64,000 bases of DNA from Candidatus Kuenenia stuttgartensis (GTDB lineage: Bacteria > Planctomycetota > Phycisphaerae > Phycisphaerales > SM1A02), in NCBI GenBank assembly GCA_945902075.1, contig CAMDMA010000013.1:1-64000 (forward strand), given 5' to 3'. The translations under genes were made by a program, and so were the position numbers. Below the pieces are notes generated by a model, which saw only the letters and a program-made list of their open reading frames with translations, searched no databases and was not told where the DNA came from. Shown piece by piece: positions 1 to 64,000 of the stretch (position 1 is its first letter; the number at the start of each line of letters is the position of its first letter).

Positions 1-12
1 GAGTGCGAGAGT

Positions 13-1164
13 GTGATGCAGCGCATTCGGTCAGCCGTCGAGCGGCTGAATGCGGACGTCGCGGTCAACCCGTTGAAGCCGCAGGATGCAAGCCGCGCGC
101 TGAAACTCAACAAGAACCTGACTTGGAAGTTTGCCCGCATACTCCTCGCTGAGGAGTGCTTCGACGCGATTCCGATGCTGCCAGGGCCCGAAGGAGTCGA
201 TATCTATCTGCGGGCGTTCTCGTCGACGGGTGCTGATACCGCCTTGATCGATGCACTTCGCACGTCGCTTCGAGAATTCGACGATGTCGTCGCACGACAC
301 TTTGGCAATCGCGCCGAACTTGACCTCGTGCTCGATGGCATGCGCCAAGATGGCAATCTCGAAACCTCCCGCCGTCTGGCCTTTCGCGGCGCCGCGGGCG
401 TGTTCGGATTCCAAGTCGCCGCACGTATGACCGTGCAGATCCTTGTACCGACCAAAGAGGACCCGTCGAAGTCGGACATCGCGCTCGTCGCTGGCGTCAG
501 CGGTCTTCGACGACTCCGCCCGATGGCAACCCTCCCGGTCTTTCGCACCGCACAGCCCAATACGTCAGGGCCCACTCGTGTGCCGCTGTTTCCTGTTGGA
601 GATCACTCCAGCGACGACTACCTCGTGCACAAGTTCTCTTCCGTTCCCCATGGCACCATTGAGACGGCGCAGACTGGCGACAAATTCTCGGTGCAAATCA
701 AGGGCGGGCCGGTAGGACGCATCGGCGATGCAGATCTCTTTTTCGCAATGCGCACCGCAGCATGCGTCAACCTTCTGCACCGACCCAACGACCCGGTGAA
801 CGAGTTTGTGACACAGATCAGTGTCCCGTGCGAGTATCTCGTCACCGATCTCTTCGTGCCCCGATCTGCCCAAGGACTCGACAGCATCCAAGCGTCGATC
901 CACGCGACACTTTCAGGGCCACTTTCAGCCGATCCCGTCGCGCGCGAAATCGCGCGGCTTCCCATTGACTGCGAGATCGAGGTGATCGAGGACTTCGCAA
1001 CTGCGTGCAATGTGGAGCGGATTCCCAAGTACCGCGCGATACTCGAGGATGCATTCGTACGGCTCGAGCAACGTCCCGAAGACTACGTACTCGTGCGCGT
1101 TCAACTCGAGTACCCACCGCTGCCCTGCGCGGTACTCGTTCGCTGGGAACTGCCGGTGAAGTAG
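13..1164 (+). CDS. Conserved hypothetical protein with HTH-like N-terminus
   Basis: I do not recognise a named family. The 383-residue protein has an N-terminal stretch (about residues 20-60, around LKPQDASRALKLNKNLTWKF) that looks like a helix-turn-helix segment, followed by a mixed soluble domain without signal peptide or membrane helix. The GTG at 13 is followed directly by an ATG. The reading frame is open back to the window edge, so the true start may lie upstream. The next gene downstream is a decayed winged-helix regulator, and a regulator role here is only suggested by that neighbour and by the N-terminal sequence. Confidence 0.7.
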   Translation: MMQRIRSAVERLNADVAVNPLKPQDASRALKLNKNLTWKFARILLAEECFDAIPMLPGPEGVDIYLRAFSSTGADTALIDALRTSLREFDDVVARHFGNRAELDLVLDGMRQDGNLETSRRLAFRGAAGVFGFQVAARMTVQILVPTKEDPSKSDIALVAGVSGLRRLRPMATLPVFRTAQPNTSGPTRVPLFPVGDHSSDDYLVHKFSSVPHGTIETAQTGDKFSVQIKGGPVGRIGDADLFFAMRTAACVNLLHRPNDPVNEFVTQISVPCEYLVTDLFVPRSAQGLDSIQASIHATLSGPLSADPVAREIARLPIDCEIEVIEDFATACNVERIPKYRAILEDAFVRLEQRPEDYVLVRVQLEYPPLPCAVLVRWELPVK

Positions 1165-1336
1165 TTCGTGCGCATCGGGTTTCGTTGTACGCCGAGTGTC
1201 AACTCAGAGCCACAAAACATCGCGAATACCCGCACGAATCACTGATTCCAAAAGAGCCGCTTCTTACGAAGAATCCTGCGAATGACCGGAGCCGTCCCCG
1301 CCCCTGCCACTCGTGCGTTAGATTCAAGTCCGTCTC

Positions 1337-2004
1337 ATGAGGAAACCCAACGAGCCGATCTCTCACGACGCCAGTGCGCTGGCGTAAGGCAACGCCCAAT
1401 GGCGCGCGATGAGTTCGCCGCTGCGTTTCGAACTGGAGCTTGTCGCAGGTTCGATCTGCCCCGCCACAGCGCAAGACTTCGCCGAGGCGACGGGGCGCAC
1501 GCGTGCCAGCATCTACCCGCACCTTCAAGCGATAGTCGATGCTGGCTTCTTGGTCGTCTCTGGCCATCGCCCAAGCGCGCGTCGCCCGGTGGCGATTTAT
1601 GACCGCGGCCCGATGATGGATATGCCGCCGTACGATGTCGAAAATTTCGATCGTGCGCGCGAGTGGATCCGTGCCAGCGACGCGTTTTCCGCCTCCACGC
1701 ACGCGAGCATCAGGGTTCGATTCGCGCGATGGAGGGCGGCTCGACGCTCCTTGAAGGCCTCGATGTCCACTATCTCTTCGGAAAGATCATGCACCTCGAC
1801 CGCGCGGGCATGGAAGAGTTGATCACGCTCAAGAATCAACTCCGCGATTTCGCGGCGCGTTACGCCAAGCCAAATGGCGGCGAAATCGTGCGTCTGATGC
1901 TCGCGATCATTCCCGATCAGCGCACGAAGTCGCTGCAAACGAAGCGTCGCCGTTCGAAGGCCAGCGGAAAGGCGAAGGCGAAAAAGTCTGTGAAAGATCG
2001 GTGA
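1337..2004 (+). pseudogene. Decayed winged-helix transcriptional regulator
   Basis: From ATG 1337 the frame reads MRKPNEPISHDASALA and hits TAA at 1385-1387. The same frame then continues through GNAQWRAMSSPLRFEL and a clear winged-helix recognition region (RTRASIYPHLQAIVDAGFLV, roughly 1490-1560). After about 1700 the plausible sequence moves to another frame (AMEGGSTLLEGLDVHYLF ... LITLKNQLRDFAARY, ending at the stop at 2004). An intact reading therefore needs one stop suppressed and one frameshift between about 1690 and 1740. A shorter protein could still start at ATG 1409 and end at 1822, but its last 35 residues are out-of-frame arginine/serine-rich sequence. Either a true pseudogene or two sequence errors. 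Confidence 0.6.
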
Positions 2005-2065
2005 GATTGAGCATCGCGCGGTGCTGCTCACGCCCCTTGCGAGCGCGCACATCACTCCGATCCAC

Positions 2066-2566
2066 TCAACGCGGATGCACGAATCCGAGGTGCAGTTGCG
2101 CGTGCCCGAGATGGAGCCGCATCCACTCATCGTGCGTCATGCGACCAAATGCGGGGCTCGCATGCGTCATCTGCTCGCCGCGATCAAGCCGATCGAGCAC
2201 CGTGCGGAGACGCGCGAGGCCCTCCTCAAACGAGCAGCCACTTCGCGGCATCATGTACGACGCACTCTGTGGGATCTTGAACCCGGCGGGCAGCGTCTTG
2301 CCGCTCGTCATGCTGCGCTTCATGAGTGGCGCGATGAGGCGAATGATGAACGGCACCTTCGCTTCGGGGGGTGCGCCGTCGAGTGAGTACTCCCACATGA
2401 TGGCGATGTGGTCGAGGTTCTCACCTGCAGTCCAGTTGCCCGTGGTGCGGAGCGAGCCTGCGCGATGCGCAGCTTCAATCTTCGCGAGATCTTCTTTCAA
2501 GCAGCCTGTGCAGTGAAAGGAGAGATCGCGGCGTTCGGCGTGCTTCGTGTTGATCTTCGTATTCAT
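2066..2566 (-). CDS. DUF1569 (DinB-like) family protein
   Basis: A 166-residue soluble protein resembling DUF1569, a DinB-like four-helix family of unknown function. Visible hallmarks are the NLDHIA segment near residue 50 and the C-terminal HLGHAQLHLGFV segment, whose histidines would form a DinB-type metal site. I chose the ATG at 2566 because the 33 residues further upstream are arginine/serine-rich, overlap the end of the neighbouring gene and look non-coding. It lies 19 bp after the PA14/propeller gene on the same strand, so it is probably cotranscribed with it. Enzymatic role unknown. Confidence 0.75.
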   Translation of the reverse strand: MNTKINTKHAERRDLSFHCTGCLKEDLAKIEAAHRAGSLRTTGNWTAGENLDHIAIMWEYSLDGAPPEAKVPFIIRLIAPLMKRSMTSGKTLPAGFKIPQSASYMMPRSGCSFEEGLARLRTVLDRLDRGEQMTHASPAFGRMTHDEWMRLHLGHAQLHLGFVHPR

Positions 2567-2585
2567 CTTGGTGTCTTGATTCTGA

Positions 2586-4718
2586 TCAGGGCTGCTTCGC
2601 GGCCGCCGAAGCGATGGGCTTCGCGACGAACGGCTTCGCAGGCGCATCCTTCGTTGGCTTCGCATTCATTGTGTACCACGCTTCGGTCGACCAGATCTCG
2701 TCGCCCGCGTCAGACACGGGCTTCGTGCGGAGATAGACAACGCGACCAGCTTTGATGCCGGGCGCGCGCAACTCAACGCTGTTGCCGAGCTTCGAGGGAA
2801 TCGCCTCGACAATCTCCACGGCCTCGTCGTCAAGCTTCGGGCCACCGTACTGCTCGGTCGCCTCGTAACGCCACTGACGAAGCGTGAAGTTCTTCGGGTT
2901 GCGCAGCCACGCATCCGCGCCACCACCGCCGCCCTGCACTGGCTTCGTGAACTGGACGAGCAAGCCGTCGGGCGTCGCTGTGACGAGTGCGATCTCGAAG
3001 AGGTCCGCATTCGTCGGCCGCAAGCGCTCAAGTCCGAAGCGCGTGTCGCGCCAGTTCCAGTTGCCGCCTGAGCCAATCGAACACGCGTAGAGGCAGCCAT
3101 CGGGGCCCTCGATGAGCCGCTGCACGCCGCCTTCAAGACCGTTTCCCGCGCGATACGCGCATCCCTGCAACTCACCCGCGACTTCTTCGAGCGAAACGCG
3201 GTTGATGCCACCGAGTGTGAGTTCCGCAAGCCATATTTGCCCCGCGAACGGGCCGCTCGAAATCGCAAGCGGCGTGGTCGGCGAGTTGGCGATCTCGTTC
3301 TGTGGCAACCACACCGCAGGCGGCGACGGCAGATTCTCACTGAAGAGGCTCGCGTGTCCGCCCTCGGGGTAAACGCGCGACTTCTGCCGTCCGTTGTAGT
3401 GGCCGTAGAAGCGCCCCTCTTTCACATGGTTCAACTTGCTCGCAGGCATCCACGCACCTTGGTTGTCGGTGACGAACATGTCGCCCGAATCCGTGACTTC
3501 AACGCCATTCGGCGTACGGAAACCGCCTGCGAGGAATTCAATCTCCTTCGTGTCCACGTTGATGCGATAGAGCGTGCCGCGGTTCGGCGGATTCGGACCG
3601 TTGAGGCCAGGCGTGTCGCCTTCGACGCCATCGGTTTGAATCGTGTTTCCGAAATAGATCGACGTCGAAAGCGATCCGTAGATCCAACGGTCTTTCTCCT
3701 TCAGTCCGAAAGAGAAGTGGTGATAGTTGTCGCCAACCCACGGGCGCGCCCACTCTTCGTGGGTCTCGAAGACGCCATCCTTGTCGAGATCGCGCAACCG
3801 ATCGATGCCGGGACGGTGCGAGACATAGATGTCGCCGTCGATGCACACGATGCCACATGGATCGTGGTAGCCGCCGGGAAGCTTCTCGACGCGAATGGTC
3901 TCAGGGGTTCCGCCGATCACGCCCGTCAAGATGTGGAGCGTGCCGTTTGTCTCGGTGCGGAGAATGCCGTTGTTCACGGGCTCGAAGTCGCTCACGACCA
4001 AGCGCCCATCGGGCAAGAAGGCCATACCACCGATCTTCGGGCGGAAATCCTTTGGACGCATCGGCTCGATGGCGAATCGCGGATACGCGACCTCGATCGG
4101 CAAGCCATCACCGGGCTGTTGGTTCTCGCGGCCGTCCTTGTAGACCTTCATGCCGGGTGCAACAACACGCGTCACGCCTGCTTCGGTCCGAAACGCGTCG
4201 GCAGGCACGAGTTCGTAGCGCCCGCTTCCAGGCTTGCGCCAGTTCAGGATGAGCGCTGCGCCGCCACCATTTTGGAAGAGATCGATGCGAAAGCGATGCA
4301 GCCCGCGATCAAGTTCGATCTCGCCTGCCATGGGCGATGGCGGATGCATGCCATCGTGCACAACGACGCGTGTACCGTCGATGTCGAGAATACCGCCGTC
4401 ATCGCAGCGGAGTTCGAACGCGTAGTTGCCGGGTTCCGTGATCTCGATGTATCCGAGTGCCTCGATCGCGATTTGGTTGCGTCGGATGCCAGGCGGTACG
4501 AGCGCATCAACATCCTTGAAGTCGATGCGTTGCTCAAGTCGGTCGGAGTTCGGCGTCATGCCTTCGGCGACCCGCGCGACACGATCGAGATCGCGCGCAA
4601 TCTCGTAAATCCGAAGGGTGTAGCCCTGCTCAAGACCATCGAGGTTACGCGGCGGATCAAGGGGTACCGTGCCTGCGATCAGGAACACGAAGCACGTGAG
4701 GGACGCAACGGTCAGCAT
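2586..4718 (-). CDS. Secreted PA14 and beta-propeller protein (PVC type)
   Basis: A 710-residue exported protein with a hydrophobic signal segment at residues 1-17. Residues about 45-190 fit a PA14 domain (YAFELRCDDGGILDIDG, RFRIDLFQNGGGAALILNW), often a carbohydrate-binding module. Residues about 220-560 resemble the six-bladed propeller of planctomycetal membrane-bound dehydrogenase-like proteins (GGMAFLPDGRLVVSDFEP, DPCGIVCIDGDIYVSHR, FRTPNGVEVTDSGDMFVTDN, LIEGPDGCLYACSIG). The C-terminal 130 residues look like a beta-rich domain ending in an Ala/Lys/Pro-rich tail. I see no c-type heme motif. The likely role is extracytoplasmic sugar binding or oxidation, which is inference. TerC lies 38 bp upstream on the same strand, but a -10-like hexamer directly before the ATG suggests a separate start. 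Confidence 0.85.
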   Translation of the reverse strand: MLTVASLTCFVFLIAGTVPLDPPRNLDGLEQGYTLRIYEIARDLDRVARVAEGMTPNSDRLEQRIDFKDVDALVPPGIRRNQIAIEALGYIEITEPGNYAFELRCDDGGILDIDGTRVVVHDGMHPPSPMAGEIELDRGLHRFRIDLFQNGGGAALILNWRKPGSGRYELVPADAFRTEAGVTRVVAPGMKVYKDGRENQQPGDGLPIEVAYPRFAIEPMRPKDFRPKIGGMAFLPDGRLVVSDFEPVNNGILRTETNGTLHILTGVIGGTPETIRVEKLPGGYHDPCGIVCIDGDIYVSHRPGIDRLRDLDKDGVFETHEEWARPWVGDNYHHFSFGLKEKDRWIYGSLSTSIYFGNTIQTDGVEGDTPGLNGPNPPNRGTLYRINVDTKEIEFLAGGFRTPNGVEVTDSGDMFVTDNQGAWMPASKLNHVKEGRFYGHYNGRQKSRVYPEGGHASLFSENLPSPPAVWLPQNEIANSPTTPLAISSGPFAGQIWLAELTLGGINRVSLEEVAGELQGCAYRAGNGLEGGVQRLIEGPDGCLYACSIGSGGNWNWRDTRFGLERLRPTNADLFEIALVTATPDGLLVQFTKPVQGGGGGADAWLRNPKNFTLRQWRYEATEQYGGPKLDDEAVEIVEAIPSKLGNSVELRAPGIKAGRVVYLRTKPVSDAGDEIWSTEAWYTMNAKPTKDAPAKPFVAKPIASAAAKQP

Positions 4719-4724
4719 CGCAAA

Positions 4725-4730
4725 ATCCTA
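4725..4730 (-). promoter_or_regulatory. -10-like hexamer TAGGAT, 6 nt before ATG
   Basis: On the minus strand TAGGAT is followed by TTTGCG and then the ATG at 4718. Transcription would begin at or next to the start codon, giving a leaderless mRNA. No good -35 is visible. It belongs to a set of similar sites in this window. Confidence 0.4.
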
Positions 4731-4756
4731 CTTCGCAGACCCGACCCTCGGTACGT

Positions 4757-5458
4757 TCAGTTCGGTTTCGACGCGTGGCTGGCCTTCTTCGGGAAGGCGA
4801 GCGAAAGCACCATGCTCGCGCCGACCACGCCGCAAATGATCGAGAGCGACCACGAAACCGGGAACTTGCCACCCATCGCCTCGTTGAGCCACGCCATCTT
4901 GAGCCCGACGAAGACGAGCACGATTCCGAGACCAATCTTGAGAAGATGGAACTTGTCGTAGGCACCCGCAAGGAGGAAATACAGCGATCGGAGCCCGAGA
5001 ATCGCGAAGATGTTTGAGGTGAAGACGATCAGCGGCTCATTGGTCAGGGCGAAGATGGCCGGCACACTATCGACTGCGAAGATGATGTTGGTGAGAAACT
5101 GGAGCGAAAGCGCATTCGCAGCCTGTTGCGCGCTCTCGAAACCTGCCGCTGCGATGAGCGCTGGATCCATCTGCGGAAATATCCAACCGGCGTAATACCA
5201 AAAGCCGAGATTGAAGAGCAGCGCGAGTGTCACCCAGACCACACTCCATGCGGCGGCCTCTTTGAAGCTCACCACATGTGCGGTCTTGTGGAAGACCCCA
5301 AGGTCAAGCGCGAGCATCGTGATGACAAAGGCGACGAACGCCGCGTAGATCCACCACGCCTCGCCAATCGGAAAGAGGACTGGCGTCACATCAGCAAGAA
5401 GCGTCGGGAAGGATCGAAGCGCGGAGAACTGCACAATGGGTTGAAGGACATCGATCAT
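4757..5458 (-). CDS. TerC-family membrane protein, internally shortened
   Basis: Clear TerC homologue, a polytopic membrane family linked to tellurium resistance and to manganese or other metal efflux. Residues 35-95 match the N-terminal helices (LDLGVFHKTAHVVSFKEA), and residues 122-190 match the C-terminal half (FLTNIIFAVDSVPAIFALT, FTSNIFAILGLRSLYFLLAG). The protein has 233 residues, whereas TerC proteins usually have about 310-350. The segment with the first membrane-embedded SVDN motif and the cytoplasmic loop is missing: residue 120 runs straight into the second-half motif with the frame kept. Start ATG 5458 follows a GAGGTG ribosome site. Function may be altered or lost. Confidence 0.85.
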   Translation of the reverse strand: MIDVLQPIVQFSALRSFPTLLADVTPVLFPIGEAWWIYAAFVAFVITMLALDLGVFHKTAHVVSFKEAAAWSVVWVTLALLFNLGFWYYAGWIFPQMDPALIAAAGFESAQQAANALSLQFLTNIIFAVDSVPAIFALTNEPLIVFTSNIFAILGLRSLYFLLAGAYDKFHLLKIGLGIVLVFVGLKMAWLNEAMGGKFPVSWSLSIICGVVGASMVLSLAFPKKASHASKPN

Positions 5459-5590
5459 GGTGGCACCTCAGTAAGTCAAACTCGAACGACAACCTACGGC
5501 TCATCACGGACAAAGTGTCCGCCATGCGGGGCACGCGAAGCGCGTCAAAACTTTTGGGAGAGAACAAAAACCGCTCACCCAGACGGATGC

Positions 5591-6616
5591 TCAGCTCAGT
5601 TTGCCATCGTGCCGTGCCATCATCGCAAGCATATCGACGCAGCGCGATGCGTAGCCGTACTCGTTGTCGTACCAGCTGACGATCTTGAAGAAGCGGTCAG
5701 ACAACTGAATACCCGCCTTCGAGTCGTAGATGGAACTGCGGGGATCGCTCAGGAAATCGCTGGAAACGACCTCTTCGTCGGTGTAGCCAAGGACACCCTT
5801 GAGAGTTCCCTCGCTCGCAGTCTTCATCGCAGCATGAATTGCGTCGAGGCTCGTGGCCTTCGATGGACGGAACGTGAGATCCACACAGGAAACGTTCGCC
5901 GTTGGAACGCGGAAGCTCATTCCCGTGAGTTTTCCCTTCGTCTCGGGAAGCACGAGTGCACAAGCCTTCGCAGCGCCAGTCGAACTCGGGATGATGTTCA
6001 TGTACGCATTGCGTCCTCCGCGCCAGTCCTTCTTCGATGGACCGTCTTGCGTGGGCTGCGTGGCGGTCACCGCGTGCACTGTCGTCATCAAGCCCTCGTC
6101 GACACCGCAGTGGTCGAGGAGGACCTTTACGATCGGCGCGAGACAGTTGGTGGTGCAACTTGCATTGCTTGCAACGGTGTGGATCGCCGGATCGTACTGC
6201 GCGGAATTCACGCCGAAGACGAAGGTTGGAATCTCCTTCTCGCTCTTCGTCGGCGCAGAAATCAGCACCCGACGCGCGCCTGCATCGATGTGCTTCCGCG
6301 CATCCTCCGCTGCCGTGAACAGGCCCGTCGATTCGAGCACGTAGTCACAGCCGAGTGCCTTCCACGGAAGTTGCGCAGGATCCTTGACCGCACTGCATGA
6401 CGTGACCTTGCCGTTGACGACGATGTTCTCTCCGTCGGTCTTCACGTCGGCAGCGAAGCGGCCGTGCATGGAGTCGTACTTCAGGAGGTAGGCAAGGTTG
6501 TCCGCGGGGACAAGATCGTTGACGCCGACAATCTCAAACCCACCGCGAAGGGTGGCGATGCGATGAACGAGGCGGCCGATGCGGCCGAAGCCGTTGATTG
6601 CGATGCGGATTGCCAT
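5591..6616 (-). CDS. gap: Type I glyceraldehyde-3-phosphate dehydrogenase
   Basis: Converts glyceraldehyde-3-phosphate, NAD and phosphate to 1,3-bisphosphoglycerate in glycolysis, and the reverse in gluconeogenesis. The N-terminus has the Rossmann motif INGFGRIGR. The catalytic cysteine is in [12 protein letters not shown] (Cys154 from the chosen start), and the C-terminal hallmark [11 protein letters not shown] is present. The 341-residue length is normal. ATG 6616 is chosen because GGAG lies about 8 nt upstream; an in-frame ATG at 6628 would add four residues (MEHR). The gene is divergent from the channel gene at 6716 and may be cotranscribed with terC, 132 bp downstream. Confidence 0.97.
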
Positions 6617-6703
6617 GCGATGCTCCATGCCGGCGAGGCCGGCGTTCTGTTGGGGGGCGGAGGATAGGTCCGGTGCTCCGCGGGTTCAACCCGCGAGGCG
6701 CGG

Positions 6704-6709
6704 TACACT
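6704..6709 (+). promoter_or_regulatory. -10-like hexamer TACACT, 6 nt before ATG
   Basis: TACACT, then GACGCG, then ATG at 6716, which predicts a leaderless transcript for the channel gene. At 17-bp spacing the -35 position (6681-6686) reads CGGGTT, not a sigma70 consensus. The same CGGGTT stands at the equivalent place before the lipoprotein at 17424. Confidence 0.45.
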
Positions 6710-6715
6710 GACGCG

Positions 6716-7867
6716 ATGTCTTTGATGCGCACCCCAAACCCTCGCCGGCTCGTCTCCTGGGCGGCGGCGGCTGTTGCGTTTGTCGGGTCCACCGCTTCGC
6801 ATGGTGAGTCGGTGAATCCGTGGCAAGAGCGCGCGCAACTCGCGGCTTCGCCGGAGAACATGCCCGACCGACTCCGCATGGCGGTTGCAGATTTCCCACC
6901 GTTCGCGATGCCAACACCCGATGGAACCTGGACCGGTACCGCCGTCGATCTCTTTGCGGCGACCGCGCGCGATATCGGCGTTGAGGTCGAGTTTATTGAG
7001 ATGTCGCTGGCGGAGATATTGCCTGGGCTCACCGACGAAATGATTGATGGAACCGTGCTTCCGCTCACAGGCAGCGCAACCGAGCGCGCAGTGATGACCC
7101 TGACACCAGAGTGGATGCAAACCTCACTCCGTATCGCGGTTCAAAGACGAGACTTTCGTGACGATGTACGACTGCTCACTACAAGCCTCGTCGGTGATCG
7201 ACAACTTCGTGTCTATGCATTGGTGGCCATACTCTTGTTCTGCTTTGCCGCACTCGTGTACACGTTCGAGCGTAAGCGCAACACCCATTTCCGCGGTCGT
7301 CACCACGAAGGGATTGGCTCAGGGCTCTGGTGGTCGATCACGACGCTGAGCACCGTCGGCTACGGCGACAAAGTTCCGCAGACGCCCCTTGGCCGGACGA
7401 TCGCGGGGGCGTGGATGCTGGTCTCACTTGTACTCGTTGCGCTCTTCACTGCGACAGTCACGTCCGCGATCACCGCGAGCGACGCTGCGGTTGAGGTGAC
7501 TGGAAAACATGATCTTCCCGTCGCGCGCGTTGGCATGCTTCAAGATGGGCTTGCCGAAGACTATTTCTCCGATCACTTCATCCCGCATGTTTCGTACCCG
7601 AGACTCGGACTCGCCTTACGCGAACTGGCCCTCGGTAACCTCGATGCCGTCGTCGCTGATGTTCACGGGCTTGAGCAATCGCGACTTGAATCGCAACATC
7701 GCGATCTCATACTTCTCGACGAACCCATCGATTCACGAGGGATTTCCTTCGGATTTCGGAAGAACCTACCGTCTGCATTCGTGAGCCAGTTTGATGCGGC
7801 GCTTACCGCGCGCATTGCCCGAACGTCTCCGATACACGCCCCTTCGATAAAGGACCCGACACAATGA
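6716..7867 (+). CDS. GluR0-like ligand-gated potassium channel
   Basis: A 383-residue protein with the layout of prokaryotic ionotropic glutamate receptors. A signal peptide spans about residues 1-31. The first half of a periplasmic substrate-binding (SBP_bac_3) fold covers about 50-145 (RMAVADFPPFAM, DGTVLPLTGSATERA). TM1 is at about 165-184, a pore loop carries the potassium filter TVGYGD at 213-218, and TM2 is at about 230-252. The second half of the binding fold covers about 265-370 (ARVGMLQDGLAEDYF, LALGNLDAVVADV). Splitting the binding domain with a two-helix pore is the GluR0 topology. The TVGYGD filter predicts K+ selectivity. The ligand is probably an amino acid but cannot be read from the sequence. 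BtpA starts 10 bp downstream. Confidence 0.92.
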   Translation: MSLMRTPNPRRLVSWAAAAVAFVGSTASHGESVNPWQERAQLAASPENMPDRLRMAVADFPPFAMPTPDGTWTGTAVDLFAATARDIGVEVEFIEMSLAEILPGLTDEMIDGTVLPLTGSATERAVMTLTPEWMQTSLRIAVQRRDFRDDVRLLTTSLVGDRQLRVYALVAILLFCFAALVYTFERKRNTHFRGRHHEGIGSGLWWSITTLSTVGYGDKVPQTPLGRTIAGAWMLVSLVLVALFTATVTSAITASDAAVEVTGKHDLPVARVGMLQDGLAEDYFSDHFIPHVSYPRLGLALRELALGNLDAVVADVHGLEQSRLESQHRDLILLDEPIDSRGISFGFRKNLPSAFVSQFDAALTARIARTSPIHAPSIKDPTQ

Positions 7868-7877
7868 GAACTTTGCG

Positions 7878-8705
7878 ATGAGCGCGCCATACCCCGTCCG
7901 ATCCGCTGCCTCGCTCTTCGGCCGCGAGCGCGCAGTCGTCGGCATGGTGCATCTGCGCGCGCTTCCTGGCACGCCGCGATCGGCACTGTCGCCGCGTGCA
8001 ATCGCCCGCGCGGCGGTAGAAGAAGCGCGCATGCTCGCCGATGCTGGTTTCGATGCAATTTTGCTTGAAAACATGCACGATGCGCCGTATGTCGCGCGCG
8101 TGGTGGGGCCAGAAATCGTTGCTGCGTTCACCCGCGCGGCCTGCGAGGTCCGCGCTGCTGTCGATCTTCCGCTTGGAATTCAAGTGCTCGCCGGCGCAAA
8201 CGACGCAGCGCTCGCGATTGCGCTAGCAGCGGAGTGCGCCTTTCTCCGTGCAGAGGGATTTGTGTTTGCTTCGATTGCGGACGAGGGACTCCTCGCCGAA
8301 GCATCCGCAGGGCCCCTCCTTCGTGCCCGCCGCGCTCTCGGCGCAGAAGCGATGGGTATCGCGATTTATTGTGACATCAAGAAGAAGCACTCTGCCCACG
8401 CAGTGACTGCGGATACCTCGCTCGGCGAACATGCGCACGCCGCGGAGTTTTTTGGCGCTGACGGCGTAATTGTCACCGGTGCTGCAACCGGAAAGGCAAC
8501 GCCGATCGCGGACCTCGTCGCCGCTCGGCAAGCTTGCGCGCTTCCGGTACTCGCGGGTAGCGGCACCACCACGGCGAATGTCCGCGAGGTGCTCTCTGTT
8601 GCTGACGCTGCCATCGTCGGTAGTGCGCTGAAGGTCGACGGCATGTGGTCGAATCCGCTCGACCGCGCGCGCGCGGACGCGTTTATCCATGCCGCGCGGG
8701 GCTGA
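7878..8705 (+). CDS. BtpA/SgcQ family TIM-barrel protein
   Basis: A 275-residue cytoplasmic protein of the BtpA family (cyanobacterial BtpA is needed for stable photosystem I; SgcQ is a relative). Family signatures seen are VVGMVHLRALPGTP near the N-terminus, FDAILLENMHDAPY, the IADEGL region and a phosphate-binding-like end LPVLAGSGTTTANV. The fold is predicted to be a (beta/alpha)8 barrel, possibly a sugar- or nucleotide-acting enzyme. A photosystem role makes no sense here, so the real reaction is unknown. It follows the channel gene by 10 bp and precedes the aminotransferase by 32 bp, so it is probably the middle of an operon. Confidence 0.88.
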   Translation: MSAPYPVRSAASLFGRERAVVGMVHLRALPGTPRSALSPRAIARAAVEEARMLADAGFDAILLENMHDAPYVARVVGPEIVAAFTRAACEVRAAVDLPLGIQVLAGANDAALAIALAAECAFLRAEGFVFASIADEGLLAEASAGPLLRARRALGAEAMGIAIYCDIKKKHSAHAVTADTSLGEHAHAAEFFGADGVIVTGAATGKATPIADLVAARQACALPVLAGSGTTTANVREVLSVADAAIVGSALKVDGMWSNPLDRARADAFIHAARG

Positions 8706-8737
8706 TAGACTCGCCGCGCGAAGGAATCGAACCACAC

Positions 8738-9622
8738 GTGAAAATCCACCTCAACGGCATCCTCACCGACGAACGCGACGCGCACATCAGCGTGTTCGAC
8801 CGAGGATTTCTCTTCGGTGATGGCGTCTATGAACTGATCCGATACTTTGACGGATTCGGCGTCGGCCTTGAGGCCCACGCGCAACGCCTTGCGCGCAGCC
8901 TCGCACTTGCGCGCATCACCGGATTCGATGCATTGACCCTGCCAGAACTCTGCGCCGATCTCCTCAAAGCGAACGGGCTCCGTGACGCGGTGGTCTACCT
9001 TCAAGTGACCCGTGGCGCCGGTCGGATTCGGTCGCATGTCCCCAACGAGCCGCTCACGCCGACGATCGTTGCGATCGCGACACCGAGCGAGGCGATCGGG
9101 AGTCTCGAACAACCTCAGGAAATCGCAGCAATCACGACGGAAGACTTGCGCTGGAAAATCTGCGAGATCAAGACGATCTCGTTGATGGGAAACATCCTGC
9201 ACCTCCTCGACGCCGATACACAGAGCGCGAGTGAGGCGATCCTTCATCGTGACGGTTTCGTTGGTGAGGGCGCCTACTCGAATGTGGCTCTCAGCATCAA
9301 CGGAACACTCGTCACGCCTCCCGTGGCGGATGATCCGCCGATCTTGCACGGAACTGCACGCGTCGACTTGCTCGCCGCCGCGCAGCAATGCGGTATTCCC
9401 ACAGAGATTCGCCGCGTCACGCGCGTCGAACTCGCGACCGCCAACGAGGTGATGATTACCTCGAGTCGTCGTTTTGTGAGTGCTGTCACGCGCCTCGACG
9501 GCGAGAGCGTTGGTTCGGGCAGCGCTGGTCCGATGACGCGCGCCCTCTTCGAGACCATGCGCGATGAAATTGTCTCGCAGATTGCCGCGCGCGCAGTGCC
9601 GCTTGTGCACGCCGAACCCTGA
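8738..9622 (+). CDS. Class IV PLP aminotransferase (DAAT/BCAT-like)
   Basis: A fold-type IV PLP enzyme of 294 residues. The signature VFDRGFLFGDGVYE lies near the N-terminus. EIKTISLMGN holds the predicted PLP lysine, and DGFVGEGAYSNVALSING matches the conserved phosphate-binding region. The sequence is closer in feel to D-amino acid transaminase than to branched-chain aminotransferase, but substrate (D-amino acid, branched-chain, or aminodeoxychorismate) cannot be settled. I start at GTG 8738 (VKIHLNG) because an ATG at 8645 would overlap btpA by 61 nt and add unrelated residues. An AAGGA lies 13 nt upstream. Followed after 38 bp by coaX. Confidence 0.88.
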   Translation: MKIHLNGILTDERDAHISVFDRGFLFGDGVYELIRYFDGFGVGLEAHAQRLARSLALARITGFDALTLPELCADLLKANGLRDAVVYLQVTRGAGRIRSHVPNEPLTPTIVAIATPSEAIGSLEQPQEIAAITTEDLRWKICEIKTISLMGNILHLLDADTQSASEAILHRDGFVGEGAYSNVALSINGTLVTPPVADDPPILHGTARVDLLAAAQQCGIPTEIRRVTRVELATANEVMITSSRRFVSAVTRLDGESVGSGSAGPMTRALFETMRDEIVSQIAARAVPLVHAEP

Positions 9623-9660
9623 TCACGTCGCGTTCTGTTCTCTGAAACTTGAGCTCCAAG

Positions 9661-10635
9661 ATGTCCATGCCTGAAGCATCACAACCTCCCGTTCTCGCGA
9701 TTCAAGTTGGTAACACGCGCATCAAACTCGCGGTGTTCCGCGGCACTGACCCCGAAGAGGTTGTATTTCTCCCAAAGGAAGACATCACCGGTGCCGCTGA
9801 GACAGCGATGCGCATGTACGAAATGATCGGCGCGGATGTCGACTCGGCGGTGCTGGTCGCGAGTGTGAATAAGCCGGTTTCTGATGCGCTCGTGGGTGCG
9901 CTCCGCGATCAACTTGCTTGTGAGATCTTTGCAGTTCCAAGCGATATGCCAGTGCCGATTGGCACGTGCCTGGCGCCGAGCGCCAAGCCAGGCGTGGATC
10001 GCCTGCTCAATGCGGCTGCTGCGTGGGACAAATTGCGCCAAGCATGCATCGTGATTGACGCGGGCACCTGTATCACTGTTGATTTTGTCGATGGCGAGGG
10101 AGTCTTTCATGGCGGCGCGATCGCACCCGGAGTACGCATGCAGTTACGCGCCATGCATGAACAGACTGCGAGTTTGCCCGCGATCGACTTTGAACCACCG
10201 GAGGGCGTTGCCTGGGGCGCGGACACCCGTGAAGCGATGATCCGCGGCGTGTATCACGGCGCACGAGGGCTCGTCTGGAGACTCATCGAAAAATACGCTG
10301 AGCAGTACGGAGGCTTTCCTCCGACGGTCGCCACAGGCGGCGATGCGCAAATGCTCTTCGCAGATGACGAACTCATTAACCAAATCGTGCCGGATCTCGT
10401 GTTGCGTGGAATGGCAATCGCGGCGCGCAGTGCGCTTGACCCCTCCGACGCCGACGCGCTCGAACGGCCCTCCGCGTCGTACGCAAGCGGTGGATTCTCG
10501 CTCCTACCCGGTCAAACCGAACCGAAACTACCGCGGCGACTCGACCGAGGAACGGCGCCGTTTCCGTCGGATGATGGCAACGCGCCGGACGAAAACGCAG
10601 GAAATGCCGGCCTAGACGATGATTTCGGGGAGTGA
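9661..10635 (+). CDS. coaX: Type III pantothenate kinase
   Basis: Phosphorylates pantothenate with ATP, the first step of coenzyme A synthesis. The ASKHA-fold signatures are present: AIQVGNTRIKLAVF (phosphate loop 1), KPGVDRLLNAAAAW, VIDAGTCITVDFV (phosphate 2 and catalytic aspartate), GGAIAPGVRMQLRAMHEQTA, and VATGGDAQMLF (adenosine-side motif). Length is about 324 residues, longer than typical CoaX (about 255) because of a C-terminal acidic and proline-rich tail of about 65 residues (after about 260) that looks disordered. The start is ATG 9661; an in-frame TTG at 9649 is possible. Type III enzymes are usually not feedback-inhibited by CoA. Confidence 0.93.
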   Translation: MSMPEASQPPVLAIQVGNTRIKLAVFRGTDPEEVVFLPKEDITGAAETAMRMYEMIGADVDSAVLVASVNKPVSDALVGALRDQLACEIFAVPSDMPVPIGTCLAPSAKPGVDRLLNAAAAWDKLRQACIVIDAGTCITVDFVDGEGVFHGGAIAPGVRMQLRAMHEQTASLPAIDFEPPEGVAWGADTREAMIRGVYHGARGLVWRLIEKYAEQYGGFPPTVATGGDAQMLFADDELINQIVPDLVLRGMAIAARSALDPSDADALERPSASYASGGFSLLPGQTEPKLPRRLDRGTAPFPSDDGNAPDENAGNAGLDDDFGE

Positions 10636-10735
10636 CCGCGCGCATGCGGCAGACAGCACCCCACAATCAGTCTGTTTCCGCGCAACTTGAGTTTTGCGCT
10701 TCTCTTTCTCGGAAATCACGCCGATCTCTCCTTCG

Positions 10736-11788
10736 ATGAGCGGCATCGCTCCTCCATCTCCACCCACCAACGAGCGCGCGTCGGGCGCGCCGCTCGAAGT
10801 AGCCTGCTACCGCGCAACTCCCCACGGAGTCGGCGCCGTTGCTGTGATTGAGGTGATCGGCGATGTCTCGGCGTGTCTCGAAGCCTTGTGTGGACGCGAC
10901 GTCGAAGTCGGCGCCCTCCGACTACGTCGGTTTGAGGGCATCGACGAAGGCCTCGTCGCTCGACTTGCACCGGAGCGTGCGCAACTTATGCCGCACGGCG
11001 GAACACGCATTGTGGAGCGGCTCGCAGAGTGGCTCGCGCTCCACGGCGCACACTGGATCGACGATCCGTTGGCAGCACGAACGGCGTTCGACCCGATCGA
11101 ACTCTTCCCAGAAGCCAACGACCCCATTGAAGCACTCGCACTCGCGACCATGGCGCGTGCGGCAAGTCCGCTTGCTGTACCTCTACTCCTCGCGCAGAGC
11201 GAGCGTTGGAGCGCGTTCCGCGCTGATCCAACTGCTCCCGCGCTCAACACCGATGACCTCGCGCGCGCGGCACGACTCATGCGGCTTGTTGATGCGCCGC
11301 GCGTCGCACTCGTCGGTCGACCAAACGCTGGGAAAAGCACACTCTCAAACGCGCTTCTCGGGCGGACCGGTTCCATCGTCTCCGCTGAGGAAGGCACAAC
11401 GCGCGATGCGGTCAGCGCACGAATCGATCTTGCCGGACTGGTCGTCGAGTGGTTCGACCTTCCAGGGGTGCGCGAAACAACGGACGAAGTCGAGCGCGCG
11501 GCCATCGGGCTTGCCCAGACTCTGCTTCAAGACGCCGACTTTGTGATTTCGCTTGCCGCTCCCGGTGTTCCGTGGCTCACGCTCGATCGCCCGCCCGACC
11601 TGCGTCTCTTCGGAAAGAGCGACATTGCGGCTCCAGACGATGCTGCGCGTACAAACGCCGATCTCGTCGTGAGCGCGGCGACTGGCGAAGAACTCGCAAC
11701 GCTGCGGCAACTCGTTCGCGACACGCTCGTTCCGCGTGCCGATCGCGAATCGAAGCGGCCATGGCGCTTCGACCCGCGCCTTGATTGA
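10736..11788 (+). CDS. MnmE/TrmE-like GTPase lacking the C-terminal CIGK motif
   Basis: A 350-residue protein with the MnmE domain order but reduced. Residues about 20-100 resemble the tetrahydrofolate-binding TrmE N-terminus (CYRATPHGVGAVAVIEVIG). A helical linker follows, then a GTPase domain with G1 GRPNAGKST (194-202), a G2-like TTRD (221-224), G3 DLPG (241-244, replacing DTAG) and a weak G4 GKSD. True MnmE is about 450 residues and ends in a C(I/L)GK motif whose cysteine is essential for wobble-uridine modification. This protein ends KRPWRFDPRLD with no such cysteine. It is either a degenerate MnmE or a paralogue with another role. Start ATG 10736 is preferred over TTG 10694. Confidence 0.75.
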   Translation: MSGIAPPSPPTNERASGAPLEVACYRATPHGVGAVAVIEVIGDVSACLEALCGRDVEVGALRLRRFEGIDEGLVARLAPERAQLMPHGGTRIVERLAEWLALHGAHWIDDPLAARTAFDPIELFPEANDPIEALALATMARAASPLAVPLLLAQSERWSAFRADPTAPALNTDDLARAARLMRLVDAPRVALVGRPNAGKSTLSNALLGRTGSIVSAEEGTTRDAVSARIDLAGLVVEWFDLPGVRETTDEVERAAIGLAQTLLQDADFVISLAAPGVPWLTLDRPPDLRLFGKSDIAAPDDAARTNADLVVSAATGEELATLRQLVRDTLVPRADRESKRPWRFDPRLD

Positions 11789-11843
11789 ACCTCAGCATGC
11801 CTCGCACTGCGCTTAGCGCATCCGTCGCGCGATCGCGGCCCGT

Positions 11844-12623
11844 TCACAAGCCCATGATCGAATAGCCGCTATCAACGTAGATCACCTGTCCGGTCACGCC
11901 ACGCGAGAGGTCAGACAGCAGATACGCTGAAGTGTCGCCAACCTCATCGCCGGTGATGTTTCGGCGCAGCGGCGCTTTCTTCTCGACCCAATCCAGAATA
12001 TCGCTGAAGCCTCCAACGGCCATCGATGAGAGCGTTTTGAGCGGCCCTCCCGACACGATGTTGCAGCGGATATTGCGTTCGCCGAGTTCCATGGCGAGGT
12101 AGCGATTGGTCGCCTCGAGCGCTGCCTTCGCAACGCCCATCACGTTGTAACCAGGCACTGCCTTCTCAGCTCCGTAATAACTGAGCGCGAGCATAGAGCC
12201 GCCGTTGGGCATGATGTCCTTCGCGCGATTTGCCATCGCCATATAGGTGTAGGCGGAGATATCCATCGCTTGGGTGAAGACCGCGCGAGGAGTTGGCGTG
12301 AAGACGCCAGCCTTGAGCCAATCTTTATCCGCGAACGCGATCGAATGCACGATGAAATCGATCTGCCCGAAGTCCGCCTTGAGTTTCGCGAAGACGCGAT
12401 CAAGATCCTCGTCGCTTCCGGCGTCCATCGGCTCAAGCCACGGTGTGGCGACGCCGAGGCTCTCAACCGCCTTCCGAACGCGGCGCTCCATCTTCTCGCC
12501 GGGAAGATGGGTGTAGGCACACTCCGCGCCCTCGCGGAGAAGGCTCTTCGCGATGGAGTACGCAAAGCTGTAGTCATTCACGATGCCAACGACGAGTCCG
12601 CGCTTGCCAGTCATGAGTCCCAT
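11844..12623 (-). CDS. fabI: Enoyl-[acyl-carrier-protein] reductase
   Basis: Last reductive step of each fatty-acid elongation cycle, NADH-dependent. A 259-residue short-chain dehydrogenase fold with the divergent FabI cofactor region GLVVGIVNDYSFAYSIA at residues 9-25. The catalytic set corresponds to Tyr149, Tyr159 and Lys166 in LSYYGAEKAVPGYNVMGVAK, matching the E. coli FabI pattern. Start ATG 12623 has AAGGAG directly upstream. The frame stays open for another 73 codons through the tRNA-Arg gene, but that extension is not coding. Stands alone, convergent with the MnmE-like gene. Confidence 0.97.
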   Translation of the reverse strand: MGLMTGKRGLVVGIVNDYSFAYSIAKSLLREGAECAYTHLPGEKMERRVRKAVESLGVATPWLEPMDAGSDEDLDRVFAKLKADFGQIDFIVHSIAFADKDWLKAGVFTPTPRAVFTQAMDISAYTYMAMANRAKDIMPNGGSMLALSYYGAEKAVPGYNVMGVAKAALEATNRYLAMELGERNIRCNIVSGGPLKTLSSMAVGGFSDILDWVEKKAPLRRNITGDEVGDTSAYLLSDLSRGVTGQVIYVDSGYSIMGL

Positions 12624-12746
12624 TCGTGCGCTCCTTTCGCGGCGAACCGCGGGGGTACAAGGTAGCACGTCTCGAATCGCCGCACTTTTTCCCAGGGCTC
12701 TTGGCCCTTTCCCAATGGGCCAAACGCCGCTACCCTCTGCGACTCT

Positions 12747-12820
12747 GCGCGCGTAGCTCAACTGGATAGAGCATCGGTCTTCGAAACCGAAGGTTGGGGG
12801 TTCGATTCCCTTCGCGCGCG
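12747..12820 (+). tRNA. tRNA-Arg (anticodon TCG)
   Basis: A full cloverleaf can be drawn. Acceptor GCGCGCG (12747-12753) pairs with CGCGCGC (12813-12819), discriminator G at 12820. The D arm is GCTC/GAGC. The anticodon arm TCGGT/ACCGA holds loop CTTCGAA with anticodon TCG. The T arm is GGGGG/CCCTT around TTCGATT. CCA is not encoded. It decodes CGA and, by wobble, other CGN arginine codons. Confidence 0.96.
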
Positions 12821-12848
12821 TTTGCCACACTCCGCGTCCCATGCGTGC

Positions 12849-14012
12849 ATGATGGACTGCATCGTCGCGGTCGAGCGCGCCGTCGCTGCAACCGCTGACG
12901 CCGAGCTCGCTCGCGAGGTGGCACGACTCTCTGACCTCTATACGACCGGCCGTGGAGCGTTGGCGCGCGAACAGGCGAGTGCTTCGTTCCTCGCTGCGAA
13001 GTGTGAGTACTTCCTCGCGAGCGACGCACCGAAAGTTGGACTCGCCCTCGACGAATGCGCACGTCGCGAAGCATCCTTCGCACGACTCGCGGGGCTTGAT
13101 GTCGTTCGCATCACCGATCTCGGCGCGGGCGTCGGTGCGACAAGCACCGGATGCCTCGCGTGGCTTGCTGCGGCGCGTGCACGCGACGGGGCGACCAGAC
13201 GGATGCGCATCGAGTTACACGCGGTCGAGCTCGGCGAGCCAGCGGCTCGCGCGTTCGAACGATCGGTGGCGGCGGCGGCGGCGCACGCGGGTTTCGACCT
13301 CGCGCTCAAAATTGAAGCGCGCGATTTCCGGAACTTCCTCATACCGCCCTCGGATCTCGTGCTTTGCCAGACTGCGCTCAATGAAATGCTCGTGGATGCA
13401 ACCTATGGCCGCGACACAGTGGCGATGGTGCGCCGTTGGGCGGAGTCGGCTCCGCTTCTCGTGATTGAGCCGGCGCTCAAGACGACAACACGCGCACTGA
13501 TGGCACTGCGTGACGCGATCCTCGCGCCCGGCGGCGTCTCTGTCATCGCGCCTTGCCTCCACCAGAAACCCTGTCCGATGCTTGCGCGAGGGGGCGATTG
13601 GTGTCACGAGGCCAGACGCATTGCACCAACCCCGCGTGTCGCAGCGATCGACCGCATCGTCGGTCGCCGGGACGGTCGCGCGCTGTTCGCATTTCTTGCG
13701 ACCATTCCGGGCTCAAAGATGGATTTGGCGGAAGGAAGTGACGGCGACACTCCAACTGCAGTTGGCAGAACGGTTCCGCTTCGGATCGTGACCGACCCGC
13801 TCGGAAGCCGCGGAAAGACGGAACGGCTTGTGTGTCGGGGCGACGGCGAACTTCGCATGATGCGCCTGCTTGACCGTGAGACGCGCGCGGGCAACGTATT
13901 GTTCGCGGACGCAGAACGCGGCGCGCTCCTGCGCGTCGATCCGTTGCCTGAGAATGATCGAATTTCTCCTGAAGCGACTGTGGAGAATGCGTTCTTGACG
14001 AACTCGACTTGA
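12849..14012 (+). CDS. Rsm22-family rRNA methyltransferase-like protein
   Basis: A 387-residue protein of the Rsm22/METTL17 family, SAM-methyltransferase-fold proteins tied to small ribosomal subunit assembly. The SAM loop is DLGAGVGA (residues 90-97). The family region APCLHQKPCPMLARGGDWCH is present. Cys236, Cys242, Cys252 and Cys329 (the last in LVCRGD) match the spacing of the four cysteines that hold a 4Fe-4S cluster in METTL17. The cluster is inferred from that family, not shown. ATG 12849 is followed by a second ATG at 12852. An upstream TTG at 12822 would almost touch the tRNA gene. Lies 28 bp after tRNA-Arg. Confidence 0.85.
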   Translation: MMDCIVAVERAVAATADAELAREVARLSDLYTTGRGALAREQASASFLAAKCEYFLASDAPKVGLALDECARREASFARLAGLDVVRITDLGAGVGATSTGCLAWLAAARARDGATRRMRIELHAVELGEPAARAFERSVAAAAAHAGFDLALKIEARDFRNFLIPPSDLVLCQTALNEMLVDATYGRDTVAMVRRWAESAPLLVIEPALKTTTRALMALRDAILAPGGVSVIAPCLHQKPCPMLARGGDWCHEARRIAPTPRVAAIDRIVGRRDGRALFAFLATIPGSKMDLAEGSDGDTPTAVGRTVPLRIVTDPLGSRGKTERLVCRGDGELRMMRLLDRETRAGNVLFADAERGALLRVDPLPENDRISPEATVENAFLTNST

Positions 14013-14083
14013 TTGATCTTCGTCGGCTTCGTATGCTCGCAGCCTTCAAGAGCTTGACCCTTCTATTGTGACTCTCGGGTCGT

Positions 14084-14512
14084 ATGAACCGATTCGCCGC
14101 CATCCTCGCCTTCGTCGCGATCTTCCTCTCCGGAGGCGGCGTGTCGAAGTTTGCCCACGTGATGGCTGCGCACGTCGTGGTTGCGCACGGTGGCTGTACC
14201 GAAATCGGCAGTTCGTGCAACACGCACCGTCCTCTTGCAAACGATTTCGCGAGCGCGGCGAAACATGCGTGCGCGTCCGCGATGCATGCTGTCGAGCAAG
14301 ACACAGCCGAGCACCACTCGCACGACCCGCTTGCTGACGACTGCGCAGTATGCGTCGAACTTGCTGCGAGCCTTCTCGCGCCGACCCTTTTCTCTCCCTT
14401 CACCACCGTCCTCTCTGTACTCGCGCTCGTTCACGACCGCGAAGCTGCGCAAATTCCAGCCCCCTCCGCGCTCGCCGCATGCGCCGCGCGGCCCCCGCCA
14501 CACGCCGCCTGA
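14084..14512 (+). CDS. DUF2946-like Cys/His-rich membrane protein
   Basis: A 142-residue protein with an N-terminal hydrophobic segment (1-20) and a second one at about 92-116. Between them is a Cys/His-rich stretch: Cys38, Cys45, Cys63, EHHSHD at 76-81 and CAVC at 87-90. The C-terminus ARPPPHAA resembles the ending of DUF2946 proteins. The pattern suggests a metal-binding (Cu or Zn) membrane protein, but DUF2946 is of unknown function and the match is by eye. It leads a same-strand run of four genes up to the terminator at 17146. Confidence 0.6.
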   Translation: MNRFAAILAFVAIFLSGGGVSKFAHVMAAHVVVAHGGCTEIGSSCNTHRPLANDFASAAKHACASAMHAVEQDTAEHHSHDPLADDCAVCVELAASLLAPTLFSPFTTVLSVLALVHDREAAQIPAPSALAACAARPPPHAA

Positions 14513-14640
14513 ATCGGTTGTCTTGCGCCGATGAACCCGATGACGGTCGCCTCAAACGGGCGGCCTGTATTCCATCGGATCGCATCGGGGCCTCCCCTTC
14601 AGCTCTTCCTCCCCGCCGGCTCGTCCGACAGGAGATTTTC

Positions 14641-15447
14641 GTGGCAATTCATCCAATCGGTGCTGGTAGCCCATCGGCTCGGCCCGCATTCACACTCGTC
14701 GAACTTCTCGTCGTACTCGCCATCGTTGCGATCGTGGTCGGACTGCTTTTTCCGGCCGCCGCATCGATGCGGCAACATGCACGCACCGCGAATTGCGCAG
14801 CACATCTCCGTTCACTTCAGCTCGCGTCGCTTGCCTATTCGACCGACGAAGCCGGCTGGCTGATCGACGCACGCCTCCCCCACGGCGGATTTGATCAGGG
14901 CAGTTCGGAGAGTTTCGTCGAAGTGCTCGCGCGCCGAGACTATTGCGACACGACACTCATCCGCTCGCCGCTCGATGACAGTCCGCACTGGGCTGTCAGT
15001 CAGGGTGGCGAGGGGACTCCAGTCCCTGGAACCAACGGCGCTTTTCGTCGCACCAGTTACGGACTCAACAACCACCTCGCACGCGAGTTCTCGCCGTGGG
15101 CTGGCGTTGACCCATCGATGACGACCGACAGACTTTCAAAGGTTTCCGATCACGCGGGAACGGTGCAATTGCTTCTCATGGCGCCGACCGGAGCATTTGC
15201 CGGCGCAGATCATCCGCACGTCGAAGGTTGGGGTTCGTCGGCGCAAGCTGCATCGATTGCTTCAACCGAGGTTGCGGTCGCTGCGGCGTCGCGTGATGCG
15301 CCGTCCTCAAACGCTCGGTCAAACTGGAGTTTTCTCGACGGTCACGTCGAGACCACCTCGTTCGGCGGCGTCTATCTCGATGAGGAACACAACCGATTCG
15401 ATCCCCATGTCCGTTGGACATTTCTCGCGTCCCCTGCCGCGCCGTGA
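14641..15447 (+). CDS. Prepilin-like protein with H-X9-DG motif
   Basis: A 268-residue protein with a type IV pilin-like N-terminus. PAFTLVELLVVLAIVAIVVG (about residues 16-35) has the Phe-Thr-Leu-x-Glu cleavage/methylation site followed by the hydrophobic helix. The C-terminal part has HVEGWG and NWSFLDGHVE, fitting the H-X9-DG processing-associated motif of the large planctomycetal prepilin/DUF1559 group. GTG 14641 is chosen because GGAG lies 7 nt upstream and the segment before it is arginine-rich and out of character. It would be exported and processed by a prepilin peptidase. Such proteins are abundant in Planctomycetota and their role is unclear. Confidence 0.85.
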   Translation: MAIHPIGAGSPSARPAFTLVELLVVLAIVAIVVGLLFPAAASMRQHARTANCAAHLRSLQLASLAYSTDEAGWLIDARLPHGGFDQGSSESFVEVLARRDYCDTTLIRSPLDDSPHWAVSQGGEGTPVPGTNGAFRRTSYGLNNHLAREFSPWAGVDPSMTTDRLSKVSDHAGTVQLLLMAPTGAFAGADHPHVEGWGSSAQAASIASTEVAVAAASRDAPSSNARSNWSFLDGHVETTSFGGVYLDEEHNRFDPHVRWTFLASPAAP

Positions 15448-15481
15448 AATGCGTAGTACCCCTATTTCAAGAGGAAATTTC

Positions 15482-16288
15482 ATGCATTCTGCATCTGCTT
15501 TCTATGTGACCCCAGCGGCACTTTCGCGGGCGTTCATGATCACAAGCCTCACCATTGCCGCAAACGCACGTGCCCATCATATAGGCGACGTCGCCGTCAG
15601 CACGAGTGGCGGCATCATCGCAACCAATGCGTTCACTGAGTCGGGAAACATTGCTGAGCGCGTCTTCGGTGCGACGTTCGGAGACACGGGCGTCGCGCGA
15701 TTCACGTCAAACCCTGGCTTCGACGCGATACCCGGCACGTTCAACACCGGTTCGCGCGTTGGGTTCACGCCACTCGCGGGGCTGCGTCGCTTCACGGGAA
15801 CTTCGGTCGAGCCAGTTTCGACGGAACGGCTGCAGATCAAGTTTCTCACGCTCATGAGTGTCATCGGAATCGATCCTGCACCGGGATTTGATCTCGCCGT
15901 GCAGTCCAATGGTGGCTGGCACCGTCACTTCAACTTCACGCTCTTCGCCGAGGGTGGCAAGCTGCCCTCGTCGGGTCTCTATGTCGCCGAGTTCGAGCTT
16001 TACGCAAACGATGGCGTCACGCTTCCGAGCCTGCCGTTCTGGGTGGTCTACAACGACGCACGCAGCGCAGCGGAACTCGCGGAAGCCGTTGCGTGGGTCA
16101 AGGCAAACCTCGTCGATGATGCCCCGGCATGTCCCGCAGATTTCGATCGTGACGGCGAAGTCGGTGCACCCGACCTCTCCGTCATTCTTGGTGCTTGGGG
16201 AACAGCGGATGCAGATCTCGACGGCGATGGCCTCACCGGCGCCGCCGACCTCTCCGCCGTGCTCGCGTCCTGGGGCGCGTGTCCGTAA
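15482..16288 (+). CDS. Secreted protein with dockerin-like paired EF-hand C-terminus
   Basis: A 268-residue exported protein with a signal-like N-terminus (about residues 1-30, ending around NARAHH). The body is beta-rich with no named family. The C-terminus (about 216-268) carries two calcium-binding repeats, DFDRDGEVGAPDLSVILGAWG and DLDGDGLTGAADLSAVLASWG, the dockerin-like arrangement common in Phycisphaerae secreted proteins. It is a paralogue of the next gene: both share a LY/IYxAxF segment and AVAWxxANLV just before the C-terminal module. ATG 15482 has a GAGGAAA ribosome site. Start of a possible metal-linked locus is discussed in findings. Confidence 0.8.
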   Translation: MHSASAFYVTPAALSRAFMITSLTIAANARAHHIGDVAVSTSGGIIATNAFTESGNIAERVFGATFGDTGVARFTSNPGFDAIPGTFNTGSRVGFTPLAGLRRFTGTSVEPVSTERLQIKFLTLMSVIGIDPAPGFDLAVQSNGGWHRHFNFTLFAEGGKLPSSGLYVAEFELYANDGVTLPSLPFWVVYNDARSAAELAEAVAWVKANLVDDAPACPADFDRDGEVGAPDLSVILGAWGTADADLDGDGLTGAADLSAVLASWGACP

Positions 16289-16386
16289 CGCCTGCCCTGT
16301 CTCGCGTGCGCATTGCGCGCTCTTTCTCCCTCTCAGAACTACGCAACTCGCCTTCACCCGCAAGTTCGCCACCGAAAGCTCTCACC

Positions 16387-17130
16387 ATGCGTCCAACGAC
16401 ACACACACTCTCCATCTCCCTCTCCATCTCCCTCTTCCTCTCCGTCACCTGCGTCTTTGCCCCACTCGCGCGCGCCGAGGAGGCTCACGCGGACATCTGG
16501 GTCACCGCATCGGGCAACTCACTCCTCACTGGCGGCTGGGATCACACCACCGGCGAAATCATTGCTCCGAGCCTGCGCGTCTTCGAAGGCGAGTTGGGGA
16601 TTGACCCCGCATTTCCCTTCAGCGGTGATGAGCCCGGTATCGGCTCTGACCTCGTCGGTACCACGCTCACGATGAATCTGCTTGTTGGCCTCGGCGCCTG
16701 GAATGGGGCGGGCTTCGATGCCTCGACATCCGTATTGCTCGCCTCATACGGCGGACAGGACGCACTCTCCTCGATCGGAGGCTCGTTCAATTTTCTCGTT
16801 TCACCGGGGCTCGACCTCCATCCGGAGTACACGCTGCTCGGCGCCGGCGGCGGCGATCCTGCGAATGGGATCTATCTTGCATCGTTCACATTCTCGTCGG
16901 GAGCGTACGCAACAAGCGACACGCTCTTTGCCGTACTCAACCTTGGTATGAGCGAGTTGGACCACGAAGCCGCTGTCGCGTGGACGGAGGCGAACCTTGT
17001 GCCCGCACCAGGAGCGATCGCGATGCTCGCACCGGGAGCGATCGCAATGCGCGCACTCGTTGGGCGCACGCGCGGTCGCCGCGATCGTCAGCGCCACGAT
17101 CGCGAGGGCTCGCTACTCGTGAACGACTGA
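16387..17130 (+). CDS. Secreted protein with PEP-CTERM-like C-terminus
   Basis: A 247-residue exported protein: signal peptide 1-30 (SLFLSVTCVFAPLARA), then EEAHADIWVTASG and a beta-rich body (VFEGELGIDPAFPFSGDEPG). After AVAWTEANLV comes VPAPGAIAML and a basic RTRGRR segment, like a PEP-CTERM sorting signal. The motif is duplicated (APGAIAM twice, from a 24-bp tandem repeat) and carries an unusual 17-residue hydrophilic tail, which may disturb sorting. The body reminds me of the cyanobacterial all3515-type Zur-repressed PEP-CTERM proteins; this is recollection, not a search result. Followed by a strong terminator. Confidence 0.75.
   Translation: MRPTTHTLSISLSISLFLSVTCVFAPLARAEEAHADIWVTASGNSLLTGGWDHTTGEIIAPSLRVFEGELGIDPAFPFSGDEPGIGSDLVGTTLTMNLLVGLGAWNGAGFDASTSVLLASYGGQDALSSIGGSFNFLVSPGLDLHPEYTLLGAGGGDPANGIYLASFTFSSGAYATSDTLFAVLNLGMSELDHEAAVAWTEANLVPAPGAIAMLAPGAIAMRALVGRTRGRRDRQRHDREGSLLVND
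17005..17052 (+). repeat. 24-bp tandem duplication inside the PEP-CTERM-like signal
   Basis: Two adjacent 24-bp copies starting GCACCAGGAGCGATCGC (17005) and GCACCGGGAGCGATCGC (17029), differing at three positions. They encode APGAIAML and APGAIAMR, doubling the hydrophobic part of the sorting signal. Confidence 0.85.
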
Positions 17131-17145
17131 AGGCTGCTCAAGCAC

Positions 17146-17181
17146 ACGCGCCGCGCAGAGATCGCGCGGCGCGTACTTTTT
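17146..17181 (+). terminator. Rho-independent terminator after the secreted-paralogue locus
   Basis: An 11-bp stem, ACGCGCCGCGC (17146-17156) with GCGCGGCGCGT (17164-17174), loop AGAGATC, then ACTTTTT. It lies 15 bp after the stop of the PEP-CTERM-like gene and is one of the clearest terminators in the window. Confidence 0.85.
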
Positions 17182-17214
17182 GATGCCATACTTTGATCCG
17201 GTGAAGTCGTTCGC

Positions 17215-17424
17215 TCAGCGCTCAGGTGCGCCGATGACCGGATCCTGATCGATGTCGTTCTCGTCGTCTTCAATCTCGTCATCCATCGGAACTGCACCAC
17301 CATGACCGTCGCCATTGATCACGGCTTGCTCAGGGTCTTCCTGCACGCGTGATGGGCCGTCGTACGGGCTTCCTTGACAAGCGACGAGGAGAAGAAGGAG
17401 CGCAAGGGTGATGGCAGACTTCAT
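17215..17424 (-). CDS. Small acidic lipoprotein
   Basis: A 69-residue protein with a lipobox: hydrophobic LALLLLLVAC, cysteine at residue 16. The mature part is short and acidic (MDDEIEDDENDID). It would be lipidated and anchored in a membrane. No family recognised. It has its own -10-like hexamer directly upstream, 27 bp after the stop of the HD-GYP gene on the same strand, so it may be transcribed separately. Confidence 0.65.
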   Translation of the reverse strand: MKSAITLALLLLLVACQGSPYDGPSRVQEDPEQAVINGDGHGGAVPMDDEIEDDENDIDQDPVIGAPER

Positions 17425-17430
17425 GACCGA

Positions 17431-17436
17431 AGTGTA
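17431..17436 (-). promoter_or_regulatory. -10-like hexamer TACACT, 6 nt before ATG
   Basis: On the minus strand TACACT, then TCGGTC, then ATG at 17424. At 17-bp spacing the -35 position (17454-17459) reads CGGGTT. Predicts a leaderless lipoprotein mRNA. Confidence 0.45.
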
Positions 17437-17451
17437 GCGAAGGCTTCGATC

Positions 17452-19128
17452 TCAACCCGGCCGATGCGCGCGGATCGACTCGGCCTCTGTCTGGTGTTTG
17501 ATGAGAATCGCTGCGATTTCCGGATCGAAGTGCCGACCTGCTTCTTCCTCAAAGAGCGCACGAATTTTTTCCGGCGCCCACGCATCCTTGTATGCCCGCT
17601 TCGAACTCAGCGCATCAAACACATCGGCGACAGCGACGATCCGGGCAAAGAGTGGGATTTCCGCCCCGACAATACCGCGTGGATATCCCTTGCCATCCCA
17701 ACGCTCATGGTGACAGAACGCGACTTCCGCAGCACCCTCATCGAAGTCGGTGCGTAATCCCGCGAAGAGGTCCGCGCCAATCTGCGTGTGGCGCTTCATC
17801 TCCGTGAACTCCGCGTCATCGAGTTTGCCGGGCTTCTTGAGAATCGAATCGGAGATGCCGACTTTCCCAACATCGTGTAAGAGCGCACCGATGCGCAGCG
17901 CGTCGCGTGCGCGGGTGGATGTATCGGCGTCGGTCTGATGTACAGCAAGCCATGCGTCATACAGCATGATCGAAAGGTCCGCGACGCGGCCAACATGACC
18001 TGCGGTCTCAGTCGGATCGCGGAGTTCAGCCATCGCGATCATGCGAAGGATCATCGAACGCACGAGTTGTGCGCGTTCGACCGCAACCGACGCGAGTGAT
18101 GCGAAGTGACCCACGAGGCGCTCGTCGCTCTCGTCGAAGCCGAGGCCACCCACGTCGTCACCGCTCAGCCCGTCAACGAGCACAATGCAGCCAAGGGCCT
18201 TGTCACGCGCGCGTACGATCGGCACCACAAGTGCCGACTCAGCGCGAAGCCCAAGAATCGCCTCAGTCCCGATCGGTGGAGCGGACGTACCTGCGAACGC
18301 ACAGGCCTCCGCACCGAGACGCATGGTGTCGGCGGTGATCGCAGACTCTCCCGCGATTGTCGTCGCATCGAGCGCGAGTTCACGCCGCGCACCAACCACG
18401 CCAGAACTCACTTCCGCTGCGCGCAGTATTTCCTGGCCGGAATCGCTGCGTTCCACGAGAAAAACGACTCCAGCACGACATTCTGCGAGCGCGACCGCCT
18501 CGCGCAAGATGCGCGCGAGCAGAATGTCGAGATCCTGCACACGCGCGAGTTCGCTCGACAGCCGAGCGATGCGATCAAGCCGCTCACGCTGCGTGTCGGC
18601 GTCGACCACAAGTTCACGGTTGTCTCTCGCGAGCCGCGCGTTCGCCTCGTCAAGAAGTTCGTTGCGGCGCGCAAGATCACGCTCAGCCCGTTCAAGCGCG
18701 CGAAACGCCTGACTGCGTTCTCGCTTGGCACGCGACGCATCTGCGTGATGCACGACGCGCGCAACGAACTCCTGCGCGGGTGGCAGCTTGACGAGATAGT
18801 CATCCGCGCCGCGCGCAAATGCATCGGCCTTGGTCGTCGCATTTTCCTCGCCGCTCAGCACCACGATCGATGTATCGGCGAGCTCACTCTCCCAGCGATA
18901 TCGCTCGACCAAGTCGAGACCGTCACCGTCGGGCAGATGGATGTCCTGGAGAATCACCGCGGGACGAAGCGTTTTGGCTCTTGCGAGCGCGTCCATCGCC
19001 TTGGAGCAAGACTCAAGTCGCGCATCAGGAACCGAGGCGAGCAGGCGACGAACACCCTCGATCACGATGGCCTGGTCATCGACGATGAGAACGACGAAGG
19101 GGCGACCGACGGTATGCGAAGCGCTCAC
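17452..19128 (-). CDS. Response regulator: REC-GAF-HD-GYP (c-di-GMP phosphodiesterase)
   Basis: A 558-residue cytoplasmic signalling protein. The receiver domain (about 10-130) has acidic pair DD at 17-18, phospho-acceptor Asp62 in ILQDIHLPDGDG and Lys114. A coiled coil follows (about 130-190), then a GAF domain (about 195-350). The HD-GYP domain (about 365-545) has LLHDVGKVGISD and HHERWDGKGYPRG, so catalytic metal residues look intact; the family hydrolyses cyclic di-GMP. The start codon overlaps the stop of the upstream RlmK-like gene by 4 nt (ATGA), implying translational coupling. No partner histidine kinase adjoins it. Confidence 0.93.
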   Translation of the reverse strand: MSASHTVGRPFVVLIVDDQAIVIEGVRRLLASVPDARLESCSKAMDALARAKTLRPAVILQDIHLPDGDGLDLVERYRWESELADTSIVVLSGEENATTKADAFARGADDYLVKLPPAQEFVARVVHHADASRAKRERSQAFRALERAERDLARRNELLDEANARLARDNRELVVDADTQRERLDRIARLSSELARVQDLDILLARILREAVALAECRAGVVFLVERSDSGQEILRAAEVSSGVVGARRELALDATTIAGESAITADTMRLGAEACAFAGTSAPPIGTEAILGLRAESALVVPIVRARDKALGCIVLVDGLSGDDVGGLGFDESDERLVGHFASLASVAVERAQLVRSMILRMIAMAELRDPTETAGHVGRVADLSIMLYDAWLAVHQTDADTSTRARDALRIGALLHDVGKVGISDSILKKPGKLDDAEFTEMKRHTQIGADLFAGLRTDFDEGAAEVAFCHHERWDGKGYPRGIVGAEIPLFARIVAVADVFDALSSKRAYKDAWAPEKIRALFEEEAGRHFDPEIAAILIKHQTEAESIRAHRPG

Positions 19129-20174
19129 GGCCGCAGCGTATCCGCTTCCGCTGCGCCCGCGTCGGTCGCGGACCTCCCGTCGCGAGGCTTCCTCTCACGC
19201 GACTTCCAACCCTCCGCGAGCCGCCAGCACCGATGGATTCGGCGGTTGCGGAAATCTTCCGGCACGGAACGATGACTGATTTCATGCGCACCAAAATTTG
19301 CCGGAACGTGTGCGGGATCGAACTCGAAACTCCGCGAGTTCGTCGAGAAAAACACCTCGCCACCCGGCGCAACGAAGCGCGCAATCCAACGCAAAAGATC
19401 GGGATAGTCGCGGTCGATGGCAAACGACTCGGCCCTCATCCGCTTGGAGTTTGAAAATGTCGGTGGGTCGCACACCACAATATCGTACTGCTCGCCACCG
19501 ACTGGGCCGTCCTCGAGCCACTGCAAACAGTCCGCATGCAACACGCGGTGATCAACATCGGGCGCAAAGCCGTTGAGCGCGAGATTCCGCACATACCAGT
19601 CGAGATAGGTTCGCGACATGTCCACGGTGGTGGTCTTTGCAGCGCCGCCTGCCCGCGCATGCACGCTGAAAGCCCCGGTGTAGCTAAAGAGATTCAGAAC
19701 GCGCTTCCCAGCCGCGCGCTGGCGCACCGAAAGCCGCGTAGGTCGGTGATCGAGAAACAGCCCGACATCGAGGTAATCCGAGAGATTGACTTCAAAACGA
19801 AGTCCGAACTCCTCAACCATCTTGACACATGCGCGCGAATCGAAGCGCTCGTACTGATCACGCCCGCCCTCTTCCGAGCGCTGACGACCGCGGTACTTCA
19901 CGAAGAGACGTTCACGCGGAATGTTGAGCCCGGCGAGAATTTCCGCCTCAGCATCCCGCCGATACGCAACCTCGCGCTCAAAGGTGTCGTCCTTGGTGCG
20001 GTGAAAAAACCACGCGACAGCATCCCCGCCCTTTCCATCGAGATCGCCGTACCAGTCGACGATCATCGGAAATTCAGGAATGTCCTTTTCATAGAGCCGA
20101 AAGCAGGAAATCCCCTGCTTTCGCGCCCACTTTGAGACATGGCGCATGCGGTTGTCGAGGCGTTCGCCGAGCAT
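19125..20174 (-). CDS. RlmK-like class I SAM-dependent 23S rRNA methyltransferase
   Basis: A 349-residue protein matching the C-terminal (RlmK) part of E. coli RlmKL, which makes m7G in 23S rRNA. The N-terminal 130 residues include FRLYEKDIPEFPMIVDWYGD and an LFVKYRGRQR segment. The methyltransferase core has LNLFSYTGAFSVHARAGGA (SAM loop), ADCLQWL, and VVCDPPTFSNSKRM as the catalytic DPPxF motif. DFRNRRIHRCW near the C-terminus is typical. A 20-residue polar tail follows. It lies 3 bp after the Gfo/Idh gene and overlaps the HD-GYP start, forming a tight minus-strand operon. Confidence 0.88.
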   Translation of the reverse strand: MLGERLDNRMRHVSKWARKQGISCFRLYEKDIPEFPMIVDWYGDLDGKGGDAVAWFFHRTKDDTFEREVAYRRDAEAEILAGLNIPRERLFVKYRGRQRSEEGGRDQYERFDSRACVKMVEEFGLRFEVNLSDYLDVGLFLDHRPTRLSVRQRAAGKRVLNLFSYTGAFSVHARAGGAAKTTTVDMSRTYLDWYVRNLALNGFAPDVDHRVLHADCLQWLEDGPVGGEQYDIVVCDPPTFSNSKRMRAESFAIDRDYPDLLRWIARFVAPGGEVFFSTNSRSFEFDPAHVPANFGAHEISHRSVPEDFRNRRIHRCWRLAEGWKSRERKPRDGRSATDAGAAEADTLRP

Positions 20175-20177
20175 GGA

Positions 20178-21623
20178 TCAGGCGAAGCTCGGAAGCTCAA
20201 AGCCCTTGCGGTACTCGCGCGTCACGCAGGTTTTCGTTGCATCCTCGTGGATGGATCCATCCGGATTCGTGAAGACGAGCCGTGATTTATCCCATCCGAG
20301 TTCCTGCTGCGGGAATCGCGCCGCGCGAGAGCAGAGGAGTCCTGCTTCTGCCATCTTCGCGCACGCCGCAAACGGCGACTGGACAAATCCATCGGTCTTA
20401 CGACCGGGTCCACCGACAATCGCATCGACCCACGCGTGCCAATGGTTTCGTGCCGTAACTTTGCCAAGGCCAGGAAGTGTCTTGAAATCCACCGACTTGC
20501 CATCGATCCAGACTTCAATCGGCCCTTCCGCACCGCAGCAAATCACACCGCCTTCACAGACGACGAGCGTTCCGATGTTTCCGAACTTGCCCGGCGGCAG
20601 ACCAAGCGCTGCGCGCGAGGGCGCCTGAGCCTGATCGGCATAATGGACGACGAAGCGGTCGCGGGCGAACCGTTCTCGGTTCAGCTGCTTCGAAACGTCG
20701 TAGACCAGCGTCGAGCGCACGCCGCGCGCATGGTAAAAGTCGCTTGGTTCGAGCGTGTTTGCGAGGACTGAGCGTGGCGACGGAAGGTCGTAGGCAAAAG
20801 TGAGAATGTCGAGGAGATGCGTGCACCAGTCGCCGAGTTGTCCGGTGCCGTAATCCCAAGACGAGCGCCATTGGAGACTGATGAGCCCCGGGCGGCACGG
20901 CGCATCCACAGCGGCACCAAGCCAAAGCGGCCAGTCGATACTCGCGGGCGGCGTGATCGGGTCCTGCAGTCCGCCGTACCAAAAGTAGCCGTCCGTCCCC
21001 GCGCCAGGGCCGGCAATCCAGACATGGGCTTCGATGGCCTTCCCAAGCAGACCGCTCTTCAAGATGTCGACCGCGAACTGCCGCGGCTCAGCGCCCATCC
21101 GTTGGTTTCCGGTCTGGGTGATGAGCTTCGGACGCGCCGCAATCGCGCGCTCAATCGCGACGACCTCGCTGAGTTGCTGCACAAGCGGCTTCTGCCCATA
21201 GACGTGCTTATTCGCACGAAGCGCCCAGAGATCGATCAGCGCGTGGTTGTGATCGGGCGTGCAAACAACAACGGCGTCGAACTTGTCGCCATGCTTGTCA
21301 AAGGCTTCCCGGAAATCGCGGCACGTGAACGCCTCGGGATGGTCCTTGGAAACCGCCGCGAGCGCATCGCTGTCAACGTCACAGAGACCACTGAAGACAA
21401 CGTCCGGATGCCCCTTCAACTCGCTGCGATCAGCGGGGGCAATCGAACCTCCGACACCAACTTGGAGCAATTGCAACTTGCCGAGCTTCCCACGAAATCG
21501 CGGCTGAGGGCCGGGCGATGCAAAAATCGACGATGCGAACGCAGGTGTTGCGAGAAGGGACGAGGCGGCAAGACCTCCGGCGGTGGCGGCGGCGGTCTGG
21601 ATCATCTGGCGTCGGGTGAACAT
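20178..21623 (-). CDS. Gfo/Idh/MocA family oxidoreductase, Tat-exported
   Basis: A 481-residue NAD(P)-dependent oxidoreductase. The N-terminus TRRQMIQTAAATAGGLAASS is a twin-arginine signal, so the folded protein would be exported. The Rossmann region is LQLLQVGVGGSIAP, followed by FDAVVVCTPDHNHALIDLWAL. The family E-K-P motif appears as YGQKPLVQQ, with Gln in place of Glu; the lysine is kept. C-terminal residues include the HWHAWVDAIVGG region seen in planctomycetal members. Likely acts on a sugar or inositol derivative outside the cytoplasm, which is inference. First gene of the run with the RlmK-like and HD-GYP genes. Confidence 0.9.
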   Translation of the reverse strand: MFTRRQMIQTAAATAGGLAASSLLATPAFASSIFASPGPQPRFRGKLGKLQLLQVGVGGSIAPADRSELKGHPDVVFSGLCDVDSDALAAVSKDHPEAFTCRDFREAFDKHGDKFDAVVVCTPDHNHALIDLWALRANKHVYGQKPLVQQLSEVVAIERAIAARPKLITQTGNQRMGAEPRQFAVDILKSGLLGKAIEAHVWIAGPGAGTDGYFWYGGLQDPITPPASIDWPLWLGAAVDAPCRPGLISLQWRSSWDYGTGQLGDWCTHLLDILTFAYDLPSPRSVLANTLEPSDFYHARGVRSTLVYDVSKQLNRERFARDRFVVHYADQAQAPSRAALGLPPGKFGNIGTLVVCEGGVICCGAEGPIEVWIDGKSVDFKTLPGLGKVTARNHWHAWVDAIVGGPGRKTDGFVQSPFAACAKMAEAGLLCSRAARFPQQELGWDKSRLVFTNPDGSIHEDATKTCVTREYRKGFELPSFA

Positions 21624-21629
21624 GCGTGC

Positions 21630-21658
21630 ACGCTACCGCCCGCGGTGGACGCCGACAA
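21630..21658 (-). promoter_or_regulatory. Candidate promoter TTGTCG-N17-TAGCGT, 6 nt before ATG
   Basis: On the minus strand TTGTCG (21653-21658), 17 bp, TAGCGT (21630-21635), GCACGC, then ATG 21623. Both boxes are moderate matches to sigma70. Predicts a leaderless start for the Gfo/Idh gene. Confidence 0.4.
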
Positions 21659-21693
21659 TCCCGCGCGGCGGATCGGCCCGACTTTCGCGAAAC

Positions 21694-22668
21694 TCACTCC
21701 GCCGCGATGGGAGCGCGCGGGAACATCGTCCGACGCGCTTTGGCGAGTTGGATGACCGCAACTCCGCCGAGCATCAGAGCCGCCGCATACACGGTTCGCA
21801 GGCCAATGGGCTCGTCAATCAGGATCCACCCGAGACCGATCGCGACCAGTGGATTGACATACGCGTAGGTCGCGACCCGCGCAGCAGGCTGGTTGCGCAG
21901 CAGCCAAATGTAGGCGGTAAAGCCACACAATGAACCGAAGACGACGAGGTAGCCCCACTGAAGCCAAGCCGCGAGATCTGGCGGCGAACTTCGAACGAGC
22001 GACCACTCATCGCCAGCGATAAGTTCCTTGGGTACGCTCGCAATCATCAGCATCATGCCACCGGCAAGCATCTGCATCGCCGTCGCGACGACCGGTGAAT
22101 GTGCGCCACCCGGCCGCTTTGACCAAACGCTTCCGAGCGCCCAGCCAAACGTAGCGACAACCATCACTGCAACCCCAATCGTCGAGACTGCAGTCGTCAC
22201 TCCGATGTTCTCAATTTTGAGCACCACAACGCCAGCCATGCCGAGCGCGATCCCGAACCACACCACCATCGAAGGCTTGTGGTGCGATTTGTGCATCAAC
22301 GTATCGAGACCGACAAGCCAGAGGGGTGTGATCGCAGTCATCAGTGCGACGAGTCCCGAGTCAACCGACTTGGTTGCGATAGCGACTCCGCCGTTCCCAA
22401 GCAGCATGAGACAGGTTCCGACCACCGCTGCGTTTAACCATGATTTCCAGGCAAAATCGCTGCGTTTCACCCGGCCCTGCCACCATGCGATCGCGAGCAA
22501 CAATAGGCCTGCCGCAAGAAAGCGAGAACCCGCCATCACAAACGCACCATGCTGTGAGACGAGCTTGATCGCGAGATAGGTCGATCCCCAGATCAGGTAG
22601 ACCGCGCCATACGCGAGCATCGTCCGAAGCACGCTCGGCGCGTTCGCTCCTGTGGTTGCGTTCGGCAC
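21694..22668 (-). CDS. EamA/DMT-superfamily transporter
   Basis: A 324-residue inner-membrane protein with about ten hydrophobic helices in two EamA repeats. The first repeat has AYGAVYLIWGSTYLAIKLV and ends near TPLWLVGLDTLM; the second has VSTIGVAVMVVATFGWALGSVWSKR and AARVATYAYVNPLVAIGLGW. Similar to YedA/RhaT-type metabolite exporters; the substrate cannot be told. It starts 3 bp after the metH stop, so it is cotranscribed with metH. That context makes export of a methionine- or homocysteine-related metabolite a reasonable guess. Confidence 0.9.
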   Translation of the reverse strand: MPNATTGANAPSVLRTMLAYGAVYLIWGSTYLAIKLVSQHGAFVMAGSRFLAAGLLLLAIAWWQGRVKRSDFAWKSWLNAAVVGTCLMLLGNGGVAIATKSVDSGLVALMTAITPLWLVGLDTLMHKSHHKPSMVVWFGIALGMAGVVVLKIENIGVTTAVSTIGVAVMVVATFGWALGSVWSKRPGGAHSPVVATAMQMLAGGMMLMIASVPKELIAGDEWSLVRSSPPDLAAWLQWGYLVVFGSLCGFTAYIWLLRNQPAARVATYAYVNPLVAIGLGWILIDEPIGLRTVYAAALMLGGVAVIQLAKARRTMFPRAPIAAE

Positions 22669-22671
22669 GCG

Positions 22672-25600
22672 TTAACCCTGCACCCGTGCCGCACTCTCGA
22701 CTGCGAAATACTTCGCCTCGGGATGGTGGACGACGATTGCGCTTGTCGACTGCTCAGGCACGATCTGCCAGTTCTCAGTGAGTACGCAGCCAATGCGCTC
22801 CGGGCGCAGAAGCCTAAACAGCTTCTCCTGATCGCTCATATCGGGACAGGCCGGGTAGCCGAAGCTGTAGCGAGATCCTCGGTAGTTCTGCGTGAAAAGT
22901 TTGCGGATCTCGGGACTATCTTCATGCCCGATACCGAGTTCGGCACGCATGCGCTTGTGCCACATTTCAGCGAGCGCCTCGGCGCACTCCACGCCGAAAC
23001 CATGCAAGTACAGGTATTCGGTGTAGTCATTGCGCTCAAAAAGTTCCTTCGCACGGTGACTTGCCTCAGTGCCAACCGTCACACAGTGAAGCCCGAGCAC
23101 GTCCTTCTCGCCGGTTGACGCTGGACGGAAGAAGTCGCTGATGCAGAGACGTTCGCGCGAGCCCTGGCGCGGAAAGCGGAAGCGCTCGATCTCGCGCGTC
23201 TGATCCTTCGGGTCGTACACCACCAGATCCTCGCCCTCGGAGTTCACTGGAAAGTAGCCGTACACGACTTGAGGCCGCAGGATCTTCTCATCACGACACT
23301 GGCGCGAAAGCCGCTCAAACACGGGTCGAGCGTGCTGGTCAAGGTACTTCTCGTACTCGACCTCGCCCATATCGCCCTTCTTGAACCCCCACTGCCCGCG
23401 GAAAAGCGCGACGAGGTTGATGTACGGATAGACCTGCTCAAGTGGAATGTCCTCAACCACGCGATCGCCGAAGAATGGAGGCTTCGGAATGACGACAGTG
23501 GTCGAGACCGACGAGCGCTCTCTCAATTCAACGCGCGGTTCCGTCGCGCGCGCCGCTGCAACCTTGGTGTCGACGGCTTCGCGCTTTGCCAACCGCGCAT
23601 CGATGTCAGCATCAATCGTCGCAAGCGACTTCGATGCGAGCGCATCGCAGACGGACAGGCCCTCAAACGCATCACGTCCGTAGTAGAGCGGCCCCTTATA
23701 AATATTACGGAGATGACTTTCGGCATAGTGTCGCGTGAGGGCGGCGCCTCCAAGAATCACCGGAACATTGATGCCGAGGCGATTCATTTCGTGCAGGTTT
23801 TCCTCCATCACCGCCACCGACTTGACGAGAAGTCCACTCATACCAATCGCGTCGGCACCCGTCCTGCGCCATGCATCGAGGATCTGATGCAGCGGCTGCT
23901 TGATGCCGATGTTGTGGATGTCGAAGCCGTTGTTCGAAAGAATGATGTCGACCAGATTTTTGCCGATATCGTGCACATCGCCTGCGACCGTCGCCAGCAC
24001 AATCTTCGCCTTCTTCGACGCGCCCGCCTCGGCCTTCGGCATATGCGGCTCGAGCATGGCCACAGCCTTTTTCATCACTGCAGCCGACTGGAGCACAAAC
24101 GGAAGTTGCATTTGCCCGGAGCCAAAGAGTTCACCCACAGTCTTCATTCCGCCAAGCAAGTGATCGTTGATGATCGCGAGCGGCGGGTAAAGCAGCATGG
24201 CTTCCGCGAGACTCTTGTCGAGATCGCGATCTTCGCCGTCGATAATGTGCCGCGCCAATCGTTCCTCAATCGGAAGATCCGCGAGGCTCTTCTTCGCGGT
24301 GGTGTCTTCCATCCCATCAGGAAAGAGCGAAATGAAGTGGAGCAGCGGATCGAAGCGTTCGCTCTGCCCCTCAGGACGCTCGGCTCCGCGACGATCAAAG
24401 ATGAGCCATTCCGCCGCGTCCCACTCGGTGTCGGCGATGCGGTTCTTCGGAAGAATCTTCGATGCGTGCACGATTGCCGCCGTGAGCCCGCGCGCGCGTG
24501 CATGGTGGAGGAACACCGAGTTGAGAACGGTGCGCGCTGATGGCTTCAGACCGAAAGAAATATTCGAAAGCCCGAGGATGATGCCGCAGCGCGGAAATGC
24601 CCGCGAAATCGCCTCAATTCCGTCGAGTGTCTCGAGCCCAAGCCGCCGATCATCGTCGTTTCCGGTGGCGATCGTAAACGTGAGTGGATCGAACAGGATG
24701 TCTTCTTCAGGAAGCCCCCACTTACGCGTGTAGAGGTCGCGAATACGCGTCGCGATTTCGAGTTTGCGCGCCGCAGTCTTCGCCATACCGGCCTGTGGAT
24801 CTTCATCAATCGTGAGCGCGACGCACGCCGCGCCGTAGGTTTTGAGCAGCGGACAAATGCGGTTGAGTCGCTCTTCTCCATCTTCGAGGTTGATCGAGTT
24901 CACGACGGCCTTCCCGCCGTGGCGCTTGAGTCCGGCTTCGATAACGGCCGGATCAGTTGAGTCGAACATGATGGGCGCGTTCACTTGGCGCACATAGCGC
25001 GCCGCGACCTCCTCCATGTCCTTCACGCCGTTTCTACCCACGAAGTCAACACACACGTCAAGCACCTGCCCACCGTCTTTGATCTCCTCGCGTGCCATCG
25101 ACACAAGCCCGTCAAAGTCGCTCTCGTCAAGCAAACGCTTGAACTTCCGCGATCCGTTTGCGTTGGTGCGTTCAGCAACGATAAGAAACGAGTTCTCCTG
25201 CGCGAACTCCACGAATCCATACAAGCTTGAGCAGCCGGGCGCCTGCGGCACGATGTCACGCGGCGCGCGACGACGATCGAAGCCGAGTTCACGCACGAGC
25301 GATGCAACCTCGGCGATGTGCTCGGGCGTCGTTCCACAGCAGCCGCCGACGGAGTTCACCCGGAATTCCTCGAGAAAACGGCGCATTGCCTCGCGGAAAG
25401 CGCGTGGCTGAAGCGGATACTCGGTCCGGCCCTCGACGAGGATCGGAAGGCCAGCGTTGGGGAGCACGCTCACGGCTCGATCCCAGTTCTTCGAGAGATA
25501 CGCCACGTGCTCGGCCATCTCGACCGGACCTGTCGCGCAGTTCAGGCCGAGCGAGTGGATCGGAAATGGCTTCAGCGCATTCACCACCGCCGCAATGTCC

Positions 25601-26223
25601 GAACCAAGCAGCATGGTGCCCGTCGTCTCAATCGTCACGCTGGTGAAGATCGGCAGGTCGTTCGGCGTTCGCCCCGACTCGCGGATGGCATCGAGCACCG
25701 CATTGATCGCAACCTTTACCTGCAGAAGGTCCTGGGCGGTCTCGATCATAAACCCGTCGATGCCGCCAGCGATCAGGCCGCGCGCCTGCTCGTGATAGCT
25801 CGCGTGCATCTCCTCCCAGGTCGTCTGGCCGAGCGAGACGAGCTTTGTCCCCGGCCCGATTGAGCCGATCGCAAATCGGGGTTTGTCTGGCGATTCAAAC
25901 TTCGAGCACGCCGCGCGCGCGACCTGCGCCGCACGCACATTCAGGTCGAAAGTCCACGACGCCATCTCCTCATCGAACTCGCGGCCGACAAGGATGTTGG
26001 AACCAAAGCTGTCAGTTTCAACGACATCTGCGCCCACGGCGAGAAAACTCTCGTGGATGCGCTGGATCACGTCGGGACGCGTCTTGACGAGGATATCGGT
26101 GCAGTTGTCGCGACCGAGATAGTCCGCTGGCATGCAATCGGCGCACGCATGGATCGAGGTGCCCATGGCACCGTCAAAAACGAGGGTCCGAGATTCAAGA
26201 GCCTGAAGGAGCGAGCGATGCAT
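22672..26223 (-). CDS. metH: Cobalamin-dependent methionine synthase
   Basis: Transfers the methyl group of 5-methyltetrahydrofolate through cobalamin to homocysteine. The 1183 residues hold all four modules. Homocysteine-binding domain about 1-325 has zinc ligands Cys229 (LNCATGP) and GGCCGT at 293-298. The pterin-binding domain is about 345-610 (ERTNANGSRKF, DSTDPAVIEAGL). The B12 domain is about 650-880 with the cobalt-ligating His751 in GDVHDIGKN. The SAM-binding reactivation domain is C-terminal (RYSFGYPACPDMSDQEKLF, about 1125-1145). Slightly shorter than the E. coli enzyme (1227). It has its own promoter and adjacent palindrome; the DMT transporter follows after 3 bp. Confidence 0.98.
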   Translation of the reverse strand: MHRSLLQALESRTLVFDGAMGTSIHACADCMPADYLGRDNCTDILVKTRPDVIQRIHESFLAVGADVVETDSFGSNILVGREFDEEMASWTFDLNVRAAQVARAACSKFESPDKPRFAIGSIGPGTKLVSLGQTTWEEMHASYHEQARGLIAGGIDGFMIETAQDLLQVKVAINAVLDAIRESGRTPNDLPIFTSVTIETTGTMLLGSDIAAVVNALKPFPIHSLGLNCATGPVEMAEHVAYLSKNWDRAVSVLPNAGLPILVEGRTEYPLQPRAFREAMRRFLEEFRVNSVGGCCGTTPEHIAEVASLVRELGFDRRRAPRDIVPQAPGCSSLYGFVEFAQENSFLIVAERTNANGSRKFKRLLDESDFDGLVSMAREEIKDGGQVLDVCVDFVGRNGVKDMEEVAARYVRQVNAPIMFDSTDPAVIEAGLKRHGGKAVVNSINLEDGEERLNRICPLLKTYGAACVALTIDEDPQAGMAKTAARKLEIATRIRDLYTRKWGLPEEDILFDPLTFTIATGNDDDRRLGLETLDGIEAISRAFPRCGIILGLSNISFGLKPSARTVLNSVFLHHARARGLTAAIVHASKILPKNRIADTEWDAAEWLIFDRRGAERPEGQSERFDPLLHFISLFPDGMEDTTAKKSLADLPIEERLARHIIDGEDRDLDKSLAEAMLLYPPLAIINDHLLGGMKTVGELFGSGQMQLPFVLQSAAVMKKAVAMLEPHMPKAEAGASKKAKIVLATVAGDVHDIGKNLVDIILSNNGFDIHNIGIKQPLHQILDAWRRTGADAIGMSGLLVKSVAVMEENLHEMNRLGINVPVILGGAALTRHYAESHLRNIYKGPLYYGRDAFEGLSVCDALASKSLATIDADIDARLAKREAVDTKVAAARATEPRVELRERSSVSTTVVIPKPPFFGDRVVEDIPLEQVYPYINLVALFRGQWGFKKGDMGEVEYEKYLDQHARPVFERLSRQCRDEKILRPQVVYGYFPVNSEGEDLVVYDPKDQTREIERFRFPRQGSRERLCISDFFRPASTGEKDVLGLHCVTVGTEASHRAKELFERNDYTEYLYLHGFGVECAEALAEMWHKRMRAELGIGHEDSPEIRKLFTQNYRGSRYSFGYPACPDMSDQEKLFRLLRPERIGCVLTENWQIVPEQSTSAIVVHHPEAKYFAVESAARVQG

Positions 26224-26229
26224 GCCGCG

Positions 26230-26258
26230 AGGATAGGGTGCGCACGCGGTTCCTTCAA
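26230..26258 (-). promoter_or_regulatory. metH promoter TTGAAG-N17-TATCCT, predicted leaderless
   Basis: On the minus strand TTGAAG (26253-26258), a 17-bp spacer, TATCCT (26230-26235), GCGGC-containing 6-nt spacer, then ATG 26223. Box sequences and spacing fit sigma70. The start point would coincide with the ATG. No Shine-Dalgarno is needed or seen. Confidence 0.6.
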
Positions 26259-26278
26259 CCGTTCATCCGGATGAACGG
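26259..26278. promoter_or_regulatory. 20-bp perfect palindrome abutting the metH -35 box
   Basis: CCGTTCATCCGGATGAACGG reads identically on both strands and ends exactly where the metH -35 hexamer begins. An overlapping inverted pair ATCCG...CGGAT (26265-26280) shares its core. Size, symmetry and position fit a dimeric regulator acting on metH. I cannot name the regulator. The rest of 26279-26461, up to the S41 gene, shows no other feature except C-rich runs. Confidence 0.55.
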
Positions 26279-26461
26279 ATGGAGTTTTGGGCTTCGTGTC
26301 TGTTTCGTGCCTCTTTCGCACATCGTTCGGAGATGGAATTCCCACCATCTCGCCGGAATGTTGGATTCTGCACAGGGCAGCCTGCGTCTAACATCCCCCC
26401 CGCCCGAGCTGACTCCGTCGAGTGCAAACCCGCATCGACGCCCCCCCCACTCCGACCCAAC

Positions 26462-28114
26462 ATGCACTCCATCACTCGCGCATTGCGCACGATCCGAATT
26501 TCGCTTCTCGCGCCATGCGCCTCAATCGTGTTCACGTTGGGCTGTGCGGGAACAACGAAGGTTGCCTCCTCCCCGGCTGCACCCACCTCTCTTGACTCCA
26601 CGACCTCCACCGCGGAGCCCAACTCGGCGCCAATCGCGACGGCGCCGCCGGTGAGGCAGGTCGAGACATTCGATGCCGTCTGGACCACCGTGCGCGACAG
26701 TCACTTCGACAAGTCGCTCAATGGTGTCGATTGGGTTGCTGTACGCGACGAACTTCGTCCTGCCGCGATCGCTGCTGGTTCGCAAGACGAACTCCGGGCG
26801 ATCCTGCTCGACATGCTTGCGCGGCTCGGCCAAAGCCATTTCACCATCATTCCTGGCGAGGTTGCTGACCGCTCGCCAACCATATCGACTCCGGAAAAAC
26901 GCGCGGCTGCACCGACAGATGACGCTGTGGCGTCGACCGACGGCACCGATGCTGCGGACGCGCGTTCAACAGCCACGGTGACGCCCGTCGACGCTGTCGA
27001 TACTCCCGGTGTTTCCGGCCTCGACATCGCGCTCGTAGACGGCGAGCCGACGGTGCTTCGCGTTTCACCCGGACTTGGCGGCGCGAAGAGCGGCGTACTT
27101 CCGGGATGGACGCTCGTCAAGGTTGATGGCCAGAATGTGTCTGACTCGCTTCGATCGCTCCGCGACGCGCTTGCGCTTGAAACAGACGACGCTTCGCAAC
27201 ATGCGCGGCTGCTTCGCACCGAACTCGCGGTTTCAGGCTCAGCACTGCTGACCGGCCGTGCTGGCGAAACTTCGACTGCGACATTTGCAACCGAAGACGG
27301 AACTGAGATCGATGTCAACATCGCATTCGAACCTGCTCCGTACGGAAGCACGCAATTCGGAAACTTGCCGCCGCTTCCCGTTGAGGTGGAGTCACGCGTG
27401 ATCGAAGTCGACGCCGACGGCGCGAAGCCCGTGCGGGTCGGTGTCATTTCCTTCAACATTTGGATGACTGCGGCGTCGCCCGCGATCGACCGTGCTGTCG
27501 ATGCACTCCGCACGTGTGATGGAATCGTTGTCGACCTCCGCGGGAATCCCGGGGGCGTCGGTGCGATGTCGATGGGTGTCGCCGGCCACTTTCTTACGGA
27601 AACCGCGAGCCTCGGCTCCATGATCGGCCGCGACAACACACTCGAATTTAAAGCGAGCCCGAGAAAAGTTTCGACCGCCGGCAAGCGCGTGCGTCCCTAT
27701 TCACGACCTCTTGCGATCGTGGTTGATGCGCGCAGCGCAAGTACAAGCGAAGTCTTTGCCGGAGGTCTTCAAGATCTCGGCCGCGCCCGCGTATTCGGCG
27801 AAACGAGCGCGGGAATGGCACTGCCTGCACAAGCAATTGAACTCCCAAACGGCGACGTACTCCTTCATGCGATCGCTGACTTCGTCACATCAAAGGGCGT
27901 GCGCCTTGAGGGGCGCGGTGTCGTACCCGATGAAGCGGTGACTCCAACGCGAGCCTCGCTCCTTGCCGGCGATGACCCAGCGATCGATGCCGCAAAGGCA
28001 TGGATCGCGGGACGCACGATTGCAGCACGAAATGCGAAGAATGCAGCGACAGCCCTCGACGCAGCTTCTGTTCCAACATCGATGCCGAACGATTCTGTGC
28101 CGAATTCGAACTGA
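26462..28114 (+). CDS. S41-family C-terminal processing peptidase-like lipoprotein
   Basis: A 550-residue protein with a lipobox near Cys28 (SIVFTLGCAG), so probably membrane-anchored and outside the cytoplasm. The N-terminal TSP-type helical segment (VETFDAVWTTVRDSHFDKSLNGVDW) is followed by a PDZ-like region (about 175-280, GVLPGWTLVKVDGQNV). The peptidase core has GIVVDLRGNPGGVGAM and VDARSASTSEVFAGGLQDLGR, the latter holding the predicted nucleophile serine. The loop that gives the catalytic lysine in classic CtpA enzymes reads GETSAGMALP, without lysine, so this is more like the tricorn/S41B group or is inactive. A low-complexity Ala/Thr insert lies at about 140-180. Confidence 0.87.
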   Translation: MHSITRALRTIRISLLAPCASIVFTLGCAGTTKVASSPAAPTSLDSTTSTAEPNSAPIATAPPVRQVETFDAVWTTVRDSHFDKSLNGVDWVAVRDELRPAAIAAGSQDELRAILLDMLARLGQSHFTIIPGEVADRSPTISTPEKRAAAPTDDAVASTDGTDAADARSTATVTPVDAVDTPGVSGLDIALVDGEPTVLRVSPGLGGAKSGVLPGWTLVKVDGQNVSDSLRSLRDALALETDDASQHARLLRTELAVSGSALLTGRAGETSTATFATEDGTEIDVNIAFEPAPYGSTQFGNLPPLPVEVESRVIEVDADGAKPVRVGVISFNIWMTAASPAIDRAVDALRTCDGIVVDLRGNPGGVGAMSMGVAGHFLTETASLGSMIGRDNTLEFKASPRKVSTAGKRVRPYSRPLAIVVDARSASTSEVFAGGLQDLGRARVFGETSAGMALPAQAIELPNGDVLLHAIADFVTSKGVRLEGRGVVPDEAVTPTRASLLAGDDPAIDAAKAWIAGRTIAARNAKNAATALDAASVPTSMPNDSVPNSN

Positions 28115-28202
28115 GCGACCTCTCACACGAAGACACACGTCAACGGTCAGCCCGGTCAACATGAACATTTGATCGATAGCCCGAAAAATCACGAGTTTCA
28201 CC

Positions 28203-29144
28203 ATGCAAACGATTTTGACTCTCCGTTCCGCGCGCCTCGCCGCCGGACTCTTTGCCAACCTCTTTCTTTCGAGCGCCCTGATGGCGCAGGGCACCGCGCA
28301 ACCCGCACCCGCGGCATCTCCCACCGTGCCGCCAGTTGCCGCCCCAAGTGCTGCACTGCCCGACGCGAAAGACATTCTCGAAAAATCCATCGTCGCCATT
28401 GGTGGCAAAGACAATTGGACGAAGCTCAAGTCTGTCGAAATCAAGGGTTCAATGGATATCCCCGGCGCTGGAATCAAGGGGCCGATGATTGCGCGCAGCA
28501 TTGCTCCAAACATGATGCTCACGGAAATGGAGCTCCCAGGATTTGGAACGGTTCGCACGGGCTTCGACGGTACGACCGCATGGTCGATTGACCCCTCAGG
28601 CGGACCACGACTCCTTGAGGGCACAGAAAAGGACATGCTTGCTCGCGAGAGCTCGTTCTTCAAAGATCTTGAGTTGATCAAGTACTGGGACACGATTGAG
28701 ACCGTTGGCGAGGGCGACTTCGGTGGAGTTGCCTGTTGGAAACTCAGCGCCAAAAAGGGCGAACAGTCTGCGGTGCTTTGGTTCGAAAAAGACTCTGGTC
28801 TTGCCCGCGGAAGTGAAATGACGGTTGCGACACAACTCGGAAACATCCCGGTCGTCAACACCATCGTCGAGTACCGCACCTTTGGTGATGTCAAACTCGG
28901 TACCCGCACCGAGACTTCGCAGATGGGGCAGAAGATGATTTCGATCATCGACTCTGTCACCTTCGATGGCGTCGATCCGAAGGCGCTCGAACTTCCTATC
29001 GAGATCAAGGCACTGCTTGAGCCGGAGCCGTCTGAAGAAGATGAAGTAGAAGCAGCGCCTGCTTCCACGCCGGCAGCGCCTGCTTCCACGCCGGCAGCGC
29101 CTGCCCCCACGCCGGCGGCGCCTGCTTCCACGCCAAAATCCTGA
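28203..29144 (+). CDS. LolA-like secreted protein 1, with Pro/Ala/Thr repeat tail
   Basis: A 313-residue exported protein (signal about 1-28, SSALMAQG). The body resembles outer-membrane lipoprotein-carrier-like (LolA/DUF4292-type) folds: AKDILEKSIVAIGGKDNWTKLKSVEIKGSMDIPGAG, then strands for a half barrel (GFDGTTAWSIDPSGGPRLL, CWKLSAKKGEQSAVLWFEKDSGL). The C-terminus (about 285-313) is made of PASTPAA repeats. It is the first of three similar genes in tandem downstream of the S41 peptidase. Such proteins often test a paired lipid or lipoprotein client, but nothing specific is known here. Confidence 0.78.
   Translation: MQTILTLRSARLAAGLFANLFLSSALMAQGTAQPAPAASPTVPPVAAPSAALPDAKDILEKSIVAIGGKDNWTKLKSVEIKGSMDIPGAGIKGPMIARSIAPNMMLTEMELPGFGTVRTGFDGTTAWSIDPSGGPRLLEGTEKDMLARESSFFKDLELIKYWDTIETVGEGDFGGVACWKLSAKKGEQSAVLWFEKDSGLARGSEMTVATQLGNIPVVNTIVEYRTFGDVKLGTRTETSQMGQKMISIIDSVTFDGVDPKALELPIEIKALLEPEPSEEDEVEAAPASTPAAPASTPAAPAPTPAAPASTPKS
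29055..29134 (+). repeat. 21-bp tandem repeat in the LolA-like 1 C-terminus
   Basis: Nearly four copies of GCGCCTGCTTCCACGCCGGC plus one base, encoding APASTPA-type repeats. Copies 1 and 2 are identical; copy 3 has C changes (CCCCCAC); copy 4 is cut short by the stop region. Confidence 0.9.
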
Positions 29145-29263
29145 CGATGTCCTCGTTGATCCGCGCATGCATTGATCGTGATCGACGACCTCGCTTTGTA
29201 TGGAACACCGCTCAAGTTCGGCGCGTCAGTCGCGCACCGCTCCTGCGGCACAACGGAGAACCC

Positions 29264-30151
29264 ATGCATCGCTCGATCCTCACACACGCTGCGCCATTCG
29301 CCTTCAAACTCTTCGCAGGCAACACCGCAGCACTCGCACTTATGCTCATCGCCGGCGCCGCAGTCTCGACCACTGCGGCGCCGGTCTTCTTTTCGACGAC
29401 CCTCACCGATCCGCTCCCGGATGGCGCGCTCCTCGTCCGAGCCGCGATCGAACGCATGGGCGGAACGCGTTGGAAGTCGATCGCGAGTTTTGAGTCGATC
29501 GCCACCGCAAAGAGTGCGATGGGTGATGCGCGGATTGAGTACCGATTTGTTGCACCGCAATCGCACCTACTGGTGCAGTCGATGCCCGGCGGCCGGGGTG
29601 TTTTAGAGATGGGCTCCACCGGGGGAACCGCCTGGATGGGCGAACCCGGACGCGCGCGCGCGGTTGATCCGAAGATGGCCGCGGAAATTGCAGGAGGCGG
29701 CGATCTCCAGACCCTCGTGCGCTCGCTTGAAGATCGATTCGATGCCTTCGAAACGAAGGCGCGGGAGTCGGTCGATGGGAAGGTCGTGTGGACCATCATG
29801 ATGACGCCACGAAACTCACCGACGCCCGATGCGCGTTGGACGCTCTACCTCGACGCGACTTCCGGACTCGTGCACGGATTCGAGATTCCCCCGCCACCGA
29901 AAGACACGCGGACGAATGCACCGACACCGACGGGCCAACGAATTCGACTCTCGCGATGGGAGTCCGTCGAGCACCCGGCGAGCACCGCAGAGGGCGACAA
30001 ACTGATCGCATTCCGTGATGCGACGATCACCGCGGGCGGCGCAGAGACGACGCTCCTGTACACCAAAGTTGCGGTCGACGGCCTTGAGAAAAGTGCGATC
30101 TCGCCACCCGTCGCCATCGAGCCAATGCCGACAGCGCCGGCATCTCGTTGA
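29264..30151 (+). CDS. LolA-like secreted protein 2
   Basis: A 295-residue exported protein with a signal segment (about 12-38, ALALMLIAGAAVSTTAA). It shares with its neighbours the opening LLVRAAIERMGGTRWKSIASFESIATAKS and the order of short beta strands (GTAWMGEPGRARAVDPKMAAEI, DARWTLYLDATSGLVHGFEI), so it is a diverged paralogue. ATG 29264 has GGAG 9 nt upstream; in-frame upstream codons look non-coding. Function unknown; expected in the periplasm or at the cell envelope. Confidence 0.75.
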   Translation: MHRSILTHAAPFAFKLFAGNTAALALMLIAGAAVSTTAAPVFFSTTLTDPLPDGALLVRAAIERMGGTRWKSIASFESIATAKSAMGDARIEYRFVAPQSHLLVQSMPGGRGVLEMGSTGGTAWMGEPGRARAVDPKMAAEIAGGGDLQTLVRSLEDRFDAFETKARESVDGKVVWTIMMTPRNSPTPDARWTLYLDATSGLVHGFEIPPPPKDTRTNAPTPTGQRIRLSRWESVEHPASTAEGDKLIAFRDATITAGGAETTLLYTKVAVDGLEKSAISPPVAIEPMPTAPASR

Positions 30152-30159
30152 ACATCGCA

Positions 30160-30192
30160 AGTAGGGAAGCGCGGCCAGTAGGGAAGCGCGGC
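30160..30192 (+). repeat. 16-bp direct repeat between LolA-like genes 2 and 3
   Basis: AGTAGGGAAGCGCGGC occurs at 30160-30175 and again at 30177-30192, separated by one C. It sits 9 bp after a stop codon in an otherwise featureless 94-bp gap. Confidence 0.8.
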
Positions 30193-30245
30193 AGGGCGGC
30201 ATCTCCTCGCACAATCCATACTGCGTGCACTGAGCGAGCGACCGC

Positions 30246-31169
30246 ATGAACCATACACCCCACTCGGACAAATCTGTGCGTCGGTGCCTGATCGCAGCGA
30301 CGATCGCACTTTTTGCAGCGACCTCCCCGCCTTCGTCGGTTGAACCGATCGTGCGCGATGTGCAGGCGGCTCCAGCGCCACTCCCCGCCTCCGTACCCAC
30401 CGCGCGCGCGCTACTCGATGCCGTCTCGCGATACATCGGAACCGCGGAACGGCTTGAACGCATCCGCTCCTATCGCATTGAATCACACGGAACCCAACGG
30501 TTTCGCGCCCTTCTCTCGCAAGAGTGGATCGAACTACCGATCGTCGCCACGGTTTTTTGGAGAGACAATCTCAGTGCGCGGTGGACACTCACTGAAACGA
30601 TTGTCGATGCAGACGGCAATGATGCGATTGCTCGGCGGGAGGTAGGTCGGGTAGGCGATGTCTCATGGACACGTGATGAACGCGACAAGTGCGCCGAATA
30701 TCTTCGCATTCCAAACCTCAGCGACACGGTCGAACGCAACGATCCCTTCCGCGTGCTTCTGCGCGAAATCCCCTGTCATTCCCAGAGTTTCACTGAAGCA
30801 AACATCGTCGGAGAAACCACTATTGATGGGCGTCCTTGCCTCCGCGTTGATGTGTGTGCGCCCTGTGGATACGACGATCGACGAACACGATCCCTCTGGA
30901 TCGACTCCGCAAGTGGCGAACTCCTCGCGCTTCGTACAAGCGCCAGTGATGCGCGTACTGACTTCACCGATTGGCGGATTGAGGATGGCGTTCGCCTTCC
31001 ACGAGGCATCTCTACCGAAGCTTTGTTCGGTGGAGCACGGATAAGTGCCGATGTTGCCAAGGTGACTTTCAACGATGTTGCTGATGACGAAATCGTCGTG
31101 CCGACCAACCTCCATGATCCAAACGCTGTGCTCTCTGCTGAGAAACAACGATCGACAAGCGACTCGTGA
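30246..31169 (+). CDS. LolA-like secreted protein 3
   Basis: A 307-residue exported protein with a signal region (about 10-42). The domain starts ARALLDAVSRYIGTAERLERIRSYRIESHGTQRF, parallel to its two upstream paralogues, and continues with strands such as TTIDGRPCLRVDVCAPCGYDDRRTRSLWIDSASGELLAL. Two close cysteines (CAPCGY) could form a disulfide. Third member of the tandem set after the S41 peptidase. No terminator is clear before the ABC transporter genes, whose own promoter is AT-rich. Confidence 0.72.
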   Translation: MNHTPHSDKSVRRCLIAATIALFAATSPPSSVEPIVRDVQAAPAPLPASVPTARALLDAVSRYIGTAERLERIRSYRIESHGTQRFRALLSQEWIELPIVATVFWRDNLSARWTLTETIVDADGNDAIARREVGRVGDVSWTRDERDKCAEYLRIPNLSDTVERNDPFRVLLREIPCHSQSFTEANIVGETTIDGRPCLRVDVCAPCGYDDRRTRSLWIDSASGELLALRTSASDARTDFTDWRIEDGVRLPRGISTEALFGGARISADVAKVTFNDVADDEIVVPTNLHDPNAVLSAEKQRSTSDS

Positions 31170-31258
31170 CCGAGCGCACGGGACAGATACCTGTGGATGC
31201 TATTGTTGTTTTTAATATGCTTTTCACAACAGTAGATTCGCATACACACTGCGTCGGT

Positions 31259-31264
31259 TACACT
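31259..31264 (+). promoter_or_regulatory. -10-like hexamer TACACT, 7 nt before ATG
   Basis: TACACT, GGCAGAT, ATG at 31272. The region just upstream (31201-31250) is unusually AT-rich for this window. A weak -35 TTCGCA stands 16 bp upstream. Confidence 0.45.
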
Positions 31265-31271
31265 GGCAGAT

Positions 31272-32240
31272 ATGTCTTCAGCGCTCCGAATATCAGCGGG
31301 CTCATCAGCCGTCCGCATTGAAAACGTTTCTAAGCGATTCGGCTCCGTGCAGGCCGTTCGTGGCATCTCGCTTGAGATTCCTGAACGATCGCTCTGTGGA
31401 TTCCTCGGGCCGAACGGTGCTGGCAAGAGCACGACAATCCGCATGATCATGTCGATCATTTCGCCCGACTCAGGAACCGTCGAAGTACTCGGAAGTTCTG
31501 CACTCGCGATGAAGGATCGCATCGGCTATCTGCCGGAGGAGCGCGGGCTCTACCGAAAGATGAAGGTTGGCGACTTTGTCGGCTACATGGCAAAGCTCAA
31601 GGGCGTGCATTCGACCGGACTCAGTCGCCGCATCGATGACTGGCTCGAGCGGCTCGCCCTCCCGGGCGTCGCCAAGCGCCGTTGTGAAGAACTCTCGAAG
31701 GGTCAGCAGCAGAAGATTCAACTCCTCGCTTCGATCATCCACGCGCCCGACCTCTTGATCCTCGATGAGCCGTTCTCAGGGCTTGATCCGATCAATGGTC
31801 GACTTATCACCGATCTCATTCGTAGTGAACAGGCTCGGGGCGCGACAATCATTTTCTCTACGCACCAAATGCACACTGCGGAAGCACTCTGCGACAAGGT
31901 TGTTCTCATCAACAAAGGTGACAAGGTGCTCGACGCATCCCTTGAGTCGCTGCGCGCTCGTCATGACGATCGCGGCCTCCTCTGCGAACCGAAGTCGAAT
32001 GTCACCCACTTCGCCGATTCTGCCGTTCGAAGCGGGCTCGCCATCGCGGCGCGCGCACGCGAGGACGGCACGGTTGAACTCGATCTCCCAAACGGCGCCG
32101 ATTCGACGGAGGCCATGCGCGCGGCGCTCGAACTCTCGCCCATGCGCTCAATCGCGCTTCGTCGTATGAGCCTTGATGACCTTTTCGTCGAACTTGTCGG
32201 TGGCTCGGATGTAGCGAAGGGAGCTCGAATCGATGCCTGA
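31272..32240 (+). CDS. ABC transporter ATP-binding protein (NatA-like)
   Basis: A 322-residue ATPase. Walker A GPNGAGKST (about residue 50), Q-loop region YLPEERGLYRKM, signature ELSKGQQQKIQ (a variant of LSGGQ), Walker B LLILDEPFSGLD, H-loop STHQMH. The C-terminal 90 residues form the extra domain of NatA/CcmA-type exporters. It overlaps the permease gene by 8 nt, so the two form one exporter. The NatA-type EERGLY Q-loop makes sodium or drug export the nearest analogy; substrate not known. Confidence 0.95.
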   Translation: MSSALRISAGSSAVRIENVSKRFGSVQAVRGISLEIPERSLCGFLGPNGAGKSTTIRMIMSIISPDSGTVEVLGSSALAMKDRIGYLPEERGLYRKMKVGDFVGYMAKLKGVHSTGLSRRIDDWLERLALPGVAKRRCEELSKGQQQKIQLLASIIHAPDLLILDEPFSGLDPINGRLITDLIRSEQARGATIIFSTHQMHTAEALCDKVVLINKGDKVLDASLESLRARHDDRGLLCEPKSNVTHFADSAVRSGLAIAARAREDGTVELDLPNGADSTEAMRAALELSPMRSIALRRMSLDDLFVELVGGSDVAKGARIDA

Positions 32241-33600
32241 GCGCGCGAAACAACATTATCTCACGAAAGTCGCGCTGATTGCCTGGCGCGAGTTCCGCTT
32301 CACAGCACTCACCAAGGGATTCATTTTTGGTGCAGTCGCGATGCCTGTCCTCATGTTTGGCGTCATCGCCCTCATGCCCATGCTGCTTTCGCGCGAATCG
32401 CCACCGCTTGTGGGCACGATCGTGATCGCTGATCCGTCGGGCACGATTCTTCCTCGCGCCCGTGACATTCTTGCCTCACCGCCCTCGAATGTTGAAGTCT
32501 TGCAAGACCTCGCGGAGAATCCCCCCACAGATCCTGCAGCACAGCTCGACGCGCTCTCCGAACTCGGCGACACCCCCACTCAACGCATCGAAGTCGAATG
32601 GCGCGCAGAGCAGTCACTCGACGCGATCGAGCCGATGAAGTCAGAACTCCGAGAGGGGCTCATCCTTGCTGGAGCTGCGATCCCCATCGCGTCACTCGAT
32701 CCATCGGTCGAAGCAAAGCCATTCGAGCTCTACATCCCAAGTTCACTTTCGCCAAAGCATGTGCGACAGATCACCCGCGCCATCCAACAAGCGGTCGAAG
32801 ATGAACGCATCGCCCGCAGCGGAATCGATGCCAACTTGATCTCACGCCTCGCAAAAGTTCCTTCGCCTGCCACCACGCGCATCTCGCCCGAGGGTGGCGA
32901 GGCGCAAGAACGCACCGAACTCCGCTTGATCGTGCCAGGTGCGTTCATGATGCTGCTTTGGATTTGCGTATTCACCAGCGCAAATTATTTGCTCACAACA
33001 ACCATCGAAGAGAAGTCAAACAAGGTGATGGAAGTCTTGCTCGCGGCTGCAAGCCCAATGCAACTGCTCGCAGGCAAGATCCTCGGCTACTCGATGGTCA
33101 GCCTCGTGATGCTCGTCATGTATGGCGGACTCGGTATGGCCGGTCTCGCCGCAGCAACCATGCTTGATCTCGTGCCGATGTCACACATCGCCTACCTTCT
33201 GATTTTCTTTGTGATGGCATACTTCATGGTGAGTTCGATGATGGCGGCGGTTGGGAGTGCAGTCAGCGATCTCCGCGAGGCACAGTCACTCGTTGGGCCG
33301 GTCATGATGCTGTTGATCGTGCCGCTGATGCTGTGGGCGCCGATTATTGAGAACCCGAACGGCCCGCTCGCGACCATTGCGAGCTTTATTCCTCCGGCAA
33401 GCCCATTCGTGATGGTGTTGCGACTCACCGCCTCGACCGAGGAAATTCCAATCTGGCAAACCGCGCTTGCGATCGCCTGGGGCTTCGGCTGCGCCTGGGG
33501 AATGCTTTGGCTCGCCGCCCGTATTTTCCGCGTGGGCGTGTTGATGCAAGGCAAGCCGCCGACACCGAAGGAACTCGTGAAGTGGGCCTTTGTGAAGTGA
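32233..33600 (+). CDS. ABC-2 family permease (NatB-like)
   Basis: A 455-residue membrane protein. TM1 is near residues 25-52, then a large extracytoplasmic domain (about 55-230), then five or six helices (about 232-435) with the conserved TTTIEEKSNKVMEVLLAAASPMQLLAGKILGY region of NatB-type permeases. Partners the ATPase encoded just upstream. A half-size permease with a large external loop is usual for this family. No dedicated terminator follows; the next gene starts 28 bp downstream with its own -10-like box. Confidence 0.93.
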   Translation: MPERAKQHYLTKVALIAWREFRFTALTKGFIFGAVAMPVLMFGVIALMPMLLSRESPPLVGTIVIADPSGTILPRARDILASPPSNVEVLQDLAENPPTDPAAQLDALSELGDTPTQRIEVEWRAEQSLDAIEPMKSELREGLILAGAAIPIASLDPSVEAKPFELYIPSSLSPKHVRQITRAIQQAVEDERIARSGIDANLISRLAKVPSPATTRISPEGGEAQERTELRLIVPGAFMMLLWICVFTSANYLLTTTIEEKSNKVMEVLLAAASPMQLLAGKILGYSMVSLVMLVMYGGLGMAGLAAATMLDLVPMSHIAYLLIFFVMAYFMVSSMMAAVGSAVSDLREAQSLVGPVMMLLIVPLMLWAPIIENPNGPLATIASFIPPASPFVMVLRLTASTEEIPIWQTALAIAWGFGCAWGMLWLAARIFRVGVLMQGKPPTPKELVKWAFVK

Positions 33601-33616
33601 CGCGCCCATTCGGCGC

Positions 33617-33622
33617 TACGCT
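33617..33622 (+). promoter_or_regulatory. -10-like hexamer TACGCT, 6 nt before GTG
   Basis: TACGCT, GTCCCC, then GTG 33629. The hexamer and spacing match the other leaderless candidates, here with a GTG start. Confidence 0.4.
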
Positions 33623-33628
33623 GTCCCC

Positions 33629-35041
33629 GTGACCGAGTTAACTGCGTGGCTTCTCTCCATCGGCTCGTTTGCAGCAGTCGTGATCCTCACGGCGGTCGCA
33701 GCGAAGTCGCTCGCTGGCGATGCTCCACGCGGCCGGCGCCGCTGTCCGCGCTGCTGGCATGAACTCGGACCCACTGGGCTCCTCTGCAGCGAATGCGGAC
33801 ACCCCGCCGCGCGAGAGATCGATACGCAGCGCAATCGAAGAAGCATCGTTCGCGGTGCGCTTGCGGTGATCGGAATCCTCGCGATCGCCGTGACCGCGCG
33901 CACGCGCTTTCTTGACCGCGGCCCTTGGTCGGGCGCGCCGACAAGCCTGCTCATCTTCGCCACACCCTACTTCGCTGAGGGCGGATTTCACTCATGCCCG
34001 TGGGAACTGACGCAGCGCATTCAACTTGGCCGACTTGATGATGAGAGGCTGCTCGATGCACTTCGGCTCTTCATCACAGGCGACTCGGACGCCATGCCAT
34101 CCACTCCGGCATGGGAAGCCAAGTACGGACCGATTGGGCGCGCGGTGATCCAGAAACTCAGCCGCGATAATCCGGCGCTCCTTGAATTACTTCGCATCCC
34201 TCCGACCATTCAGGTAAGAGTTCTCTTCGGAGACGGATCAGAGCCGCTCCTCTCGCTTGACGCGCAAGCTTGGTGGCCTCCGTTCATTGAAGGTCGCGCA
34301 GAAATCCGCTTTGCCGACGGCACGATGCAACTTGCCGGCTTCGACCCGAGTGGCCGGTATCCGGCACTGCTCGTTCCCGTACCGCCGGGCCTTCTCGGAA
34401 GTCGCTGCGGCGTGGTGCTTTCCCAAAGGATCCGCGGTCTTGAAAAAGAGTGGACTCCCTTCCCCGAGGTGACGATCGCGATCACCGATCCGAACTCGAA
34501 GGAAAGGGATTCGCAACGCGCGTCAGAGGACCGCGGCCTCGAAGCCGTCGATTCGCCTGCACTCCGCGAGGGCGTCGCAGCCGTGTTCAGTGACCGAATG
34601 CTCCTCTGGAAGTCAGGGTCACCCCACGCTGGCCTCCGCTTTGATGCGCTCGCGACGAGCGGCGAGGAGTTTGACGGCGTTGCCGTCGGCTTGTTGGTGG
34701 AGCTTCTCGAGGCCGGAGTTGTGCGGCGCACGAGCCGAATCTGGTGGAAGGCTGGAACTGGCAGCGGCGCTGCCGGCGAGCCGCGATGGCTCCCCTCTCT
34801 TGAGGACGAAGCGACTCTTGGTCGCCTCTTCACCCAGGACACGGCACTTGACGCACAGTGGACGCTTCGCGTCCGCGGCGATCGAGGACTTGCGTGCTAT
34901 GCGACACAAGCAACCGAATCGCGCGGTGCGGAATCCGTACCGCCGTCGAAATGGTTCTCCGGGATGATCGAGATTCCTGCCGGTATCGAGCGTGTCAATC
35001 GACCCTCACCGACGCGCCGATGGCGGCTGCTTGAGCCGTAA
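33629..35041 (+). CDS. Zinc-ribbon membrane protein of unknown function
   Basis: A 470-residue protein with no recognised family. Two hydrophobic helices (about 5-25 and 73-92) flank a four-cysteine zinc ribbon, CPRCWHELGPTGLLCSECGH (Cys39, Cys42, Cys53, Cys56). The remaining 370 residues form a large domain on the far side of the second helix, rich in beta strands, with several Trp/Pro segments (AWWPPFIEGRAEIRF, ETRI-like strands). Membrane-plus-ribbon proteins of this kind recur in Phycisphaerae genomes. The GTG start is supported only by frame and the -10-like box. Confidence 0.75.
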   Translation: MTELTAWLLSIGSFAAVVILTAVAAKSLAGDAPRGRRRCPRCWHELGPTGLLCSECGHPAAREIDTQRNRRSIVRGALAVIGILAIAVTARTRFLDRGPWSGAPTSLLIFATPYFAEGGFHSCPWELTQRIQLGRLDDERLLDALRLFITGDSDAMPSTPAWEAKYGPIGRAVIQKLSRDNPALLELLRIPPTIQVRVLFGDGSEPLLSLDAQAWWPPFIEGRAEIRFADGTMQLAGFDPSGRYPALLVPVPPGLLGSRCGVVLSQRIRGLEKEWTPFPEVTIAITDPNSKERDSQRASEDRGLEAVDSPALREGVAAVFSDRMLLWKSGSPHAGLRFDALATSGEEFDGVAVGLLVELLEAGVVRRTSRIWWKAGTGSGAAGEPRWLPSLEDEATLGRLFTQDTALDAQWTLRVRGDRGLACYATQATESRGAESVPPSKWFSGMIEIPAGIERVNRPSPTRRWRLLEP

Positions 35042-35134
35042 ACGTCGTGGCTTTGACCATGCACGCAGCGGCGAATGCCCTGAACGCATCTGATCTGGCT
35101 CCAAGCGCCGACAGCGCGAGCCACAACTTTCAAA

Positions 35135-35393
35135 CACGCCTTGGGACCCCGTCGGGAGGGTTCCGGCCGCATGCGGCCGGTGCGGGATGCCGATCCGGCA
35201 CCACCACCAGTCAGGGACGAGCGCTCGAACCCCAATGCAAGGTGGGTTCGGCGTCCATCGATCCCGACCTTCCACTCAGAGCGCTGAACGCAAGGGAGGC
35301 TTGGTCTTCGTCGCGGAGTCGCCGATCCCTTGGGGTCAAGCAAGGTTCGAGGCGATGTGCCTGACAGTCCGCCCGAGGGGGTCTCAAGGCGTG
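35135..35393 (+). ncRNA. Candidate structured RNA with a 25-nt closing stem
   Basis: The gap 35042-35517 has no credible gene. Within it, 35135-35159 pairs with 35369-35393 over 25 positions with only two mismatches. Inside are a perfect 18-nt palindrome hairpin (35163-35180), TGCCG/CGGCA (35188-35200), GAACCC/GGGTTC (35227-35249) under an outer GACG/CGTC pair, and CAAGGGA/TCCCTTG (35291-35332) enclosing CTTCG/CGGAG. One G-U pair in the closing stem and one in the last hairpin exist only if the plus strand is transcribed. A short hairpin at 35396-35410 followed by GTTTCCTCTT could end it. I see no RNase P, SRP, tmRNA or 6S signature. Confidence 0.45.
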
Positions 35394-35466
35394 AACGCCG
35401 AGTGTAGGCGGTTTCCTCTTCCACAATCACGGACCGTGTACAGCACGAAACCCGGATTCTCTTCGA

Positions 35467-35495
35467 TTGACAACCCGGGGGTCTTCGCGCATGAT
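35467..35495 (+). promoter_or_regulatory. Near-consensus sigma70 promoter TTGACA-N17-CATGAT
   Basis: TTGACA (35467-35472), 17 bp, CATGAT (35490-35495). It is the best -35 box seen in the window and lies 22 bp before the start codon of the small lipoprotein, leaving a short leader that contains GAGGAAG. Suggests strong expression. Confidence 0.65.
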
Positions 35496-35517
35496 GCGCC
35501 GACTTTGAGGAAGACTT

Positions 35518-35823
35518 ATGCCCCGTAAGACTGGATTTTCAACGCTCTCTTCGGCCGCCTTTCTGCTTGCGCTCCCGATCGGTTTTTCGATTGTGGGCTG
35601 CGCCGCAGACCCGAACAAAACTGACCTGAAGTCGATCACAAGCAACTTGACGCCGGAACTGCAAGGTACATCTGAGCGTCCGGTTGACGTCGATGTGAAC
35701 TGGGCGATGAACGCGAATCAGGACCTCCGCAGCGCTTGGAACGACCTCGGTCGCGTCTGGCTGACGGACAAGCCGAGCGCGCTCACCCCCTACCCGATCA
35801 TGCCGACCGGCGGCCAGCCGTGA
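35518..35823 (+). CDS. Small lipoprotein with strong promoter and terminator
   Basis: A 101-residue lipoprotein: signal with lipobox IVGC, cysteine at residue 28. The mature part is short and contains NWAMNANQDLRSAWNDLGRVWLTDKPS, which looks like an amphipathic helical segment. No named family. ATG 35518 follows GAGGAAG. It is a single-gene unit: near-consensus promoter before, 13-bp-stem terminator after (35935). That layout fits an abundant envelope lipoprotein, a possible counterpart of Lpp in function, which is speculation. Confidence 0.75.
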   Translation: MPRKTGFSTLSSAAFLLALPIGFSIVGCAADPNKTDLKSITSNLTPELQGTSERPVDVDVNWAMNANQDLRSAWNDLGRVWLTDKPSALTPYPIMPTGGQP

Positions 35824-35906
35824 GAGCGAATCTGATCGCGGGCTGATGCCCCGATCACGATTGACCCGAAGCACGCGCGATAGTCACGCGCAACAGTTAC
35901 GCGTGC

Positions 35907-35932
35907 GAAACACGCGTTCGAAACACGCGTTC
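35907..35932 (+). repeat. 13-bp direct repeat upstream of the terminator
   Basis: GAAACACGCGTTC occurs twice in tandem (35907-35919, 35920-35932) and is followed by GAAACAAC, the start of the terminator stem. Nearby ACGCG-rich fragments (35874-35906) look like diverged copies. Confidence 0.8.
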
Positions 35933-35934
35933 GA

Positions 35935-35970
35935 AACAACGAAGCAGACCCTGCTTCGTTGTTCCTTTTG
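35935..35970 (+). terminator. Rho-independent terminator after the small lipoprotein
   Basis: A perfect 13-bp stem AACAACGAAGCAG / CTGCTTCGTTGTT around loop ACC, followed by CCTTTTG. It lies 112 bp after the lipoprotein stop. Confidence 0.85.
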
Positions 35971-36093
35971 TGCCGCGCCCACATGTCCTCCCTGCCAACT
36001 TCTGACGAATCTCGTGGCGACATTCCGCGAAACAAGGTGGTCGCTCGAGGTCCGTCTACCATCGGCGCGTCGAAAACGGCGTCCTGATCTCTG

Positions 36094-37458
36094 ATGCGCG
36101 AACTCGCACCACTCCTTCTCCCAGTCCGCGTCGTCGGTGGCTTCGCGCGCAGTTTTCATCCTGCCACGCTCCCACCAATGCTGCGGAAGACCTACGGGCG
36201 CGAGTTGGTGAGTTGGGCGTTTCTTCCGCTCATGCTTGGCGCGATTGAGGGCGGCACCGTCGCCATCGTTGTGAAGAAGGCGTTCGAAGGCCAACCCGGA
36301 GTCGACCCGTTTTGGCTCGACCTCGCAACCGCGTGGGTCGGCGCAGCACCCAATGTGGCGAATCTCACGAGCTTCCTCTGGGCCGCACTTGCCCGCGGAC
36401 GACCCAAGGTCGCCTTCATCTCGGCACTCCAAATTGCGACATGCGTGCTCGTCGCGTCGATCGCGCTCTTCCCGCGCAATGCGACTGGCCTCGTTGCCGT
36501 GTGCATCGCACTTGGACTCGCCCGCATCGCATGGACCGGAGTGATCACAGTCCGCGCCTCGGTGTGGCGGAACAACTACCCAACCGCGAGCCGCGCGCAG
36601 ATCGCGGGCAAACTGGCGACGGTCCAAAGTCTTTTCCTCGCCGCTGCGGGATTTATCGTCGGTCGCGCGATGGACCTTTCCCCCGACAACTACCACTATC
36701 TCTTTCCGCTACTCGCGCTCTTTGGACTCTTTGGCAATCAGATCTACCGCAAGGTGCGCCTGCGACGTGCACGTCAACTGCAACGAGCCGAAACCGATGG
36801 CCGCAAGAAGGACGCTGGTTTCAATCCACTCGCGATGGTTGCGCTCTTGCGCGATGATCCGCTTTACGCGCGATTCATGTGGTGGATGAGCGTTTTCGGA
36901 TTCGGCAACCTGATGCTTATGGCGCCGCTCACCTACGTCGTCGTCGACGAACTCAAGATGAGTTACACCGGTGGCGTGCTTGCGACGACGATCATTCCGC
37001 TGGCTGTGATGCCGCTTGCGATTCCGCTGTGGGCGCGTCTCATGGACCGCACCCACATCGTGCGATTCCGATCGATTCACGGTTGGAGTTTCGTCACGGC
37101 GTCCCTTGCCATCACAGCGTCCTCGTATTTTGGAAGCGTTGCGCTGATGTATGTTGGCACGGCGCTGCTCGGCGTTGGCTTCGCCGGTGGCACGCTCGCT
37201 TGGAATCTTGGCCATCAAGATTTCGCCCCGGCCGAACGCGACAGCGAGTACATGGCGGTCCATGTCACCCTCAATGGCATCCGTGGGGTTTTGGCCCCGA
37301 TCGCGTCGTGGGCGCTATACCAGTGGCTCGCACCGAAGGGTCTTGCGAGCCTCGTGCTCCTGATCTGCACGCTCGTGAACGCGATTGGTGTGTTGGGATT
37401 CATGTCGATGCGCAAGCTCATCGCCCCGCGCGCAGAGTCGACTCCGGCGCTTGCGTGA
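36094..37458 (+). CDS. MFS transporter 1
   Basis: A 454-residue membrane protein with 11-12 predicted helices, of the major facilitator type found repeatedly in Planctomycetota. Recognisable segments are LMLGAIEGGTVAIVVKKAF near TM1-2, a charged central loop (KVRLRRARQLQRAETDGRKKD) between halves, and LLGVGFAGGTLAWNLGHQDFAP in the second half. Start may be ATG 36094 or the internal ATG 36178 (MLRKTYGRELV), as the first 28 residues are less membrane-like. The second-half GHQDFAP motif suggests a fixed family, but the substrate is unknown. A distant relative is at 44162. Confidence 0.87.
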   Translation: MRELAPLLLPVRVVGGFARSFHPATLPPMLRKTYGRELVSWAFLPLMLGAIEGGTVAIVVKKAFEGQPGVDPFWLDLATAWVGAAPNVANLTSFLWAALARGRPKVAFISALQIATCVLVASIALFPRNATGLVAVCIALGLARIAWTGVITVRASVWRNNYPTASRAQIAGKLATVQSLFLAAAGFIVGRAMDLSPDNYHYLFPLLALFGLFGNQIYRKVRLRRARQLQRAETDGRKKDAGFNPLAMVALLRDDPLYARFMWWMSVFGFGNLMLMAPLTYVVVDELKMSYTGGVLATTIIPLAVMPLAIPLWARLMDRTHIVRFRSIHGWSFVTASLAITASSYFGSVALMYVGTALLGVGFAGGTLAWNLGHQDFAPAERDSEYMAVHVTLNGIRGVLAPIASWALYQWLAPKGLASLVLLICTLVNAIGVLGFMSMRKLIAPRAESTPALA

Positions 37459-37633
37459 GGCGGATAACCGATTCCTCATTCTCCGATGCAATTGCCAAAC
37501 TTCTCGCGAGAACGGGGGGGAGCGTGTTATCGTTTCGATCCACCCTGCAACGAGGCGGGGTCACCGGAATCAAGTCTGGACTGTTGTCTGGCCCGGTTTA
37601 TTTTCTCGGCGTGCGACGGCTCGGTGCCGACGC

Positions 37634-39448
37634 ATGGGAAACAACCAACACACTATGGTCGACTTCAACCTGATCGAGGATCTCAAGCTTCCGGATGGCG
37701 AAGTGGAGCGCATGCTCCGCGAGGCATACGGCGAAAAGGTCGCCGATGGACAGATGGACACGCTCATCTCTGCCGAGATCAGCGGACTCGCGCCGGGAAG
37801 CATCCTCAAGGGTCGCGTCGTTGGTTTCGCTGGTGACGACGTCGTCGTTGATGTCGGTCTCAAGAGCGAAGGACACATCGATCGCAACGAGTTCGAGGAC
37901 ACTGACGTCGCCGTCGGCGACGAAGTCGAAGTCCTCCTCGAGAGCCTCGAAGACGAGTCAGGTGGCGTGCGCCTTTCGAAGCGCAAGGCCGATCGTATCC
38001 GCGGTTGGGAACAGATCCTCAAGACCCGCAAGGAAGGCGACGTCATCGAAGGCAAGTGCCTTCGCAAGATCAAGGGCGGCCTCCTCGTCGACATCGGCGT
38101 TCCGGTCTTCTTGCCCGCGTCGCAAGTCGATGTGCGTCGTCCGGGTGACATCGGCGAGTTCGTCGGCAAGCCGATGCGCGCGATGATTCTCAAGATCGAC
38201 GAAGAGCGTCGCAACATCGTCATCTCCCGTCGCAAGCTCATCGAAGACGAGCGCGACGCTGCAAAGAAGCGCCTTCTCGAAGGCGTGCGCGAGGGCGACC
38301 TCGTCCGCGGCATCATCACCAACGTTGCCGACTTCGGCGCGTTCGTTGATCTCGGCGGCATCGATGGCTTGCTTCACATCACTGACATGTCGTGGGGCCG
38401 CGTGAACCACCCGTCGGAGATCGTGCACATCGGCGACGAGATCGAGGTCAAGATCCTCAACATCGACCGTGAGCGCGAGAAGATCGCCCTCGGCCTGAAG
38501 CAGAAGGAAACCTCGCCTTGGGAGCAGATCGAGAAGAAGTACCCCGTTGGCTGCCGCGCGAAGGGCGAAGTTGTCAACCTCATGTCGTACGGCGCGTTCG
38601 TGCGGCTTGAAGAAGGCATCGAAGGCCTCGTGCACATCAGCGAGATGTCGTGGACCCGCCGCGTCAACCACCCGAGCGAGCTCGTGGCGGTCGGACAGGA
38701 AGTCGACGTTGTCGTGCTCGACATCAACAAGGAGAAGCTCGAAATCTCCCTCGGTGTCAAGCAGACCGAAGTCAACCCGTGGGAACTCGTCGCCGAGAAG
38801 TACCCGACCGGCACCGTCATCGAAGGCAAGGTTCGCAACCTCGCCAATTACGGCGCCTTCATCGAGATCGAGCCGGGCATCGACGGCCTTCTCCACGTCA
38901 GCGATATCAGCTGGACAAAGAAGGTTGCTCACCCGAACGAGCTCTTCAAGAAGGGTGACGTCGTCAAGTGCGTCGTCATCGACGTCGACCAAGAGAAGCA
39001 GCGCGTCGGTCTCGGCGTGAAGCAACTCGCCGAAGATCCATGGGTCGAGGGCATCCCGTCGGCGTACCGCCCGGGCATGATCGTCAAGGGCACCATCACG
39101 AAGATCACCAACTTCGGTGTCTTCGTCGAACTCGAAGAGGGTCTCGAAGGCCTGCTGCACATCAGCGAGCTCAGCGACTCGAAGATCGAGAACCCGCAGG
39201 ATGTCGTCAAGGTTGGTCAGGAAGTCGAAGTCAAGATTCTTCGCGTCGATACCGACGATCGGAAGATCGGCCTCAGCCTCAAGCGCGCGCAGTGGACCAG
39301 CACCGGTCCGGAGCGCACCGCAGGTGGCGGCGCGGCTGGTTCGACCGAGGAGTACGACCGCCCGGCTCGTCCGAGCGGCCGTCCGTCGCCAGCGCGCGGT
39401 GGTCTCGACGACCATGGCGCGATGGGCAGCGACAAGTTCAGCTTCTGA
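37634..39448 (+). CDS. rpsA: 30S ribosomal protein S1
   Basis: RNA-binding ribosomal protein needed for loading structured mRNAs. The 604 residues contain six S1 domains at about 54-120, 135-203, 219-290, 305-376, 390-462 and 479-551. Domains 3-6 carry the usual FGAFVxL...GLLHIS core; domains 1-2 are diverged ribosome-binding repeats. The tail (552-604) is Arg/Pro/Ser-rich and likely disordered. Start is ATG 37634 (MGNNQHT) or ATG 37655; neither has a good Shine-Dalgarno, as is common for rpsA. The 175-bp gap upstream shows no clear promoter. Ends in a strong terminator. Codon use is the most biased in the window, consistent with high expression. Confidence 0.97.
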   Translation: MGNNQHTMVDFNLIEDLKLPDGEVERMLREAYGEKVADGQMDTLISAEISGLAPGSILKGRVVGFAGDDVVVDVGLKSEGHIDRNEFEDTDVAVGDEVEVLLESLEDESGGVRLSKRKADRIRGWEQILKTRKEGDVIEGKCLRKIKGGLLVDIGVPVFLPASQVDVRRPGDIGEFVGKPMRAMILKIDEERRNIVISRRKLIEDERDAAKKRLLEGVREGDLVRGIITNVADFGAFVDLGGIDGLLHITDMSWGRVNHPSEIVHIGDEIEVKILNIDREREKIALGLKQKETSPWEQIEKKYPVGCRAKGEVVNLMSYGAFVRLEEGIEGLVHISEMSWTRRVNHPSELVAVGQEVDVVVLDINKEKLEISLGVKQTEVNPWELVAEKYPTGTVIEGKVRNLANYGAFIEIEPGIDGLLHVSDISWTKKVAHPNELFKKGDVVKCVVIDVDQEKQRVGLGVKQLAEDPWVEGIPSAYRPGMIVKGTITKITNFGVFVELEEGLEGLLHISELSDSKIENPQDVVKVGQEVEVKILRVDTDDRKIGLSLKRAQWTSTGPERTAGGGAAGSTEEYDRPARPSGRPSPARGGLDDHGAMGSDKFSF

Positions 39449-39491
39449 TGTCCGACTCGAGCCTGCTCGCAGGCACGAGAGTTGAAAGTGG

Positions 39492-39528
39492 AACCGGCCG
39501 CGGCGATTGCCGCGGCCGGTTTCCTTTT
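39492..39528. terminator. Symmetric terminator between rpsA and a convergent small ORF
   Basis: A perfect 13-bp stem, AACCGGCCGCGGC (39492-39504) with GCCGCGGCCGGTT (39509-39521), tetraloop GATT, then TCCTTTTC on the plus strand. It ends rpsA and could also serve the convergent minus-strand ORF 39554-39640. Confidence 0.88.
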
Positions 39529-39553
39529 CGGAGCGCCGTTTCCGCCGCGGCGA

Positions 39554-39640
39554 TCAGCAAAGTGCGATGAAGGCGAGAACCGCAAGAAGTACGATCTTGC
39601 GGCGGTTGTCGACGGGTGCGAGGATGGTTGAGAGCAACAT
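39554..39640 (-). CDS. Possible 28-residue single-helix membrane peptide
   Basis: ATG 39640 opens MLLSTILAPVDNRRKIVLLA and runs to a hydrophobic VLAFIALC end before TGA (39554). It has the form of a small membrane protein: a short polar NRRK turn and a hydrophobic helix of about 14 residues. GGA lies about 10 nt upstream. It is convergent with rpsA across a symmetric terminator and divergent from the gene at 39729, which fits a real unit. Length alone makes chance possible. Confidence 0.35.
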   Translation of the reverse strand: MLLSTILAPVDNRRKIVLLAVLAFIALC

Positions 39641-39728
39641 GGCAAATTCCAATCTTCAGTTGTGTTCCCGTCGCAGCGAGCCTGCGTCCGCTGAAGACAT
39701 TGCAACCCCTGTGCCAACGGCAAACTTC

Positions 39729-41585
39729 ATGCGCCAACTGCGGATCCGCGCTCGAACACCGTTCCGTTTGTGCGGCATGTTGCGCGCACTCGTCGTGACG
39801 TGTTGCATCGTTGCAACAACTGTTGCAGGGATGGGCGCGACGCGCGCGCAAACCACGATCCGCCCAGAGAGCGCGCCCGACGAGAAAACGGCCGTACGCG
39901 CGTTTCTCACAGCCCGTGCGTGGCTCGATGCCGACGAGCTTCCGCCGACCGAGGCGCCTGCTGCATCGGTCGAGCTCGCGGGGACATCCGCTGTGTGCGC
40001 ACTCCTGCGGCTTGATGGCCGGCTTGTCGGCACGGGTACCGATGCGACGGGAGATGCGTTGATGGTCCGTCGCGCCCTCGGCCGCGCGGTGTCCGAAGCA
40101 CTTGGCGACGAAACGATTCGCGCCGTCCGAGCGGAACTTGGCGACCGCGTGACCGTACGGCTCTCGCTTGAAGTCGAACTCGCTGGCACCATCTCCCCGC
40201 TACTCGGTCGTACGGTCGCCGAAGCGAGCGCCCGCCTTGTGCCGGGCCGCGACGGAATCGTGCTCTTCCGTGGCGAGCAAACTTTCCATGCCTTTCCCTC
40301 GCGCCTCGCCGCGAGCGACAGTGCCGACCGTCCCGATTCCACCATCGCTGGATTGATGCTTGCAGCGGGGCTTCCCGCGAAGGAACTGCAAGCGTTCGAC
40401 GCGCGCGACCGCGTGTCTCTCGGGCGCTTCTCCTCCATCCGCCTGCGCCAACCGACGGCGCAGGCAGATCCGGTCGAGATCCGTCGCGGTGGACGCGATG
40501 TTTCACTCGCGGAGGTCACGCCCGGTTTCGAGCGTGCGCTTGCTGCGCAACTCTGCGCCCGGCTTGCGGCGCAGGTGGTTCCTCGGGCCCCCTCCGATCC
40601 GAGAGAAGGCGTCGCGCTGCTTGGCACCTTGAACCCGACAGCGGATCGCTACGAACCCGCGCTCGCAAGTCCGCGTGACGAAGCGTTCGCCGCCTTCGCG
40701 CTCGCGCGAGCGTCGACAAGCGAGTCGATTCCCTCGCCCACGCGCAAGCGCGCGCAACAGCAAGCACTCGCGCTCCTTCGCACACTTGATGCGCGTGCCG
40801 ACGGCGTGCGCAGCCCGGCGGTTGATGCGCTCCTGAGTCTGGCGCTTGCGGAAGCGCCTCCCGAGAGTCTCACGACTGCGGATTCCGAACTTGTCGCACG
40901 CGCCTCCGCGCGACTTCCTCAGCTTGCGACGCAAAGATTCGATGATGCAGAAACCTCCGCGCTCATCGCAGCAGCGATTGCCGCGAGCAGCCTGCCGGAT
41001 GCGGGCACAACTGCATCACGCCTCACTGAGCAGCTCCTTGGACGCTTCACGGAATCGAAGAGCGCGCTCATCGATGCTGCGCTTCCACTCGCGCTCCTCG
41101 CCCGAAACACCAGGCTTTCCGCGGACGTGCACGCGCGCCTCCTCGCCGACCTGCAAGCGATCGCTGCGGTCGCGCAGTCGATCCAAATTGCCGCACCGCG
41201 TGGAGATTCCGCCGCTCCCAAGGGTGACGGCGATGGGCAGCCGATCTCGGATCCAACGCTCCCAGCCGATCTTGAGGGGGGGCTTCTCCTTCCGAGTTCG
41301 CGGAGCGTGCGCGCCGATGCACAATGCCTCCGGCTCGCGGCTGGCCTTGCGATCGCCTTTCCGGCGGAAAGTACGGCTTCGCTGGAACTGCTTCTCATGC
41401 GACGCCGCTTCGTCCGGTTTCTCGCCCAACATGTGGCGGCGGATCCGTGGGTCGATGGATTTCGGAGCCCCGATGCACTTCGCGGACTGGTGCGCGGATC
41501 GCTCGCAAGCGACGACTGCCCCCCGGCCGCGACTGCTGCGGGCCTGCTACTTGTTGCAGGTATGGGCGAGGTCTCCACAAAGTAG
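39729..41585 (+). CDS. Secreted alpha-helical protein of unknown function
   Basis: A 618-residue protein with an N-terminal signal (MLRALVVTCCIVATTVAG core, about residues 17-40, AMGATRAQ-type cleavage). The rest is Ala/Leu/Arg-rich with repeated helical segments such as DDAETSALIAAAIAASSLPDAG and TASRLTEQLLGRF, so probably a helical-repeat envelope protein. No family recognised. The start is uncertain: ATGs at 39567, 39624, 39639, 39729 and 39777 are in frame; I chose 39729 because the signal peptide then has normal length. Its neighbours downstream are secretin/STN-like secreted proteins, so it may belong to the same envelope system. Confidence 0.65.
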   Translation: MRQLRIRARTPFRLCGMLRALVVTCCIVATTVAGMGATRAQTTIRPESAPDEKTAVRAFLTARAWLDADELPPTEAPAASVELAGTSAVCALLRLDGRLVGTGTDATGDALMVRRALGRAVSEALGDETIRAVRAELGDRVTVRLSLEVELAGTISPLLGRTVAEASARLVPGRDGIVLFRGEQTFHAFPSRLAASDSADRPDSTIAGLMLAAGLPAKELQAFDARDRVSLGRFSSIRLRQPTAQADPVEIRRGGRDVSLAEVTPGFERALAAQLCARLAAQVVPRAPSDPREGVALLGTLNPTADRYEPALASPRDEAFAAFALARASTSESIPSPTRKRAQQQALALLRTLDARADGVRSPAVDALLSLALAEAPPESLTTADSELVARASARLPQLATQRFDDAETSALIAAAIAASSLPDAGTTASRLTEQLLGRFTESKSALIDAALPLALLARNTRLSADVHARLLADLQAIAAVAQSIQIAAPRGDSAAPKGDGDGQPISDPTLPADLEGGLLLPSSRSVRADAQCLRLAAGLAIAFPAESTASLELLLMRRRFVRFLAQHVAADPWVDGFRSPDALRGLVRGSLASDDCPPAATAAGLLLVAGMGEVSTK

Positions 41586-41793
41586 CACCAGATTCTGCTG
41601 CCGAAAAAGGCTGAATTCCAACGCTTTCCTCGCGAATGCCGATGGACCGCCCGCGTATATTCGCGGTTCGCGGCGCGCGTTGCGCGCCCGATTCTCTCGC
41701 TTGGCGGCCGCAGCCGAGTTCTGACCTTGTTTCGAGTCGCGTCGATTCGTACAGAATCATCTCGAAATCATGCCCTTGTTCCCGGAGTTCCGC

Positions 41794-42873
41794 ATGCACC
41801 CGAAAGCACTCTCATTCGCGCTCCTCACCGTCGCTTCCTTTGGATGCGCTGCCGTGTGCACCGAGTCCGCTTCGGCGCAGGGATTGTCCGAGCGCATCAA
41901 GGCCGTCGGCGAACAGAAGCGCGAAGCCGCGAAGAACGACACCTCGCGCGCGCGCCTTCTCGGGGCATTGATGTACACCGACCTCACCGTGAATTTCGAC
42001 AAGGTCCAGGCGCGGACCGCCTTCGAGTACGTCGCGCAACAACTTGGTGCGCCGCTCGTCGTTCGGTACGCCGGCGAGGGTGGCTCGGAAGGTATCGACC
42101 CTGAACTTGAAATCTCCCTTTCGATGGAGGGCGCCCCGGCACTCACCGTCCTTGAGCGGATGCTCGAACTCTGCGCAACCGATACCCCGTGCACATGGCA
42201 GTTGCGTGAAGGCTTTATCGAAGCCGGGACCAAGGACCGACTCTCGGTTCCCGCAGCGCGTGAACTACGGATGTATCCGGTTCGTGACCTGTTGTTCGAG
42301 CCACCGATGTTTGACAACGCACCTGACTTCAACCTGAGTTCAGCGCTGTCGCAGGGCGGCCAGAACCAAGGCGGCAGTGGCGGTGGCGGCGGAAGCGGCG
42401 GCGGAGGATTTGGTGGTGGAGGCGGCGGCGGATTTGGCGGTGGTGGTGGCGGCGGCAGTTCTGGCGGAAGCGGCGGCGGCGGCGGCGGAATCATCGGTGA
42501 ACCCGGTGAAGAGCCGGAGCGCGTCTCTGAGGACGAGAAGGCCGGTCAGCTCATGGAGATCATCCAAGAGCAATGCGAACCCGACGCGTGGACGGATGCC
42601 GGCGGCGACTGGGCGACGATGCGCTACTACCAAGGCGTCCTCATCATTCGCGCACCAGACTTCATTCACCGCCAGATTGACGGCTACCCATTCGCCCCTG
42701 CGCGTCCGCGTCGCGCGAGCACCAACGCGAGTGCCGACGCTGCGAACGGCGCAGATGGCGGCGTGCGGCGGTACGTGACCTTTACGACTGGTTTCTCTGT
42801 CGTCGATAATGTGCGGTTCAAGAGCGTTCCCGTTGAGGGCGCCGTTGGCAACACGGGCGGAACTCCGCGCTGA
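41794..42873 (+). CDS. Secreted STN/secretin-N-like protein with Gly-rich linker
   Basis: A 359-residue exported protein (signal about 1-29, SASAQG). Residues about 60-150 resemble an STN/secretin N0-type domain: YTDLTVNFDKVQARTAFEYV, ISLSMEGAPALTVLERML. Residues about 188-232 are almost pure glycine/serine. After that, GQLMEIIQEQCEPDAW and YYQGVLIIRAPDFIHRQIDGY match the second half of such domains, where a value is tested against VLIIxAPxxxHRQI. It shares this plan with the next gene. ATG 41794 has CGGAG 7 nt upstream; an ATG at 41770 is also in frame. No secretin pore domain is present. Confidence 0.72.
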   Translation: MHPKALSFALLTVASFGCAAVCTESASAQGLSERIKAVGEQKREAAKNDTSRARLLGALMYTDLTVNFDKVQARTAFEYVAQQLGAPLVVRYAGEGGSEGIDPELEISLSMEGAPALTVLERMLELCATDTPCTWQLREGFIEAGTKDRLSVPAARELRMYPVRDLLFEPPMFDNAPDFNLSSALSQGGQNQGGSGGGGGSGGGGFGGGGGGGFGGGGGGGSSGGSGGGGGGIIGEPGEEPERVSEDEKAGQLMEIIQEQCEPDAWTDAGGDWATMRYYQGVLIIRAPDFIHRQIDGYPFAPARPRRASTNASADAANGADGGVRRYVTFTTGFSVVDNVRFKSVPVEGAVGNTGGTPR

Positions 42874-43006
42874 CTTTCTTGTTTGCGATGTGATGTCTGT
42901 CGCAATCGATTCGGGTTGGGTTCCGCGCGTGCTCGTACCCTGACGACCTGATCGCCGCGTTTTGAGACGTCGATCGTTGTCGCTGAAAGCAAATTGGAGT
43001 TGAAAC

Positions 43007-44110
43007 ATGCCTTACGGTTTTCGTGCAGTTTCTTCGTGCCTGACACTTCTTCTGTGCCTCGCCGTCGCGCCTGCGGCGCTCGGCGCACGCGTAGTCTGCC
43101 GCGATGACGCCGATACCCCCGCGCCGAAGCCGCGCGGGCTTGGCCCGCTGCACAATCCGGCAGCAGCACCGAGTTCGAAACCTGCGGTTGTTCCGTCATC
43201 GACTCCACCGACCACGCCCTCGCGCGCACCTGCAGTTGCCGTGCCAGCGGTCGTGCAGCCCGCGTCGCCTGCAAACTCAGTCACTTCCACGTTTGTCCAA
43301 ACACGCCCTGCCGACGCGCCGCGCGTTGAAAACAACGATGAACGTGCGCGCGAGCAACTTGGCCGGCTCATCTATTCCAGCATGGATATCGCCGTCGACG
43401 AGATGCCGCTCCGCGACGTCCTTCGCAGCGTTCGCCGTGCACTCGCTCTCAACCTTGTGGTGTTCGAGGCAACGAACGGTTCAAGTGGCATCGATGGTGA
43501 CGTGCCGATTTCGCTCACGCTTGAGGGCGCGACTGGCCGCGAGGTGCTTGAGATCCTCGCCGGGATGAGTGGGACCAACGCAACATGGCAACTTCACAAT
43601 GCCACCGTCGAGTTTGGACCGCGGAGCGTGCTCGCGCGGCAAGAAGCGCGGCGGACTGCCGTCTACGAGACCACGGATCTTGCGCTTGATCCACCGGACT
43701 TCAAGAGTTGCGGGATCGGGCAACTCGGGGTCGAAAGTTACAACCGCCGCGACAGTGACGAGATCATCGGTGAACTCGTGCGGATGATCTCCACCCACTG
43801 TGAACCTGACGCATTCCTCCCACCGCTGCCAAAGTCGGTCGAGGATGCAAGCGGGACGCCCAGTCCGGTGCGTCACAGCGTGCCGAGCGGTCCCGCGACT
43901 GGCGGCCGTTCGGGGTTTCAATCACCGCGGAAGCACGCGAATACAACCGCGACGCAAAACTTCGATCCGGCCGACGCGGTCGTCTTTGTCACCGGCCAAT
44001 GGGCGTCGATCCAGGCAAAGGACAACAACCTTGTCGTACTCGCGCCTGACTTCGTGCATCGCGCGATCAACGGATATCCCCAACCAATACCGCCGCGCGA
44101 TCGAGAGTAG
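43007..44110 (+). CDS. Secreted STN/secretin-N-like protein 2
   Basis: A 367-residue exported protein, paralogue of the preceding gene. Signal peptide about 1-27. A Pro/Ala/Ser linker (about 35-110) follows. The STN-like core has MDIAVDEMPLRDVLRSVRRAL, VPISLTLEGATGREVLEILAG, and the second half has ELVRMISTHCEPDAFLPP and DNNLVVLAPDFVHRAINGYP, directly comparable to the partner protein. The glycine-rich linker of the partner is absent. GGAG precedes ATG 43007 by about 9 nt. Tandem STN-like proteins without a pore suggest a regulatory or scaffolding envelope role, which is speculative. Confidence 0.72.
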   Translation: MPYGFRAVSSCLTLLLCLAVAPAALGARVVCRDDADTPAPKPRGLGPLHNPAAAPSSKPAVVPSSTPPTTPSRAPAVAVPAVVQPASPANSVTSTFVQTRPADAPRVENNDERAREQLGRLIYSSMDIAVDEMPLRDVLRSVRRALALNLVVFEATNGSSGIDGDVPISLTLEGATGREVLEILAGMSGTNATWQLHNATVEFGPRSVLARQEARRTAVYETTDLALDPPDFKSCGIGQLGVESYNRRDSDEIIGELVRMISTHCEPDAFLPPLPKSVEDASGTPSPVRHSVPSGPATGGRSGFQSPRKHANTTATQNFDPADAVVFVTGQWASIQAKDNNLVVLAPDFVHRAINGYPQPIPPRDRE

Positions 44111-44161
44111 TCCGCGCGAGAGTCCACGCGGGCGCGTGTCGTGTACGCTGACGCGGCACGG

Positions 44162-45538
44162 ATGCGCGATCCTCAATCTCCCCGATTTTCTTGGTTTCCA
44201 AAGTCCTCGCCACTTCGTCGTGATCTCGTCGCTTGCACCGGCGACGGCATGACCTACTCGCTGATGGTCGGAACGGGCGAGACATACTTCGCCGCGTTCG
44301 CGCTTGCGCTTGGATCAAGTGACAAGATGAGCGGCCTTGTGGCAGCCGTGCCGCCGCTCGTCGGCGCAACGGCGCAACTGTTCGCACCCGCGCTTGCCGC
44401 GCGCGTCAAAAGTCCGTCGCGATGGATCCAAGCGTGCGCGATGCTGCAAGTTGCGAGTTTCGTCCCAATGATCGTGGGCGCCATCGTGGGTGCGCTCCCG
44501 ATGTGGGTGCTCTTTCTCGTCGCGGGGGTGTACTGGACGAGCGCGCTCGGCGCGGGTGGCGTGTGGAACACCTGGATCGGGCTCTGCATGCCCGCGCGCA
44601 TTCGACCGCACTATTTCGGCATCCGCAGCCGGCTCTGTCAAGCATCGATTCTTGCCGGGATCATCGTCGCTGCATTGATTCTCCAACCAACCCACGGAAC
44701 GCGTTGGGAACTCTGGGGATTTGCAGCACTCTTCGCCATCGCAGCGGCTGCGCGAGCGGCAAGCATCCCCTACCTCAGGCGTCAACGCGATCCGAAGGAG
44801 TGGCCCGAGCACACTCCCGTTCCGCTATGGCACTTTCTCGCGCGATTCTGGCACCGCGCTGACGCTCGCCTCGTCGCGCTCATGCTTGCGATGCAGATCG
44901 CGGTGCAGATGGGCCAACCGTTCCTCAACCCGTATCTCATCAAGCAACTTGATGTTTCACCGATCTTGTACCTCGGGCTTATCGCCGTCGGCTTTGCCGC
45001 GAAGAGCGCAGCACTCCCGCTGATTGGGATGTATGCGAAACAAAAGGGTGCGCGCAGCCTCCTTGCGATCGGTGCCCTCGGCACGACGGTCATGATTCTG
45101 CCGTGGCTCTTCGTGGAGTGGGTGCCCGGCATGTTCGCGATCCAAGCGGTCAGCGGTATCGCACAGGGCGCCTGGGAACTCGCGACATTCCTCCTCTTCC
45201 TTGAAACGATTCCATCGGAGGAACGGACGAGCGTGATGAGCGGCTTCTACTTTCTGAACTCTTTGGCGATGGCCGCCGGGTCACTTGTGGGAGCTGCGCT
45301 TCTTGGAAACTCGCCGGATTATGCAGCCTATTACCTTGTGTTTGCCGTCTCGACCGGACTTCGCGTGGTTGCGCTTTTTCTGCTTCCGTTTGTTCATGTC
45401 GATGTGCTGCGCGCGATACCGCTGATCTCGTCAACGCTTGCGGTGCGACTCAATGCCGGGTCGATCGAATCGCCGATCGCGGACTCGATCGTGGAGCAAC
45501 GCGAGTCGCGCAACAGCGAGCAAAAGGATGGACGCTAG
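44162..45538 (+). CDS. MFS transporter 2
   Basis: A 458-residue membrane protein with about 11 helices, a major facilitator superfamily member of the same broad type as the one at 36094 (YSLMVGTGETYFAAFALAL at TM1, LYLGLIAVGFAAKSAALPLIGMYAKQKGARSLLAIG in the second half, and a SVMSGFYFLNSLAMAAGSLVGAAL helix). Start is ATG 44162; GTG 44141 is also in frame. The stop is followed at once by GTG of the glycosyltransferase-like gene, so the two are cotranscribed. Confidence 0.86.
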   Translation: MRDPQSPRFSWFPKSSPLRRDLVACTGDGMTYSLMVGTGETYFAAFALALGSSDKMSGLVAAVPPLVGATAQLFAPALAARVKSPSRWIQACAMLQVASFVPMIVGAIVGALPMWVLFLVAGVYWTSALGAGGVWNTWIGLCMPARIRPHYFGIRSRLCQASILAGIIVAALILQPTHGTRWELWGFAALFAIAAAARAASIPYLRRQRDPKEWPEHTPVPLWHFLARFWHRADARLVALMLAMQIAVQMGQPFLNPYLIKQLDVSPILYLGLIAVGFAAKSAALPLIGMYAKQKGARSLLAIGALGTTVMILPWLFVEWVPGMFAIQAVSGIAQGAWELATFLLFLETIPSEERTSVMSGFYFLNSLAMAAGSLVGAALLGNSPDYAAYYLVFAVSTGLRVVALFLLPFVHVDVLRAIPLISSTLAVRLNAGSIESPIADSIVEQRESRNSEQKDGR

Positions 45539-47245
45539 GTGGATCGGCACGAGCGACGGCTCCTTTGGGTAGCGCTTGCTGCGGGCGCGACGTGCGCGGG
45601 TCTCGCATGCGTGCCGACGATGGAATGGGCAGCCGTGTTCGCGCATCCCGCGCGCGTGGAGCGGCTCGGCGGTGCGATTCCGGAAGCAACCGTGCGTGGT
45701 GCAACCTTTTTCCGGATCGCGCTTGTGGCGGCGTCCGTGCTCATACCGACACTCGTGTGGCGCCTTCAGTCGTTCCTCGCGTCGCAGCGCACTCGGACGC
45801 ACCCGGCGCGAAGAATCACCCCGCGATCGCGACGTGGCTGGCTCGGCCTTACTGGAATCATTGTCCTCGGTGCCGTGCTGCGCATCGCGACCGCAGAGCA
45901 GAGCCTGTGGTACGACGAAATCTCGGCGTTTCTTTCTTTCGCAATCGAAGGACCGGGCGTTGCATTTGGCTCGTACACGGTTCCGACCAATCATGTTCCG
46001 ATGACACTCGCAGTGTGGTTCGCGTGGGCGCTGACGGGCTCGACGCATGAACTCGTGCTGCGTGCACCGGCGATCATTGCAGGTATCGGTGCACTTCCTA
46101 TCGCCTACGCACTCGGCGCAACGATCTTCGGAACGCGCGCGGGGTACATCGCTGCGTATGTTCTTGCGCTCGCGCCCATTCCGATCGTGGAGAGCGCGGA
46201 GGCGCGCGGATACGCGTTTGTGATTTTCGCATCGCTTGTCGCGGCACTTGGCATTGCGCGCGCGGAGCGGACGCGCGCACCTCTCGACTTCCTGCTCTTC
46301 GCGCTCGCTGCTGCGTTTGCTGCATGGAGTCACCCGGTTGCGATCCTCGTCGCGCTCGCCGCGGGTCTTGTCGGACTCGTGCGCGACCGAGCACTGGCGA
46401 TCGCGGCGCTTCTCGCCGGCGTACTTGCAGCAGTGCTGCTTTCGCCCTTGGCAGGCGACGTGATCGCGACGCGCGCTGACTATGTGCATCGCGTCACGGA
46501 GCAACCCACCGTTTTTTCGCGCGAAGGCTACGAATCGATTGTCGGCCTCACACTTGGGTGGAGCTCGCGCGTTTTTGTTCTCCCGCCCGCGGTGCCGCTT
46601 CTTCTTTTCATCGCTGGGCTTTTCATGCTGTTTCGAATCGACAACGCGCGCACCCGCTCTGCGCGACGGGTGCTGCTGCCGTTCGGGCTTGCACTCGCGC
46701 TCGCGTGGATGCTGTCGATTGCGCTCGGAACGTGGATGTATGCACGATTCGTCTTGTTTACCGTCCCAATTGGCGTGGTGCTCATGACGCTCGCGCTTGA
46801 ACGCTGGCGCTACTCACTCGCGATTTGGATGCCCTTTATCCTCTACGGGAGTGCCTGGAACAGCGCCGCGCGCGACTACTCCGTCAAGCAGCCGATTCGC
46901 GATGCGGTCGAATATGTGGCGCGCGAACGCGGCCCGAACGAGCGCGTTGCAACCATCGGGCTACCCGACAATGCCGTCGGTTTCTACGCCCAGCGATATG
47001 GGTTTGAAGCGACGCAAACGGGCTTTCTTGGAAAGGACCTAGACGAAGTGGTCGCGCGCACGCAGCCCACGTTCATCGTCGCTCTCTATCCGGATCGCAT
47101 CGACGCTGCCGTTCGGGCACGACTTGAGTCGGGCTTTGAGCAAAGCGCAAGGCTTGAGGGCTGGGCCGATTGGGGCCACGGCGCGGTTGAGGTCTGGCGC
47201 GCGCGGCCGAGCACCGCTCAGCCTCCAGTCGACCGCGCGAGGTAA
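45539..47245 (+). CDS. GT39/PMT-like membrane glycosyltransferase
   Basis: A 568-residue multi-pass membrane protein with about ten helices. The segment SLWYDEISAFLSFAIEG near residue 121 carries the Asp-Glu of the first extracytoplasmic loop expected in GT-C fold enzymes such as ArnT/PMT and undecaprenyl-phosphate sugar transferases. Another conserved-looking stretch is VESAEARGYAFVIFASL. The C-terminal 130 residues are soluble (RDAVEYVARERGPNERVATIGLPDNAVGFY). It likely transfers a sugar from a lipid-linked donor at the membrane; donor and acceptor unknown. The GTG start follows the MFS stop without a gap, and its 3' end overlaps the convergent gene at 47218 by 28 bp. Confidence 0.8.
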   Translation: MDRHERRLLWVALAAGATCAGLACVPTMEWAAVFAHPARVERLGGAIPEATVRGATFFRIALVAASVLIPTLVWRLQSFLASQRTRTHPARRITPRSRRGWLGLTGIIVLGAVLRIATAEQSLWYDEISAFLSFAIEGPGVAFGSYTVPTNHVPMTLAVWFAWALTGSTHELVLRAPAIIAGIGALPIAYALGATIFGTRAGYIAAYVLALAPIPIVESAEARGYAFVIFASLVAALGIARAERTRAPLDFLLFALAAAFAAWSHPVAILVALAAGLVGLVRDRALAIAALLAGVLAAVLLSPLAGDVIATRADYVHRVTEQPTVFSREGYESIVGLTLGWSSRVFVLPPAVPLLLFIAGLFMLFRIDNARTRSARRVLLPFGLALALAWMLSIALGTWMYARFVLFTVPIGVVLMTLALERWRYSLAIWMPFILYGSAWNSAARDYSVKQPIRDAVEYVARERGPNERVATIGLPDNAVGFYAQRYGFEATQTGFLGKDLDEVVARTQPTFIVALYPDRIDAAVRARLESGFEQSARLEGWADWGHGAVEVWRARPSTAQPPVDRAR

Positions 47246-47541
47246 CCCGCGATCTCGCGATCTGCGTTTGCAAACCTCATCCTTGCCATGGCAGCATCGA
47301 GGCGTTCGCGCAACGGAAATGCGTCGCGGTGCTGCGCGAAAAAACGCAGGACCGCGCGACCAACTTCCGCGGGCGTCGATGTCCCGTCGGGCGAAAAAAC
47401 GTTGTAGTCAGCCCACGAAAGCCGCAATTCATGAAGGGTCGACCCTTCGCATGCGTCAATTGAAACATGCCAGATCCACGACTGATCCGCCTCGCGCTCG
47501 GCGCCAAGACGAATGACAGGATCGGGTGAACCATCAGGCAT
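47218..47541 (-). CDS. Small conserved hypothetical protein
   Basis: A 107-residue soluble protein with no recognised family. Visible segments are an N-terminal part with strands (SWIWHVSIDACEGSTLHELRLSWADYN) and a helical C-terminus (GRAVLRFFAQHRDAFPLRERLDAAMARMRFA). Codon choice and a matching -10-like box (47548) support a real gene. It overlaps the end of the glycosyltransferase gene by 28 bp on the opposite strand and starts 41 bp from the divergent MacB-like permease. Confidence 0.55.
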   Translation of the reverse strand: MPDGSPDPVIRLGAEREADQSWIWHVSIDACEGSTLHELRLSWADYNVFSPDGTSTPAEVGRAVLRFFAQHRDAFPLRERLDAAMARMRFANADREIAGYLARSTGG

Positions 47542-47547
47542 CCGGTC

Positions 47548-47553
47548 AGGATA
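47548..47553 (-). promoter_or_regulatory. -10-like hexamer TATCCT, 6 nt before ATG
   Basis: On the minus strand TATCCT, GACCGG, ATG 47541. Identical hexamer and spacing to metH (26230) and the NYN gene (55394). No -35 match. Confidence 0.4.
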
Positions 47554-47582
47554 CCATCACCCCTTCCGGACCCCGCGAACCT

Positions 47583-48911
47583 ATGGGCTTCTTCCTCGAG
47601 ATCTTCCGCCTCGGCCTCCGCAACCTGCGGCTTCACAAGCTTCGGTCGACGCTCACAAGCCTCGGCATCATTCTCGGTGTTGCCGCGGTGATTGTTGTGG
47701 TTGCGGTGGGCGAAGGCAACAAGATTAGTGCGCTGCGAGAAGTGTCGGCGCTTGGCGCAACCAACATCATCATCCGCTCCTCGAAGCCTCCAGAAGCAGC
47801 AAACTCAGGACAGGCACGCAGTTTTTTTGTTGCCTACGGACTCCTCCGACAAGACCTTCGCCGGCTCCGTTCTGCGCTCCCTGATGCTGCAGCGGTTGTG
47901 CCGCTGAAGGCGTCTGGATCCGATGTCTCGTACGAGAACCAACGCATCACAAGCCAGGTCTACGGCACAACGCCTGAGTTACTTGACGTCGCCCGACTGC
48001 GGCTTGAGCCGCGAGGGCGCTACATCACTGATGAAGATCTTGAATCGCGCGCGCCGATTTGCGTGATCGGCAGCGAAATCGCCAAGCAATTCTTCCGACT
48101 GCGTGACCCGATCGGCGCAACCATCAAGGTCGACAACACGGTGTTTCGCGTGATCGGCGTACTTGAGCCCGTAGGCCTTGCTGGGGGTCGCGGATCGGCA
48201 CTCGTCGGACGCGATCTCAACAAAGACATTCACATTCCGATCACCACCGCGGAGAGCCAGTTTGGCGACATGGTGATGCGACGACAGTCGGGTTCGTTTA
48301 GTGGCGAACAGATTGAGCTGTCCGAAATCTATGTGGTTGCGCCCGAGACCAACGATGTCGTACCTCTCGCCGAGCGCGTTCGCCGGGTGGTGGAGAGCGG
48401 GCACACGGGACTGACCGATGTCCAGATTGTTGTCCCGTGGGAACTCCTCGAAAACGCGAAGCGACAAATGATGGTGTGGAACGTGATGCTTGTCGTTGTT
48501 GCCGGTATTTCGCTCCTCGTCGGCGGCATCGGCATCATGAACATCATGCTCGCGTCGGTAACCGAACGCACGCGCGAGATCGGAATTCGCCGCGCTCTTG
48601 GAGCAACGCGTAAGCACATCGTGCTGCAATTTCTCGTCGAAACCGGGGCGCTCTCGACACTCGGCGGCATGCTGGGAATATTCATAGGCGTCGGTATCGC
48701 CTGGGGATTGAGGCCACTCGTTGAGATCCTCGTCCGCCTTCCATTTCTTGCTGGCGCCTTCGATGGCCGCCTCACCCTTGAACCGAGTGTGACAACGTGG
48801 TCGATCGTCGTCAGCTTCATGGTTGCGGCAGGCGTTGGTCTTGTGTTCGGAATCTATCCAGCAGTCGTTGCAAGCCGGAAAGATCCTATTGAGGCCCTGC
48901 GGCACGATTGA
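47583..48911 (+). CDS. MacB-like ABC transporter permease (FtsX superfamily)
   Basis: A 442-residue inner-membrane protein. The N-terminal helix and MacB_PCD-type periplasmic domain span about 12-290 (LRSTLTSLGIILGVAAVIVVVAVGEG, then the periplasmic core). The FtsX domain with three helices is about 300-440 (LLVGGIGIMNIMLASVTERTREIGIRRALGATRKHIVLQF). It looks complete. No ATP-binding partner or membrane-fusion protein is adjacent, so its ATPase must be elsewhere or shared. Such proteins drive mechanotransmission for export of lipoproteins, peptides or drugs. Confidence 0.9.
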   Translation: MGFFLEIFRLGLRNLRLHKLRSTLTSLGIILGVAAVIVVVAVGEGNKISALREVSALGATNIIIRSSKPPEAANSGQARSFFVAYGLLRQDLRRLRSALPDAAAVVPLKASGSDVSYENQRITSQVYGTTPELLDVARLRLEPRGRYITDEDLESRAPICVIGSEIAKQFFRLRDPIGATIKVDNTVFRVIGVLEPVGLAGGRGSALVGRDLNKDIHIPITTAESQFGDMVMRRQSGSFSGEQIELSEIYVVAPETNDVVPLAERVRRVVESGHTGLTDVQIVVPWELLENAKRQMMVWNVMLVVVAGISLLVGGIGIMNIMLASVTERTREIGIRRALGATRKHIVLQFLVETGALSTLGGMLGIFIGVGIAWGLRPLVEILVRLPFLAGAFDGRLTLEPSVTTWSIVVSFMVAAGVGLVFGIYPAVVASRKDPIEALRHD

Positions 48912-48953
48912 AAGAACTTGATGAAAGTTGCGCGGTTGCGAACGCACGCGCGA

Positions 48954-49526
48954 TCATGAACGCGATCGATCTGGCACCAACAAGAATCGCAGCGCAGCCC
49001 ACCCAATCAACGCGATACCAACGAGTTCCATTGAGTCGCGCAATGGCAGCGGCCCCGCACGCATGAGCGCATCGACATCATGATGTGATGTGGCCCGCAT
49101 CGCGATGTACGCGGAAATCACGAGAACTCCCACGATCGCAGGCCAAATCGCTCGGAGATGCGGGCGGAGCGCATAGCCGATCCACGCCATGACACCAACG
49201 GTGAAAACAAGCACTGTGCTCAGAACTGCAAACTGAAACGGCTTGCGCGCGCGATACCAACCTTGTGATCGCGCGGTTTCGCGCGCGATTTGCGTGATCA
49301 GTCGTTGAAGATCCAACTGCTTGTTGATCGCAAGTACAAGTAAGACGAGCGAAAGCGCGAGCCAGAACCGAGCCAGTCCCTCGCGACGGCCTGTGTGCAT
49401 ACGCGCTCCAACGCAGAGGCTCATCCATGCGACGCCAGCGTACGCGATGCAAATCGTCCACCCAAGGACGGTTGGATCACCGACACTGAGCGACCATTCC
49501 TTTGCCGCAAGGATCAAGACCATCAA
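48954..49526 (-). CDS. Membrane protein of unknown function (5 helices)
   Basis: A 190-residue polytopic membrane protein with about five hydrophobic helices. The segment LVLLVLAINKQLDLQRLITQIARETARSQGWY is conserved in a family that genome entries sometimes mislabel as isopropylmalate isomerase; nothing supports that enzyme here. The start codon directly abuts the histidine kinase stop (49527), so it is cotranscribed and translationally close to it. A role accessory to that kinase is possible but not shown. Confidence 0.7.
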   Translation of the reverse strand: MMVLILAAKEWSLSVGDPTVLGWTICIAYAGVAWMSLCVGARMHTGRREGLARFWLALSLVLLVLAINKQLDLQRLITQIARETARSQGWYRARKPFQFAVLSTVLVFTVGVMAWIGYALRPHLRAIWPAIVGVLVISAYIAMRATSHHDVDALMRAGPLPLRDSMELVGIALIGWAALRFLLVPDRSRS

Positions 49527-51137
49527 CTACACCGCCCTCTCCGCACGAACCTCGCCCGATGGCGGAGTGATTGGCATAAGCGGTTCGAGTTGCTTTCCCT
49601 TGAATTCGATGGGAACCTCGACCGAGAATGCTGCGCCCTCTCCCGGAATAGACGCGAGGGAAACCCGCGCGCCGAGTCGGTCCGCGAGTTCGCGGCAGAT
49701 CGCAAGGCCGAGGCCTGTCCCGGAATGTGCGCGCGTGTGACTCGCATCGACCTGGCGGAATTTCTCGAAAATGGTGTCCTGCATATCGAGCGGAATTCCC
49801 GGGCCTTCGTCGATCACAGCGACGCGCACCTGCGGAACGCCGTCGACGCTCAACATTCGGCGCGCATCGATCGTCACGGTGGTTTCCTCAGGCGAAAACT
49901 TCAAGGCGTTTGAGACGAAGTTGTAGAGAATCTGCTGCAACTTCGCGGCATCACTTTCGACGCTCGGCAAACCTTGTTCGACAACAACCGCAATTGTGAT
50001 GCGCCGCTGAAGCGACTGAGGCCGCATGATTGCCGCGAGGCCTTCCACGATGTCCTTCACACTTGCCGGTCCAATCGAAACCTCGAGTCTGCCTGCTTCA
50101 ATCTTTGCCATCTGGAGAAGTTCGTTGATCATCTCGAGCAGATTGCGGCCGGATTGCAGGATGTTTGCGATGTAGCGCACCCGCTTCGGATCGGCGGCTG
50201 CGTCTTGACGCGCAATTTCATCGAGTAGTTCTGCGAAACCGATGATCGAATTGAGCGGCGTGCGAAGTTCATGCGAAACGTTTGCGAGAAACTCGCTCTT
50301 GAGGCGATTCGATTCGAAGAGACCTACGTTGGTTTCCGCAAGCTCACCGATCTTGAGATCAAGGCTCTCATTGACGCGTCGCAACTGCGCTTGCCCCTGA
50401 TCAAGTCGATCAAGCATCCCGTCGAATGCGCGCGAAAGTCTCTCGAAGTCATCGCCGGTCGCAAGCCGGGCGCGCATACTGGTGCTGCCTTGTTCGATCC
50501 GTTCGGCGACAGCGGTCAGCGTACGAACGGGGCGAAAGATCACGCGCGTCAGAATGATGTGGAAGACAAGAATCGCAAGAGCACCGGCGGCGATACCGGA
50601 GGCGACGATGTAGACGCGGTTCTGCAGAATCTGCGCCTCTGCCACGATGCTGGTGCGATCGATGAGCAAGATCGCCGCGAGTGAATCTTCCGCGCGGGTG
50701 CCTGCACCTCGGGGCGCCCAGTCGATGTACTTTCGGTCGGCAATCGCGCGCCACTGACTCTCGCGGATGGCGCGGGCGTAGCGATAGCGGATTCCCTCCG
50801 CGACACCTTGCCGCTCGAACCACTCTGTCGCCGATGTCTCTGCCTCAAAGGCGGCGAGCGCGGCTTGAAGGAAGCCATCGTCCGAGCCATCAACATCGAA
50901 CAAAATCTCATCGATACGGATGACGCGCATGGGAATCTGGCTTCCCTCACTGCGCCCGATCGAGAAGCCACTCTCGAGCCAGGTCTCCGCAAGCTGTCGC
51001 GACACTTCGAGCTGGCTGTCAGAGACGATAAGTCCCGTCCGTACCCACGGAACGGCAAGGGCAGCGCCGAGCAACGCGAAGACCGCGGCTCCAAAGAGGA
51101 TCTGACACTTGTTGGCAAGTGAGATACCCTGCGCCAT
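49527..51137 (-). CDS. Sensor histidine kinase with HAMP domain
   Basis: A 536-residue membrane kinase. TM1 about 11-30, extracytoplasmic sensor about 31-173, TM2 about 174-197, HAMP about 199-250, and a coiled linker. HisKA holds His289 in ANVSHELRTPLNSIIGF. HATPase_c has N, G1 and G2 boxes (LYNFVSNALKFSPEE, VIDEGPGIP, HTRAHSGTGLGLAICRELA). The DNA between the upstream start and the next gene has a nearby -10-like TAGAAT 8 nt before ATG. No response regulator adjoins it; the only receiver protein in the window is the HD-GYP protein 30 kb away. The sensor domain (with a GIRYRYARAIRESQWRAI stretch) is not matched to a named ligand. Confidence 0.92.
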   Translation of the reverse strand: MAQGISLANKCQILFGAAVFALLGAALAVPWVRTGLIVSDSQLEVSRQLAETWLESGFSIGRSEGSQIPMRVIRIDEILFDVDGSDDGFLQAALAAFEAETSATEWFERQGVAEGIRYRYARAIRESQWRAIADRKYIDWAPRGAGTRAEDSLAAILLIDRTSIVAEAQILQNRVYIVASGIAAGALAILVFHIILTRVIFRPVRTLTAVAERIEQGSTSMRARLATGDDFERLSRAFDGMLDRLDQGQAQLRRVNESLDLKIGELAETNVGLFESNRLKSEFLANVSHELRTPLNSIIGFAELLDEIARQDAAADPKRVRYIANILQSGRNLLEMINELLQMAKIEAGRLEVSIGPASVKDIVEGLAAIMRPQSLQRRITIAVVVEQGLPSVESDAAKLQQILYNFVSNALKFSPEETTVTIDARRMLSVDGVPQVRVAVIDEGPGIPLDMQDTIFEKFRQVDASHTRAHSGTGLGLAICRELADRLGARVSLASIPGEGAAFSVEVPIEFKGKQLEPLMPITPPSGEVRAERAV

Positions 51138-51145
51138 GGACCGCG

Positions 51146-51151
51146 ATTCTA
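51146..51151 (-). promoter_or_regulatory. -10-like hexamer TAGAAT, 8 nt before ATG
   Basis: On the minus strand TAGAAT, 8 nt, ATG 51137 of the histidine kinase. Close to a consensus -10. TTCGCT lies 16 bp upstream as a weak -35. Would give a leader of one or two nucleotides. Confidence 0.4.
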
Positions 51152-51175
51152 CTTGAGCGGCCTGAGGAGCGAACA

Positions 51176-51574
51176 GTGTTTAGGCAAGGCACCGACGAGA
51201 CCAACGTGCAATACGAGGATGTCCTCTGCGACTTCTGTCGCCGACCGTGGGACCCCGATGATCCATCACGCCCGATGATCGAAGGTCACCACGGCAGCCA
51301 TCTATGCGGCGAGTGCTTATCGCTTGCCTTTCAGACGGTCGTACATGACGGAAAGGATGATTCCGTGCCGGGCCGCCCTTGCACGATGTGCCTTGAGGAG
51401 CGGGAAGATGAATCTTGGCGAAGCGCTGAGTTTCCAGACGCGCTTCTCTGTCGACGCTGCATCAAGCAATCATCCACGGCTCTTGAGAAAGACAAGGACT
51501 ACACCTGGCGTCGACCCGTTGGAAGTGGCCGTCCGCTGTCGCCTGAGGTTGAGAATGACGACGACGATGACTGA
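51176..51574 (+). CDS. Double-C4 zinc protein
   Basis: A 132-residue soluble protein with two four-cysteine sites. The first is C18DFC21...C44GEC47, framed as LCDFCRRPWDPDDPSRPMIEGHHGSHLCGECL, which resembles the ClpX-type C4 zinc finger. The second is C69TMC72...C92RRC95. An acidic tail (ENDDDDD) ends the protein. GTG 51176 follows GAGGAG 7 nt upstream. It is divergent from the histidine kinase. A zinc-stabilised adaptor or DNA/protein-binding role is possible; the exact function is unknown. Confidence 0.7.
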   Translation: MFRQGTDETNVQYEDVLCDFCRRPWDPDDPSRPMIEGHHGSHLCGECLSLAFQTVVHDGKDDSVPGRPCTMCLEEREDESWRSAEFPDALLCRRCIKQSSTALEKDKDYTWRRPVGSGRPLSPEVENDDDDD

Positions 51575-51587
51575 CCAGACGGCGTAA

Positions 51588-52289
51588 TCAGCCCACGCCC
51601 ACGACTTCCCGTTTCACGAGCGTCATCGCATGAAATGGCCTTCCCTCGCGGCGGAACTTCCGCTCGAAGTTTGTGCCCACGAACTCGCCTTCGCCTGCGC
51701 TCGCTGGTCGCTCAAAATCGCGCCGCTCATAGAGGTCACTTGCGCGCTCCGCGTGCTCCACATCCCACTTCCACAGGTCGCTGTGATCGGTGACGATGCG
51801 CAACTCGCCGCGAGGTGCAAGCACTCGGTGAAATTCGCGCAGCGTGTGGTCTTGCACGACACGACGTTTGTGATGGCGCGTCTTTGGCCACGGATCGCTG
51901 AAATACAGGTGAATGACGGCCGCAATGCCATCCGGCACGCGTGCGCGGAGGAATTCCGTCGCGTCGCCGTGCAGGAGTTTCACGTTCGTCATGCCCCGAC
52001 GGCGCACACGATCGGCGGCATACGCCCAGAACTCACCCGCCCACTCAATGCCGAGAAAGTTTGTTTTCGGTTCGAGTTCGGCCTGCTGGAGCAAGAAAGT
52101 TCCCTTACCCGATCCAATCTCAAGTTCGAATCGTCGCGAAGGCTCTGCGAACCACGCGCGCGGATCGAAGCCAAGAAGGGCACGCGACTCCGCAACGCTT
52201 GGCGCATCAGGGAGCCGTGGCAACGATGCCATCTCAATTCCGGCATCGCCCGGAACCAACTCGCGACCATGACCAAGACCGAAACTCAT
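51588..52289 (-). CDS. trmB: tRNA (guanine46-N7)-methyltransferase
   Basis: Methylates G46 in the variable loop of tRNA. The 233-residue protein has the SAM motif LEIGSGKGTFLLQQA and the catalytic/tRNA-binding FSDPWPKTRHHKRR, typical of TrmB. RIVTDHSDLWKWD near 165-178 corresponds to the TDHxxY/W element. The start overlaps the stop of the alpha/beta hydrolase by 4 nt (ATGA), so it is coupled to it. Confidence 0.96.
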   Translation of the reverse strand: MSFGLGHGRELVPGDAGIEMASLPRLPDAPSVAESRALLGFDPRAWFAEPSRRFELEIGSGKGTFLLQQAELEPKTNFLGIEWAGEFWAYAADRVRRRGMTNVKLLHGDATEFLRARVPDGIAAVIHLYFSDPWPKTRHHKRRVVQDHTLREFHRVLAPRGELRIVTDHSDLWKWDVEHAERASDLYERRDFERPASAGEGEFVGTNFERKFRREGRPFHAMTLVKREVVGVG

Positions 52290-54313
52290 GGACGAACCTC
52301 CGTTGGAATCGCTTGAGACGTTGGAATGAAGAGGTAAAGACGCTTCGGAATGTCCGCTGCATGCCAGGCGTCAGAACGTCCCGACTCAGGAATCTGCGGC
52401 GGAAGTGGCTTCATCACCCGATCGACAACCCAGGCCACCATCGAGGCAAGTGCCTCAGGCTCGAAGGTCGTGTCGATCACTCCGTACTCATCAACCACGC
52501 CAGTCACGGCTGGTTGAAACATGTGATTGAGCCCATCAAGACGTTTCGTTTCGATCGGTGCGCCCGTGGTTGCGGCGACTGCATCGAGAATGCCGAGATT
52601 CGTCGCTGCATTGACCTGAACGTCTTTGGTGCCACACATCGCAAGCGTCGGCGACTCAAGACGCTCAAGGACGACGCGCGGGTCGAACCGAATAAACTCA
52701 AGCATCCAAGGGCTTTCGAGTTGCGCCATCGCGCCGTCGTAAGTGGCTTTGAGCGTTGCATCATCGGGAACCTCCGTACCCGACGCGCGCAACTGCTCGC
52801 GCACCAGACTCTCGACGAGCACACGGACCGCATCGGTTGGCTTGCGCTCCGTGATTGCGGACATCACCACCGCATGCGCGGCAACCGCGCCCTCGCTCTG
52901 TTCCGGAGGAACTCCCGCCGCGTCATAGAGTTGCTTCGTCTGATGCGTGAGGAGTGCACCGCCCTGCTCGGCTGGTGGCGAAAGCAACACGGTGAACGCA
53001 AGTGGAGCGACCGGAGAATCGCCTGCGTGCTGCCAAAGCGATACGAGAGGCGCGATCAAGGCACCTTCGCTATGTCCGATGATGCCCACACGATTGGGAT
53101 CAATCCCCTGCTGTAACTTGAGCCACTCACTTGCAATGTCTGCATCACTCGCGAAATCGATGGTCGTCGCCTTTGAGAAATCCCCCGTCGAACTCGCCGT
53201 GCCGCGATCATCACAGCGAAGGACCGCAACGCCCGCGCGCGCGAGTGCGTCCGCGATCACTGCAAACGGTCGGTGTCCAAAGATCGTTTCATCACGATCT
53301 TGCGGACCAGAACCGCTGACGAGCAAAACTGCGGGGAATCGGCCGGAAATCACCAGTTTTCGCTCGCTCGGCATCGTCAGCGTACCTGCGAGCGTGTGGC
53401 CCGCGGGGTGCGCGATTCGTACTTCGCGTTCGGTGTACGGAAATGGCGGTTGCGGATCCTGTGGTCGACTGGCCGAACCGAGTTTCGCACCGATGACCTC
53501 TTCGAAGCGGATGGGGCCAACGAAATTTCCCTGCTGAAATGTTCCGCTGAGGACGCTGCGCGCATCGGCATCCGCCTCTGGCTTAAGCATCACGGTCGCG
53601 GCAACACCAACGGGAATGCGGAGCGTGAATCCCGTGGTGGTTCGCTCGACCTCCATCGCGAAGTTTCGAAGTCCTTGCGAGATAATTTCGATCGCGCCGC
53701 ACCAACCACGGGGACCTTCGCCGAGCGCGATGCGCATGGGAATCTTCTGCCCCTGCGCATCAAGTACACCAGCAAAAACCTTTGCGTCGTCGAGGTCGGT
53801 GACCAGATCGACCGCGCGCATCGTCCACTGCAGTGCAGGCGCGACAGAGGCGCCTTGCGCATCAAGAAAGGCGAATGAACCGGAGATTGTCGCGCCGGTC
53901 GGTGTTTCGAGAAGCGTGCCCTCAAATCGCGCTTGCCTTCCGCCAGCATCGAGGGTGAACGCGAGCGTATCACCCGCCGCGACGACATCGACCGCAGGCT
54001 TCGCCATTGCGCCCGCGCGCATGATGGTGACCTCGACGAGCGGTGCCGGAAGACCAGGTCGAACAATGAGCGTGACGGGCATCGACGGCGACGCCGCGCC
54101 GTCGGCGGCGGGAGCTCGAACCTCACCCATCCAAGCACCTGTCCACGCACGACGCAAGGTTTGCCCGAACGATGCTGCTGATTTCGAGTCAGCCGGGGGA
54201 TCATCAACCGATGCAGCGCGCGCAGAGAGACTCGAATTGAATGCGAGGGCGGCCACACCCGCGCAGCGCGCTGCGAAGAACCAGCGGGTATGCGAGAAGA
54301 TCGGGGCGTTCAT
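52286..54313 (-). CDS. Secreted alpha/beta hydrolase
   Basis: A 675-residue exported protein. A signal region is about 1-34 (AGVAALAFNSSLSARA). Residues about 50-280 form a beta-rich N-terminal extension. The hydrolase domain is about 295-660: AVLLVSGSGPQDRDE (oxyanion strand), the nucleophile elbow GHSEG, an aspartate near CGTKDVQVNAA and a histidine in LDGLNHMFQPA. This is the dienelactone hydrolase/prolyl-oligopeptidase-like group, with the S-D-H set plausibly complete. Start ATG 54313 has GGAG 9 nt upstream; the frame extends 13 codons further. Substrate not known. It is followed by trmB with a 4-nt overlap. Confidence 0.85.
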   Translation of the reverse strand: MNAPIFSHTRWFFAARCAGVAALAFNSSLSARAASVDDPPADSKSAASFGQTLRRAWTGAWMGEVRAPAADGAASPSMPVTLIVRPGLPAPLVEVTIMRAGAMAKPAVDVVAAGDTLAFTLDAGGRQARFEGTLLETPTGATISGSFAFLDAQGASVAPALQWTMRAVDLVTDLDDAKVFAGVLDAQGQKIPMRIALGEGPRGWCGAIEIISQGLRNFAMEVERTTTGFTLRIPVGVAATVMLKPEADADARSVLSGTFQQGNFVGPIRFEEVIGAKLGSASRPQDPQPPFPYTEREVRIAHPAGHTLAGTLTMPSERKLVISGRFPAVLLVSGSGPQDRDETIFGHRPFAVIADALARAGVAVLRCDDRGTASSTGDFSKATTIDFASDADIASEWLKLQQGIDPNRVGIIGHSEGALIAPLVSLWQHAGDSPVAPLAFTVLLSPPAEQGGALLTHQTKQLYDAAGVPPEQSEGAVAAHAVVMSAITERKPTDAVRVLVESLVREQLRASGTEVPDDATLKATYDGAMAQLESPWMLEFIRFDPRVVLERLESPTLAMCGTKDVQVNAATNLGILDAVAATTGAPIETKRLDGLNHMFQPAVTGVVDEYGVIDTTFEPEALASMVAWVVDRVMKPLPPQIPESGRSDAWHAADIPKRLYLFIPTSQAIPTEVRP

Positions 54314-54516
54314 CACAACTCCATCGACAGCTGCGCGCGGACTAGCGAACAATTGCAGCGGAGATGGAGTCGGGCGCAGACGACTCGACTCGCGAGTATG
54401 CCATCAATCAGGAAGGCACAAGTCTGGTAGGCGCGATTCAATGCGCGCGAAACACGAGGGGCACGCGAATCAATCCACCTTCACAAATCGCATACAAGCG
54501 GACTGGAAACCGAGAT

Positions 54517-54948
54517 TCACGCTTCGGTTTTGCCGGGACGCGCGCGGGGAGCACGCGCGGGAGGAAGCTCGCCCTCGGCGCGTCGCCAGTCGACGCGCTT
54601 GCCGTCGGCGTGGAGCAACTCGAGGTCGTAGTACAAACGCTGGTCCGGCTCGAACAGGTGCACGACGATCTCGACAAAGTCGACGAGAATCCAAGTTGAA
54701 CTCTCGTCAGCGTTGGTTCGATACGGGTGCTGCCCGCGCACCTTGCCAATGTCCTCGATCTCCTGCGCCGCTGAGCGCATTTGACGCTGGCTGGTGCCGG
54801 ATCCGATGATCACATAATCGCAGACTTGGCTGCGTCCACGGACGTCGAGGAGAATCACATCACTGCACTTCGACTCGGACAAAGTGCGTGCGATATCGAT
54901 CGCGAACTGGCGCGTCGATTCGGAATCTGCGGTGCTTCGGGAACGCAT
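54517..54948 (-). CDS. rsfS: Ribosome silencing factor RsfS/Iojap
   Basis: Binds ribosomal protein uL14 and prevents joining of the ribosomal subunits when nutrients are short. A 143-residue protein with family features SDVILLDVRGRSQVCDYVIIGSGTSQRQMRSAAQEI and WILVDFVEIVVHLFEPDQRLYYDLELLHADG. The Pro/Ala/Arg-rich 20-residue tail is unusual. It follows rpsU by 5 bp on the same strand and is 203 bp upstream of the hydrolase gene. Confidence 0.95.
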   Translation of the reverse strand: MRSRSTADSESTRQFAIDIARTLSESKCSDVILLDVRGRSQVCDYVIIGSGTSQRQMRSAAQEIEDIGKVRGQHPYRTNADESSTWILVDFVEIVVHLFEPDQRLYYDLELLHADGKRVDWRRAEGELPPARAPRARPGKTEA

Positions 54949-54953
54949 GAGGC

Positions 54954-55244
54954 TCAGAAGCCGCCGCCGCCGCCGCCGCCGCCGCTACGGGGACCGCGGG
55001 GTCCCTTCGCATCGCGCTTCGCGCCAGCACCCTTCGCGTTGGCTCCGCCCTGACGGTCGGAACCCGTGCGAACCGGACGCGGCTCATGGCGACGGGCGTC
55101 GCGACGCTTGCGTTCAGATGGCTTCTCGTAGTTCATCTTGCGCTTGACGTCCTTGGTCAAGCCTTCCTTCTCACAGAGCTTCTTAAAGCGACGAAGCATC
55201 TGCTCGACGGACTCACCACTACGTGCCTTGATACGGATTGACAT
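54954..55244 (-). CDS. rpsU: 30S ribosomal protein S21 with Gly-rich tail
   Basis: Small subunit protein S21. The chosen start ATG 55244 gives SIRIKARSGESVEQMLRRFKKLCEKEGLT, the S21 signature, and KRKMNYEKPSERKRRDARR. A 40-residue Arg/Ala then poly-Gly C-terminal extension ends GGGGGGGGF, longer than most S21. An ORF extension of 24 codons upstream is not supported. Forms a two-gene unit with rsfS (5-bp gap), a fitting pair for translation control. Confidence 0.93.
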   Translation of the reverse strand: MSIRIKARSGESVEQMLRRFKKLCEKEGLTKDVKRKMNYEKPSERKRRDARRHEPRPVRTGSDRQGGANAKGAGAKRDAKGPRGPRSGGGGGGGGF

Positions 55245-55393
55245 TGAAAATCGTGTCCTTCTGAGGGGTTCAACTGGCGGGTCGACTATTCGACACGATT
55301 TTGCCTCGAGGGTCAAGGCGCTTGGGCCCTGAGATTGAGAGACGCGCGGATCGTGGCGTGCACGAGGATCACCCTGCGCTGGCTGGCAGTTCG

Positions 55394-55399
55394 TATCCT
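55394..55399 (+). promoter_or_regulatory. -10-like hexamer TATCCT, 6 nt before GTG
   Basis: TATCCT, GTAGAA, then GTG 55406. The hexamer is identical to metH and to the gene at 47541. Predicts a leaderless GTG-start mRNA. Confidence 0.45.
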
Positions 55400-55405
55400 G
55401 TAGAA

Positions 55406-56158
55406 GTGCCGCTCATTATCGACACCTACAACGTCCTGCATGTCACCGGCATCTTGCCGCCGGAGATGGCCGTCGGCGACCCGGAGAGTTTGGCGCGGCT
55501 CATCGCTGCCAGCCGCTTTGGGTCGGAGGCGGTGTGGCTCATTTGCGATGGTGTTCCTCGCGGCGCGGCGCGCGTTGGGCGCATCATGATCGAGGGCGCC
55601 GGGCCTGGACGGAGCGCCGATGACCACATTGTGGCGTTCCTTGAGCGAAACTCCGCGCCGCGGCGCGTCACGGTCGTGACAAGCGACCGCGCGATCGTCA
55701 AGCGTGCACGGGCGCGTGGGGCCGAGTGCATCAAGAGCGAAGAGTTTCTCGCGCACCTCGCCGGTGACGCTGCCAAGTTCCGACCAAAGGCGGTTCGAGC
55801 GCCCGATCCCCGCCGTTCGGTCCCGCTTTCGGACCGTGAGGTTTCTGGATGGATGCGGCTCTTCGGCATCAGCGCTGAGCATGCCGCGATCCCTGCGGCG
55901 TCCTCCCTTCCGAAGCGCCCCGCCCAACGACCGTCCGATGATGCGGCACTTGAACGCTACCTCGAAGCAACGAAGGATCTCGCCGATCCTCTCTCGATTT
56001 TGGAACGCAAGGAGGGCATCACACTGCTGGAGGTCTTGGGCGCACTTGATAATGACGCACTTGACCGCCTGATGAAAGCGCACGAGCCGCCGATTCTGAA
56101 GGACGGCGCGCGCATTGGCGGCAGACTCCGTGTGCGGAAACCAAAGAATGACTGTTAA
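55406..56158 (+). CDS. NYN domain (YacP-like) protein
   Basis: A 250-residue protein with a PIN-like NYN fold at about residues 1-140: VPLIIDTYNVLHVTG gives the first acidic cluster (Asp6, Asn9), WLICDGVP the second, SADDHIVAFLE the third and VVTSDRAIVKRARARGAECI the fourth. YacP/Rae1 cleave mRNA on ribosomes, so ribosome-linked RNase activity is a reasonable suggestion. The C-terminal 100 residues are not part of the domain (VSGWMRLFGISAEHA, YLEATKDLADPLSILERKEG). GTG 55406 is chosen because the upstream 35 codons look non-coding and a -10-like box lies 6 nt before it. Confidence 0.78.
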   Translation: MPLIIDTYNVLHVTGILPPEMAVGDPESLARLIAASRFGSEAVWLICDGVPRGAARVGRIMIEGAGPGRSADDHIVAFLERNSAPRRVTVVTSDRAIVKRARARGAECIKSEEFLAHLAGDAAKFRPKAVRAPDPRRSVPLSDREVSGWMRLFGISAEHAAIPAASSLPKRPAQRPSDDAALERYLEATKDLADPLSILERKEGITLLEVLGALDNDALDRLMKAHEPPILKDGARIGGRLRVRKPKNDC

Positions 56159-56170
56159 CGAAGGCCTGAC

Positions 56171-56797
56171 ATGAGTACTGGACACGGACCAACCCACTCC
56201 ATCGATTTCGACCACCCGCCAACCGATCCCGTGTCGCTTTTTGAGCAGTGGTTTGCGGAGGCGCAGCGACTTCCAACACCAAATCCCAATGCAATGACGC
56301 TTGCGACGGTTGACGCGGATGGCGCGCCGAGTGCTCGCATCGTGCTGCTGCGCGGATTTTCAATTGAGGGCGCGCGTTTCTTTACGAACCGCCACAGCCG
56401 CAAGGGCCGTGCACTTGCCGCAAACACGCGGGCAGCGCTTCTTTTTCACTGGGATCTGCTTGATCGACAGATACGGATCGAAGGTCGCGTGTCGGTTGCG
56501 AGCGACACCGAGAGCGATGAGTACTTCGCGCACCGTCCGGTGGATAGCCGTGTCAACGCGTGGGCGAGTGACCAGAGCGAACCAGTCGCGAGCCGGGCAG
56601 AGCTTGAGCGCCGCGCGGCAGAGATGACCGCACGATTTGAAAATGTCGATGTACCGCGACCGCCGCATTGGGGAGGCTATCGCGTGAGCCTTGACCGCAT
56701 CGAATTTTGGCAGGGTGACAAGTATCGCCTCCACGATCGCATCGTCTTCACGCGCAGTGAAGGCGGCCTATACGAAGTCGTCCGACTCTGCCCGTGA
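56171..56797 (+). CDS. pdxH: Pyridoxamine 5'-phosphate oxidase
   Basis: FMN-dependent oxidation of pyridoxamine or pyridoxine phosphate to pyridoxal phosphate. The 208-residue protein shows AMTLATVDADGAPSARIVLLRGF (FMN strand), FFTNRHSRKGRALAANTRAALLFHW and the C-terminal signature HWGGYRVSLDRIEFWQGDKYRLHDR, with WxxxxxRLHDR contacting FMN and product. It makes the PLP needed by the transsulfuration enzymes encoded nearby. ATG 56171 follows 13 bp after the NYN gene and has GAAGG upstream. Confidence 0.96.
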   Translation: MSTGHGPTHSIDFDHPPTDPVSLFEQWFAEAQRLPTPNPNAMTLATVDADGAPSARIVLLRGFSIEGARFFTNRHSRKGRALAANTRAALLFHWDLLDRQIRIEGRVSVASDTESDEYFAHRPVDSRVNAWASDQSEPVASRAELERRAAEMTARFENVDVPRPPHWGGYRVSLDRIEFWQGDKYRLHDRIVFTRSEGGLYEVVRLCP

Positions 56798-56836
56798 TCG
56801 AACGACGGATGAATCCATCGGTTCGGGAAGAACTTT

Positions 56837-56896
56837 CGTGGCTTACCTCGTGGTTTACCTCGTGGTTTACCTCGTGGTTTACCTCGTGGTTTACCT
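56837..56896. repeat. 12-bp tandem repeat (5 copies) at the pdxH-rsmJ junction
   Basis: Five copies of CGTGGTTTACCT (first copy CGTGGCTTACCT) run from 56837 to 56896, then a partial CGTGG. The stop codon TAA of rsmJ (minus strand, 56891-56893) lies inside the last copy, so each unit carries an in-frame TAA in the rsmJ frame. The stretch is the gap between convergent pdxH and rsmJ. Confidence 0.95.
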
Positions 56897-57580
56897 CGTG
56901 GCGTCACCGCGCCAGACATCGAATCTCACGGTCGTTCCCTCGACCGACCAGTCCGACTTCGCGAGTGGCGGCGCGTCGTCGCCTCGTTTGAGCACTACGC
57001 GCATGCGGGCGCACGCGCGCGCGACTGCGAGGAGTTCCGCAGCGTCGACGTCCGCCCCCACCACTTCGCGCAGCACGACCATTTCCTTGCGTGGCAACGC
57101 TGATCGCTTCTTTTTCGGCGGAAACATCGGGTCGATTACGACAGCATCTGGCGCCTCAGTCGTGCCGACGCGGGCAGCAAGCCACTCGAGCGAGTCGGCG
57201 TGAACCACTTCGAGTCGGTCGCCGATGAGTTCCGCGAGGCGCGGATCGCGAAGTGCGCGCGCGAGTCCGTCGCGCGCGAGTTCGGCCACGATCGGCGAAC
57301 GCTCGATCGCTGTGACACGAAACCCGGCAACCGCGAGCAGAAACGCGTCACCCAGAAACCCCGCCGTTGCGTCGACAACTGTCACCGCGTCGCCAACGGC
57401 TTTCACGATCGGCATCGCGCGAGCCTCGGAGCGACCACCACGCAATGAGGTCTGCGTGAGATCGCAACGAACGCCGCGCCCCTCGCGCTCGCTCGGATGA
57501 CGAAGCTCGAGAAACGACGCAGGATCGTCGGCAGAGCCGACGCGCGCGAGGATGAATCCATCGTCGTCCTGAGTCACCAC
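56891..57580 (-). CDS. rsmJ: 16S rRNA (guanine1516-N2)-methyltransferase
   Basis: Methylates G1516 of 16S rRNA. The 229-residue protein has the RsmJ-type SAM region VDATAGFLGDAFLLAVAG and the catalytic YhiQ motif VIDPMFPPKKKRSALPRKEM. DRLEVVHADSLEWL lies between. Length near normal (E. coli 250). It is preceded directly by the cystathionine lyase gene (57581; no gap), so cotranscribed. Its stop falls in the 12-bp repeat. Confidence 0.93.
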   Translation of the reverse strand: MVTQDDDGFILARVGSADDPASFLELRHPSEREGRGVRCDLTQTSLRGGRSEARAMPIVKAVGDAVTVVDATAGFLGDAFLLAVAGFRVTAIERSPIVAELARDGLARALRDPRLAELIGDRLEVVHADSLEWLAARVGTTEAPDAVVIDPMFPPKKKRSALPRKEMVVLREVVGADVDAAELLAVARACARMRVVLKRGDDAPPLAKSDWSVEGTTVRFDVWRGDATR

Positions 57581-58789
57581 TCAGGCCTTCGACAGCCCGT
57601 GCTCGAGGTCCTTCCAAAGATCCTCAAGGTGCTCAACGCCGACGGAGAGGCGGACCAGCGAATCGCTGATTCCAAGTTCCGCGCGCATCGCCTCAGGCAC
57701 GCTGGCGTGCGTCATGATCGCCGGGTGCTCAATCAAACTCTCGACGCCACCAAGACTCTCCGCGAGCGCGAAGAGATGCACGTTCTCAAGGAACCGTCGA
57801 CTCTCGTCAAGACCGCCCTTGAGGAAGATGGTGATCATGCCACCGAATGCAGGCTTTCCATCGAGTTGCATCTGCTTGGCCGCGAGCGCGTGCTGCGGGT
57901 GGCTTGCGAGGCCGGGATAGACAACGCGCGCCACCTTCGCATGCTTCTCAAGCCGACGGGCAATCTCCATCGCGCTTGTGCAGTGGCGTTCCATGCGCAC
58001 GTGAAGCGTCTTGAGTCCGCGAAGCCCAAGATAGGCGTCGAACGGACCCATGACACTTCCGATCGCGTTCTGCATAAACCGCAGTTTTTCAGCCAATTCC
58101 GCGCTTCCGGTGATAAGCGCGCCGCCGACGGTATCGGAGTGTCCGCCGACATACTTTGTCGTGGAGTGCATCACGATGTCAGCGCCGAGTTCGAGTGGGC
58201 GAGTGAGGATCGGTGTTGCAAAGGTGTTGTCAACGACTGAGATCGCGCCAGCCGCGCGCGCAAGCTTGCACACAGCAGCGATGTCGACGAGTTTCAGCGT
58301 CGGATTTGTCGGCGTTTCGATCCACACCATTTTTGGCTTGTGCTCGCGGATCGATGCCTCGGCCTTCGCGAGATCGCTGAGATCAACGTGCACGACCTTG
58401 TAGCCGGCGCTCCGACGTCGCACGCGATTGAGCAGCCGGTTGGTACCGCCGTACACATCGTCCATACAAACAATCGTGTCACCCGCGTCCATGAGCTCGA
58501 GTGCCGTTGCGATCGCGGCAAGTCCCGATGCGAATGCGAATCCACCGCAGGTGCGCTCCGCATCCTCCGAAAGCCCGGAGTGCTCGAGCGTGCCGATACA
58601 ACGCTCGAAAGCGAAACGCGTGGAGTTATGGCTGCGCGAGTACTCGTAACCCTTATGCACACCAGGCGATTCTTGAATGAATGTCGAACTGGTGTAGATC
58701 GGCGGCATGACCGCGCCGGTTGTCGGGTCGGCGTGCTGGCCGCCGTGAATGCACTGGGTTGCGAGATGCTGATCGTGTGCGGAAGACAT
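57581..58789 (-). CDS. Cystathionine gamma-lyase/gamma-synthase-type PLP enzyme
   Basis: A 402-residue fold-type I Cys/Met metabolism PLP enzyme. The PLP lysine is Lys212 in HSTTKYVGGHSD. Other landmarks are YSRSHNSTRFAFE (variant of the usual YSRxxNPT), FASGLAAIA and VWIETPTNPTLKLVD. Sequence does not distinguish lyase from synthase with certainty, but pairing with cystathionine beta-synthase 22 bp upstream favours gamma-lyase: cystathionine to cysteine, 2-oxobutyrate and ammonia. Sits between the CBS gene and rsmJ. Confidence 0.92.
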   Translation of the reverse strand: MSSAHDQHLATQCIHGGQHADPTTGAVMPPIYTSSTFIQESPGVHKGYEYSRSHNSTRFAFERCIGTLEHSGLSEDAERTCGGFAFASGLAAIATALELMDAGDTIVCMDDVYGGTNRLLNRVRRRSAGYKVVHVDLSDLAKAEASIREHKPKMVWIETPTNPTLKLVDIAAVCKLARAAGAISVVDNTFATPILTRPLELGADIVMHSTTKYVGGHSDTVGGALITGSAELAEKLRFMQNAIGSVMGPFDAYLGLRGLKTLHVRMERHCTSAMEIARRLEKHAKVARVVYPGLASHPQHALAAKQMQLDGKPAFGGMITIFLKGGLDESRRFLENVHLFALAESLGGVESLIEHPAIMTHASVPEAMRAELGISDSLVRLSVGVEHLEDLWKDLEHGLSKA

Positions 58790-58811
58790 ATTGGAAACCT
58801 TCGTTGCGCGT

Positions 58812-60200
58812 TCAAAGCTGCTTGCGCAGATAGTTGATGAGATCGATCTTTGTGATCAGCCCGTAGAAGTGCTTTTCGTCTGAGACCACAGCGATGCGAT
58901 CGGCCCGGAAAATCGGGACGAGATCGTTCACGCTCGCCGTGGGACGAACAGTCTCAACGCGGCTCGTCATAAAGTCGCGGATTGGTTTGTTCGCACAGTC
59001 GCGATCGCGCACGAGCGCCATGAGCACATCGGTTTCGTCGAGGATTCCAACGACATGGTCTCTCTCATCGACGACTGCCATCTGCGAGATCGAGTACATC
59101 CGCATGCGCTTGATCGCCTGCGCAACTGGAATCGTCGGCGTCAGACAGAAATCTTCTTTCTCGAGATGGCGGCGCGCGATCAGGTCGCGGATATCGCCGT
59201 AGATCGGACGTTGGATGAAGCCGTTGTCCACCATCCAAAAGTCATTGAACATCTTGGAGAGGTACTTGGCGCCGTTGTCGCAGATAAGCGTAACGACGCG
59301 CTTGGGTTCCTTCTGTTCACGGCAATATCGAAGCGCCGCAGCGAAAAGCGTGCCGACCGATGACCCAGCGAGTACACCCTCTTTTCGCAGCAATTCGCGC
59401 GCGGTGTGGAATGCCTCGCCGTCTGAAATCGCGTACGCCTTGCTGACGAGCTCGAGATGCAAGATCGATGGAATGAAGTCTTCGCCAATTCCCTCGACAA
59501 GCCACGAACCTGGCGGCACAGACTTGCCCTCATTGACGAGCGGCGCGAGAATCGAACCAACCGGATCCGCAAGCACAATCTCGCATGCCGAGTTCCGCTC
59601 CTTGAGGAACTTTCCGATCCCACTGACGGTTCCGCCCGAGCCAACGCCCGCGACGAACGCGTCGATGCGCCCTTCCATCTGCTCCCAGATCTCAGGCGCG
59701 GTGGTGTCGTAGTGCGCCTTGGGGTTGGCCTCATTGGCAAACTGGTTCACGTAGAACGCATCAGGATCGTCTCGCGCGATCTTCTCGGCAACGTCTTGGT
59801 AGTACTCGGGATTTCCCTTGGCAACGTCAGACCGTGTGAGTACCACCTCCGCCCCCATCGCGCGAAGGTGCGAGATCTTCTCGTCGCTCATCTTGTCGGG
59901 AACGACCACCGTCAGCCGGTAGCCCTTCTGCCCAGCGACGAGCGCAAGCGCAAGACCAGTATTGCCCGCGGTAGCTTCGACGATGCGGCCGCCCTTCTTC
60001 AACTTGCCCGACTTCTCTGCGTCCTCAACCATCGTGACCGCGATGCGATCCTTGATTGAGTTTCCAGGGTTCATCGACTCCATTTTCACGAACAGTTGGC
60101 ACGGCCCGGTATCGATGCGCGTGATCTCGAGCATCGGCGTGTTGCCGATCATCTCAAGGATGTTGTGAAAGACCGGAGCAGTGGCGAAGGGTTTCGTCAT
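58812..60200 (-). CDS. Cystathionine beta-synthase with C-terminal CBS pair
   Basis: Joins serine and homocysteine to cystathionine. The 462-residue protein has a fold-type II PLP domain with Lys50 in NPGNSIKDRIA, the GSGGTVSGIG phosphate-binding loop and EATAGNTGLALA, then two CBS domains (about 345-462; LTPTIPVAQAIKRMRMYSISQMAVVD and FMTSRVETVRPTASVNDLVPIFRADRIAVVSD), which often sense SAM or adenosyl nucleotides. No N-terminal heme-binding domain of the human kind. ATG 60200 is chosen: a -10-like TACACT lies 6 nt before it. First gene of the transsulfuration pair; with metH it makes up the homocysteine branch point. Confidence 0.94.
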   Translation of the reverse strand: MTKPFATAPVFHNILEMIGNTPMLEITRIDTGPCQLFVKMESMNPGNSIKDRIAVTMVEDAEKSGKLKKGGRIVEATAGNTGLALALVAGQKGYRLTVVVPDKMSDEKISHLRAMGAEVVLTRSDVAKGNPEYYQDVAEKIARDDPDAFYVNQFANEANPKAHYDTTAPEIWEQMEGRIDAFVAGVGSGGTVSGIGKFLKERNSACEIVLADPVGSILAPLVNEGKSVPPGSWLVEGIGEDFIPSILHLELVSKAYAISDGEAFHTARELLRKEGVLAGSSVGTLFAAALRYCREQKEPKRVVTLICDNGAKYLSKMFNDFWMVDNGFIQRPIYGDIRDLIARRHLEKEDFCLTPTIPVAQAIKRMRMYSISQMAVVDERDHVVGILDETDVLMALVRDRDCANKPIRDFMTSRVETVRPTASVNDLVPIFRADRIAVVSDEKHFYGLITKIDLINYLRKQL

Positions 60201-60206
60201 CTCCGG

Positions 60207-60212
60207 AGTGTA
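60207..60212 (-). promoter_or_regulatory. -10-like hexamer TACACT, 6 nt before ATG
   Basis: On the minus strand TACACT, CCGGAG, ATG 60200. A GGAG lies inside the spacer but would not be transcribed if the start point is at the ATG. The 135-bp gap up to 60335 has no other feature. Confidence 0.42.
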
Positions 60213-60335
60213 CAGAAGCACGCGCGCCCTGATGGTTCGTCCGCGAACCTGCGACGCGACCATCGGGCGTCGGATGGGACCTCGCCAAACATCCTCTGGC
60301 CACGTCGCTCCGACGACACGGAACGCATTGATCGC

Positions 60336-61103
60336 CTATCCGTTTCCGTTTCCACTCCACGCGCCGTCACGCCACCACGGCTTATCCGGGTCGACACGCC
60401 AAAGGGCCTGAGGGTCGGTGCGATCAATCTCAAGAAGTGGCTCGTCACCATTGAGAATGATGTCAAGCGAAGCGGAGCGCGCGTCGCCACGACGCAGCGC
60501 AAGTTCGACAAGCAAAAGGCTTCGAGCCATATCCGTATCGATCGCGGGACCGCCGCTTGATCGCATCGAGGCGCACTCTGCGCGAAACGCGTCCGCACCG
60601 CCTGGAATCGCCCCGCTGATCTTTTGGAGCAACGCGTCTGCGTCCGACTGCCGCAACGCCGCAAGTGCCTTTCGCCCATCGCCGCGACGGTACGAACTGA
60701 AGGCGCGGGCGAGTGCTTCGATCTGGTCAGGATTGGGGCGGAATGTCCGACGAGCACCGCCGCGCCCACCAACGATTTCTGCGGCCGCGAGCGCACGATC
60801 GCGTTCGCGCACATCCGTCGCGAATTGCGCAAGTGCAAGCATTGCGCTGCGGCCAAGTCGTTCGGTATCGAGCGCGCCAGCGAGGCCGAAGAGTTGTCGC
60901 GCGAGTTCTCGCTCCGCCTCGGATGCCGCTGCGTCAGCGACTTCCTCAGCAAGTTCGAAATAGTCGTAGGGTCGCACCGGATCAAGCGTTGCAAGTCGCT
61001 CCTGCCAACGCGTGGCCACTGCAGGTGCGCTCTGCGCAGCGAGGCTACCCGCGATGCATGCACAGGCGGCATATCGCAAAACGCGACAGAACAATCGGAT
61101 CAT
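60336..61103 (-). CDS. Secreted hypothetical helical protein
   Basis: A 255-residue exported protein. Signal peptide about 1-24 (RYAACACIAGSLAAQSA). The mature part is Ala/Arg/Leu-rich and helical (YFELAEEVADAAASEAERELARQLFGL) and ends in a Gly/Asn-rich tail (GAWSGNGNG). No recognised family. Its start overlaps the stop of the large gene upstream by 4 nt (ATGA), so both are one unit. Confidence 0.7.
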   Translation of the reverse strand: MIRLFCRVLRYAACACIAGSLAAQSAPAVATRWQERLATLDPVRPYDYFELAEEVADAAASEAERELARQLFGLAGALDTERLGRSAMLALAQFATDVRERDRALAAAEIVGGRGGARRTFRPNPDQIEALARAFSSYRRGDGRKALAALRQSDADALLQKISGAIPGGADAFRAECASMRSSGGPAIDTDMARSLLLVELALRRGDARSASLDIILNGDEPLLEIDRTDPQALWRVDPDKPWWRDGAWSGNGNG

Positions 61104-64000
61104 GAGTCAGTCGCCCTTTCGCTCGCCTCTGGAGCCAAACCCTGCGCGAGAATTTCGATCAACGCGAAAAGGTCATCAGCCACCTGCGCGCTTGCCGACT
61201 GTGCCGTAGAGCGCGTGCGCCGCGCTGCTGCAAGAATCTCAGAGATTTTCGATTGAAGAGCCGGCTGGCGTGCGGCGATGGTCATCGCTGCGTAATCGAC
61301 AACTGCCGGCGTCTCTGCTGCCATCCGCTGTGTGATACTCCGCGCGAACGACCGTCGCGCGCCGCGCAATCGCTCAATTTCTTCGATTGACGAAGGGAAT
61401 GGCATCGCGAGAAACTTCGCCGCTGCGTCGTCGCGCATGACATCGGCAAGCGCCGCGAGTACGCGATCTGCGCGTCCACCGGTAGTGACGGCTGCTCCGT
61501 CGGCGCGTCCGTAGCGCGACATGAGTGCGCTCGCCATGGCTGTCATTTCAGCGACTGCAGCGTCGACCGCGTGATCACGGCTGTCCTCGATTACGAATAT
61601 GCGCTCAATCAACCGCGTACGCGCCTCCGCCTGCCAATCGCTTCCGCCGATGGTGACGCTGAGCAGACCGGAGAGAAACTCCGCACCCGCACTCGCGGAC
61701 ACACCGGTCTCAAGTCCGTCAACCAACGCCCGGAGCATCTCGCGGCCGTTCGCATAGCGATCGATGATCAGGGCTGTTGCTGCTTGACGAACTTCGACTT
61801 GGTTTCCACGAAGTGCTTCTGTCGCAAGAACCCGCGCGTCAATCGGGCCGAGATCACCAGAGCCAGGCCGCGCGCTGAGGCTTCGAATCAAATCGATGCG
61901 CCGCTGCACATCGCGCCCAACAGCGAGCCACTGTGCGGCGAACTCACCATCGCCGACGCCCGCAGCCGGAAGCCCCACGCGCTCACCCGTGGGGGATGCG
62001 TTCCATTCCGTCGCCTCGCGCTGCATCAATTTCACCATGTCTTCCATCGCAGCCTTCGCGACCTTCGCATCGCCAAGTTCAAACCCGCGGGCGACACGGG
62101 CAGCCGCAAGCGCAGCGGCAGCATTTCGAAGTCTCTCCGCTTCATCGGTACCAGTCAGCGCTTTCAGCAACGCAACGTTTTTCTGCCAAGACTCCAGTGC
62201 TTTCTTCTCGACAAGTACCGCCTCACCGACGCTCGTTACACCAACCTTTGGGAAGGCTGCGATCACGCGCTCGGCAAGCTGTGCACGCGCGGCTGTATCG
62301 GCGTTGGTTGCGAGGACGAGGTCAGGCCCGTACCACGCGATACCAAGATCAGCATCAAGCAAACTTGTGAGTACCCAGATCCGCGATGGCGGAATACCGA
62401 CCTCGATGATCCACGAACTCAGCGCATTTCGCACCAACTCGGCATCCGCGCCGCGCCCTGAGTAGTCAAGCATGTGAATGGAATAGGCGAGGAAATCAAC
62501 GAGCGGGCCAGGTTGGTCAAGCGCACCGGGGCAGCGGAGCGCGCTGTCGATCGCCGCATTCGCAGCACGGGCGCGGAGGACGGGCGACGTTGCCGCCGCA
62601 TCGACTGCCTGCACCCATCGCGACGCATCCTCAAGGCCGGTGATCATTCCGATCGCCATGTCGTCACAAAGTGACTTCGCAGACACCGCGAGAAACGACA
62701 CCGCTCCGGTACCAAAAGCATCCGCCACCTGACCGCGGGGAATGGCGATTGAACGCGTCCGCATCTCCTCGCGTGCAGCGGCAGCAACCTCGGGCGTCTG
62801 CGCTGTATCCAACGCAATCGACGCGAGAACGCCCGCGCCGAACGAGCCGCGCCACATGCGCTGCCATGGCGCAAGACCAGCGCGATTCACATCGGCAACC
62901 GTGCCAGGGATCGCCTGCATGAGCCGACGCAACGACTCTGCACCGCGCGTTTCGCGAGCGAGTGAACCGATCACACGAACGAGTTCGGCGCGGTACGCAC
63001 CAGCAGCTGGCCAAGCTTCGGACGCGCTCGATAGCGCATCTGTGATGATCGCGATGGTCGGGTCATCGATCTTGCCCTTTTCGCCGCGGATAAAGCGCGT
63101 CGCTTGCTCGACATCACCAATCCACACCGCACCGCTACTTGCGACCTCGATGATCGACAGAGGAATCGCTTTCGGAACGAATCCTGGTGCGCGGGGAAAT
63201 TTTGCCGGCGTCGCAAGCGCGTCGACTGGCGCGATTGCCTGACCATTCGCACCAACCGCGCCGCCACGGGTCGCCGCGCCCTCACCACTGGCGAGAACCG
63301 ATGACGCCGATGAAGTGCTCGATGAACCGTTGGTCGAAGTTTCACTGCCGTCCAACGGCCCCACCAACGGCCCAGGCGCAAAGAAGAGCCACGCAAGTGC
63401 CGCGATCCACGCGAGCGCAACACCGCCAAAAATGATCGCGAGTCTCGCTTGTGATCCCGTGGAGCCACTCGAAATCTCATCACGAATGACATCGTTGATG
63501 CGACCAAGCACGCGCTCGACCGCGCCTTCCGCTGCATCCGTGCGAGTGGTCGTGGCTGGCGACGTAAGCCACGCTGAACGCGCCTGCGAACCAACATCGC
63601 CCATCGTTCCGCGCAGCCCCTCGCCCTCAGAAAGAAACTGCGTGAGTCCCTTCACCACACGATCAAGATCATCGACGGACACGCCGTGATCACCAGCGAC
63701 CGTCGCGAGACGCTTCGCGCTCTTCGCATTCCATCCGCCTGAAACAACGAGAAGCGCAAGCGCGAGTCGATCGAAATCGGTGAGATCATCTGCGGTCAAA
63801 CCACTTCCGGTCCGCCGGATTGCGCTCGGCGCCACGACTGCGGGCTTCGCATCCACGCGAGCAGCATTCTCCTGCAACCGTCGTGCCGCGCGGCGCGCCG
63901 CCGTCGGATGAAGCGGACCCTTTCCGAGCAGCGCGATCTCGGCCTGCAGCTGATCGGCAGCAAGTTCAAGTTGGGCGAGGAGTCGTCGCGCCTCCGGTGC
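61100..64000 (-). CDS. Large membrane-anchored protein, 5' end beyond window
   Basis: An open frame running to the window edge (at least 966 residues visible). The frame stays open back to position 64000 (APEARRLLAQLELAADQLQ...), so the TTG at 63877 is not the true start. A single TM helix lies about 140 residues after that TTG (LAIIFGGVALAWIAALAWLFFAPG), with a Ser/Thr/Gly-rich linker after it. The downstream 700 residues are Ala-rich helical repeats (for example AADEMRTRSIAIPRGQ-like segments, LAERVIAAFPKVGVTSVGEA). No catalytic motif is evident. It is probably an envelope scaffold or tetratricopeptide-like protein. Operonic with the small secreted gene at 60336. Confidence 0.7.
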   Translation of the reverse strand, partial: APEARRLLAQLELAADQLQAEIALLGKGPLHPTAARRAARRLQENAARVDAKPAVVAPSAIRRTGSGLTADDLTDFDRLALALLVVSGGWNAKSAKRLATVAGDHGVSVDDLDRVVKGLTQFLSEGEGLRGTMGDVGSQARSAWLTSPATTTRTDAAEGAVERVLGRINDVIRDEISSGSTGSQARLAIIFGGVALAWIAALAWLFFAPGPLVGPLDGSETSTNGSSSTSSASSVLASGEGAATRGGAVGANGQAIAPVDALATPAKFPRAPGFVPKAIPLSIIEVASSGAVWIGDVEQATRFIRGEKGKIDDPTIAIITDALSSASEAWPAAGAYRAELVRVIGSLARETRGAESLRRLMQAIPGTVADVNRAGLAPWQRMWRGSFGAGVLASIALDTAQTPEVAAAAREEMRTRSIAIPRGQVADAFGTGAVSFLAVSAKSLCDDMAIGMITGLEDASRWVQAVDAAATSPVLRARAANAAIDSALRCPGALDQPGPLVDFLAYSIHMLDYSGRGADAELVRNALSSWIIEVGIPPSRIWVLTSLLDADLGIAWYGPDLVLATNADTAARAQLAERVIAAFPKVGVTSVGEAVLVEKKALESWQKNVALLKALTGTDEAERLRNAAAALAAARVARGFELGDAKVAKAAMEDMVKLMQREATEWNASPTGERVGLPAAGVGDGEFAAQWLAVGRDVQRRIDLIRSLSARPGSGDLGPIDARVLATEALRGNQVEVRQAATALIIDRYANGREMLRALVDGLETGVSASAGAEFLSGLLSVTIGGSDWQAEARTRLIERIFVIEDSRDHAVDAAVAEMTAMASALMSRYGRADGAAVTTGGRADRVLAALADVMRDDAAAKFLAMPFPSSIEEIERLRGARRSFARSITQRMAAETPAVVDYAAMTIAARQPALQSKISEILAAARRTRSTAQSASAQVADDLFALIEILAQGLAPEASERATDS

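Follow-up and report, generated by a model that had tools for sequence, protein, structure and literature searches.

A very likely 6S RNA gene with an enlarged closing domain on the minus strand of a Phycisphaerae-like planctomycete locus

In the 64,000-nt stretch of planctomycete DNA analysed here (the window), the 476-nt gap at 35042-35517 holds an inverted repeat with arms at 35135-35159 and 35369-35393, which raises the question of what kind of RNA is encoded there and on which strand. A first-pass annotation made from the letters alone had read the repeat as the closing stem of a candidate structured noncoding RNA, had favoured transcription from the plus strand, had found no common RNA family signature by eye and had considered a new RNA class. 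The repeat itself was borne out at these coordinates: counted by hand, 23 of the 25 positions pair on the plus strand, one of them as G-U, and 22 of 25 on the minus strand. The minimum fold of the gap has -221.1 kcal/mol on the plus and -221.2 kcal/mol on the minus strand compared with shuffle means of -192.1 and -193.0 kcal/mol (z -4.36 and -4.20, respectively), and as none of 100 shuffles on either strand folded as well, the folding goes beyond chance. The choice of strand is not given by folding energy alone.

Relation to the 6S RNA family

The best match to the region among 4227 Rfam families is 6S/SsrS RNA (RF00013), on the minus strand at 35351-35224, with 29.0 bits and an E-value of 4.7e-4 over model positions 35-152. 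This score falls short of the curated cut-off of 46.4 bits, which is the library's inclusion threshold and no biological feature; at Rfam's own cut-offs the only match in the window is one tRNA gene (12747-12820). Under permissive filters six Rfam matches were obtained in the region at E ≤ 10, the runner-up after 6S having an E-value of 0.38, and the five weak matches other than 6S (E 0.38 to 5.2) were set aside as chance level. The whole genome of the window contains a single RF00013 match at E ≤ 10 and, at this threshold, no second, canonical 6S gene. A control at E ≤ 10 also matched 7 of 14 known genomes (one archaeal), 4 of them exceeding the cut-off, and a phylum-wide scan that scored 16 of 19 first-look candidates gave no RF00013 match at E ≤ 0.001 in the window's own genome.

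Among relatives, 24 of 41 genomes have kept the DNA of the locus; within the genus 13 of 16 have done so. RF00013 matches 17 of the 41 genomes, in 12 of these 17 on the DNA match and on the strand opposite to the window-plus query; the 12 are nine genomes of the genus (the window's own included) together with G016, G029 and G039. The cut-off is exceeded in 3 of these 41 relatives and, on a wider scale, in 35 of 120 genomes from the class and 37 of 149 from the phylum, so that 6S RNA is common in the phylum. The order-level loci exceeding the cut-off are those of G040, G033 and G029 (69.2, 57.3 and 47.3 bits). Within the window's own family, none of 25 genomes and none of 20 scanned loci rise above it, and six of the 20 loci are matched at E ≤ 0.05 with a top score of 42.1 bits.

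A covariance model built solely from the cores of 13 congeners (R1) matches the window at 35365-35210 on the minus strand. At E ≤ 0.01 it detects a single copy per genome in 75 of the 81 family genomes, a set that includes three of the genus. Applied to 41 other loci, R1 matched 18 at E ≤ 1.7e-7; it recovered all 11 loci that had initially been identified through DNA similarity (L014-L024) and all seven same-order Rfam loci (L026-L030, L033 and L037, three of them over the cut-off), the latter at the same place and on the same strand as Rfam, with G029 and G039 present in both test sets. None of the 23 class-level Rfam 6S loci was matched by R1, so that it is the order that connects the element with RF00013. 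Of 17 genomes lacking an earlier RF00013 match, 14 belong to the same order, and an R1 copy at E < 1e-6 was found in 7 of these 14; R1 found none in the remaining seven, which are all members of one family (f2), nor in three genus genomes of 78-84% completeness. No convincing 6S was obtained via either model in seven of eight genomes of the sister family f2, which belongs to the same order (G025, G030, G034, G038, G119, G141 and G147; f2 genomes 96-100% complete), a pattern that might reflect loss or further divergence. The core pattern of this 6S is also carried by 11 named records.

Taken together with the structural and strand evidence below, these matches make it very likely that a Phycisphaerae-like planctomycete encodes its 6S RNA here, in a gene read on the minus strand from about 35393 to 35135. 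The idea of a new RNA class is not sustained, since the region matches Rfam's 6S family, if below threshold, and same-order relatives reached via R1 exceed the cut-off. The Rfam search proposed at the outset, in which a strong match to a known family was to count against novelty, did return a known family and so counts against it, with a direct score that is sub-threshold and not strong.

Anatomy and covariation of the RNA

The consensus interior is one long interrupted rod with a variable insert on the 3' side, and the earlier description of at least four internal hairpins is right only in a loose sense. The parts of the element and the features next to it are collected in Table 1.

Table 1. 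Coordinates of the element, its parts and adjacent features in the window
Feature	Position	Strand	Basis or remark
6S (SsrS) RNA gene (very likely), ~259 nt	35135..35393	-	ends from closing stem; RF00013, R1, covariation
Outer closing stem, 5' arm	35369..35393	-	22 consensus pairs with 35135-35159; arm swap, 21 family loci
Outer closing stem, 3' arm	35135..35159	-	covariation and arm swap
Inner closing stem, 5' strand	35341..35365	-	pairs with 35234-35210; holds presumed pRNA template
Presumed pRNA template	35342-35361	-	near-invariant, 13 congeners; start placed by analogy
Inner closing stem, 3' strand	35210..35234	-	consensus fold
Central bubble, 5' side (approximate)	35330..35340	-	RF00013 match and consensus
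Central bubble, 3' side (approximate)	35235..35243	-	RF00013 match and consensus
Apical arm of 6S rod	35244..35329	-	covarying pairs
3'-side insert between inner and outer closing stems	35160..35209	-	variable; folds into hairpins with the window's sequence
-10 box TACACT of predicted 6S promoter	35401..35406	-	13/13 congeners
Divergent promoter TTGACA-17-CATGAT	35467..35495	+	promoter scan; presumably for 101-aa gene, outside RNA
101-aa putative lipoprotein gene	35518..35823	+	divergent neighbour; relative in 40/56 loci

In the 13 congeners, 20 of 77 consensus pairs are changed on both sides and 96.2% of cells pair; none of 500 shuffles reached any of five measures, and slid controls paired below 44%. 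The outer closing stem is kept in all 13, with 95.4% of its cells paired and 7 of its 22 consensus pairs altered on both sides, so the compensatory changes that the first-pass annotation had proposed to look for among relatives are present, and its reading of the gap as a structured noncoding RNA with a closing stem is supported, the stem being kept and covarying. The 3'-side insert has 4 consensus pairs, kept in the genus at just 80.8%.

Beyond the genus, 35 family and order sequences aligned to R1 show 37 of 51 pairs doubly changed and 92.0% of cells paired (slid controls 35-45%), in an alignment that leans to the model itself. A stricter threshold excluded the antisense rows L083 and L084 from the family alignment (37.0 and 34.8 bits on the plus versus 187.2 and 183.3 bits on the minus strand). 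RNAalifold, run unaided on the family and order set, gave 39 pairs, 26 of them doubly changed, and kept the 6S-type central bubble. The outer arms, which lie outside R1, were assessed by exchanging them between 21 of 30 loci, with same-genus, contig-truncated and near-duplicate loci excluded: own arms pair with a mean of -57.9 kcal/mol and swapped arms with -41.7 kcal/mol, none of 10000 permutations being as good. In the 21-by-21 comparison own arms rank first in 17 rows and 16 columns, and those of L110 pair weakly (-35.8). The covarying rod thus displays the closing stem, central bubble and apical arm by which a 6S RNA is recognised structurally.

Strand, surroundings and competing explanations

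The predicted -10 box lies 6-8 nt upstream of the minus-strand 5' end in every one of the 13 congeners, and beyond these 13 instances the two strands of the loci, 81,234 positions altogether, contain no TACACT. A promoter consensus scan found no sigma-70 site and no -35 consensus on the minus strand, and no terminator on either strand. By eye, -10-like hexamers are visible in several family loci. With respect to G-U pairs, which the first-pass annotation had taken to work only on the plus strand, the claim holds for one outer-stem pair in the window; on the 65 pairs that are predicted on both strands, G-U cells in the 13 sequences stand at 13 for minus versus 5 for plus. Counts on strand-specific structures follow the prediction, with 73 to 10 for minus on the minus-predicted structure and 33 to 13 for plus on the plus-predicted one; the former leans to minus because the structure used was itself minus-predicted. 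On the shared pairs, the balance mildly favours the minus strand. Transcription from the minus strand is indicated by the 6S match, by the conservation of the -10 box and, to a mild degree, by the balance of G-U pairs; the plus-strand transcription favoured at first is not supported.

The surroundings of the element are partly shared among 56 loci, which span about 1.5 kb on each side and include, for a few genomes, two loci apiece. A relative of an MFS protein adjoins the 6S in 43 of the 56, and the relatives of the lipoprotein and of the MFS protein lie on the opposite strand on the 5' side of the 6S in every case. For the gene that flanks the 3' side (33629-35041), 19 of the 56 loci contain a relative. 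The 101-aa putative lipoprotein has no Pfam match. Farther along the window, an ORF at 37385-39448 with six S1 RNA-binding stretches is probably ribosomal protein S1.

A plus-strand reading of the element, whether as a structured RNA belonging to a new class or as a leader of the 101-aa gene, would agree with the one additional pair that the outer stem gains on the plus strand at equal folding energy, with a similar consensus fold obtained on that strand (69 pairs, 18 doubly changed) and with the good promoter at 35467-35495, the sole promoter-like site of the consensus scan. This promoter, however, lies between the element and the 101-aa gene, and being downstream of the element on the plus strand it is unable to make a plus-strand RNA of the element; at the mirror place, 4-10 nt before the plus-strand 5' end, no TANNNT is present in any of the 13 congeners, the shared pairs favour minus, and the top plus-strand Rfam match has an E-value of 0.38, the 6S homology being on the minus strand. 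Both forms of plus-strand RNA, the leader included, were rejected on these grounds and are extremely improbable. Several congeners, too, show GATTGACAA and CATGAT stretches like those of the site at 35467-35495.

Two further explanations accept the minus strand and question what the rod is. That an unrelated RNA converged on a 6S-like shape might be argued from the sub-threshold Rfam score and from the failure of R1 to reach the class-level 6S loci, but a graded continuity leads from the family by way of the order to loci that exceed the cut-off, with place and strand in agreement, and the element and the order-level loci have conserved segments and divergent neighbours in common, which leaves convergence hardly credible. 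More room, if still little, is left for a 6S-like RNA with a changed job, comparable to Ms1 of Actinobacteria, which binds core polymerase without the primary sigma factor. Classical 6S RNAs are usually about 180-200 nt long, and the element is longer, sub-threshold to RF00013 and enlarged in its closing domain. Ms1 is itself 6S-shaped and core-binding (PMC9130861). We regard an Ms1-like role as improbable: the match is to 6S, none of the six matches at E ≤ 10 belongs to an Ms1-type family, the sequence of the presumed pRNA template hardly varies, and a central bubble of the 6S type is retained. The element is almost certainly a branch of 6S RNA that Rfam scores below its cut-off and whose closing domain is enlarged, and as such ordinary biology.

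Proposed function, implications and comparison with known 6S RNAs

By analogy with known 6S RNAs, we infer expression, polymerase binding, pRNA synthesis, release and physiology of the element's RNA. It would fold as a rod whose central bubble mimics an open promoter, and would capture the RNA polymerase holoenzyme that carries the housekeeping sigma factor, probably under nutrient scarcity, keeping the enzyme inactive. Once NTPs are back, the 5' bubble strand would serve the polymerase as template for a short pRNA, predicted as 5'-AAGGUUCGAGGCG..., with a predicted start near 35342 in plus sense (5'-AAGGUUCGAGG) that we take to correspond to 6S model position 44. The pRNA would then unwind the inner closing stem and its 3' strand would refold in the E. 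coli manner (GARCCC with GGGTTC), by which the enzyme might be freed. Known 6S RNAs sequester the holoenzyme through their likeness to an open promoter and come off once the polymerase has used them as template for a pRNA, the freed 3' strand of E. coli-type 6S pairing into a hairpin with the 3' bubble (PMC8876501).

The presumed template 20-mer is identical in 12 of 13 congeners, and in 34 of 35 rows from the family and order a release hairpin GARCCC-N11-14-GGGTTC is possible in which no more than one of the 6 pairs is missing. When the template was held unpaired, single-sequence folding chose this hairpin in 2 of 13 cases and other pairings in 11 of 13. The 5' half of the release hairpin also pairs in the apical arm, which is another possible cause of its conservation. 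A pRNA-induced release step in the element's RNA is plausible. It is conceivable, though we consider it unlikely, that the long outer stem and the variable 3'-side domain mark a distinct 6S subtype of the family that adds something classical 6S lacks; if so, the added domain could be, for example, a docking site for a protein, or could change the form of polymerase that is held or the way it is released.

For the locus, the outcome is that a candidate new RNA class is removed and the strand is corrected to minus. For the family, it is a nearly universal 6S RNA (see the R1 count above) under the cut-off of the standard Rfam model, which a lineage-specific model would annotate. In the portions of the literature consulted on 6S RNA in Planctomycetes and Phycisphaera, no description of this RNA was found. 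One study reports no 6S in Thermogutta (PMC5673643) and quotes the absence of 6S from Pirellula and Rhodopirellula (Wehner 2014, as quoted in PMC5673643). As Rfam scores the 6S of this family below its cut-off, reported planctomycete absences could partly reflect the sensitivity of the model, an idea drawn from the window's family.

Compared with 6S/SsrS as modelled in RF00013, the element shares the rod of inner closing stem, central bubble and long apical arm, conserved segments that align on the minus strand, the occurrence as a single copy, a promoter of its own (predicted in the element) and the presumed pRNA template at the border of closing stem and bubble. It differs by its long outer stem and 3'-side insert, spanning 251-304 nt from stem end to stem end in the 13 congeners in contrast to the 187 model positions of RF00013. 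In many Proteobacteria ygfA adjoins 6S, whereas the neighbours of the element are the putative lipoprotein and the MFS gene (PMC9130861). Ms1 resembles the element in its 6S shape and, according to the same source, binds polymerase, a binding that is predicted for the element, and differs from it in that no Ms1-type Rfam match occurs in the region. Closest are the same-order 6S RNAs over the cut-off (G040, G033 and G029), for which RF00013 and R1 agree on place and strand: they are shorter than those of the window's genus, with about 183-186 nt over model positions 1-187, and in G040 the MFS relative likewise adjoins the 6S divergently.
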